35,537 nucleotides of DNA from Methanobacteriota archaeon (lineage in GTDB: Archaea; Halobacteriota; Methanosarcinia; Methanosarcinales; Methanosarcinaceae), in contig JAENYU010000016.1 of the NCBI GenBank assembly GCA_016841625.1, positions 60,898 through 96,434 of the forward strand, in the 5' to 3' direction. Shown one piece after another: positions 1 through 35,537 of this stretch. Made by a program: the position numbers and the translations under genes. Below the pieces are notes generated by a model. The model had not been told where the DNA came from, made no database searches, and saw nothing but the letters and a program-made list of their open reading frames with translations. The stretch's first letter is position 1; every line of letters begins with the position of its first letter.

Positions 1-66
1 CAAAAGCTATTCAAAAGCTATTCAAAAGCTATTCAAAAGCTATTCAAAAGCTATTCAAAAGCTATT
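1..66. repeat. 11-bp tandem repeat, six copies, at window edge
   Basis: Six perfect head-to-tail copies of caaaagctatt occupy the first 66 bases. The array may continue beyond the window. It is non-coding and AT-rich. No unique spacers separate the copies, so it is a simple tandem repeat and not a CRISPR array. Confidence 0.95.
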
Positions 67-508
67 TTTTATATATAAAATTTGCTAAATTTTCATATAC
101 TTCTGCGATTCTGCCGGATTTATTTGTGACTAGATCTTGACCCATTCATGCCCCATCATGATCGCGTTTGCAGTTATTTTTTTGGAATAGCCGCACTTCT
201 TGCGGTGACAAAAGCGGTTTGATATGGAATTCCGGCCGCCTTTTTTCTGATAATATCAGTCTGTACACCCTGACTGCGTTTTTTATTTATCAATTCGGAA
301 TCCGCGGCTCTCACAACTTCCCAGCCCCAGAAGGCAGCCCACGGTCGTGTCAGCGACCGGTCTTCCCCATAAAATGATGACGACGAATAAGGAATAAGGA
401 AATTAGACGACTACTCTCAAACAAAGCCCTTATTGTAACTTCTTTTTATATTTGCATGGTGTGGCTTAACTGGCCTGAATGTTACATAACCGCCCCCTTC
501 CAACATAG
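67..508. repeat. Gene-free spacer containing dispersed repeat block A, copy 1 (about 187-410)
   Basis: I see no gene here. From about 187 to 410 the sequence matches two other places in the window (about 1853-2075 and 13974-14178). Shared landmarks, in order, are a small hairpin (ccgcacttcttgcgg at 191-205), a cattccgg/attccgg stretch, an aatcagcgg/aatccgcgg ctctcac stretch, a ttcccagc stretch and a cggcc/cggtc ttcccca stretch followed by a purine-rich gaataag tail. This copy also carries a perfect 6-bp inverted repeat, cggtcg/cgaccg, at 342-359. The block looks like a decayed dispersed intergenic element of unknown origin. Confidence 0.6.
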
Positions 509-770
509 AAAACATCTTTCATGGTGTGCAGTAAAATCTTCCACAGTACTTCCACAATATGCCAATAATTTCAGTACTCCTTTAATATTATATACAATTA
601 ATGATTTTTATAATATGGGCATCCGGGAAGGTCATTTTATGACCCGTTTTTAATTCTCTTTTCAACCACCCCCCCCAATACCCCCACTCCCCAATATCCG
701 GGTGCCCTCCTCTTCATATCCCTCCTCCTCATATCCCTCCTCCTCATATCACCATTCTCACCCGAGTTCC
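509..770. repeat. Dispersed repeat block B, copy 1
   Basis: The stretch from aaacatctttcatggtgtgc to the cccgagttccgc junction is closely matched by 14207-14500. Shared features include the run ataatatgggcatccggg, a ggtcat/atgacc hairpin at 633-647 (degenerate in the other copy), a run of C followed by aatacccccactcccc, and 15-bp direct repeats of the type cctcctcctcatatc at about 708-752. It directly precedes a hairpin cassette in both places. No coding gene is supported; the short serine/proline-rich reading frame here is only the translation of the 15-bp repeats. Confidence 0.7.
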
Positions 771-774
771 GCTT

Positions 775-887
775 CCCGAATTGCGCCTCGGGATCGCAGT
801 AAATCGAAGATTTACTGGGAGTTGCACTACAAGTGCAGCAGTACGCGGTCCTTTTCGCTCGCTAAGCTCCCTCAAGAGGACTTAAAG
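775..887. repeat. Hairpin cassette, full copy C1
   Basis: About 110 bp made of consecutive inverted repeats: cccga/tcggg; cagtaaatc-gaa-gatttactg (797-817, a perfect 9-bp stem with a 3-nt loop); a tgcact/agtgca stem; and gtcctttt/aagaggac with G-U pairs. The same order recurs at 2803-2907, nearly identical, and in shortened form at about 14452-14531, 14779-14841 and 14996-15047. In every case it is followed within about 15-30 bp by a (c)ataa(c/t)ttctt..tatatt stretch and an hsdS 3'-end fragment on the minus strand. Confidence 0.85.
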
Positions 888-909
888 CCCATTTAGTATA
901 ACTTCTTTT

Positions 910-1029
910 TTATATTTCGGTCGCCACTTTCCTCAGCAACCTTTGAACCGCCTTCTTCAGTTTTGATTTGAGGGCGTCGCAAAGTTCTATTAAGCCATTG
1001 ACCTTCTGGGCGATGTGTTTCTGTACCAT
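910..1029 (-). pseudogene. hsdS 3'-end remnant (type I RM specificity subunit)
   Basis: Read on the minus strand this gives 39 codons ending in a stop at 910. The peptide includes HIAQKVNGLIELCDALKSKL, which resembles the conserved C-terminal helix of HsdS (compare RIVAKVDELMALCDQLEA in the intact hsdS of this window), followed by VQRLLRKVATEI. The target-recognition domains are absent, so it is a gene fragment. An ATG happens to open the frame, so a small peptide could in principle be made. It lies directly after hairpin cassette C1. Confidence 0.75.
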
Positions 1030-1149
1030 AATTTGTTAAGGAAATGAGGTGGTAGAAAATAACAAATAGATACGGAGCATCTTATCAATAGTGAAAAATT
1101 CAGCGTTCGAATTACGTTTTTTAGAGATTACAAGGAGACTCCAAAAACA

Positions 1150-1458
1150 ATGGCTGACCAGGAACTAAAAGATGCAGAATTTTTTATGAAGATACTGAGA
1201 AGTCATTTGCCTGAACTAAGAGAGAAGTATAGTATTAGCTATCTGGGAGTTTTTGGGTCTTATATCCACGGAGAACAGACTGAAGATAGCGACCTTGATA
1301 TCCTGGTTCAATTCGATAAGAAACCCGGACTTCTGAAATACATCGAACTGGAAAACTATCTTAGCGATCTTCTGGGAGTAAAGGTTGATCTGGTAATGAA
1401 AAGTGCGCTTAAACCCAACATAGGAAAGCGAATTTTGAATGAGGTCGAGGCTCTATGA
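1150..1458 (+). CDS. mntA: MntA-type nucleotidyltransferase antitoxin
   Basis: A 102-residue minimal nucleotidyltransferase. The family signature GSx10DxD is complete: G36-S37 followed by D48 and D50. In characterised MntA/HepT modules the nucleotidyltransferase neutralises the HEPN toxin by AMPylating its active-site tyrosine; that role is inferred here from family and context. The next gene is a HEPN protein whose ATG overlaps this stop (ATGA), so the two are translationally coupled. An AAGGAG ribosome-binding motif lies at about 1132-1137, with somewhat long spacing to the ATG. The pair sits between two hsdS remnants, a typical accessory-island setting. Confidence 0.9.
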   Translation: MADQELKDAEFFMKILRSHLPELREKYSISYLGVFGSYIHGEQTEDSDLDILVQFDKKPGLLKYIELENYLSDLLGVKVDLVMKSALKPNIGKRILNEVEAL

Positions 1459-1802
1459 AAGCCGGGGAGAGGGATCCTGTAGATTATTTAAAGGATATCC
1501 TCGATTCAATTGAAAAAGTCGAAGAGTTTATCGAAGGATTTGAGTTCGAGGAGTTTTCCAAAGACACCAAAACCATATATGCCGTGGTCTGGGCTCTTGA
1601 GATCCTTGGAGAAGCAACAAAAAATTTACCGAATTCTTTGAGGGAAAAGCATCCTGAAGTACCATGGAAGGACATGGCCGGATTCCGTGACAAAGTGGTC
1701 CACGGCTATTTTGGTGTTGACCTTGAAGTCGTCTGGCACACAGCAGTGGAAGATGCTCCAGCCTTGAAACCACTAATAACTAAAATTTTGGATGAAATAT
1801 AA
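1455..1802 (+). CDS. hepT: HepT-type HEPN ribonuclease toxin
   Basis: A 115-residue alpha-helical HEPN-domain protein. The catalytic motif Rx4-6H is visible as R78-DKVV-H83, followed by G84-Y85. The HxY tyrosine is the residue AMPylated by the partner in studied systems. HEPN toxins of this group cleave RNA (tRNA or mRNA). The start ATG at 1455 overlaps the mntA stop by 4 bp, so the two are made together. Length and gene order match the classical MntA/HepT pair. Its RNA target cannot be told from the sequence. Confidence 0.9.
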   Translation: MKAGERDPVDYLKDILDSIEKVEEFIEGFEFEEFSKDTKTIYAVVWALEILGEATKNLPNSLREKHPEVPWKDMAGFRDKVVHGYFGVDLEVVWHTAVEDAPALKPLITKILDEI

Positions 1803-2122
1803 CTTACGTTCCCTGGATTTGCACTTTCGCCTATTTTTCAACAAATTCCTGCTATAGCCGCACTGCGTGCGGGGAAAAAACGACATGATAAGGCATTCCG
1901 GCCGTCCTGTTCTCATAAGATCAATCTAAGTATTCCGGTTACCTTTTCTTGTTTTTATCAGAATCAGCGGCCCTCATGATTTCCAAGTTCCCGACAGTAG
2001 TCCCGTTCACGAAGTGAACGGCCTTTCCCAAAAATTGAGGATGAAGAATAAGAAATTGCAAGACCAAAACTGTTTCTTTCCGGTGATTTTCGCTTAAACC
2101 GAGTATTTTTCATAACTTTTTT
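1803..2122. repeat. Gene-free spacer with dispersed repeat block A, copy 2 (about 1853-2075)
   Basis: No gene is supported. The stretch carries the block A landmarks: the palindrome ccgcactgcgtgcgg at 1858-1872, an attccggcc stretch, aatcagcgg, a ttccc stretch, and a gatgaagaataag tail. In addition, a perfect hairpin ccgttcac-gaa-gtgaacgg lies at 2003-2021, where copies 1 and 3 have a weaker inverted repeat. Confidence 0.6.
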
Positions 2123-2236
2123 TTATATTTCGCCCGGCGCTTCCCTCAGCAACCTTTGAACCACCGCTTCCATCAAACGCCCGTTATCCTATTCTGCTTT
2201 CTTCAGTTTTGATTCGGGAGCGTTGCAGAGTGCCAT
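2123..2236 (-). pseudogene. hsdS 3'-end remnant, frameshifted
   Basis: On the minus strand the sequence encodes MALCNAPESKLKKAE and then, after an in-frame stop or frame change, DNGRLMEAVVQRLLREAPGEI with a stop at 2123. Both parts resemble the C-terminal tail of HsdS (compare SEKLMETVVRGLLEGAAAEI in the intact copy). The reading frame is broken and the rest of the gene is missing. Confidence 0.7.
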
Positions 2237-2273
2237 TTATAGTTTTTTCCTCACTACTGGTGCAAATATTCAT

Positions 2274-2295
2274 ATCCTATAGATGCCTATAGGAT
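2274..2295. promoter_or_regulatory. Inverted repeat in front of toxin-antitoxin operon (candidate operator)
   Basis: A perfect 8-bp inverted repeat, atcctata-6 nt-tataggat, ends 5 bp before the preferred antitoxin start at 2301. Its right arm overlaps the AGGA ribosome-binding motif. RelBE-like operons are usually autorepressed through palindromes overlapping their start region, so an operator role is a reasonable inference. No binding evidence exists here. Confidence 0.45.
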
Positions 2296-2300
2296 GCTAT

Positions 2301-2537
2301 ATGACAGCTTCGACAACAATATGTCTTGACCCCAAAGTTAAAGAGATGCTCGCAAGCCTGAAAACACATCCCCAGGAGTCCTACAATTCGGTGGTTGAGA
2401 GACTTGTTAACATCGCAATTGACCCTGAACCGCTGAGTGAAGAAACAATAAAAAGGATTGAAGAGGGGCTTGAGGATATCAAAAAGGGCAGGTACTATAC
2501 CGAAGAAGCGATCGCGACCGAACTGGGACTTGAGTGA
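2301..2537 (+). CDS. Antitoxin of RelE-type module
   Basis: A short protein (78 residues from the ATG at 2301) with an N-terminal segment, TTICLDPKVKEML, like the beta-strand/helix start of ribbon-helix-helix archaeal antitoxins. A charged helical tail, EETIKRIEEGLEDIKKG, probably binds the toxin. I prefer the ATG at 2301 because AGGA lies 6 bp upstream at 2291-2294; an in-frame ATG at 2283 sits inside the palindrome. The stop overlaps the start of the downstream RelE-like toxin. I recognise the module but not a specific named family for this antitoxin. Confidence 0.8.
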   Translation: MTASTTICLDPKVKEMLASLKTHPQESYNSVVERLVNIAIDPEPLSEETIKRIEEGLEDIKKGRYYTEEAIATELGLE

Positions 2538-2800
2538 TGTACTCTGTAGTTTATACACTGGCGGCTCGTAAAGATCTAAAAAAACTTCCCGACGAAGTGG
2601 CCCAGAAGGTTTACAGTGCTGTTAAACAAATAAGAGACGATCCCTATTCTCACGTAAAAAAATTAAAAGCTTCACCTACCACTCCTTTTTATTCCCTGAG
2701 GGTTGGCGAATACCGTGTTGTCATGACAATTGAAAACCAGCAACTGGTTATTTTCGTCATTGAAATCGGGCACAGAAGCAGGATTTACAGGAAATATTGA
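2537..2800 (+). CDS. RelE/ParE-superfamily toxin
   Basis: An 87-residue RelE-fold protein. Visible family features are the early YTLAARKDLKKLP segment, the central FYSLRVGEYRVVMTI strands and the terminal VIEIGHRSRIYRKY motif, with its basic and aromatic residues that in RelE-type toxins cut mRNA on the ribosome. The start is taken at the ATG of the TGATG overlap with the antitoxin stop; a GTG one codon earlier is equally possible. The stop is followed 2 bp later by hairpin cassette C2, so the transcript runs directly into that structured element. Confidence 0.9.
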   Translation: MYSVVYTLAARKDLKKLPDEVAQKVYSAVKQIRDDPYSHVKKLKASPTTPFYSLRVGEYRVVMTIENQQLVIFVIEIGHRSRIYRKY

Positions 2801-2802
2801 AT

Positions 2803-2907
2803 CCCGAATTGCGCCTCGGGATCGCAGTAAATCGAAGATTTACTGGGAGTTGCACTGCAAGTGCAACAGTACGCGGTCCTTTTCGCTCCGCTCAAGAGGA
2901 CTTAAAG
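2803..2907. repeat. Hairpin cassette, full copy C2
   Basis: Nearly identical to C1. Four successive stems: cccga/tcggg; cagtaaatc-gaa-gatttactg (2825-2845); ttgcact-gca-agtgcaa (2850-2866, a perfect 7-bp stem); and gtccttttcgc/gctcaagaggac (about 2876-2901, with G-U pairs). It begins immediately after the toxin stop codon and is followed by another hsdS/hsdM remnant. Confidence 0.85.
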
Positions 2908-2947
2908 CCGGTTTATCATAATTTCTTTATTATATTTAGCCTATCAC

Positions 2948-3007
2948 TTACCCGATCAACCTTTGAACAATCGCCCCAAACAACTTTCCACTATCAACCT
3001 TTTTCAT
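2948..3007 (-). pseudogene. Internally deleted hsdS remnant
   Basis: A 19-codon minus-strand frame, ATG at 3007 to TAA at 2948, encodes MKKVDSGKLFGAIVQRLIG. Its second half matches the HsdS tail pattern (compare DSEKLMETVVRGLL in the intact gene). It follows the hsdM tail at 3026-3232 with hardly any spacing. Essentially the whole hsdS body has been lost. A related joint occurs at 14558-14660. Confidence 0.6.
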
Positions 3008-3025
3008 AAAATCCGGAGAGAGCCT

Positions 3026-3232
3026 TCACTCCCCTCCATCAAGTTCCTGATTAATGCTGCCGAACTGCTCCAGAGCAAGATCAAGGTTCTCCACGATCTC
3101 CGCCGCAATAGCATCAGGTTCAGGCAGGTTCTCCGAGTCCTCAAGGCTTTCGTCCTTGAGCCAGAAGATGTCCTGGTTGACCTTGTCCCTCCGGATGAGT
3201 TCATCGTAGCTGAAGTAGCGGAAGCGCTCGTT
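3026..3232 (-). pseudogene. hsdM 3'-end remnant (type I DNA methyltransferase)
   Basis: On the minus strand an open frame from about 3232 to the TGA at 3026 encodes NERFRYFSYDELIRRDKVNQ, continues DIFWLKDESLEDSENLPEP, and ends LALEQFGSINQELDGGE. This is the characteristic C-terminus of one group of type I N6-adenine methyltransferase subunits. The catalytic part is absent. The resident intact HsdM at 17434-18882 ends quite differently, so this piece comes from another RM system. The 5' side breaks off about 130 bp before the IS end. Confidence 0.75.
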
Positions 3233-3368
3233 TTATTCCTTTTTTCGTTGATTCAGCAATGTAAGGTCAACTCCCCTAAAAGTACATCTAACTTGACTTT
3301 CAAAGATATCTGAAAAATCCAATTTTTCTATAAATTTTCGGCATCAAGCGTCACCTTCATTTTTTTAG

Positions 3369-5161
3369 ATTATAGTCCCCTTTAATTATAATTAAATTTT
3401 TGCGTCTTTTGATATTGATTAAAACCGAATATGATTTATATAGTTAGTCCCCTTTAATACTTTATGGTTTTTTTAGAACGGAAGGAAAAAAATGGTAAAA
3501 CATGTTGGTACGTTTCCGAGCGAAAGATGGTTGATGGAAAAGTTATGCGTACCAAGCAAATATATCTTGGAACTGCTGAAAAAATTATGGAATTAAAAGA
3601 ACAGGCCACAGAATTACCATACATCAAACTGAAATCCTTCCAGTATGGAAAAACCGCAGCCATGCTCTCCATATCTGATGACCTAAACTTTATTGAAATC
3701 GTAAACAAACACACCAACAAAAAGAAAATAGAAGGCTTAACAGTCGGTGAATATCTCCTTTTAAATATCATCGGAAGATGTGATGGAGCACTATCAGAGA
3801 ACGGCATGCAGAAGTGGTTCGATAATTCCTCAATGAAGCTATTGTGGGATTTCCCACACAAACTTACCTGTCAAAACTTCCTCAACCACTACAAATACAT
3901 AGATCATGAGGCCAGCAAGAAAATCGAAGATGATCTGTGCAAAATACTTATCGAGAAAGGCATAACACCCAGGATACTTTTCCTCGATGAAACCAACTGG
4001 TTCAACTACATCAAAAAAGGAGAAGAACTGCCACAAAACGGAAACAACAAGCAGTATAGAAATCACATGAAACAGGTGTGTATGGGGTTAGCTGTATCTG
4101 AAGATAATGTTCCTTTCATGCACGAAGTCTACGAGGGGAACAAACACGATGCAAAGATATTTCCTGAATTGCTCGATGCACTCACAGAAAGGTTGACTAA
4201 TCTGGAAATAGCTACTGAAGACATGACGTTGGTTTTTGATAAAGGCAATAACTCTCAGGTGAACATCGGAGATGTGTTGTCTAAAATGCACGTTGTAGCT
4301 TCTGCAAAACACAATCAAGCAGAAGAACTTTTGAATATACCTCTTAAAGATTATAAATATCTGTACACAAATCCACAAGGTAACAAAATATATGGTTATC
4401 GGACAAAATATGAGTTCTTTGGGCAGGAGTTTACTACTGTTGTTCTCTACAGTGAAGCCTCGTACAAAAAAAAGATGAAAGGGCATGAGGAAAGAAAGGC
4501 AAAGATCTGGGAAAATCTAAAGGATCTAAAGAGAAGGCTGGAGAGCAACAGGGGAAAGGAAAGGGATAAAAGCAGTGTTGAGAGGGAAGTTAATGATATT
4601 ATTCACAAAGATTTCAGATCATTATTTGGTTATAAAGTTGGAGATGTTCCACAGGGAAAGAAAAAGCCGACTTTAAATATATGGACTAAAAAGGAAGTGG
4701 AAGATGCACGCTACGCAGGTTTTGGAAAGACTATTGTCTTTACGGATATGCATACCTGGCATTCAAAGAAGATTGCAAAGACATATAATCAGAAGTATCT
4801 TGTTGAGGATGATTTCAAGCTGCTAAATGATGTGCTACTTGTTCCGGTTGGGCCAATAAATCACCATAAAGATTTCAACATCAGAACACATATTTTTCTG
4901 TGCATTATAGGCATGATTTTCTATAGATATATGGCATGGAAATGTAAACACTTTGGATTGAGCCTGAGACGAATTGTGGAGGAACTGGAAGGAATACGTC
5001 TTGCTATTCTGAAGCAAAAGTCAGGTAGAAAAGTTGAGATCGTGATGGAAGAGATGAATGCAAAACAAGCCAGATTGGTTTCGTTGTTGGATTTGGGGAA
5101 ATTTATGGATAATTAGGTAAATCGGCATCAAGGGGATTTATGATTTAGGGGGACTATAATT
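3369..5161 (+). mobile_element. IS1634-like insertion sequence
   Basis: The ends are inverted repeats: left attatagtcccctttaatta (from 3369), right, read inward, attatagtccccctaaatca (ending 5160). These match at the first 12 bases and partially beyond. A single 550-codon transposase fills the element. An extra partial copy of the left end (agtcccctttaat) occurs internally at about 3446-3458. I could not identify a convincing target-site duplication, so the exact boundaries are uncertain by a few bases. The element sits beside an hsdM remnant. Confidence 0.8.
3464..5116 (+). CDS. Transposase, IS1634-like (IS4-type DDE)
   Basis: A 550-residue DDE transposase, full length for the family. Likely catalytic aspartates are D175 in RILFLDETNWF and D259 in MTLVFDKGNNS. 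The third acidic residue should lie in the C-terminal part, where FNIRTHIFLCIIGMIFYRY gives the conserved helical segment seen in IS1634 transposases. The N-terminus, MVFLERKEKNGKTCWYVSER, resembles the small N-terminal domain of this family. The frame is intact and the terminal inverted repeats are present, so the element could still be active. Confidence 0.9.
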   Translation: MVFLERKEKNGKTCWYVSERKMVDGKVMRTKQIYLGTAEKIMELKEQATELPYIKLKSFQYGKTAAMLSISDDLNFIEIVNKHTNKKKIEGLTVGEYLLLNIIGRCDGALSENGMQKWFDNSSMKLLWDFPHKLTCQNFLNHYKYIDHEASKKIEDDLCKILIEKGITPRILFLDETNWFNYIKKGEELPQNGNNKQYRNHMKQVCMGLAVSEDNVPFMHEVYEGNKHDAKIFPELLDALTERLTNLEIATEDMTLVFDKGNNSQVNIGDVLSKMHVVASAKHNQAEELLNIPLKDYKYLYTNPQGNKIYGYRTKYEFFGQEFTTVVLYSEASYKKKMKGHEERKAKIWENLKDLKRRLESNRGKERDKSSVEREVNDIIHKDFRSLFGYKVGDVPQGKKKPTLNIWTKKEVEDARYAGFGKTIVFTDMHTWHSKKIAKTYNQKYLVEDDFKLLNDVLLVPVGPINHHKDFNIRTHIFLCIIGMIFYRYMAWKCKHFGLSLRRIVEELEGIRLAILKQKSGRKVEIVMEEMNAKQARLVSLLDLGKFMDN

Positions 5162-5294
5162 ATCGAGGATCTTGATATTGATTTTTACATCTTCTTTGAA
5201 AGGCAAGTCTAAGGAACAGTATTTTTGGACAGAGCCCCTCGTATATCTATCCTCCAGAAAGCAGAATTATTCCGGTTTAAAAACAAAAATACAT
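5162..5294. other. Short spacer between IS and transporter genes
   Basis: I see nothing convincing in these 130 bases. The stretch lies between the right end of the insertion sequence and the stop codon of the ABC-2 permease gene. Confidence 0.6.
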
Positions 5295-6059
5295 CTATAC
5301 TATCTCTGCCCTCCGGAAGAAATAAGCACTAGCGCAGACCATCAGAACCGACAGTGTTAAAAGAATACATACGTCCAGAACAATTGAGAACTCACAATGC
5401 CCGATCAATACTCCCCGCAAAGCATCCACACCATATGTCAGCGGATCAAAATAAGACAGAAATTTTATCGGGGCCGGCAAATTCGAAACCGGGAATAAAG
5501 CTCCGGATAAAAGAAACAGAGGGAATGCAATAAAATTAATAACTGTGCTAAACCCGTGAAAATCCTTCAGTACGGAGGACAAAATCAATCCTATATTTAT
5601 AAAGATCATCGATATGAGAACCATTATCACGACAGAGGACAGAATCGCAGGAAGAAAAGGCAGCCTGAAACCAAGTAATACCGACATCATCATAATAATA
5701 AGTGCCTGAATGAGTGATGTGGTTGCACTTCCGGAGATCATCCCGAGAACAATAGAGACTCTGCTTGCAGGAGTTACCATGACCTCTTTTAAAAATCCGA
5801 ACTGCTTGTCCATTATGACGCTCATACCTGCATAAGCAGCCGTAAAAAGAAGAGTCATCCCGATAATACCCGGCACAAGATACTGAAAATATCCTATCGA
5901 TTCGGGCAGGCCCGGAAATTCCACCCTCCTAAAGCCCATACCCTGAAAGATTAGCATAAAAGCCGGCATGCCAATAGCACCCGCTATTCTGGATCTTGCC
6001 CTGAAATACTTTATTATCTCACGCCGCCAGAGAACATATACAACTCTTCCCTGAATCAT
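5295..6059 (-). CDS. ABC-2 type transporter permease
   Basis: A 254-residue integral membrane protein of the ABC-2 (DrrB-like) family, with about six hydrophobic segments, for example YLVPGIIGMTLLFTAAYAGM near residue 46 and FIAFPLFLLSGALFPVSNL near 175. The C-terminal half shows the family pattern LSGALFPVSNLP...LSYFDPLTYGVDALRG. It partners the ATPase whose stop overlaps its ATG by 4 bp. Such pairs export lipids, drugs or other small molecules; the substrate is unknown. It ends the minus-strand transporter gene string. Confidence 0.92.
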   Translation of the reverse strand: MIQGRVVYVLWRREIIKYFRARSRIAGAIGMPAFMLIFQGMGFRRVEFPGLPESIGYFQYLVPGIIGMTLLFTAAYAGMSVIMDKQFGFLKEVMVTPASRVSIVLGMISGSATTSLIQALIIMMMSVLLGFRLPFLPAILSSVVIMVLISMIFINIGLILSSVLKDFHGFSTVINFIAFPLFLLSGALFPVSNLPAPIKFLSYFDPLTYGVDALRGVLIGHCEFSIVLDVCILLTLSVLMVCASAYFFRRAEIV

Positions 6060-7048
6060 CGGAGCATCCTCCTTCTCATCCGGTCTCGCCTGGCAGACTG
6101 CCTGCTGCCTTCCTGTTCTCGTATTATTGACCCTGTCAGGCGGATAAAAACATCTTCAAGACTTGGTTTGCTGAAATTTATCGAACTGATCCCGATACCC
6201 AGATTTCCGGCAGTCTGAAAAATAGAAGGAATATTTTTTCCATAATCCAACAGAATAACATCAAGCGTTTTTCCGTTAGGAACAATTTCCCTCACCCATT
6301 CTTTCTCCCCAAGGGCGGCAGCAATGAGCTCAACCCTCCCCTCTATAGTCAGGCTGACACAATCCCCCCGAAGGCAGTTCTTCAGACCCGATGGTGTATC
6401 AAGGGCAATTATCTTCCCATGATCAATTATCGCAATGCGGTCACAGAGGTAATCGGCCTCTTCCATATAATGGGTAGTCAGAATTACAGACGTCCCATAG
6501 TTTTTGTTCAGGTTTCTGATGTGGTCCCATATTGATCTCCTTGTCTGGGCATCAAGCCCGAGAGTAGGCTCGTCCAGAAACAGAACCTTCGGATAATGAA
6601 TAAGCCCCCTTGCAATTTCAAGCCGTCTCTTCATCCCACCCGAATAATTTTCAACAAGAATATCAGCTTTATCAACCAGACCCACAACATCAAGCACTTC
6701 CCGGATTCTTTTTTTCCGCTCATCCGAACCGATGCTGTACATCATGGCATGAAATTCAAGGTTTTCCCTCCCGGTAAGCCCTATATCAAGCGAAGGGTCC
6801 TGAAATATTATTCCGATATTATTCCTGACTTCACCAGGATTTCTTCGAAGATCATAGCCTGTGATTTCGGCACCACCTGCCGTAGGAAGAAGAAGAGTGG
6901 TCAGCATATTGAGGATAGTCGTCTTTCCCGCACCATTGGGGCCTAAAAGCCCGAAAAGCTCTCCGGGCTCAACCGAAAATGAGACGCTGTCCACAGCAGT
7001 AAATTCCCCGAATTTTTTTGTCAGCTCTTTAACTATTATTGCACTCAT
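6056..7048 (-). CDS. ABC-2 type transporter ATP-binding protein
   Basis: A DrrA-like ABC ATPase of about 330 residues. Visible motifs are Walker A GPNGAGKT, signature YSGGMKRRLEIARGL, Walker B KVLFLDEPTLGLD and the H-loop TTHYMEEAD. The C-terminal extension, with SLEDVFIRLTG, is typical of the DrrA/NatA group. I place the start at the ATG at 7048 (MSAIIVKELTKKFG); the frame stays open to 7102, but that extension is a low-complexity duplicated stretch. It is co-encoded with the permease (4-bp overlap). About 160 bp of repeat-rich DNA separate it from the importer ATPase upstream. Confidence 0.93.
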   Translation of the reverse strand: MSAIIVKELTKKFGEFTAVDSVSFSVEPGELFGLLGPNGAGKTTILNMLTTLLLPTAGGAEITGYDLRRNPGEVRNNIGIIFQDPSLDIGLTGRENLEFHAMMYSIGSDERKKRIREVLDVVGLVDKADILVENYSGGMKRRLEIARGLIHYPKVLFLDEPTLGLDAQTRRSIWDHIRNLNKNYGTSVILTTHYMEEADYLCDRIAIIDHGKIIALDTPSGLKNCLRGDCVSLTIEGRVELIAAALGEKEWVREIVPNGKTLDVILLDYGKNIPSIFQTAGNLGIGISSINFSKPSLEDVFIRLTGSIIREQEGSRQSARRDRMRRRMLR

Positions 7049-7102
7049 ATTAAACAGAACCTTCAAACCATACAAAACCTTCAAAACGGGATTTTTGAAC
7101 AA

Positions 7103-7147
7103 TTATCAGAAATTCACATATCAGAAACTCATATATCAGAAATTCAC
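7103..7147. repeat. 15-bp tandem repeat upstream of ABC-2 ATPase
   Basis: Three head-to-tail copies of (a/t)tatcagaaattcac with one or two changes, at 7103-7117, 7118-7132 and 7133-7147. A second short duplication, aaccttcaaa(c/a)c, lies at about 7058-7090. Both fall in the leader of the ABC-2 ATPase gene. Any function in expression is unknown. Confidence 0.7.
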
Positions 7148-7208
7148 CTTTCATTGACAAAAATAAACAGTGCAGATTTATGAATTGTAAAAACAAGATC
7201 CATAGGGC

Positions 7209-8930
7209 TTAATGATTATGACAGCACAGCCCGATTCTTGAACCCACAAGCCTTTTTGTATATTCATCATAAGGTGAAAGCATCACGTCGTGGGAATTCC
7301 CCGTCTCTACAATCTTTCCGGAATTCATAACGGCTATTCTGTCAGCAATCTTCAGTGTCAGGGAGAGGTCATGTGAAATATATATCATTGCAAACCCTCT
7401 CCTGTTCTGAAGGCCTTTTAAAAGACGCAATACATTTGCAGAGGTTGAAACATCCAGGGCCGAAGTTATCTCATCGGCAATAAGGAGTTTTGGCTCCATA
7501 ACCATCGCTCTGGCAAGTGCAACCCTCTGCCTCTGCCCGCCGCTGAGTTCCCCGCAATATTTACTGAGGAAATTATCAGTATTGGGAAGACGAACCAGTT
7601 CAAGGGCATTTTTAACCATTTGCAGCCTATCTCCATTGGACCCGATCTTATTGATATAAAGAGGCTCTTTGACTGCATCAAGCACGGTAAACCTGTTGCT
7701 GGTTGAACTGAAAGGGTCCTGGAATACTATCTGAATGCCATTGACCCTGTTTCCATAGTTTCCTCCGCTGACATTCCCATCCATAAACAACACCTCTCCG
7801 TATTCGGGCCTTATTACATTTGCAAGAATATGTGCAAGGGTTGACTTGCCTGAACCGGTCTGGCCGACAACTGCAAGAACCTCCCCTTCCCTCACTTCCA
7901 GATTAACATTATCAACTGCCTGAAGATATTCTCCATCTGGCAGACGATAACTGAAACTCAGGTTTCTGGCTTCCAGAAGGCCTGCTATGCCACCTCTATG
8001 GCATGCGATTTCCCGCCCGCCTCCCACTGGCATCAGAACCGGGGAAGCTTTATTGCATATATCGATTTTTTGTGTACATCTTGGCCTGAAAGGGCAACCC
8101 TTAAACTCCTCCCCTGCCGGAACATCCCCGGGAATTCCCCATAAATCTTTATAAACGAAAATATCCGGGGTCGAATGGACAAGCCCCCTCGTATAAGGAT
8201 GACGGGGAGATACGAGAATATCCCTTACAGGACCGCTTTCCACAACCTTTCCTGAATACATGACAGCAATCCTTGACGCCACGGATGACACAAAAGTGAT
8301 GTCATGAGAGATCATTAACATCGTATAACCTTTCTCTTTCTGAAGGTCGACCAGAAGGTCCCTGATCTCCTTTCGGGTAAATGCGTCAAGTGCAGAAGTA
8401 ACTTCATCAAGAATCAGTAATTTCGGTTCGCATGAAAGAGCCATTGCCAGAAGAACTCTCTGCCTCATACCCCCGGAGAGCTGATGCGGATATAAGTCCA
8501 TCCATTTCGGATCAAGACCGACAGTCCGGAATAGGTCAGCGCATTTACTCCGGGCTTTTCCAGGGCTGATTTCAAGATGCCTTATCATTGGTTCCGTTAC
8601 CTGGACGCCTACTTTCAGAACAGGGTTCATCACCTCCAGGCCATTCTGGAAAACTATTGCAATATCCTTCCATCTGAATCTGTCCATCCCGGATTCAGGC
8701 AAAGAAGAGATTAGCTCATCCCTGTAAAGAATTTCACCGGAGATGGCTGCATTTTCCGGTAAAAGCCCCATGATCCCAAGTGCAACAGTGGTCTTGCCAC
8801 TTCCGGATTCTCCAACAATACCCAGAATTTCTCCTTCTTCAATTTCAAAAGAAATGCCGTCAACAGCCTTAACAGTGCTAATGTCAGTCAGATAGTGACA
8901 TTTAAGATCATTGATTTTAAGCAGACTCAT
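7209..8930 (-). CDS. Peptide/nickel-type ABC transporter, fused double ATPase (DppD-DppF)
   Basis: A 573-residue protein carrying two complete ABC ATPase domains. Domain 1 has GESGSGKTT (40-48), LSGGMRQRV and LLILDEVTSALD; domain 2, starting near residue 318, has GQTGSGKST, LSGGQRQRV and LLIADEITSALD. Between them lies the oligopeptide-type cysteine motif GCPFRPRCTQKIDIC, typical of Dpp/Opp/Nik ATPases. Most importers of this family use two separate ATPases, so this is a natural DppD-DppF fusion. It begins 2 bp after the DppC-like permease and powers import through the two permeases upstream. Confidence 0.94.
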   Translation of the reverse strand: MSLLKINDLKCHYLTDISTVKAVDGISFEIEEGEILGIVGESGSGKTTVALGIMGLLPENAAISGEILYRDELISSLPESGMDRFRWKDIAIVFQNGLEVMNPVLKVGVQVTEPMIRHLEISPGKARSKCADLFRTVGLDPKWMDLYPHQLSGGMRQRVLLAMALSCEPKLLILDEVTSALDAFTRKEIRDLLVDLQKEKGYTMLMISHDITFVSSVASRIAVMYSGKVVESGPVRDILVSPRHPYTRGLVHSTPDIFVYKDLWGIPGDVPAGEEFKGCPFRPRCTQKIDICNKASPVLMPVGGGREIACHRGGIAGLLEARNLSFSYRLPDGEYLQAVDNVNLEVREGEVLAVVGQTGSGKSTLAHILANVIRPEYGEVLFMDGNVSGGNYGNRVNGIQIVFQDPFSSTSNRFTVLDAVKEPLYINKIGSNGDRLQMVKNALELVRLPNTDNFLSKYCGELSGGQRQRVALARAMVMEPKLLIADEITSALDVSTSANVLRLLKGLQNRRGFAMIYISHDLSLTLKIADRIAVMNSGKIVETGNSHDVMLSPYDEYTKRLVGSRIGLCCHNH

Positions 8931-8932
8931 GG

Positions 8933-9892
8933 TCAGAACCCTTTCTTTATCTTTAATTTCGGATCAAGTATCCTTTCCATATCCCTGCTTATGAACGCAA
9001 GACAGAGCAGGAGGAAAATAAGCATAAACAACGGAGGCAATAGCCACCATTGCCAGTAAGGTGTAAAATATATCGAACGGAAACCGGTCGCATGATTGAG
9101 CATCATCCCCCAGCTCTTGGAAGTAGGATCTCCAAGGCCCAGAAAGGCAAGTCCTGCTTCGGCTATGATTGCATGTGAGGATATGCCGATGATAAGCACA
9201 AGCAGAACAGGCATGACTTCAGGAAATATATGCCTCCAGAGCAGGTAAAATGGTTTTGCACCGTAATTCCGGGCGGCAATAATATAGTTGTTCTTCTTTA
9301 AAGACAGCGTCTGGGAACGTGCAATACGTGCGGGTTTGGCCCAGCTGAAAAGAACAAGTATAAGAATTACGTTAAGAATACTTGGCCCGAGAAAAGCAGA
9401 CATTACAATCAGAAGAGGAAAACTTGGCAGAGCCATTGTCACATCAATTACTCCCATCAGTCCCTGATCAATGCGCCCTCCCATATATCCGGCCAGTATG
9501 CCAAGAGCCCCTCCCCCAAAACCTGCCACAAAGGCTACCGCAAGCCCTATTGTAAGGCTCATTCTTGCGCCGTAACATATCTGTGACCAGATATCCATAC
9601 CAAGTTCATCGGTTCCGAGTATGTGCCCGGGACCGGGGGGTTCAAGGGAATCACCTGTGATCTTCTGAGGAGGATAAATTGTAATCACTGGAGCAAAAAC
9701 CGCCATTAAAACGATACAGGTAATCCCAAGGACCCCAATTTTACCTTCGGTACTGAACCTGGAAAATGTCTTAGCTATAATACTAAACTTAGAGAATATC
9801 ATAGCTATACTGCTGACAATTCCGTTAATATTTAAAGCCTGAATAGAAGAGAGTATTCCGGCATTTCCAAAGGCAGCAATATCCTTTATCAT
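8933..9892 (-). CDS. Peptide/nickel-type ABC transporter permease (DppC-like)
   Basis: A 319-residue inner-membrane permease. It has the family hallmark GTDELGMDIWSQICYGARMS and the EAA-loop region AARNYGAKPFYLLWRHIFPEV, which contacts the ATPase. The C-terminal AFLGLGDPTSKSWGMML is typical of DppC/OppC/NikC. The N-terminus has about 45 extra residues of low-complexity hydrophobic sequence (SSIAMIFSKFSIIAKTFSRF) before the first conserved transmembrane segment. The start overlaps the DppB stop by 4 bp (ATGA). Confidence 0.94.
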   Translation of the reverse strand: MIKDIAAFGNAGILSSIQALNINGIVSSIAMIFSKFSIIAKTFSRFSTEGKIGVLGITCIVLMAVFAPVITIYPPQKITGDSLEPPGPGHILGTDELGMDIWSQICYGARMSLTIGLAVAFVAGFGGGALGILAGYMGGRIDQGLMGVIDVTMALPSFPLLIVMSAFLGPSILNVILILVLFSWAKPARIARSQTLSLKKNNYIIAARNYGAKPFYLLWRHIFPEVMPVLLVLIIGISSHAIIAEAGLAFLGLGDPTSKSWGMMLNHATGFRSIYFTPYWQWWLLPPLFMLIFLLLCLAFISRDMERILDPKLKIKKGF

Positions 9893-10872
9893 ATCACAAC
9901 TCTCGGATCAAGTTTCCCGTATATTTTGTCAACCAGCAGATTGCAGATAAGTATGGAGACTGCAATTACCAGGAGAATACCCTGAATAAGAGGATAATCC
10001 CGGCCGACTACGGCACTTCTGAGCGTCATCCCTATGCCGGGATAAGAAAAAACACTCTCGACAAGTACAACACCCCCCATCATTATCCCGATCATAAAAC
10101 CTGTTCTTGTCACTACCGGAAGCAGTGCATTTCTGAGTGCATGCCGGTTCCATACGGTTTTTTCACCCAGGCCTTTGGCCCGGGCAGTCCTGATGTAATC
10201 CTTCGTGATCACCGTAATCAGGGTATTTCTGGTGAGCAGGTACACGCCGGTCAGCTGGGAAAGGGATAGGGTCACAACAGGCAAAAAGGCATGGTACAAT
10301 ATATCCCAGGCCTGTTCTGCCGGACCATTATAGTCCGCGAAGGGAGTAATTGCCCCTGCAAGCGGAAAAAGCCTGAGATATACGCTAAAAACCAGAAGAA
10401 GAATCAGCCCGAGCAGAAATGAAGGAATCTCCGCAAAGGCAATCAAACCCGTCATCATAATTCTGTCACTCCCCTTTTTCCTGTTTTTTGCCGAAAATGT
10501 CCCGAGAACCACACCGGAGACGGTACTGATTACCGTAGCGCCCACGACAATCAACATAGTCCAGGGGAGATGGAGCATTATTACGTCACTGACCGGCATT
10601 TTGTAATAAATACTCCTGCCCAGGTCGCCCGTCATCAGGTTTTTCATATATACAAGAAACTGTTCATGCAACGGCCTATCAAGTCCGTAATAGTTCATGT
10701 AATAAAGACGCTGCTCCTCTGTCATTACAATAATCTCTTCCCCTACCTCATCTGCGGAAGTGGTCGAGAATGGGTCTCCGGGCATCATTCTCGGAAGGAA
10801 AAAATTAATGGCAAGAATTACAAAAAGGGTCAATAACAACCTGAAAATAAATGAATTCCTGTCCTCTCCCAT
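9889..10872 (-). CDS. Peptide/nickel-type ABC transporter permease (DppB-like)
   Basis: A 327-residue permease of the DppB/OppB/NikB family. The N-terminal NFFLPRMMPGDPF motif, YYGLDRPLHEQF, and the EAA-loop YIRTARAKGLGEKTVWNRHA are clear; the C-terminal VVGRDYPLIQGILLV is also diagnostic. It pairs with the DppC-like permease. Its ATG at 10872 lies within a degenerate copy of the 26-bp tandem repeat that separates it from the methyltransferase gene, so its translation signals have been reshaped by that array. Confidence 0.94.
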   Translation of the reverse strand: MGEDRNSFIFRLLLTLFVILAINFFLPRMMPGDPFSTTSADEVGEEIIVMTEEQRLYYMNYYGLDRPLHEQFLVYMKNLMTGDLGRSIYYKMPVSDVIMLHLPWTMLIVVGATVISTVSGVVLGTFSAKNRKKGSDRIMMTGLIAFAEIPSFLLGLILLLVFSVYLRLFPLAGAITPFADYNGPAEQAWDILYHAFLPVVTLSLSQLTGVYLLTRNTLITVITKDYIRTARAKGLGEKTVWNRHALRNALLPVVTRTGFMIGIMMGGVVLVESVFSYPGIGMTLRSAVVGRDYPLIQGILLVIAVSILICNLLVDKIYGKLDPRVVI

Positions 10873-10886
10873 CCGATCATCTGCCC

Positions 10887-11042
10887 TTTACCGTCCAATC
10901 ATTTGCTGTTAACTTACCGTCCAATCATCTTCCGTTGACTTGCTATCCAATCATCTTCCGTTGACTTGCTATCCAATCATCTTCCGTTGACTTACTATCC
11001 AATCATTTTCCATTGACTTACTATCCAATCATCTTCCGTTAA
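10887..11042. repeat. 26-bp tandem repeat array at a stop/start junction
   Basis: Six head-to-tail copies of a 26-bp unit, cttactatccaatcatcttc plus cgttga, with minor changes, at 10887, 10913, 10939, 10965, 10991 and 11017. A seventh degenerate copy (atccgatcatctg) continues to the DppB ATG. The last unit overlaps the end of the methyltransferase gene and encodes its final residues. Read on the minus strand, most units repeat the gene end, gga aga tga, followed by a tiny ATG ATT GGA TAG frame. There are no unique spacers. Confidence 0.95.
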
Positions 11043-11892
11043 CTTCCCAGACCATCATACCGGTATATACATCCGATTCAGAACGGTAGATTCCATCAGG
11101 AGAAGCATTTTGATAATAATCCATTATTTTTTCCTTTGTTTCAGCATCAAAATCCCGGCCCCGTCCAATGAACCCTATTGCCTGTTCTGCCGCTTCTTTC
11201 CAGTTTAGCTCTTCCTTCCATTCGGAATGGTTGATCCGAAGCGAGGGTCTGTAGTCTGAGAGGTAAAGATACATGAATGGAAAGATTATGCCGTTCATGT
11301 TATTCCCGGAACTTTCCCCGAGTATTGAACTCCGGATATCACGATACGCCTTATCCTCAACTCTTCTCAGAAAGTTACTGTAGTAACAGAGATTTTTTGA
11401 GCAGGCCATCATCATATCAAAATTATCAACATCCCTGATCCCGGGAGTCATGGAGGCAATTACAAGGTCAAATTTGTTCCGGAATCCAAGCTCATCTATG
11501 TCTGCTGTCCACCAGGAACATTCAATGACATCTACCGGAAGAGACTCTTTTTTTACAGCATCTTTTAGCCTGTCAAGCATTCCGGACGAGATATCAAGTG
11601 CCGTCACCTCTGCTCCGAGCCTTGCGAGAGGAAGGGAGAGGGTACCGGGTCCGCACCCGATATCCAGGACTCTGGAACCTTCCGGCTTAAAACCGGATTC
11701 CTCAAGAAATTCGAGAATCTCATCGGTTCTCTTCCTCCGCTTATCTTTGCCAATATTATTAGCATAGTTCCCAGAGCGTTTGTTCCAGAATTCTGCCATC
11801 CTGCCCTCATCCAGGACGGCCAGACCATTACCTGTAGCTTTTTTCCAGCATTCGGTCAGCTTATCAATATCATCTTTTTTCTGCAATTCCAT
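11029..11892 (-). CDS. Class I SAM-dependent methyltransferase in transporter operon
   Basis: About 287 residues with a Rossmann-fold methyltransferase core. Motif I is VLDIGCGPGTLSLPLARLGA, followed by acidic VTALDISSGML and a later FDLVIASMTPGIRD. I favour the ATG at 11892 (MELQKKDD), which overlaps the receptor gene by 23 bp; an in-frame ATG at 11931 would give a 62-bp overlap. The gene sits between the receptor and permease genes. Methyltransferases of this type recur next to nickel/peptide importers in methanogens, perhaps acting on a metal-binding ligand, but the substrate is unknown. Confidence 0.88.
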   Translation of the reverse strand: MELQKKDDIDKLTECWKKATGNGLAVLDEGRMAEFWNKRSGNYANNIGKDKRRKRTDEILEFLEESGFKPEGSRVLDIGCGPGTLSLPLARLGAEVTALDISSGMLDRLKDAVKKESLPVDVIECSWWTADIDELGFRNKFDLVIASMTPGIRDVDNFDMMMACSKNLCYYSNFLRRVEDKAYRDIRSSILGESSGNNMNGIIFPFMYLYLSDYRPSLRINHSEWKEELNWKEAAEQAIGFIGRGRDFDAETKEKIMDYYQNASPDGIYRSESDVYTGMMVWEVNGR

Positions 11893-13531
11893 CCCTCTCA
11901 AGGTACGAAAGAATACTGTGTGTTCTTGCATGGTGGTCGTACATGTTCATCCAGCCGTCGTATTTTGAAATGCGCCATGCATCATAATTTGTAGTGTAAT
12001 AGAGCGGTATTGCGGGGACGTCATCCGCAAGCACGGTTTGCATCTCGTATACTATTTCTTTCCTTTTGCCATCGTCCAGTTCCTGCAATTCCTGGGCAGC
12101 AAGAGCATTCAGGGTGTCATTGTGGTAACCGTATACTGCTGCACCGGATGAGACACTTCCTGTCTGCGAACCCGTATCACAGTATCTTGTACGGAGATAA
12201 TCCGCGTCTTTTCCCCAGCCGCCAAAGCCGCTGATCAGAAGTTCAAAGTCCCCGTTCTTTAGATTGGCATCACGGGATTTGCTCTCCAGGGCTCTTACCT
12301 GAACGTCAATTCCTGCTTCGCTCAGCCTCTCTTTTATAAGTTCGCCGATGCGGACTTCCCCACTGCCAAGTGACAGGACATATGCCAGTTTTTCCCCGTT
12401 TTTGTCACGTATTCCATCCCCATCCGTATCAGTCCACCCGGCTTCGTCAAGCAATGCTCCGGCTTTCTCCGGGTCGTAGCCATATTCCGGCTGGTCAGGA
12501 TTATACCAGATGTGATCTTCGGAGAGTATGCCCATTTTACCGGCTTTCCCTGCACCTCTTGCGATCTTTTCCACCAGTTCGTCACGGTCAACGGCATAAG
12601 CAAAGGCTTGCCTTATCCTTCTATCATTAAGCTCCGGACATTTTTTCATGTTGAAATAAAACTGGTAACCCCAGAAAGCCGGCTGCTGGACTACCCTTAC
12701 ATCAGGGTCTGATGTGAACCGATCAAGAATATCCGGGGATATACCTGTGAAATCTATTTCCTCCTGTTCAAAAGCTATTAACGAATCACTGACCGGAACA
12801 AATTCGACGGATTTAACGGCAGTATCCGGTCCCCAGAAATTATCGTTTGTTACAAACCTGTATGATCCGTGCTCTTTATTGTACTCGTCAAGAAGGAACG
12901 GGCCAGTGCCGGTTACTGCCTCCGGATCGAGGAAACTGACAGGATCCGGGACATTTTCGTATATGTGCTCGGGTATGATCTTAAAACCCGTTAGCTTGTA
13001 AAGGAAGGTTGAAACAGGCTGGCTCAGCACGAACTTGACGGTGCCGGAATCCACAACCCGGACATTATCCACAACACCTGACTCAATTCCCCCTGAGACA
13101 GGTACGTTTTTTTGTTCATAATCGAAAGTAAATTTAACATCACCTGCCGTAAAAGGTGCTCCATCGCTCCACACGATACCTTCACGGAGCTGAAATGTAT
13201 ATTCCGTTCCATCCGGACTGACCTCCCAGCTTTCAGCCAGCCAGGGAATTATGCCTATTTCATCTCTTTCTACCAGGCTGTCAAAGATCATTCCAACCTT
13301 TGATGACCCGGGCCCCCTGGGATATATCGTAAACGGCTGCGGATAGCCATAATCTCCGCCGCTCAGGTAAACAACATCCGCATGTTGTGACCCTTCAGCA
13401 GTATTTTCAGCCAGGGTCTCCTCAGCCAATGTCCCGGCCTTAGCACTGTCCTGACCGATACAGCCCGCCGTCATTAAGGCCAGGACTGTCAGGAAAACAG
13501 AAAATAACACTAATAACTTTTTTTTCTCCAT
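11870..13531 (-). CDS. ABC transporter substrate-binding lipoprotein (peptide/nickel type)
   Basis: A 553-residue family 5 extracellular solute-binding protein. The N-terminus MEKKKLLVLFSVFLTVLALM plus TAGC is a lipoprotein signal with the acceptor cysteine at residue 24, so the protein is anchored outside the membrane. Family landmarks include LAESWEVSPDGTEYTFQLRE, WSDGAPFTAGDVKFTF and RRIRQAFAYAVDRDELV. I start at 13531 because an AGGTG motif lies about 9 bp upstream; an ATG at 13546 overlaps that motif. It is the first gene of the importer operon. Nickel complex versus peptide as ligand cannot be decided from sequence alone. Confidence 0.93.
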   Translation of the reverse strand: MEKKKLLVLFSVFLTVLALMTAGCIGQDSAKAGTLAEETLAENTAEGSQHADVVYLSGGDYGYPQPFTIYPRGPGSSKVGMIFDSLVERDEIGIIPWLAESWEVSPDGTEYTFQLREGIVWSDGAPFTAGDVKFTFDYEQKNVPVSGGIESGVVDNVRVVDSGTVKFVLSQPVSTFLYKLTGFKIIPEHIYENVPDPVSFLDPEAVTGTGPFLLDEYNKEHGSYRFVTNDNFWGPDTAVKSVEFVPVSDSLIAFEQEEIDFTGISPDILDRFTSDPDVRVVQQPAFWGYQFYFNMKKCPELNDRRIRQAFAYAVDRDELVEKIARGAGKAGKMGILSEDHIWYNPDQPEYGYDPEKAGALLDEAGWTDTDGDGIRDKNGEKLAYVLSLGSGEVRIGELIKERLSEAGIDVQVRALESKSRDANLKNGDFELLISGFGGWGKDADYLRTRYCDTGSQTGSVSSGAAVYGYHNDTLNALAAQELQELDDGKRKEIVYEMQTVLADDVPAIPLYYTTNYDAWRISKYDGWMNMYDHHARTHSILSYLERDGIAEKR

Positions 13532-13546
13532 TACAGAACACCTCAT

Positions 13547-14206
13547 TTTTGTGAACTTCCCTGCTAATCACCCATTGCAACCAAAAATTTCTACATGTTA
13601 AAATTTACCAGCTGTCGAATGTAGATATTATTACCTAAACATATAAGAGTGTTACTAAATGCTCCTAAAATAGATAAAAGTAAAAAATAGGCGATATTAA
13701 AATAATTTTTAATTACACAATTGGATGATAAGATATCTAAATTTTATTAATTTATACTCTTCCATCTTTAAAAATCGGAACTTTTGGTCCCAAAATATGG
13801 ATACTTTACCAGGGTGATTCCGAATAAAAAATATAGATGGGTATAATTCGAAATTTCCCCCCAGTTCTCAATTTCAATATTGATTGGGGGGCGTTGAAGA
13901 GTTCATGAACCGTTAGAATTTGTGGCTTTCAGGTTTTTGCTTCATTTTCGTCTTTTTCAGCAATTTCCTGAACTAACCGCACTTCGTGCGGGAACAAAAA
14001 AGGTTTGAACGGCATTCCTGCCGCCCTGTTTTCTGAGAAAATCCACTTAAAATTCCCGATTATCTTTTCCCATTCTTCATCAGAATCAGCTGCTCTCACC
14101 ACTTCCCAGCACCCGATAGCAGCCCACGGTCACGCCAGCAACCGGCCTTCCCCAAAAACTGAAGGTGAAAAATAAGTAAATTACACATTTACTCTATCCG
14201 CTTAAC
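13547..14206. repeat. Gene-free spacer with dispersed repeat block A, copy 3 (about 13974-14178)
   Basis: No gene is supported between the receptor start and the RM debris. From about 13974 the sequence repeats block A of the left end in the same orientation: the palindrome ccgcacttcgtgcgg at 13977-13991, cattcctgccgccctgtttt, gaatcagctgctctcac, ttcccagcaccc, agcccacggtca and ccggccttcccc. Bases 13660-13970 show only AT-rich sequence with no recognisable content. Confidence 0.65.
13590..13646 (-). promoter_or_regulatory. Candidate promoter region of the importer operon
   Basis: Upstream of the receptor gene, the minus strand carries a TATA-like cttatatgttta at about 13635-13646. Downstream of it lies an inverted repeat, tctacat (13590-13596) and atgtaga (13619-13625). 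The arrangement would suit a repressor site near the transcription start. It does not match a metal-regulator site that I can name with confidence. Confidence 0.35.
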
Positions 14207-14500
14207 AAACATCTTCCATGGTGTGCAGTAAAAACTTTCACAGTACTTCCAAAATATAAAAATAATTTCAGTACTCCTTCAGTATTATATATAATTAAGG
14301 ATATTTATAATATGGGCATCCGGGAAGGCCATTTCATGACCCCTCTTTTCATTCTCTTTTAATCCCCCAATACCCCCACTCCCCAACATCCGGGTGCCCA
14401 TCCCCACATATTCCTCCTCCTCATATCCCCCCTCCTCATATCACCATTCTCACCCGAGTTGCGCCACCCGAGTTCCGCTTCCCGAGTTCCGCTTCGGGAG
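14207..14500. repeat. Dispersed repeat block B, copy 2
   Basis: Close match to 509-770 in the same orientation: atcttccatggtgtgcagta, a cagtactcc stretch, ataatatgggcatccgggaa, aatacccccactccccaaca and the cctcctcctcatatc repeats. It again leads into a hairpin cassette (C3). With block A just upstream, this is a composite duplication of roughly 0.5-0.6 kb shared by the two sides of the transporter region. Confidence 0.75.
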
Positions 14501-14531
14501 CACGGGGTCCTTTTCGCTGCGCTCAAGAGGA
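14452..14531. repeat. Hairpin cassette, short copy C3
   Basis: Contains cccgagttgcgcc, then two further cccgagttccgcttc-type units, then gtccttttcgctgcgctcaa ending in gaggac. The 21-bp cagtaaatc hairpin and the ttgcact hairpin of C1/C2 are missing. It is followed by the usual tataacttctttttt stretch and an hsdS tail. Confidence 0.75.
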
Positions 14532-14557
14532 CTGTCCTGTGTTTTATAACTTCTTTT

Positions 14558-14640
14558 TTATATTTCGGCGGCGGCACCTTCAAGCAGACCCCAAACAACC
14601 GTTTCCATCAGCCGCTCGCTATCGACCTGTTTTTTGAATC
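14558..14640 (-). pseudogene. hsdS 3'-end remnant joined to hsdM tail
   Basis: The minus strand encodes FKKQVDSERLMETVVWGLLE and then GAAAEI followed by the stop at 14558, nearly identical to the last residues of the intact HsdS (SEKLMETVVRGLLEGAAAEI). The rest of hsdS is missing and the fragment directly follows an hsdM tail. The joint resembles that at 2948-3026, where KKVDS also precedes the tail. Confidence 0.75.
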
Positions 14641-14650
14641 TGGGGGGATT

Positions 14651-14782
14651 TTATTCTCCTCCCTCTAACTCCTGATAAATGCTGCCGAACTGCTCCAGTG
14701 CAACCTCAAGATTCCCCACGATCTCCGCCGCAATCACATCAGGTTCAGGCAGGTTCTCCGAGTCCTCAAGGCTTTCGTCCCC
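14651..14782 (-). pseudogene. hsdM 3'-end remnant
   Basis: The minus-strand frame encodes DESLEDSENLPEPDVIAAEI, then VGNLEVALEQFGSIYQELEGGE, and stops at 14651. It is a close relative of the remnant at 3026-3232, cut short upstream where hairpin cassette C4 begins. It differs from the C-terminus of the resident HsdM. The open frame continues into the cassette, giving an artificial RM-repeat fusion of about 60 codons that is unlikely to be functional. Confidence 0.75.
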
Positions 14783-14841
14783 GAGTTCCGCTTCGGGAGC
14801 ACGGTGTCCTTTTCGCTCGCTATGCTCTCTCAAGAGGACTT
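14779..14841. repeat. Hairpin cassette, short copy C4
   Basis: Contains cccgagttccgcttcggg, gagcacggtgtcc, ttttcgctcgc and ctctcaagaggac. It abuts the truncated edge of the hsdM remnant on one side and, on the other, the ttataacttcttttttatat stretch and an hsdS tail. Confidence 0.75.
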
Positions 14842-14867
14842 AAACCCGGTTTATTATAACTTCTTTT

Positions 14868-14994
14868 TTATATTTTGCCGGCAGCCCCTTCTAACAAACC
14901 CCAAACAACCGTCTCCATCAGCCGCTCGCTCTCTTCCCGCGCCTTTCTAAGTTTCGATTCAAGTTCATCGCACAAACCCATGAGCTGCTCAACT
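14868..14994 (-). pseudogene. hsdS 3'-end remnant adjacent to intact hsdS
   Basis: About 42 codons of the hsdS end: from VEQLMGLCDELE-like sequence through a KLRKAREESERLMETVV-like segment to the stop at 14868. At DNA level it is very close to the 3' end of the intact hsdS (15075 onward), for example the shared run cgcgcctttctaagtttc. It is truncated where cassette C5 begins. It is most simply a recent partial duplication of the resident gene's 3' end. Confidence 0.8.
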
Positions 14995-14995
14995 T

Positions 14996-15047
14996 CCCGA
15001 GTTCCGCTTCGGGAGCACGGGGTCCTTTTCGCTGCGCTCAAGAGGAC
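14996..15047. repeat. Hairpin cassette, short copy C5, downstream of intact hsdS
   Basis: Contains cccgagttccgcttcggg, gagcacggggtcc and ttttcgctgcgctcaagagg. It lies about 30 bp past the stop of the intact hsdS, and shows the ancestral arrangement of hsdS 3' end followed by cassette that the other copies repeat. Its gtcc/ggac stem could act as an RNA hairpin at the end of the hsdS transcript. Confidence 0.75.
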
Positions 15048-15074
15048 TATCCCGCGGTTTCCATAACTTCCTTA

Positions 15075-16721
15075 TTATATTTCTGCGGCGGCGCCTTCTA
15101 ACAAACCCCGAACAACCGTTTCCATAAGTTTCTCGCTATCTTCCCGCGCCTTTCTAAGTTTCCCTTCAAGTTCATCGCACAAACCCATGAGTTGCTCGAC
15201 TTTTTCAACGATGCGTTTTTGTTCGGCGAGGGGTGGGATTGGTAAAACAAGATTGGATAATATTTTTACAGTCAGATACTTGGTTAGTGTACCTAACGAA
15301 CTCTTTTTTAATTCTTCTAGTTTAGTTTCTAAAAGATATTTTAGGTATACGTAATCAATCAGGTCCTTGTTGGTTGTTATGACGTATGTTCTTTGGTATG
15401 CATCGAACTTTCCATTGTAATACTTAAGTGAATAAACACCTTGTGCATTATTTCCTGCTAACAAAAGAGCTTCGCAGTCAAAAGAATAAGTATCAATTCT
15501 ATAAGTTTCCTTAGAACAAGTAAAAAAATGATATTTTCCATCAGAAACAGCTTTATTTGAATTAAGTTTTCCAGTCTTAAACTGACAGATTTCTGCTGCT
15601 CTGAATATTTTCCAGCCTCTTGGTAAAACATAAGGAATTTTATCTTTTTCAATTAGCGATAGTTTTTTAGATTTTTCATTCCTTCCAATTTTTACAGGTA
15701 TCTTCTCGGCACTGGCTTCTTTTAGTATATAAGAGCCTGAATTATCCTCTTTTTGCGGAACAAGTTTCCCCTGAACCGCAAGCTGAAGAACCGCCTTCCT
15801 AAGCTTTTCAACATTTTCAGGGTTGTCGTAAATTAAATCAAAATTTTCGCAGATGCGCCGCCAGTTCTCTTCGAATTCGTCCTGACTTTCGGCGCTGAGC
15901 ATTCTGTCAAGGGCAGCGCTGTTTAGTTTGCTTCGGAGTTCTTTTTTCTTTTGCTGGCGGGCTTCGAGTTGATCGCAGAGAGCCATCAGTTCGTCGACTT
16001 TGGCTACGATGCGCTTTTGTTCAGCGAGAGGTGGGAGGGGGATCAAACCTTTGTATAATTTTGCATCATTTATTGCTGGGTATGCCATTCCCTTCATTTC
16101 AGACTCAACATATGAAGTGAAGGGTTTGCTTCTCAAATAATGGTAAAGATATCTATTCGAAATTCCGGAATGGGGGTGTAATACAGCAAAAGCCGTACTT
16201 ACGATTGGTTCTGGATCTAAATCCTTGTCTACAATAGCTATGTTTAAAAGGTAGGGACGAACAGTTGAGTAGATAACAGATTCTTTTTTGACAATTTTTC
16301 GAGCTCTTGATGGTGCATTTTCTGGATTCAACACTTTTAGATCATCTGAAATAAGACCGAGTTCTTTGTTTATCGATGCAACATCGATATAAGTAAATTC
16401 AACATCTGGCTTCTTTTGACCCCAGTCATAGCTTATATCGCTAAGTCGTGTCCACTCCCAACTGGTAGGTAAATTGTATGGAATTTCTTCTCTGGTTATT
16501 TTTTGAGAGTTCTTTCTTTTTCCATTTTTACCCTCTTTGATTAACTGAGTTTTTTCCTTCTTAATTTTCTCAATCAAAATCGAAGCTGGTTCATCCTCCG
16601 GGTCCTGTGGCACAAGTTTTCCCATAACCGCAAGCTGCAAAATAAGCTCTCTTAACTTCTGCACACCATTCGGTGCCTCTGCCAGCATCTCAAAATTCGT
16701 AAAAAAAATATTGGGGTCCAT
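15075..16721 (-). CDS. hsdS: Type I restriction-modification specificity subunit HsdS
   Basis: A 548-residue protein with the two-fold HsdS architecture. Two target-recognition domains (roughly residues 60-220 and 350-500) are each followed by the conserved helix: IPLPPLAEQKRIVAKVDELM, then IPPLAEQKRIVEKVEQLMGL. The central connector contains FDLIYDNPENVEKLRKAVLQ, echoing the N-terminal FEMLAEAPNGVQKLRELILQ. HsdS sets the bipartite DNA target of the M2S methylase and R2M2S2 nuclease. It is last in the minus-strand order hsdM, PD-(D/E)XK protein, hsdS, starting 17 bp after the previous stop. Full length and apparently intact. Confidence 0.95.
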   Translation of the reverse strand: MDPNIFFTNFEMLAEAPNGVQKLRELILQLAVMGKLVPQDPEDEPASILIEKIKKEKTQLIKEGKNGKRKNSQKITREEIPYNLPTSWEWTRLSDISYDWGQKKPDVEFTYIDVASINKELGLISDDLKVLNPENAPSRARKIVKKESVIYSTVRPYLLNIAIVDKDLDPEPIVSTAFAVLHPHSGISNRYLYHYLRSKPFTSYVESEMKGMAYPAINDAKLYKGLIPLPPLAEQKRIVAKVDELMALCDQLEARQQKKKELRSKLNSAALDRMLSAESQDEFEENWRRICENFDLIYDNPENVEKLRKAVLQLAVQGKLVPQKEDNSGSYILKEASAEKIPVKIGRNEKSKKLSLIEKDKIPYVLPRGWKIFRAAEICQFKTGKLNSNKAVSDGKYHFFTCSKETYRIDTYSFDCEALLLAGNNAQGVYSLKYYNGKFDAYQRTYVITTNKDLIDYVYLKYLLETKLEELKKSSLGTLTKYLTVKILSNLVLPIPPLAEQKRIVEKVEQLMGLCDELEGKLRKAREDSEKLMETVVRGLLEGAAAEI

Positions 16722-16737
16722 TTTTGATCTTCTTTGT

Positions 16738-17406
16738 TTATTCGACTACTGAGAAGAATCTGACTGCGAAATCGCAGAACTGGATGATGGTTTTTTTGTC
16801 AAGTTCGAATTCTTTTCTGGAGCCAAGGTAGTTTTTGGAAGTGGGAGTTATTGCTTTTCCTTCTTTCAGTTCTTTGTATGTGGCGCATTTGATATGGCTT
16901 TTCGAAACCACTACAAAGTGGCAGTTTTCGTAGGGGTAGTCTTCTCCAGCGTCTTTGAGTTCGAAGGTTTCGTTTTTCCTGAATTTTACTTCGATGAAGA
17001 ATACTTCACCGGTTTTCTTGTTCTGGACAACGAAGTCCGGCATCCTTCTGATCGTGTAGGTTACATTGTTTTCTACGCCTCTAAGCTGCTCCATGATGCC
17101 GGGGATGGTATTTTCCATGCCGAAGCGGTATACGGAATAGTCCAGGTGGAGGAACAATTCTTCGACAAGGGTTTCTGCGATCCTGCCTTTGATCATGTTT
17201 TCGACAAATTTTCCGTCCCTTTTGGAGAAGTTGGAGGCTTTATCGGAGTCCTGGGATTTGGGGGTTTTGTTGGAATTGCTTTTATCGTATTTTGGGCCGG
17301 GGCTATTCTGGTGTTCCCTGCAAAGAGCCTGGCCGTATTTTTCCATCGAGTATTTGAATTCCTTTTCCGTAATGTCTGATTTGCAAACTGAACAAAAATA
17401 TCCCAT
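16738..17406 (-). CDS. Zn-finger plus PD-(D/E)XK nuclease-like protein within hsdM-hsdS operon
   Basis: A 222-residue protein that I cannot assign to a named family. Residues 1-33 hold a Zn-binding pattern: C5xxC8 ... C29xxH32 within YFCSVC and ALCREH. A charged linker follows, rich in K, S and N. The C-terminal two thirds contains RMPDFVV...EVFFIEVKFRK, an excellent PD-(D/E)XK nuclease core (PD, then ExK about 15 residues on). The preceding helix KGRIAETLVEELF resembles the helical part of such folds. It starts about 27 bp after hsdM and ends 17 bp before hsdS, so it is probably co-transcribed. It may be an accessory nuclease or a structural DNA-binding part; function unproven. Confidence 0.8.
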   Translation of the reverse strand: MGYFCSVCKSDITEKEFKYSMEKYGQALCREHQNSPGPKYDKSNSNKTPKSQDSDKASNFSKRDGKFVENMIKGRIAETLVEELFLHLDYSVYRFGMENTIPGIMEQLRGVENNVTYTIRRMPDFVVQNKKTGEVFFIEVKFRKNETFELKDAGEDYPYENCHFVVVSKSHIKCATYKELKEGKAITPTSKNYLGSRKEFELDKKTIIQFCDFAVRFFSVVE

Positions 17407-17433
17407 TTTGAAACCTCAACTATTTTATAAAAT

Positions 17434-18882
17434 TCAATTATGATTTAGGGAGTTTATAAGTTCTTCTTTTAGTTCCTGCCTGACTTCGGAGATCTCGGAA
17501 AGGAGAGCCTGGTACTCTTCCAGCAGTTCTTCGGGGTCTCCGTGGTCATTTTCCACGGTGTTCGGGTTTTTGATGTCGAGGTTGTAGTTGTTGGCAATGA
17601 TGTCTTCTGCTTTGACACACCAGGCGTGTTCGTTTTCTACCCGGTTGGTCCACCAGGCTTTTTCAGGTTCGAATTCTTCGATGCGCATGGGTTTGGTTTT
17701 GGAGTAGGACTTGTAGCCGGCGGGGTAGGGGTGTTCGTAGTACCAGATTTCTCTGGTGGGTTCGCCTTTGGTGAAGAAGAGGAGGTTGGTTTTTATGCCG
17801 GTGTAGGGGCTGAAGACGCCGTTTGGGAGGCGGACGATTGTGTGGAGGTTGCATTCCTGAAGGAGTTTTTCTTTTATGCGGTTTTTTACGCCTTCCCCGA
17901 AGAGGGTTCCGTCGGGGAGGACTATTCCGCATCTTCCTCCTTCTTTGAGGAGGTGCATTATGAGGACAAGGAAAAGGTCGGCAGTTTCGCGGGTCTGGAA
18001 GGCTGCCGGGAAGCTTGATTCGATTCCGTCTTCTTCCATGCCTCCGAAGGGGGGATTTGTGACTATTATATCTACACGGTCTTTCTGGGTGTAGTCCCGG
18101 AGCGGGCGGGCAAGGGTGTTGTCGTGCCGGATGCGTGAGGGGACTTCGATTCCGTGGAGGAGCATGTTGGTTACGCAGAGGAGGTGAGGGAGCTGCTTTT
18201 TCTCAACGCCGGAGATGGATTCCTGCAAAATACGGTGGTCGTCTACGGAATTCACGTATTTTTCGCGGATGTGCTCGATTGTGCTGGTCAAAAAACCGCC
18301 TGTGCCACAGGCAGGGTCCAGCATTTTTTCTCCGAGTATGGGGTCAACCATGTCTACTATGAACTGGGTAACGGCGCGGGGGGTGTAAAACTCGCCTGCG
18401 TTTCCGGCGCTCTGGAGGTCCTTGAGGATTTTTTCGTAGATTGAGCCAAAGGTGTGCAGGTCTTTTGAGCTGGTGAAGTCGATCTCGTTGATCTTGTTGA
18501 TGACCTGCCGGATCAGGGTTCCGTTTTTCATGTAGTTGTAGGAGTCTTCGAAGACTTCCTTGACCACCTGACCTCTCGGGTCGTCACCTTCGGAAAAGGA
18601 GAGGTTTTTCAGGGTCTTGAAGAGCTGTTCGTTGATGAAGTCCAGGAGGGTGTCTCCGGTAATTCCTTCCGGGTCATCTGCCCAGTTCCTCCAGCGCAGT
18701 TCCTCCGGGATAGGGGTGATGTATTCGTTTTCATCATCAAGCTCGAATTCTTCTTCTCTCGCATCGAAAATTTTCAAAAACAGCATCCATCCGAGCTGGC
18801 TGACCCGCTGGGCGTCCCCGTCAACGCCTGCGTCTTTTCGCATGATGTCCTGGATGCCCTTGATTGTGGTACTTAATGACAT
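17434..18882 (-). CDS. hsdM: Type I restriction-modification DNA methyltransferase HsdM
   Basis: A 482-residue N6-adenine methyltransferase subunit. SAM-binding motif I appears as DPACGTGGFLTSTI and catalytic motif IV as NPPFGG (within IIVTNPPFGGMEED). The N-terminal helical domain begins MSLSTTIKGIQDIMRKDAG. It methylates the target adenine together with HsdS. A good ribosome-binding site (GGAAAGGA) precedes the ATG. It is first of three closely spaced minus-strand genes; hsdR is about 1.5 kb upstream, separated by a gene on the opposite strand. Its C-terminus (NPNTVENDHGDPEELLEEY...) is unlike the hsdM fragments at 3026 and 14651. Confidence 0.96.
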   Translation of the reverse strand: MSLSTTIKGIQDIMRKDAGVDGDAQRVSQLGWMLFLKIFDAREEEFELDDENEYITPIPEELRWRNWADDPEGITGDTLLDFINEQLFKTLKNLSFSEGDDPRGQVVKEVFEDSYNYMKNGTLIRQVINKINEIDFTSSKDLHTFGSIYEKILKDLQSAGNAGEFYTPRAVTQFIVDMVDPILGEKMLDPACGTGGFLTSTIEHIREKYVNSVDDHRILQESISGVEKKQLPHLLCVTNMLLHGIEVPSRIRHDNTLARPLRDYTQKDRVDIIVTNPPFGGMEEDGIESSFPAAFQTRETADLFLVLIMHLLKEGGRCGIVLPDGTLFGEGVKNRIKEKLLQECNLHTIVRLPNGVFSPYTGIKTNLLFFTKGEPTREIWYYEHPYPAGYKSYSKTKPMRIEEFEPEKAWWTNRVENEHAWCVKAEDIIANNYNLDIKNPNTVENDHGDPEELLEEYQALLSEISEVRQELKEELINSLNHN

Positions 18883-19078
18883 TTTTTCCTTTCCCGCAAT
18901 TGATTTGTGATTTTGATGATTAGGTAATTCTGGTATAGGTGGTTTTGATAATCGGTGATTCGGGTGATTTAAACCGTTATTAAAAATGAACTGGGAACAC
19001 TATTTTGTAATCCCACATAAGTCCTTCGAATTAGGTGTCTTTGCAATTAAAGTACTTTTTGCACCCAAAGAATGGGAT

Positions 19079-19117
19079 TTGCACCTGAAGTCCGAGAAAA
19101 CGGTACTTAAGGTGTAA
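19079..19117. repeat. Palindromic element, left copy
   Basis: An imperfect inverted repeat, ttgcacctgaagt (19079-19091) and acttaaggtgtaa (19105-19117), 11 of 13 arm positions complementary. The same motif reappears as an inverted repeat at 20283-20342 on the other side of the DsrE-like gene. Confidence 0.75.
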
Positions 19118-19296
19118 AATCCAAGTATATGAGATTTTGCCATTTTCCACAATATTCCTTATTTTCCAACAATACTTTGTAATAAAGCTTATTTTGCAAT
19201 AATTTTCTCTTAAAATAACTTAAAATCAATTTAATGTATTATTATGCCAATATTTTTAAAAGAAGAGAGTTTTAATCGTTTAAAAACGAAAAAGTA

Positions 19297-19358
19297 AACC
19301 ACGGAAAGCACGGAAATAAAGGAAAAAAGGGCACAATCCTTCCGCGTTTTCTGCGGTT
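19297..19358. repeat. MITE-like inverted repeat (accacggaaagcacggaa type)
   Basis: Left arm aaccacggaaagcacggaa (19297-19315) and right arm ttccgcgttttctgcggtt (19340-19358) form a long imperfect stem around a 24-nt centre. The accacggaaagcacggaa motif is of a kind seen in many environmental prokaryote genomes as a dispersed palindrome. It encodes nothing and sits in the hsdM-DsrE spacer. Confidence 0.6.
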
Positions 19359-19642
19359 ATCGTTTCTTGATTGAGTTATTCATGCCCTTCAATGGTTTCA
19401 TGTTTATGGATAGAGGATTTTAATGTAATATTTTTGTAAAATAAAAATTTATGATCGATTTTTTAACTTTTAAAGTATTTTTGTCACTTGTGGTAAAACC
19501 CCATATCACAAATATATATAGCCTCACGAGGGACTTGAAGGAAATACAGCGGCAGAAAATTGTGAGATTGAATGAAGGTATAACATGGTAGAAGACATTG
19601 ATTTTTAATTCAACTCATAAGTCATATTATTATAGTATAAAA

Positions 19643-19769
19643 CATATATAAATAATGGAAAATATATTAAACATAAAATAATATTGTTTATGAAAACTGA
19701 AAATAGGTGATCGAAGCTCTTTTTTCGATTAAAAATAGACTATTTTCCTTTTTTTCATAAGAAAATAGT
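19643..19769 (+). promoter_or_regulatory. TATA box and leader hairpin of DsrE-like gene
   Basis: An archaeal TATA-box-like catatataaataa lies at 19643-19655, predicting a leader of about 100 nt. Within it, a perfect 9-bp inverted repeat, actattttc (19739-19747) and gaaaatagt (19761-19769), ends a few bases before the GGAAGGGGA ribosome-binding site at 19772-19780. It could be an operator or an RNA hairpin affecting ribosome access. Confidence 0.5.
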
Positions 19770-19785
19770 ATGGAAGGGGATAAAT

Positions 19786-20181
19786 ATGGAAGTACTTATC
19801 CAGGTCAGCTCGGGATATATAGACAGCATCAGTTCAAGTTTGTTTATGGCTTCGAAGTTCAAGAGCGAAGGAATAGATGTAGCTGTAATTTTTGAGTGGA
19901 GAGCTCTGGTTGCATTTGCAGAGAAGAAGTTTGAGTATTCGCCATTAGTAGCAAAGTACGCTCCTGCAATCGAAGAAAACGCAAGGAAGATGGGATTATC
20001 TATCGATCCCGTGGACCATCTGAAGGGAGCCAAGGCCGCAGGGGTACCATTATATTACTGTGGTATTGAGGCAGTACTTGCAGGTATAACAGAGAAGTTG
20101 CCGTCAGAGATGCAATTGCTTGAGGAGAAGGATTTAACAAGGCCTTTCCTGGAAGCAAAGAAGGTTATCAGTGGATTTTAA
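19786..20181 (+). CDS. DsrE/DsrF-like family protein
   Basis: A 131-residue single-domain protein with the DsrE-like alpha/beta pattern: EVLIQVSSG...SISSSLFMASKFKSEG, then VAVIFEWRALVAF, and the later GAKAAGVPLYYCGIEAVLAG, where DsrE-type proteins carry a functional cysteine (here C92, the only cysteine). Relatives relay sulfur or act in redox/thiol metabolism; this one is not diagnosable further. It has a strong ribosome-binding site and its own TATA box. It lies opposite to and between hsdR and hsdM, bracketed by related palindromes, which suggests insertion into the RM locus. Confidence 0.75.
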   Translation: MEVLIQVSSGYIDSISSSLFMASKFKSEGIDVAVIFEWRALVAFAEKKFEYSPLVAKYAPAIEENARKMGLSIDPVDHLKGAKAAGVPLYYCGIEAVLAGITEKLPSEMQLLEEKDLTRPFLEAKKVISGF

Positions 20182-20282
20182 ACCAGCCTGAAGATTAGAT
20201 GAATATCGGCTTTTTAGGTGGCTTTTAAAAAGGAATAAACTACTGTCATCTTTGTAACCCCGAAGATTATACAGAACCTGAC

Positions 20283-20342
20283 TTGCACCTAAAGTCCAAT
20301 ATCTGCACCTGAAGTCGGAATGAAAAAGCACTTTAGGCGCAA
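20283..20342. repeat. Palindromic element, right copy
   Basis: Inverted repeat ttgcacctaaagt (20283-20295) and actttaggcgcaa (20330-20342), 12 of 13 positions complementary, with an additional direct copy ctgcacctgaagt at 20303-20315 inside. It lies directly beyond the hsdR stop codon, so it could also fold in the hsdR mRNA 3' end. It is related to the element at 19079-19117. Confidence 0.75.
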
Positions 20343-20349
20343 AACTGAA

Positions 20350-22683
20350 TCAAGCCTCCAGCGTATAAAGCTGGGATTCAAGCCCTTTGACTACCGCAAG
20401 GTAACTGTCCTTACCCCCGAAAAGTTTCACAATCTCCATCGGGGTCCCTATACGGTCAAATGGCTGCACCTTGAGTACGCTCATGCTTTCAAGGTTTTCA
20501 AGCCCTTCATCCGCGTACTTGTTAAGGAGCGCACTGAGAACTTCTTTTGCCTGCTCTCCATACTTGCTGAAGTAGTCGCTTTTCCTGACTTTTTCAACCC
20601 GCTCTTTTCGGCTAAGGGGCGGGCGGTCAAAGGCGACATGGCAGATGAGGTCGAAGGGGTCGAAGTCTTTTCCTACTTCCTCGGAAAGGGCGTCAAGCAA
20701 AAGGCCCTGCTCTTCAAGTTCGGCAAGGATTGCCTGTTTCTTTTCGGCTTCGTTCCAGTGCTGTAAAAAAGAGTCAAGGGACTCAAAGTCTTCGAGTACT
20801 GTCTTCCGTGTATAGTCTTTGAGGGATTCCGTTATCAGTTTTCCGTCCGGGCCAAAGTGCTGCCTGCGCTCGGCTATGACATTCACTTCAACGTCGGAAA
20901 CGAAGTATTTCTCGCTCCCGTCCCCTTCGGCAGGTCCCCTTCCCCTGAAAGGTCCGTCTCCTGGGCCGTAAATCTGCACAGGGTCCCCATCAAAGTCCGG
21001 GTCTGCAAAGAGTTCCGTGGCTTTCTTGAAGTCCATGATGGTGAAATACAATTTCCCGTATTCTTCCTGGATACGGGTCCCCCTGCCGATAATTTGTTTG
21101 AACTCGGTCATGGACTGGATCCGCTTGTCAAGCACTATCAGTTTGCAGGTCTGGGCGTCCACTCCCGTGCTCATGAGTTTGGATGTCGTGGCAATCACAG
21201 GGTAGCGGCTTTCGGGGTTAATAAATTCGTCAAGTTCGATTTTCGCTACCGGGTTGTCCCCGGTAATCCGCATCACGTAACGGCGGTTTTCGGCTGCAAG
21301 GTCCGGGTTCTCATTGACAAGAGCCTTTCGCATCCTTTCGGCGTGATCGATGTTTTCGCAGAACACGATGGTCTTGTCAAAGCGGTCATTTTCCTTCAAA
21401 AACTCCGTGACCTTCCGTGCGATCAGCTCCGTCCTTTTTTCAAGCACAAGCCCCCTGTCAAAGTCCTTCTGGCCATAAATCCGGTCTTCAATGAGCCTGC
21501 CGTACCTGTCCGTCTTTTCCTTTTCCGGCCTCCAGCCTTCAAGGTCTTTGTCAAGGTCGATGCGGATAACCCTGTACGGGGCAAGGAAACCGTCTTCGAT
21601 TCCCTGTTTCAGGGAATACGTATAGATCGGCTTTCCGAAATAGTCAGTGTTGGAGATTTCCTTTGTCTCTTTGGGAGTGGCGGTTAGCCCGATCTGCGTC
21701 GCCGAGCTGAAATACTCCAGGATCTCCCGCCAGGCCGAGTCCTCGGCTGCACTTCCCCTGTGGCACTCATCCACGATTACCAGATCAAAAAAGTCCGGGG
21801 AAAACTGCTTGTAGATGTTTTTTTCCTCTTCCGAGCCCGTGACCGCCTGGTAGAGCGAAAGGTAAATCTCGTATGCGGTGTCGACTTTCCTGTTCTTGAT
21901 CTTCGTCATTGCCTTTTCGAAGGGCTTGAAATCGTTGATCTTGGTCTGGTCGACCAGGATGTTCCGGTCTGCAAGGTAGAGAATCCTCTGCTTTACCCCT
22001 GCCTTCCAGAGCCTCCAGATGATCTGAAAAGCTGTAAAAGTCTTGCCTGTGCCCGTAGCCATCACAAGCAAAATTCTGTCCTGCCCTTTTGCGATTGCTT
22101 CCACGGTCCGGTTGATTGCTATCCGCTGATAGTAGCGAGGGGACTTCCCGCCAGAGCCTGAGTAGTAGTCCTGGGTCACGATCTTCTGCTTGCCTTCATC
22201 AAACCCTTTCCACTCACAGTATTTTTCCCAGAGGAATTCGGGGGAAGGAAACTTGTCAAGTGGGATTTCCTCTTCCACCTGTCCGAGCGTGCCAGTCCTG
22301 TCATGCACCAGAAAAGCGTCCCCATTGGAACTGAAAGCGAAAGGTATGTCCAGCATCTCGGCATACATAAGGGCCTGCTGCATGCCGTCTCCTACGCTGT
22401 GCCTGTTATTTTTCGCCTCTATGACAGCCAGCGGAAGATTGGATTTATGGTAGAGTATATAGTCTGCCCATTTCGGTTTTCCCCGGATGGGGGAGTTCCC
22501 CTTTACAATAACTCTTCCGTCAGTCAGTTTCACTTCCTCACGGATTTGAGTGCGTATGTCCCACTTCGCATTCTTAAGCGCCGGGGTGATGAATTTCGTG
22601 CAGATATCCCGCTCGCTCAGTTCTTTTTTGTCTATAATTTCACGGGCTTCTTCCTCTGGCTTTTTTCCCCTTTCCTGAACCAT
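20350..22683 (-). CDS. hsdR: Type I restriction endonuclease HsdR
   Basis: A 777-residue, EcoEI-like HsdR. The N-terminal nuclease domain shows D74 and E89-A-K91 (WADYILYHK...[10 protein letters not shown]), a PD-(D/E)XK core. The SF2 translocase motor follows: Walker A ATGTGKT (209-215), DECH box (305-308), TATPKE, and motif [15 protein letters not shown]. The C-terminal region ends in the helical domain that binds the methylase. It cleaves unmodified DNA after ATP-driven translocation. A GGAAGG ribosome-binding site precedes the ATG. It is about 1.5 kb from hsdM and not directly co-transcribed, judged by the intervening opposite-strand gene. Confidence 0.95.
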
Positions 22684-22713
22684 AGTTCGCCTTCCGGATT
22701 TTCATCATAGCAG

Positions 22714-22733
22714 ACAATATATATTCATATTGT
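22714..22733 (-). promoter_or_regulatory. Candidate hsdR promoter/operator palindrome
   Basis: A perfect inverted repeat, acaatat-atattc-atattgt, is centred on an AT-rich TATA-like core 30-50 bp upstream of the hsdR start. A protein binding here could compete with TATA-binding protein, giving control of the restriction subunit apart from the methylase. Confidence 0.4.
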
Positions 22734-22804
22734 TAACCCCTTAACCCTTAAAATCTTTACTGATTTTTCCTGTTCAGGAGTTAAGTTCCAGCCTGGCTTC
22801 CTCA

Positions 22805-22845
22805 AGAATAATTATATTCATAATTATTATGACCATAATTATTCT
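22805..22845. repeat. AT-rich palindrome cluster upstream of hsdR
   Basis: Perfect 11-bp arms agaataattat (22805-22815) and ataattattct (22835-22845) enclose a further palindrome, cataattattatg. Three related ataattat cores thus lie within 41 bp, about 120 bp upstream of hsdR. It could be a regulator site or a terminator-like structure. Confidence 0.6.
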
Positions 22846-22861
22846 GCACTTTTAAGTCAAA

Positions 22862-22954
22862 GCAGGACTTGTCGCAAGAAAAATAGGCGGTAGAAAAAAG
22901 CTTGAAGCCGATGGTTTTCGTATATGGGAACTGGACGACCTGCTGAAAAACTAA
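22862..22954 (+). pseudogene. C-terminal gene remnant of unknown family
   Basis: A 30-codon plus-strand frame without a start, immediately preceded by a stop codon, encodes AGLVARKIGGRKKLEADGFR followed by IWELDDLLKN and a stop. The GG(R/K)xxLExxGF...LDDLL pattern resembles the end of PyrE-like phosphoribosyltransferases, but the match is too short to be sure. It appears to be what is left of a deleted gene. Confidence 0.3.
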
Positions 22955-23037
22955 AGATAAATTCTGAAAAAAAACCAGAAAAAACTCTAGCAAAAAAACT
23001 CTAGCAATAGACACGCTTGCAATAACCGCAACTGCGA

Positions 23038-23610
23038 TTACTCCAAATTAAGGCCCGGGATACAGAAGCCTGCATCTTTAACAAAATCGATTATCCAGGA
23101 GCTTTTCAGTACCCTAAACGCTATTTTCTCATAAATGCCTGCATTTTCCATCTCTATGCTCCCGTCTTTCAGCGCCCGGGAAAGGGCTTTGAAAGGTTTC
23201 GGGGAATGATAGATCTCACGCAGGGTATCCTTATCAGTCCTGCATATGACGGACGGGTTCAAACCTTCGGGGTCTTCGATTTTTTCAAACACGACCACTT
23301 TGCAGTCTTCCTCGACAGCCCAGATGTACATTTCGGAGCCGTCGTCCCGGGTCATAACTAATAGAATTTTTTCGTCTTTAACTAACATTTTTAAAGGCGC
23401 AATGGGTGCAGGGAGCTTATCGACATTCCGGTTGTAAATATCAACATTATACTTTAGAACGGAAAATTTGTCTAAGTTGAACAATTCCTCGTTTATGCCC
23501 CCCGCTTCCGGGTCATCCGTTTCGAATCCGCTGGCATCGCCAGCAGTGGCTAGGACCGGACAGCAAAGAACTGAAATGAAAACTAAAACATATAAAAAAA
23601 TATACTTCAT
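23038..23610 (-). CDS. Secreted hypothetical protein
   Basis: A 190-residue protein that I do not recognise. The first 22 residues, MKYIFLYVLVFISVLCCPVL plus AT, form a clear signal peptide with likely cleavage near ATA-GD, so it is exported. The mature part is mixed alpha/beta with alternating hydrophobic strands (KILLVMTRDDGSEMYIWAVE, then CKVVVFEKIED). Three cysteines remain in the mature chain (in EEDCKV, VICRTD and GFCIPG). A TATA box (ttatatatata at 23643-23653) and an AAGGGA ribosome-binding motif upstream support it as a real gene. It stands alone between hsdR and the FAD dehydrogenase. Confidence 0.8.
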   Translation of the reverse strand: MKYIFLYVLVFISVLCCPVLATAGDASGFETDDPEAGGINEELFNLDKFSVLKYNVDIYNRNVDKLPAPIAPLKMLVKDEKILLVMTRDDGSEMYIWAVEEDCKVVVFEKIEDPEGLNPSVICRTDKDTLREIYHSPKPFKALSRALKDGSIEMENAGIYEKIAFRVLKSSWIIDFVKDAGFCIPGLNLE

Positions 23611-23642
23611 TTATTATATCCCTTAATAAAAAAATGAAACAC

Positions 23643-23653
23643 TTATATATATA
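23643..23653 (-). promoter_or_regulatory. TATA box of secreted hypothetical gene
   Basis: The minus strand carries tatatatataa about 35-45 bp upstream of the ATG at 23610, consistent with an archaeal TATA box and a short leader containing AAGGGA. Confidence 0.55.
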
Positions 23654-23877
23654 GATTTGGAATTAATTTTTCCGAATTTATCGGATTCAGCATTGTTATA
23701 TTTCATTCAAGTGGTCTATAGATGCGGTTCTTTTGCAAGAATCCAAAAATCTTGCAGGAACGAACAGGAAACTCACATCTGTAAATAAACCTTTGACCCT
23801 AGCTAAAAAATATTTATATATTCAATGGGTGGCTGTGCATTCCAATCTTCCCCTTTTTCATCCTTTTACCCCTCATT

Positions 23878-25317
23878 TTACCCGTCCTCTCTTTTCCCCT
23901 TCTCAACCTCAATAATCCCCTGTGCCGCCATAATCCCGGTCGCTGCCGCATTTACAATATCCCTGGAAAGCCCCGCGCCGTCTCCGGCTGCAAAGAGGTT
24001 TTTGATGCTGGTTTCCATCTTCCTGTCCACCTGAAGGTGCATGGCGTAGAACTTGACTTCGGGAGCGTAGAGGAGGGTTGAGTCCGAGGCAACGCCGGGG
24101 ATGATCCGGTCCAGGGTCTCCAGGCCTTCGATGATGTCCATGACGATCCTGTGGGGAAGCGCCATTGAAATGTCCCCGGGGGTGACGTCTTTTAAGGTGT
24201 TGGTTACAAGGTTCCGGGCAAGGCGTTCTTCCGTGGAGCGGCGGCCGCGCCGGAGGTCCCCCATGCGCTGAAGAACGGGTTTTCCGCCGCCTATCGTGCT
24301 TGCGAGCTTGGCGATGGAACGGGCGTATTTCGTGGTGTTTTCCATGGGTTTGGTAAGCTCGATGTGGACCATGAAGGCGAAGTTCGTGTTTTCGGATTTG
24401 CTGTTTGCCATGGAGTGCCCGTTGGTGGCGATGAAGCCCTCATATTCTTCCTTTACCACGAAGCCGTGTTCGTTGGTGCAGAAGGTCCGGACGAAGTCGT
24501 CGTAACGCCGGGTGTGGATGTGGAACTTGGGGTCGCGGTTGATCTTTGTCACCGGGTCCATGATGATTGCAGGGACTTCTACCCTGACCCCGATATCGAT
24601 CCCGCCGTATCGGGCTTTAATGGAGTGCCCGGTTACAAGCTCAGAGATCCAGTCGCAGCCCCGCCTGCCAGGGGCCAGGAGCACGTAACGGGCGTGGATA
24701 ACTTCTCCGTTTTCAAGCACGATTCCGGAACAGGTCTCGTCCTCAATCAGGAGGTCAGAAACTTCGGTTTCCAGCAAAAAACCCACACCTTTTTTCACAA
24801 GCTCCTTTTTAAACTCCCCTATCACAGCCGGGGCGTTGTCCGAGCCTATGTGCCGCTGCTTGATCTCGATAAAGCGGGCTCCAACCGAGGCTGCCCTTCG
24901 TTTCAGCTCCTCGATTTTCGGGCCTACAGTTAGCAGGGCTCCTTCGGGGGCGCCAAAGCGCAGGAAAACCCTGTCCACACGGTTTACGAGTTCCCAGGCC
25001 CGGTCCTGGTCTCCGGTAAGGGCTGCAAGGTCTCCCCCAATGTCCGGGCGCAGGTTCAGCGTCCCGTCCGAAAAGGTCCCGCAGCCTCCCACCCCGCACA
25101 TGATGTCGCAGGGCGTACAGTGTATGCAGTAGCCTTCTTCTTTCATGGGGCAGTGCCGCGTATCTATATCCCTGCCCATGTCCACAATCAGGATTTTCAG
25201 CGGCTGTTTTGCCAGCTCGTAAGCCGCAAACATCCCTGCCGGCCCTGCCCCTATGACCAGTACGTCGTATTCGGGCTGGTCTTCCCCCTCTCCGGAAACC
25301 TGCTTTTCCTTATCCAT
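23878..25317 (-). CDS. FAD-dependent dehydrogenase/oxidoreductase
   Basis: About 479 residues. The N-terminal dinucleotide-binding motif VLVIGAGPAGMFAAYELAKQ binds FAD, and the C-terminal NLFAAGDGAGLSRDIVNAAA is the second FAD-contacting motif. A cysteine-rich stretch, CIHCTPCDIMCGVGGCG, follows the first Rossmann motif and may bind metal or take part in redox chemistry. It resembles the COG2509-type uncharacterised FAD dehydrogenases common in archaea. I place the start at the ATG at 25317 with a GGGGA motif upstream; in-frame ATG 25356 and TTG 25365 are alternatives. The physiological substrate is unknown. Confidence 0.88.
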   Translation of the reverse strand: MDKEKQVSGEGEDQPEYDVLVIGAGPAGMFAAYELAKQPLKILIVDMGRDIDTRHCPMKEEGYCIHCTPCDIMCGVGGCGTFSDGTLNLRPDIGGDLAALTGDQDRAWELVNRVDRVFLRFGAPEGALLTVGPKIEELKRRAASVGARFIEIKQRHIGSDNAPAVIGEFKKELVKKGVGFLLETEVSDLLIEDETCSGIVLENGEVIHARYVLLAPGRRGCDWISELVTGHSIKARYGGIDIGVRVEVPAIIMDPVTKINRDPKFHIHTRRYDDFVRTFCTNEHGFVVKEEYEGFIATNGHSMANSKSENTNFAFMVHIELTKPMENTTKYARSIAKLASTIGGGKPVLQRMGDLRRGRRSTEERLARNLVTNTLKDVTPGDISMALPHRIVMDIIEGLETLDRIIPGVASDSTLLYAPEVKFYAMHLQVDRKMETSIKNLFAAGDGAGLSRDIVNAAATGIMAAQGIIEVEKGKREDG

Positions 25318-26163
25318 AGCCGTATCCCCATTAGAATCCGTAAGAAGTTTCAGCATATTTCTCAAAAATCAGTTCATCTCTGGAAAATCAGTTTGCCAGA
25401 TTTCAAAATAAGTGTTATGCTGGGTTTTATACCCTGCTTTATCTCTCCTGAGTATAAAGGATCCCCTAACATAAAAAAAGTGCCTTGTTGCCCTGGTCTC
25501 CCCCGTTCTCCTTATTTTCCGGATAACCCGTTTTATCCGGCGAAATACGGTTCATGGAAACATTCGGGCAAGATTTTCAAGTTTACATAGTTATGGTAAA
25601 CATAAACATGAAAGCCATAAACACCAGTACAAACGTCATGAATGGAAATAACCTGTTCATGCTACTAACCCCCACCAATTTTTCCCACTAGTAAGCTGTC
25701 CGACCAATCGAATGAACTGGAAATTGAAGGAAGCAGGTCGACTGTTATCAAAAAGTCGATCCCGTGTCTTAACTTACTAAAGTTATTCGATTGACTTAAA
25801 CTATTTGATTGATATAACAATATACTACAGTTGTACTATATTAATCTTTCATTTTTCTTAGAAGTGAGGGAGTTAAGAAAAGAACTTTCACCAAATAGTG
25901 AATGATAAAATAATTATTAAGTACTGTGTATAAAAAGAGAATTTTCCAATTATTACCCGAACTTGATTTTAACTTTCAGGCGGAAAGTCCCCGGCTTCGA
26001 CTCCAAAGGAGGCAGGGAGGAGTAGTTCCCTACTCATCGCCTAATTTGAAAAAGAAAAACCGGAATTTTCTTTTTTCCCTGTCCCTTCTTCAGGATTGCT
26101 GTCTCTGAAATTTATATGCCCTGATCGGGAACCGGAAACAGGGAACCGGGACCTGGAAGTTTC
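25318..26163. other. Gene-poor spacer with possible small ORF and IS-end-like sequence
   Basis: No well supported gene. A 32-codon frame, 25593-25691, is described separately. Around 25795-25850 the DNA is very AT-rich with promoter-like character. At about 25978-26040 the sequence gtccccggcttcgactcc, then ggaggcagggaggagtagtt, resembles the structured right end of IS200/IS605 elements, but no transposase is present. Confidence 0.5.
25593..25691 (+). CDS. Possible small protein (32 residues)
   Basis: ATG at 25593 to TAG at 25691 encodes a 32-residue peptide rich in asparagine and threonine, beginning MVNINMKAINTSTNVMNG. I see no strong ribosome-binding site and no recognisable family. It may be a chance frame in the spacer. 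Confidence 0.2.
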   Translation: MVNINMKAINTSTNVMNGNNLFMLLTPTNFSH

Positions 26164-28914
26164 TCAACGGATTCTTTTAATAACGAGTTTCTTCACGGCT
26201 TTTTTCCCGCAGGCTCCTCCGCAGTTCCCTGCTTCTTCCCCTGCCCTACTCTCTGCCGCTTCCGTCCAGACCTGGAAATGGTAGTTACTGCCTGCTCCAA
26301 GGTCCCGGATGCGGATTTCATAGGGATTTTCTTTTGTAGCCTTTATTTTTCCGGCAAGCTTTTCCCTGAAAACCTTCGATGCGGCTTTTTCGGGGGCAGG
26401 AGCGGAGATTACCCCAAGCATTCCCCCTTTTGCATCCGTCGTGACAAAGGTCTTTTCCTTTTCTTCGTTCGCGTTTCCGGGGGCAGTTTCATTATTGAGG
26501 GCTTCTCGCCTGAGCTGGCGCCTGACCCTGTCAAGGGCGGCTCCCGTGTTTTTCTTTTCCGAGCTCTGCCCTGTGGTGGTTTCAGCGAGGTGTTTTTCTT
26601 TTCTTTCGGGAGGGATGTAAGGGGCTTTTCCCAGCAGGTCGTGGAGGAGCATGATTGCGGCGTGCTTGTCCAGGGGCTCGTTGTTGTTCCCGCATTTCGG
26701 GGACTGGATACAGCTTGGACAGCCGCTTTCGCAGGGGCAGCTCTCAATGGCTTTCAGGGTACCGTCCAGGACCTGCCCGATAAGGTCGTAGCCTTTTTCG
26801 GCGTACCCGACCCCTCCCCTGTGCCCGTCGTAGATGAAGATCGCGCTCTTACCCCCCAGGTCCGGGTGGGAAGGAGTGGAAAGTCCGCCCACGTCGCTCC
26901 GGTCCACCAGGAGGTGGAGGGGGTACATGGCTATCATGGCGTGTTCCACTGCATGGATCCCACCTGCAAAGTCCAGCCTGTGTTCTTCTACCCTTTCCTG
27001 CAGCCTGTCCGGGAGCTTGAGCCAGAGGGCAACAGTCTCCAGGGTGACCAGAGGCATTTCGAGCTCGTGGGCGCTCATGACCTCGTTGCTGTGGGACTGG
27101 AGCTTCCTGTACCCTATCACCCTGTCCGTAACCTCCACTTCCCCAAGCCCGACTTCCACATCCGGGGCCTTTTCCAGGGCTTTTGCAGCGTAAGCCTCCT
27201 GCAGCACAACCGAGGAATCGATCATGGGTTTCGTATAATAACTGTCATGGGTCTTTACCGCGTGGATCTCCTTTTTCTCATGGTCGATCCTGTTAACGTA
27301 ATATGGCTCCCCCCTGTGCATGTAGACTGAACCCGGGTAGCATTCCCGGAAGGCCAGGGCTTCTTCCATGTCCTTTTCGATCGGGAAGCGTTTCTTCCCC
27401 TCAATGGCAAGGAGAGAATACGTATTATTATCTATCCCGCGGAGGGAGACATGCTTGTAGGGGAAGGGGTCTGTTGTGTACTTCCGCTCGTCCCCGGTAA
27501 GCAGCCCTTCGGCCTCCAGGACTTCCACAACCCGGGAAAAACCTTCTCCGAAGTGCTCTGAATCGGAAGTCTTAAGCGGGATTTCCTTTGCCGCGCAGAG
27601 CAGGTGCCCTGCCAGGATGTAGGGGTTTTTGGGGTTCAAGACGGCGTTTTCACTGCTCCTCCCGAAAAAGTCCACAGGGTTTCGCATGTAGTACTGGTCA
27701 AGGGCGTTTGTCCCTGCCACCAGGACAACAAGGCTTTCTTTCCCGCTCCTGCCTGCCCTTCCTGCCTGCTGCCGCGCACTCATGACCGTCCCTGGGTAGC
27801 CGTCGAGGACGCAGGCGTCCAGGCTTCCGATGTTGATCCCGAGTTCCAGGGCATTGGTGGAAATCACACCCCGCAGTTCCCCCGCAGCCATCTTTTTCTC
27901 GATTTCCTCGCGTTCTTTGTCGAAGTAGCCGCTCCGATAAGAACAGATCGCAGAGGAAAGTGCCCTTTCCCTCAAAAGTTCCCTGCAACTTTTGTACATC
28001 CGCTCCACGCTCTGCCTTGCCCGGGTAAAGGCCAGGGTCTGCAGCCCTGCCTGGACGAAGCGTGTGAACAGGGTTGAGGCTTCTGAAAAGCTGCTCCGCC
28101 TGAGAGTGGCTCCCCTGTTGTTGATGTAGAGGGGTGGGTTCCAGAACACGAACTGCTGGGGGCCTGCCCCTGAACCGTTCTTGTCAACCATTTCGGCTTT
28201 CCTTCCTATCAGGGTTTCAGTGTGCTCTTTCGGGTTTCCTATGGTTGCCGAGCAGCAGACGAACTGCGGGGATGCCCCGTAGTATTCGGCAGTCCGGGAA
28301 AGCCTGCGCAGGAGGTTTGCCATGTTGCTCCCGATAACTCCCCTGTAATAGTGGCTCTCGTCCACGACAATGAACTTCAGGTTTGAAAAAAAGCGCTTCC
28401 AGAGATGGTGCCAGGCAAGGAAACTCATGTGGATCATCTCGGGATTTGTGAAGACCACGTTTGTCCGTCCTTCCCTTACCTTTCGCTTTTCGGAGTCCGA
28501 AAGGGCGCCTGTGTACCGGGCAATCCTGGTCCCCGAGCCCAGTTCCATTTCGAACTCAAGAAAGGTCTTCATCTGGTCGTTTACCAGGGCGTTCAGGGGA
28601 GAAATGTAGAGGGTTGTAGCTTCCGGGTCTTCCATCACAGCTTCGAAAATTGGGAGCATGTACGTCAGGGACTTCCCGCTTGCTGTGGTCGTGCAGAGCA
28701 CGATGTCTTTTCCTTCCCGGATTTTTCCAATGGCTTCGGCCTGGTGAGTGTAGAGTTCCTGTATTCCCGTTTTTGCAAGGGCTGCTTTTACCGGTGCTTT
28801 CAGTTCCAGCGAAGCGTACTGAGCTTCCCTGGCAGGGATTTTTTCTATATGCACTATCTGGTTTTCGTAGCGCCCTGATCTTTTTATCTCATCTAGCAGG
28901 CGGGATATGTCCAC
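26164..28914 (-). CDS. DEAD/DEAH-box helicase with DUF1998-type C-terminus (MrfA/Hrq1-like)
   Basis: A 916-residue SF2 helicase. The motor has TTTASGKS (Walker A, about 75-82), VVDESHYYRG (motif II), SATIGNP (motif III) and QQAGRAGRSG (motif VI). The C-terminal region carries the four-cysteine cluster CPCESGCPSCIQSPKCGNNN near residues 724-743, which defines the MrfA/YprA and Hrq1 group that repairs mitomycin-type DNA damage or crosslinks. A further C-terminal tail of about 150 charged residues follows. The start is a GTG at 28914 with AAAGGA just upstream. It lies divergent from the L15e operon. Confidence 0.93.
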   Translation of the reverse strand: MDISRLLDEIKRSGRYENQIVHIEKIPAREAQYASLELKAPVKAALAKTGIQELYTHQAEAIGKIREGKDIVLCTTTASGKSLTYMLPIFEAVMEDPEATTLYISPLNALVNDQMKTFLEFEMELGSGTRIARYTGALSDSEKRKVREGRTNVVFTNPEMIHMSFLAWHHLWKRFFSNLKFIVVDESHYYRGVIGSNMANLLRRLSRTAEYYGASPQFVCCSATIGNPKEHTETLIGRKAEMVDKNGSGAGPQQFVFWNPPLYINNRGATLRRSSFSEASTLFTRFVQAGLQTLAFTRARQSVERMYKSCRELLRERALSSAICSYRSGYFDKEREEIEKKMAAGELRGVISTNALELGINIGSLDACVLDGYPGTVMSARQQAGRAGRSGKESLVVLVAGTNALDQYYMRNPVDFFGRSSENAVLNPKNPYILAGHLLCAAKEIPLKTSDSEHFGEGFSRVVEVLEAEGLLTGDERKYTTDPFPYKHVSLRGIDNNTYSLLAIEGKKRFPIEKDMEEALAFRECYPGSVYMHRGEPYYVNRIDHEKKEIHAVKTHDSYYTKPMIDSSVVLQEAYAAKALEKAPDVEVGLGEVEVTDRVIGYRKLQSHSNEVMSAHELEMPLVTLETVALWLKLPDRLQERVEEHRLDFAGGIHAVEHAMIAMYPLHLLVDRSDVGGLSTPSHPDLGGKSAIFIYDGHRGGVGYAEKGYDLIGQVLDGTLKAIESCPCESGCPSCIQSPKCGNNNEPLDKHAAIMLLHDLLGKAPYIPPERKEKHLAETTTGQSSEKKNTGAALDRVRRQLRREALNNETAPGNANEEKEKTFVTTDAKGGMLGVISAPAPEKAASKVFREKLAGKIKATKENPYEIRIRDLGAGSNYHFQVWTEAAESRAGEEAGNCGGACGKKAVKKLVIKRIR

Positions 28915-29177
28915 TTTCCTTTGCTCCGTTTTATTTTATCCGGGTCATTATATTTATCCGGTTCTTTTGTGCTTTTCGGTTCGCTGCGGTTTTCCGGCTT
29001 GTTTAAAGCCAGGTTTCCGGGGCCGGGGCTGTCCTGATGGAGTTTTTTTGCGGGCAAAGCTTTAAATTAGATGATTTAGTTCTAACGCATGTTTCATTTT
29101 CGGGATTATTTCCCGTAGGAATGTGGCTCGAAACCCGGGCTGAACCGTGAAGCAAAAAGTGAAACTTGGTGTTATAA
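28915..29177 (+). promoter_or_regulatory. Divergent promoter region of helicase and L15e genes
   Basis: Intergenic region of 263 bp. For L15e, a TATA-like ctttaaatta lies at 29060-29069, predicting a leader of about 85 nt. Inside the leader is a small hairpin, cggga-ttatt-tcccg, near 29102-29116, which might be the target of r-protein feedback, but that is speculation. The helicase start lies at the left border. Confidence 0.45.
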
Positions 29178-29765
29178 TTGTCAAAATCTTTTTATGGATA
29201 TGTAGCTGACGCATGGAAAAAGCCTGGCGAGACTTACGTAAATGACCTCCGCTGGGAACGCTTGCAGGTCTGGAGAAAGCAGGGATCTGTTACCAGGATC
29301 GAAAGGCCGACCAGAATTGACAGGGCACGCTCCCTCGGATACAAAGCCAAGCAGGGCATTGTAGTCGCAAGGGTAAGAGTGCGCCGTGGTGGGCTCAGAA
29401 AGTCCAGGTACATACGCGGGAGAAGGACCCAGAAGATGGGTAAGAACAAGATCACCGGAGGCATGAGCATCCAGAGGATCGCCGAAGGCCGTGCAGACCG
29501 CAAGTTCCCGAACCTGGAAGTCCTGAACTCTTACTGGGTAGGAGAGGACGGAAAGCAGAAGTGGTACGAAGTCATCCTTGTAGATCCCCATCACCCTGTA
29601 ATCAAGAGCGACAAGAACCTGAACTGGGTCTGTGAAGCTTCAAGCGGCAGGGCCACCAGAGGCAAGACCAGTGCCGGACGGAAGGGCAGAGGCCTTAGCA
29701 CGCGCGGCAAGGGTACTGAAAAGACCCGACCGAGCATTCGTTCGCACCAGAGTCGAGGGAAGTGA
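29178..29765 (+). CDS. rpl15e: Ribosomal protein eL15 (L15e)
   Basis: A 195-residue 50S ribosomal protein eL15, full length. Family landmarks are [20 protein letters not shown], the basic stretch [20 protein letters not shown], and [20 protein letters not shown] followed by [10 protein letters not shown]. It binds 23S rRNA. The start is a TTG (TTG TCA AAA TCT) with GGTG shortly upstream; no in-frame ATG gives the conserved N-terminus. It is first in a tight plus-strand operon with the RNA-binding protein, Rpp30 and Pop5, linking ribosome assembly to RNA processing. Confidence 0.97.
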
Positions 29766-30205
29766 TCCACCACATAATGCTGCGTGTGCTCGCCCACGCA
29801 ACCGAAGACACATCCAGAGTCCGCGAGGCTCTGGACTTTTTTTTATCCGGGGCCGGAGTCCGGGACAGAAGCGAGCTAATTGAAGAGCTCCAGGCTGAAG
29901 GGCACCACGGAAATCCTATCACTATCATCAGCGTACAGCTTAAAAAAAGGGTCGAATGCCTGGGCTTCGCCCGTTTTGTCCGGGAAAACCTTTCCGAAGC
30001 AGACGTGGAGCAGCTCAGGGAGGAGATGGCTGAAAGGCTGGACGATTCCCAGCTGTTCCATCTCCGCTTTGACAAGCAAGCGGCCTATCTCCAGCAGGTC
30101 CGGCTGACGGATTCCTCGGATGCGGTCACCGCAAAAGTCAAGATTGCGACCTACCCGAAGAGCCGGGAGCAAGCCGGGGCTATTGTGGAGGAGTTGTTTG
30201 GGTAA
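29762..30205 (+). CDS. Exosome-associated RNA-binding protein (COG1325/PF01877-like)
   Basis: A 147-residue protein of the archaeal RNA-binding family often listed as an exosome subunit (COG1325). Recognisable features are the start [37 protein letters not shown] in the middle, and [11 protein letters not shown]-like [18 protein letters not shown] near the end. The GTG start at 29762 overlaps the L15e stop (GTGA). It is followed, with an 8-bp overlap, by the RNase P subunit gene. The genomic neighbourhood is the conserved archaeal one, which supports a role in RNA processing. Confidence 0.9.
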
Positions 30206-30917
30206 GCGGAAATTTTACGATTTCTGTGTACACGCAGTTCCTGACGGGGATAACAGTGTCGAGGAACTTGCTTCCCTTGCCCGGCATTTCGGGTATTCCG
30301 GATTTGCGCTTACAAACCACTCCGACAAACTTTCTCAAAAAAGACCTGCACTGCCTTCCCTGGAAGGTTTTGAAATTTTCAGGGGTATTGAGCTCGTAGA
30401 AGAAAACCCCTCGAAACTGCACGGGCTGGTAGGCAAATTCAGGAAAAATGTGGACGTCCTTATCGTGCACGGCGGATCCGAAAAGGTAAACAGGGCCGCT
30501 GTTGAGAACTCCAGTGTAGATATCCTGAACCACCCTTCTTTTGATAGGAGCAGCGGGATTAACCAGGTCCTTGCAAAATCAGCAGCTGATAACGAAGTTG
30601 CTATCGGGCTGAACCTGAGGGCCTTTCTCCATTCCAGGGGTTCAAGGCGCATCCACCTGCTTACGGACCTCAGGGCTAACCTTGACCTTGCCCGGAAATA
30701 CGACGTCCCGCTCGTCCTTTCAAGCGATGCCATGTCCTGTTATGACCTGCGATCCCCCCGGGAGCTGCTGGCCCTGGCAGAACTTTTCGGGCTGGAGGAA
30801 AGCGAGGCCTTTGACGCCCTGAGCACGGTGCCGGAAAGGATTCTTGCGAGAAACCGTCCCTCACCGGGAAACGTCCGGGAAGGTGTGGAAGTGGTCGAAG
30901 AGGTTGATTTCCTTTGA
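30198..30917 (+). CDS. rnp3: Ribonuclease P protein component 3 (Rpp30)
   Basis: A 239-residue TIM-barrel-like RNase P subunit. The PHP-like start KFYDFCVHAVPDGDNSVEEL, then ALTNHSDKL, VDVLIVHGGSEKVNRAAVE and VDILNHPSF are family hallmarks; the C-terminal LVLSSDAMSCYDLRSPRELL also fits. It takes part in 5' maturation of tRNA with the catalytic RNA. I choose the TTG at 30198 (TTG GGT AAG CGG), overlapping the previous stop by 8 bp, with GGAGGAG shortly upstream at about 30187-30193. The frame is open further upstream but runs inside the preceding gene. Confidence 0.95.
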   Translation: MGKRKFYDFCVHAVPDGDNSVEELASLARHFGYSGFALTNHSDKLSQKRPALPSLEGFEIFRGIELVEENPSKLHGLVGKFRKNVDVLIVHGGSEKVNRAAVENSSVDILNHPSFDRSSGINQVLAKSAADNEVAIGLNLRAFLHSRGSRRIHLLTDLRANLDLARKYDVPLVLSSDAMSCYDLRSPRELLALAELFGLEESEAFDALSTVPERILARNRPSPGNVREGVEVVEEVDFL

Positions 30918-31285
30918 AACGCCTGATGCCCTCGCTCCGTTCGAAGAAGCGCTATCTTGCCTTCGAACTGATCTCCGAGGAACCGGTAAACAGAGGTGAA
31001 CTGGTCAGGGAGGTCGTTTCATCAGCTTCAGCCCTGCTGGGAGATGTCCTTGCGAGCGAATGTAATATTCATGTGCTCGGCTTTGAAGCCGGGAATGGAA
31101 TCATACAATGCTCCCATACGAAGGTAACGGAAACAAGAGCTGCCCTTGCCGCAATTACCCAGGTAAACAGGGCGCGGGCAACCTTGCATGTGCTGGGGGT
31201 TTCCGGCACGGTCAAAGGGGCAACGGAGAAGTATCTGAAAACTCATGTGGTCTTCGAACCCAAATTAAGGGCTGCTAAAGAATAA
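30914..31285 (+). CDS. rnp2: Ribonuclease P protein component 2 (Pop5)
   Basis: A 123-residue Pop5 homologue. The N-terminus MKRLMPSLRSKKRYLAFELI and the pattern GIIQCSHTKVTETRAAL followed by VLGVSGTVKGA are characteristic. Pop5 pairs with Rpp30 in the archaeal RNase P core. The start is a TTG at 30914 overlapping the Rpp30 stop by 4 bp (TTGA); GAGGTTGA lies 7-14 bp upstream. An internal ATG at 30926 would drop four conserved residues. Last gene of the L15e-RNase P group. Confidence 0.94.
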   Translation: MKRLMPSLRSKKRYLAFELISEEPVNRGELVREVVSSASALLGDVLASECNIHVLGFEAGNGIIQCSHTKVTETRAALAAITQVNRARATLHVLGVSGTVKGATEKYLKTHVVFEPKLRAAKE

Positions 31286-32100
31286 ACGAAGGTTGTAAGC
31301 GAAGACTGCAAGCGAAGACTGTAAGTGAAAACTGCATAATTATTCATTAAAGGTATCAAAGAATAAATCCCGGTTATTAGCGCTTTTGAGCGAGATGTGC
31401 TATGCAATGAACGATTAAAGCTGTCTAACGATTTAACTTATAGCTCTCCGATGCACTAACTTGTAGCTTTCTAACACCCTGCCGTATAGCTCTCTAACAT
31501 ATAATATGATGAATGGGTATTAGAGGGACAAATGATTATATATTGATTAGATACAACAGGTGTAAAAATTCAGATATTGAGAGCAGGAAAAGCTTTGATC
31601 TTTCACAAGCATTATAACTGAGTAAATACACTTTATTAACGGATTAGTTAACGTTGTATCCGGGCCTTCAGCCATGCTGAAAGGTCTTTCAAAGACGCGA
31701 ATCCAGATTTCGCTTGGAAAACCTACCTTACAGGGCATAAGTGCCTTTGAATTCACTTTAGTGGGGGTAATTTCCTCTGGCTTCGTTAAATAAGCCTGTT
31801 AGGGCAGGATGTCCCGGAAAAAGGCTTGAAAAAAGACTGTATATGAATAAAACCGTATAATGGATGAGAAATCGGTATCCTTTCTCGGATGCCCGGACCT
31901 GAAGCTTATAGCTTTCAAAACTCTCGAAATTTCGTACAGGTTTTCTGTCCGCTGGCCGGATAATACTTTTCCAGCCCAGGGCGGTTTTCCTGACGATCTG
32001 CGGATCTGAGATCCCTTGAAGAGAAAAATATCCCGGCATGGGGTCGGGAAAGCTTGAAGCGATATGCGTTTATAGGAAATTTAACAAGGAGATACGGAAT
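31286..32100. other. Gene-poor spacer between RNase P and proteasome genes
   Basis: I see no supported gene in these 815 bases. At 31294-31332 there are three head-to-tail 13-bp units, tg(t/c)aagcgaagac. At about 31438-31500 an at(a)gctctctaac-like motif recurs. A TATA-like attatatattgat lies near 31533. At about 31666-31690 a cttcagc/gctgaag hairpin occurs. The psmA leader at the right end holds AAGGAGA at 32086-32092. A minus-strand open frame at 31758-32039 looks spurious. Confidence 0.6.
31294..31332. repeat. 13-bp tandem repeat after pop5
   Basis: Three consecutive 13-bp units tgtaagcgaagac, tgcaagcgaagac and tgtaagtgaaaac start 9 bp after the pop5 stop. Confidence 0.75.
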
Positions 32101-32850
32101 ATGCAGATGGCACCACAGATGGGGTATGACAGGGCAATCACTGTTTTCAGCCCTGACGGACGACTTTTCCAGGTAGAATATGCCCGTGAGGCAGTTAAAA
32201 GGGGAACTACAGCCGTGGGAATCAAGGCAGCCAATGGGGTAGTGCTGCTGGTTGACAAGCGGATAACGAGCAGGCTGGTAGAAGCCGAATCAATTGAAAA
32301 GATTTTTCAGATAGATGACCATATTGGGGCTGCAACTTCAGGCCTTGTGGCAGATGCCCGCGCTCTGGTTGACAGGGCAAGGGTAGAATCCCAGGTAAAC
32401 CGGGTTTCTTATGACGAACTCATAGGTGTGGAGGTTCTCTCCAAGAAGATCTGCGACCACAAGCAGACCTATACCCAGTACGGAGGGGTACGCCCCTACG
32501 GGACTGCTCTCCTTATCGCAGGAGTGGACGATAGCAAGGCCAGGCTCTTCGAAACAGATCCCAGTGGGGCTCTCCTTGAGTACAAGGCAACGGCTATCGG
32601 GGCAGGTAGAACTGCGGTTGTTGAAGTCTTTGAGGCGGATTACAGGGAAGACATGGATATTGAAGCTGCGATTCTCCTGGCAATGGATGCCCTCTATAAA
32701 GCCGCCGAGGGTAAGTTCGATGCCAGCACACTTGAAGTTGGCGTGGTGACCCTGGAAGACAAACAGTTCAGGAAGCTCGTGCCTGAGGAAGTGGCGAACT
32801 ACGTCCAGCAGATTCTTGATAAGCACAGCACACCTGAGAGTGAAGAATAA
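32101..32850 (+). CDS. psmA: Proteasome subunit alpha
   Basis: A 249-residue 20S proteasome alpha subunit. The N-terminal gate and helix [20 protein letters not shown] followed by [16 protein letters not shown] is diagnostic, and the protein keeps the full fold to [20 protein letters not shown]. Alpha rings cap the proteolytic beta rings and dock the PAN ATPase. The ATG at 32101 follows AAGGAGA at 8 bp; the frame is open for another 21 codons upstream, but family N-termini match this start. SBDS, rrp4 and rrp41 follow on the same strand, the classic archaeal proteasome/exosome supercluster. Confidence 0.97.
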
Positions 32851-32928
32851 AACATAAATAATATTTAGAGAATGAGTAATCAGAGAAAATCTGATTCTCA
32901 ATTTTAAATTTTCGGGAAGGTATTCAAA

Positions 32929-33621
32929 ATGGTGTCCCTGGATGAGGCAGTAACTGCGCGGCTCAAGCGAGGTAGCAAACATTTTGAGGTTCTGGTCGAA
33001 CCTGAAGGAGCCCTGGCCTTCAAGAGGGGCGAGGAAGTAAACCTGGAAGATGTACTTGCAGTCGAGACGATCTTCGAAGATGCGAACAGGGGAGATCGGG
33101 CAGCTGAATCCGATATTACTAATGCTTTTGAGACAAGCAACCCCTTTGAGATTGCGTCCCAGATCCTGAAAAACGGAGAGCTTCAGCTTACCGCGGAGCA
33201 GAGAAAGCACATTCTCGAAGAAAAAAAGAAAAAAGTTATCTACACCATCTCCAGGAATGCAATAAATCCCCAGACAAGAGCACCACATCCTCCTGCCCGC
33301 ATCGAAAGGGCAATGGAAGAAGCAAAGGTGCACATAGACCCCTTAAAAAGTGTGGACCAGCTGGTAAAAATTACCATGAAAGCCATCAGGCCTCTGATCC
33401 CCATACGTTTTGAAGAAATCAATGTAGCTGTAAAAATTCCTCCCGAGTATGCCCCCAAGGCGTACGGAGATATTTCCAGGAGCGGGAGTATTTTGAAGGA
33501 AGAATGGCAGAATGACGGCTCCTGGGTTGCAGTGGTCAGGATTCCTGCTGGGATCCAGAACGAATTTTATGCTCTTTTAAATCATCTCACTAAGGGAGAG
33601 GCTCAAACTAAACTTTTATAA
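32929..33621 (+). CDS. SBDS family ribosome maturation protein
   Basis: A 230-residue homologue of SBDS/Sdo1, which with an EF-2-like GTPase releases the anti-association factor eIF6 from 50S subunits. Visible signatures are [20 protein letters not shown] at the N-terminus, the middle segment [20 protein letters not shown] followed by [20 protein letters not shown], and the C-terminal ferredoxin-like domain with [18 protein letters not shown]. It lies 78 bp after psmA and 11 bp before rrp4. Confidence 0.96.
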
Positions 33622-33632
33622 GAGGATGTTGG

Positions 33633-34430
33633 ATGGTAAAAAAGATAGTGATCCCTGGTGACCTGTTGTCCGAGAATGCTCAAAATGCAGGATACGGGAC
33701 ATATGTCAAGAACAATAAGGTCTATTCTTCGTTGTGTGGTATTGAAAGTAGCAAAGAAGATAAGGTTGGAGTGATCCCGCTTGCGGGTGCCTATATGCCC
33801 TCCCCCAATGATGTGGTTATAGGGATCGTTGTTACGATTACCCCATCCAACTGGTTTATGGATATCGCTGCCCCCCATGATGGGATGTTCCACGTATCCG
33901 AGTACCCTAGAAGAGTCGAATCCGCAGATATGCCTTCAATCCTGAATGTAGGCGATGCCGCAATCATCAGGGTTAAAGATGTGAACGAGTCCATGAAAAT
34001 AGAACTTGCCCTGCGGGATTCAAGCCTTCAAAAGCTCAGGACAGGCCAGATAGTTGAAATTGAGCCTGTGAAAGTCCCCCGTGTTATCGGACACGGCGGC
34101 TCCATGATCTCGATGCTGAAGAAAGAGACGAACTGCAATATTTTCGTTGGTCAGAACGGAAGGATATGGATCGACGGAAAAGATGAGGATATGGAGCTTT
34201 TGAAAAAGGCTATTCAGCTGATTCAAGTTGAAGCCCAGCGTTCCGAATTGACAGATCGTGTCTACGGCTTTTTGAAAAATGAGCTGGAAATGCAAAAGCA
34301 GCCAAAGCCTGCTACATTTTTTAATACCAAAATGAAAATAATGACCGGCACAAAAGAAGAAACTCCTGAGAAAGGTCATTCGGAAGAAACATACAGAAAA
34401 ATCGATGTGTTACTGGACCCGGAAGCTTGA
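33633..34430 (+). CDS. rrp4: Exosome complex RNA-binding protein Rrp4
   Basis: A 265-residue cap subunit of the archaeal exosome. It has the N-terminal domain VIPGDLLSENAQNAGYGTYV, an S1 domain (about residues 64-140, GIVVTITPSNWFMDIAAPHD onward) and a KH-type domain with RVIGHGGSMISMLKKETNCN, containing GHGG. Rrp4 feeds RNA into the Rrp41-Rrp42 ring. The ATG at 33633 follows AGAGGATG-type purine sequence. The C-terminal 40 residues are lysine- and glutamate-rich. The rrp41 gene follows after 90 bp. Confidence 0.96.
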   Translation: MVKKIVIPGDLLSENAQNAGYGTYVKNNKVYSSLCGIESSKEDKVGVIPLAGAYMPSPNDVVIGIVVTITPSNWFMDIAAPHDGMFHVSEYPRRVESADMPSILNVGDAAIIRVKDVNESMKIELALRDSSLQKLRTGQIVEIEPVKVPRVIGHGGSMISMLKKETNCNIFVGQNGRIWIDGKDEDMELLKKAIQLIQVEAQRSELTDRVYGFLKNELEMQKQPKPATFFNTKMKIMTGTKEETPEKGHSEETYRKIDVLLDPEA

Positions 34431-34520
34431 GATCCGGACCTGTTGAACCTTAAAGGGATATTTCCAGGAAATTCGGTGTTTAGAATAAGTTTGTTTTAGG
34501 AGACGCTTGGAGATTGAAGT

Positions 34521-35537
34521 ATGAGTGATAAACCTGAAAAATTAATTACTGATGACGGACTGCGCCTTGACGGGAGGCGTGTGGATGAAATCAGGCCCAT
34601 GAAAATAGAAATCGGCGTACTTTCGAGAGCCGATGGTTCCTGTTATCTGGAATGGGGAAGGAATAAGATCCTGGTAGGTGTATACGGCCCCAGGGAAGCC
34701 CACCCTCGTCGCACCCAGCGTGCAGATTCTGCAGTTATCCGCTACAGATATAATATGGCAGCTTTTTCAGTTGAAGACCGCGCCCGCCCCGGACACAGCA
34801 GAAGGAGCATTGAAATCTCAAAGGTTTCCAGGGAAGCCTTCGAGCCTGTGATCATGAGTGAGCTGTACCCGAAAGCGGCTATCGACATTTTTGTTGAAGT
34901 TCTCCAGGCAGATGCGGGGACGAGGACCGCCGCAATCAATGCAGCATCTGTTGCCCTTGCCGATGCAGGCATCCCCATGAAGGGACTTGTGACTTCCTGT
35001 GCTTTTGGAAAGGTAGACGGCCAGGTCGTTCTCGACCTTAACAAGGACGAAGATAACTACGGAGATGCTGACTTCCCGGTTGCCATGACCCAGGATGGGG
35101 AAATTACCCTGGTCCAGATGGACGGGCACCTCACCCAGGAAGAAATTAAAAGAGGCATGGAACTTGTGAAGATAGGCTGTAGCCAGATCTTTGCACTCCA
35201 GCAGGCTGCCCTCAGGACGAAGTTCGAGTTTCCGGAAGCAGAGGAAACCGAAGAACCTGAGGAAGAAGGGGAAGCCGTTGAATCTGCAGAAGCCGAAATC
35301 TCTGAAGTGGCCGCCAAATATGCAGGCGCAACCGAAGTTGAAGAGGCAGCAGAGGCTGAGGAAATAATTTCCGAAGCTGAAGAAGAAGCCGAGGAAGAAG
35401 CTATCGAAGAGGAAGCTGAAGAAGAGGCTGAAGAAGAACTCGAAGCTGAAGAAGAGGCCGAAGAGGAAGCTGAAGAAGAGCTCGAAGCTGAAGAAGAGGC
35501 CGAAGAAGAGGAACTTGAAGAAGAGGCTGAAGAAGAA
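34521..35537 (+). CDS. rrp41: Exosome exonuclease Rrp41, partial at window end, with long acidic tail
   Basis: The catalytic RNase PH-type subunit of the archaeal exosome, running off the window with no stop in 339 codons. The start MSDKPEKLITDDGLRLDGRR is typical; GHSRRSIEISKVSREAFEP, QADAGTRTAAINAASVALAD and the phosphate-site region match the family. The enzymatic domain ends near residue 233 (AALRTKFEFPE). The remaining 100 or more residues are almost entirely glutamate with alanine and leucine, including a 14-residue unit encoded by two 42-bp repeats (35427-35510). A GGAG motif lies 8 bp before the ATG. Confidence 0.95.
   Translation, partial: MSDKPEKLITDDGLRLDGRRVDEIRPMKIEIGVLSRADGSCYLEWGRNKILVGVYGPREAHPRRTQRADSAVIRYRYNMAAFSVEDRARPGHSRRSIEISKVSREAFEPVIMSELYPKAAIDIFVEVLQADAGTRTAAINAASVALADAGIPMKGLVTSCAFGKVDGQVVLDLNKDEDNYGDADFPVAMTQDGEITLVQMDGHLTQEEIKRGMELVKIGCSQIFALQQAALRTKFEFPEAEETEEPEEEGEAVESAEAEISEVAAKYAGATEVEEAAEAEEIISEAEEEAEEEAIEEEAEEEAEEELEAEEEAEEEAEEELEAEEEAEEEELEEEAEEE
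35427..35510 (+). repeat. 42-bp tandem repeat coding for the Rrp41 acidic tail
   Basis: Two in-frame 42-bp units encode AEEELEAEEEAEEE twice. They differ at three third-codon positions. They sit inside a longer, looser gaagaagag/gctgaagaa repeat that reaches the window edge. Confidence 0.85.

Follow-up and report, generated by a model that had tools for sequence, protein, structure and literature searches.

A family of predicted PD-(D/E)XK nucleases embedded in an archaeal type I restriction operon and recurring beside restriction-modification genes in Bacteroidota

The Vsr protein accompanies 5-methylcytosine restriction-modification (RM) systems. Some RM systems carry accessory genes that have been hypothesised to act as toxins (PMC12707154), and prrC is the textbook case of such a gene inside a type I locus (PMC3874165, PMC12707154). 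Such extra genes in restriction operons have been informative before, as PrrC and Vsr illustrate. In archaea, type I RM systems are described as persistent in the Methanosarcinales in the consulted passages of a survey of archaeal RM, and a gene inserted like the one reported here is not mentioned in those passages (PMC10609329). For the Holliday junction resolvase Hjc, the catalytic residues are E9, D33, E46, and K48 (PMC1913061).

The gene under study, which we denote NUC, is located between hsdM and hsdS of an EcoAI/EcoEI-type type I RM locus (Table 1). It was found in the window, i.e., the whole stretch of 35,537 nucleotides that was analysed. The ORF of 222 residues delimited by an earlier sequence-only reading proved exact, lies on the minus strand, and is a conserved gene, and its packing between hsdM and hsdS, with gaps of 27 bp and 16 bp, was as that reading had described. 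The full HsdR that it had placed elsewhere is present with its own nuclease domain, but in the same locus.

NUC is single-copy in its source genome (G000, Methanosarcinaceae, 99.7% complete). Full-length homologues with 53–91% identity occur across the Methanosarcinaceae, and the copies have dN/dS values of 0.08–0.16, which are approximate, with wider pairs near saturation at synonymous sites, and which indicate purifying selection. Because of these homologues and dN/dS values, NUC is a conserved gene rather than a chance ORF. The larger antisense ORFs that overlie it are 16894-17379 and 17189-17443, both on the plus strand; the observed conservation is that of the minus-strand protein, and an antisense origin was likewise ruled out.

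Two further features of the locus were observed. The gap between hsdR and hsdM is unusually long in the window (~1.5 kb, against ~30 to 490 bp in relatives) and contains, on the opposite strand, a 131-aa ORF (19786-20181, plus strand) that appears DsrE-like by eye and has no Pfam match. Furthermore, three direct copies of ~140 nt at 14546-15202 take in the hsdS 3' end together with adjoining downstream DNA, and C-terminal fragments of hsdS are also repeated downstream in the relatives L114 and L003. The repeated hsdS 3' segments are perhaps scars of specificity switching.

Table 1 NUC, its type I locus and protein motifs in the window, and the RM neighbours of Bacteroidota copies (L numbers denote loci).
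Feature	Position or loci	Strand	Basis
NUC, 222-aa accessory nuclease gene	16738..17406	minus	ORF, conserved family, predicted PD-(D/E)XK fold
27-bp hsdM-NUC spacer	17407..17433	minus	Homologous to spacers of other hsd-embedded copies
GAGGT ribosome-binding site, upstream of NUC start	17413-17417	minus	Sequence
16-bp NUC-hsdS spacer	16722..16737	minus	Junction inspection
hsdM, 482 aa, N6-adenine methyltransferase	17434..18882	minus	Pfam and PADLOC, junctions
hsdS, 548 aa, specificity subunit	15075..16721	minus	Pfam and PADLOC
hsdR, 777 aa, EcoAI/EcoEI type, own HSDR_N nuclease domain	20350..22683	minus	Sequence searches
N-terminal zinc knuckle, C5-x2-C8 ... C29-x2-H32	17311..17394	minus	Sequence and alignment A1
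Motif I helix KGRIAETL (E78)	17167..17190	minus	At least 90% conserved, 47 homologues
Motif II RMPDFVV (D124)	17026..17046	minus	M122-P123-D124 invariant, 47 homologues
Motif III E139-V140-K141 (E-x-K), in FIEVKFRK	16984..16992	minus	V140, K141, R143 invariant, 47 homologues
NUC near type IIG, several kinds	L008, L010, L011, L149, L150, L152, L153		
NUC near MmeI	L017, L155, L160		
NUC near ISP	L154		
NUC near N6-methylase	L151		
NUC near type I HsdR, at least 3 kinds	L021; L104, L105, L156, L157; L148 (full R-M-S set)		
NUC near type III-like res	L162		
NUC within 5 kb of RM genes, further copies	L158, L164, L166		

The motifs CxxC...CxxH, MPDFVV, and FIEVKFRK, the last two of which had been read as a nuclease core, are present as described (residues in Table 1). 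Across the 47 homologues, E78 and E139 are nearly invariant, and D takes the place of E139 in one genus. The zinc knuckle takes the form CxxC...CxxH in the Methanosarcinaceae and CxxC...CxxC in the Bacteroidota and Methanoperedens. The main clade has this knuckle; L015, L017, and a more distant subfamily (L022-type) lack it, so the core persists without the knuckle in places. A strongly conserved segment, GMENTxPGIMxLLKGVR, sits between motifs I and II of the family and may bind the substrate or a partner.

The structure of NUC was predicted with AlphaFold2 on 29- and 47-row alignments. The core of the model has a pLDDT of ~90 (by block) and the secondary-structure order of a PD-(D/E)XK protein, while residues 37–60 form a disordered linker and residues ~91–120 are less certain (pLDDT 51–80). 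The larger alignment changed the mean pLDDT from 78.6 to 78.9 and left the nearest folds unchanged. A Foldseek search against the PDB placed archaeal Hjc on top (2wcz, E 4e-4, probability 1.0; also 2wcw and 2eo0), with RecU lower in the ranking. The likeness to Hjc is at the fold level only, with 12–21% identity among the matches listed and a target-normalised TM-score of ~0.5. By the model and the Foldseek matches to Hjc and RecU, the alpha-beta-beta-beta-alpha-beta core of the PD-(D/E)XK superfamily is present in NUC. Structure prediction, fold search, and conserved catalytic residues are all in line with the proposed nuclease core, and they support the placement of NUC in the PD-(D/E)XK superfamily, with a predicted core nearest to that of archaeal Hjc. 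Conservation of the catalytic residues suggests that NUC is an active DNA endonuclease that depends on metal.

In Pfam, NCBIfam, PADLOC, PHROGs, and PDB sequence searches, the window protein matched nothing above cut-off. Its match to VRR_NUC (PF08774) scored 14.5 bits, under the cut-off of 23.8, and spans motifs II–III; the same model was weakly matched by 26 of the 47 family members (best E 4e-5). Hjc (PF01870) gave no match to the window protein and weak matches to two of the 47 members (best E 0.026), and a PADLOC model of type II REase matched three of the 47 relatives (best E 1e-6) and not the window protein. Matches of the NUC profile to ribosomal protein S4 in the PDB (best E 0.02) were weak and were judged to be chance. 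No relatives were found in collections of viral contigs, phages, and plasmids, by which a viral origin was ruled out. A literature search, incomplete in coverage, returned no description of the family, which is weak evidence of novelty. The NUC family is unnamed and escapes the Pfam, PADLOC, and NCBIfam models that were searched.

NUC was found in 5 of the 34 Methanoperedens-family genomes. Its presence is patchy, even among close relatives, in the Methanosarcinaceae (20 of 112) and in the sampled Bacteroidota (5 of 395), where richer pockets contained it in 12 of 140 and 10 of 45. The hsd-linked archaeal copies are five in number (the window, L002, L003, which is the same place as L116, L048, and L047) and form one clade (support 100/96) nested in the Methanosarcinaceae clade. 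The remaining 15 of the 20 Methanosarcinaceae copies lie away from hsd genes, where they stand alone with larger gaps. The NUC genes of L019 and L058 are broken by frameshifts or stops.

Ten related loci with this hsd system (L110-L114, L118-L122) were inspected, and NUC is missing between hsdM and hsdS in all of them. A clear 4-bp ATGA overlap of hsdM and hsdS was seen in nine, and L119 has the same layout by hsdS alignment. The C-terminus of HsdM is ELIN(S/A)(L/F)NHN or close in loci with NUC (ELINSLNHN in the window) and ...ALAGKNA in loci without it, and the hsdM-NUC spacer is homologous among the NUC-bearing hsd loci. This is best read as a single capture, in which NUC was inserted once into an overlapping hsdM/hsdS pair, and the gene is now presumably co-expressed with hsdM and hsdS. 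The archaeal RM link of NUC rests on this one capture. In L047, deletions have left only short remnants of the hsdR-hsdM region and a fragment of hsdS, yet the NUC ORF is intact.

The earlier reading had raised the idea that NUC serves the type I enzyme as a second nuclease-like subunit. The tight hsdM-NUC-hsdS packing and the homologous spacers conserved in hsd-embedded loci would suit an integral subunit or an alternative nuclease of this enzyme. However, the locus already encodes an HsdR that brings its own nuclease domain, related operons have overlapping hsdM and hsdS and no NUC, and the majority of archaeal copies lie apart from hsd genes; we regard this as the least probable reading. 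Since related hsdRMS loci have empty hsdM/hsdS junctions, NUC was captured once, solitary copies exist, and the gene persists in the RM-deleted L047, NUC is read as accessory and the type I subunit was rejected as a candidate.

It should be noted that hsdM of genome G008 is split across two contigs (L003 6211-7593, minus strand; L115; L116). Its 3' part is flanked by genes for a tyrosine integrase and for GmrSD (type IV restriction), and GAAATCTGGT is common to both break points, which suggests that an integrative element with a defence gene inserted into hsdM.

The Methanoperedens copies are near the DNA polymerase D gene DP2. In L012 (2834-6926) and L014 (4462-8498), NUC directly follows DP2 with a 25-bp gap and a 4-bp overlap, respectively, as if co-expressed with replication, and in the Bacteroidota locus L018 it follows mfd. 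Canonical Hjc (PF01870) was not found in the 16 Methanosarcinaceae genomes searched, and PF01870 was absent from 24 of 25 searched genomes of the host order and likewise from the Methanosarcina acetivorans control. A housekeeping resolvase replacing Hjc was considered and rejected: the order seems to be without PF01870, but NUC is in just 20 of the 112 Methanosarcinaceae.

Repair of restriction-related damage is the main rival to a defence role. A host-protecting, Vsr-like nuclease would process branched or broken DNA produced by restriction, or by RM at host forks, and would lower the cost of RM. The fold closest to a Holliday junction resolvase, the lack of canonical Hjc in the genomes searched, and the tolerance of NUC without RM in L047 favour such a role, and the DP2-adjacent and mfd-adjacent copies suit it equally well. 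However, patchy presence together with recurrent placement in RM operons fits an accessory defence gene better than core repair, and many hsdRMS systems are without NUC, and we consider a repair role unlikely.

The Bacteroidota set comprised 33 copies, including three fragments and one at a contig edge, and 22 of them have RM genes within 5 kb (Table 1). The RM neighbours of L008, L011, L017, L021, L104, L105, L148, L151, L153, L154, and L162 are Pfam-supported, and those of the remaining Bacteroidota loci were assigned by sequence comparison with the Pfam-supported ones. The arrangement is mostly co-directional, with gaps of less than 50 bp and often less than 20 bp; the NUC ORF overlaps the IIG gene in L010 and starts 3 bp past hsdR in L156. 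The 11 copies without an RM gene within 5 kb are L013, L018, L022, L023, L103, L106, L107, L159, L161, L163, and L165, two of which have defence-like surroundings (an OLD-like ATPase in L103 and an HNH gene in L106). A conserved partner downstream of L022-type copies was sought and rejected: L151 and L153 have similar 163-aa ORFs (89%), which are unrelated to the ORFs of L156 and L022.

The linkage was tested with N6_Mtase (PF02384) over 26 genomes that were chosen for holding NUC, several from the same families, and with distances read by hand. Under this design, PF02384 lies within 15 kb of NUC in 12 of 28 cases against 0.73 expected (P 6e-13) and within 5 kb in 8 of 28 against 0.27 expected (P 1e-10); without near-duplicates, the values are P 7e-12 and 3e-9, respectively. 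RM genes cluster in islands, and these P values measure association and not partnership; part of the linkage could be due to such a defence-island effect. NUC recurs beside RM genes beyond chance in the Bacteroidota. The proposed tie of the family to RM loci thus stands in the Bacteroidota and falls short in the archaea, where homologues are mostly outside RM loci.

Several loci carry further effector genes. In the Bacteroidota operons L011 (806-8507) and L017 (3753-8510), a single IIG or MmeI enzyme is accompanied by several nuclease or effector genes; both operons have an HSDR_N_2/NucS-like protein in addition to NUC, and YhcG and a TIR protein are added in L011. In two genomes (L149 8109-13808, L150 3252-8951), a type IIG gene, a gene for a SIR2-domain protein, and NUC stand in a tight row, with NUC beginning 4 bp after the SIR2 gene.

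NUC might also be mobile and accumulate in defence islands while having no functional connection with RM. Some copies are indeed solitary or beside mfd, DP2, or cellulose-binding genes, and Y1-transposase-like ORFs (recognised by eye only) are near L151, L153, and L155. Such a functionally unrelated hitchhiker is hard to reconcile with the significant linkage and with co-directional placement inside operons, often with gaps below 20 bp, across unrelated RM types, and it is very unlikely. A guardian resembling PrrC is also improbable, if somewhat less so: NUC would be silent on the RM enzyme and freed to cut DNA when a virus inhibits restriction. NUC lies inside an hsd operon, as prrC does (PMC3874165, PMC12707154), and it occurs with many RM types, in some cases also beside TIR or SIR2 genes. 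However, solitary copies are common, an intact NUC in L047 despite the RM deletion is unexpected of a latent toxin held by RM, and one family would need to bind HsdM/R/S, IIG, and MmeI alike.

That NUC accompanies very different RM enzymes, and survives where there are none, speaks against a subunit as well as a latent toxin held by one RM complex, and points to an enzyme acting on something to which all of these systems, or foreign DNA in general, give rise. We prefer, at about even chances, an autonomous Hjc/VRR-like DNA endonuclease that was drawn time and again into RM operons, where it would be a nuclease companion in defence, and the nuclease activity, substrate, dimeric state, and defence role are all put forward conditionally. 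In this proposal, RM operons of several types would have taken up relatives of NUC on repeated occasions; relatives also live alone. The protein is probably a dimer, by analogy with Hjc, and may nick or cut branched, nicked, or broken DNA via E78, D124, E139, and K141 with a divalent metal. Branched or broken DNA is the leading guess for the substrate because the nearest structures are junction- and branch-specific. The targets might be foreign DNA during its replication or intermediates that restriction cuts leave behind, and the action of NUC would add a second step to restriction.

More tentatively, and with considerable doubt, the family may be a general helper of N6-adenine restriction systems that acts on DNA ends or on branched intermediates of restriction, which would explain one small family in type I, IIG, MmeI, ISP, and type III operons of bacteria and, in one instance, of archaea. 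Members of the family lie beside RM genes of five classes that differ in mechanism, across two domains of life. If NUC is such a helper, restriction would be unfinished at the RM cut, and the helper's substrate would reveal the limiting step. Relatives next to many unrelated RM systems in the Bacteroidota suggest that a helper of DNA defence in bacteria and archaea has gone undescribed, and natural pairs of close hsd operons with and without NUC make its role testable.

Among known systems, NUC resembles Vsr in being a small protein of the restriction-endonuclease fold carried with RM systems. However, its partners have methylase domains of the N6-adenine type, unlike those of Vsr, and it has no Vsr Pfam match. 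The EcoprrI locus likewise has an additional nuclease gene, prrC, within its type I hsd operon, but PrrC is retained by the RM complex and cleaves tRNA, whereas NUC has a predicted PD-(D/E)XK fold, is often solitary, and survives the loss of RM. DUF1016/YhcG and the NucS-like proteins (HSDR_N_2/DUF5655) are also extra genes of PD-(D/E)XK type in RM operons, and both lie beside NUC in L011, as does the NucS-like gene in L017; NUC differs from these families by sequence and has no Pfam match to them. To VRR-NUC (PF08774), more than half of the members show a weak resemblance, with the window protein far below the curated cut-off. Hjc (PF01870; PDB 2wcz, 2eo0, 1gef) has the same core order and the same catalytic set as E78, D124, E139, and K141 of NUC. 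The spacing between motifs I and II is 46 residues in NUC and 24 in Hjc (PMC1913061 numbering), i.e., ~20 more in NUC. Unlike Hjc, NUC has the GMENTxPGIMxLLKG segment, the zinc knuckle, and a conserved C-terminal extension, has no PF01870 match, and is not universal in its hosts. These comparisons place NUC as an accessory nuclease, embedded in RM operons, of an unnamed PD-(D/E)XK family.
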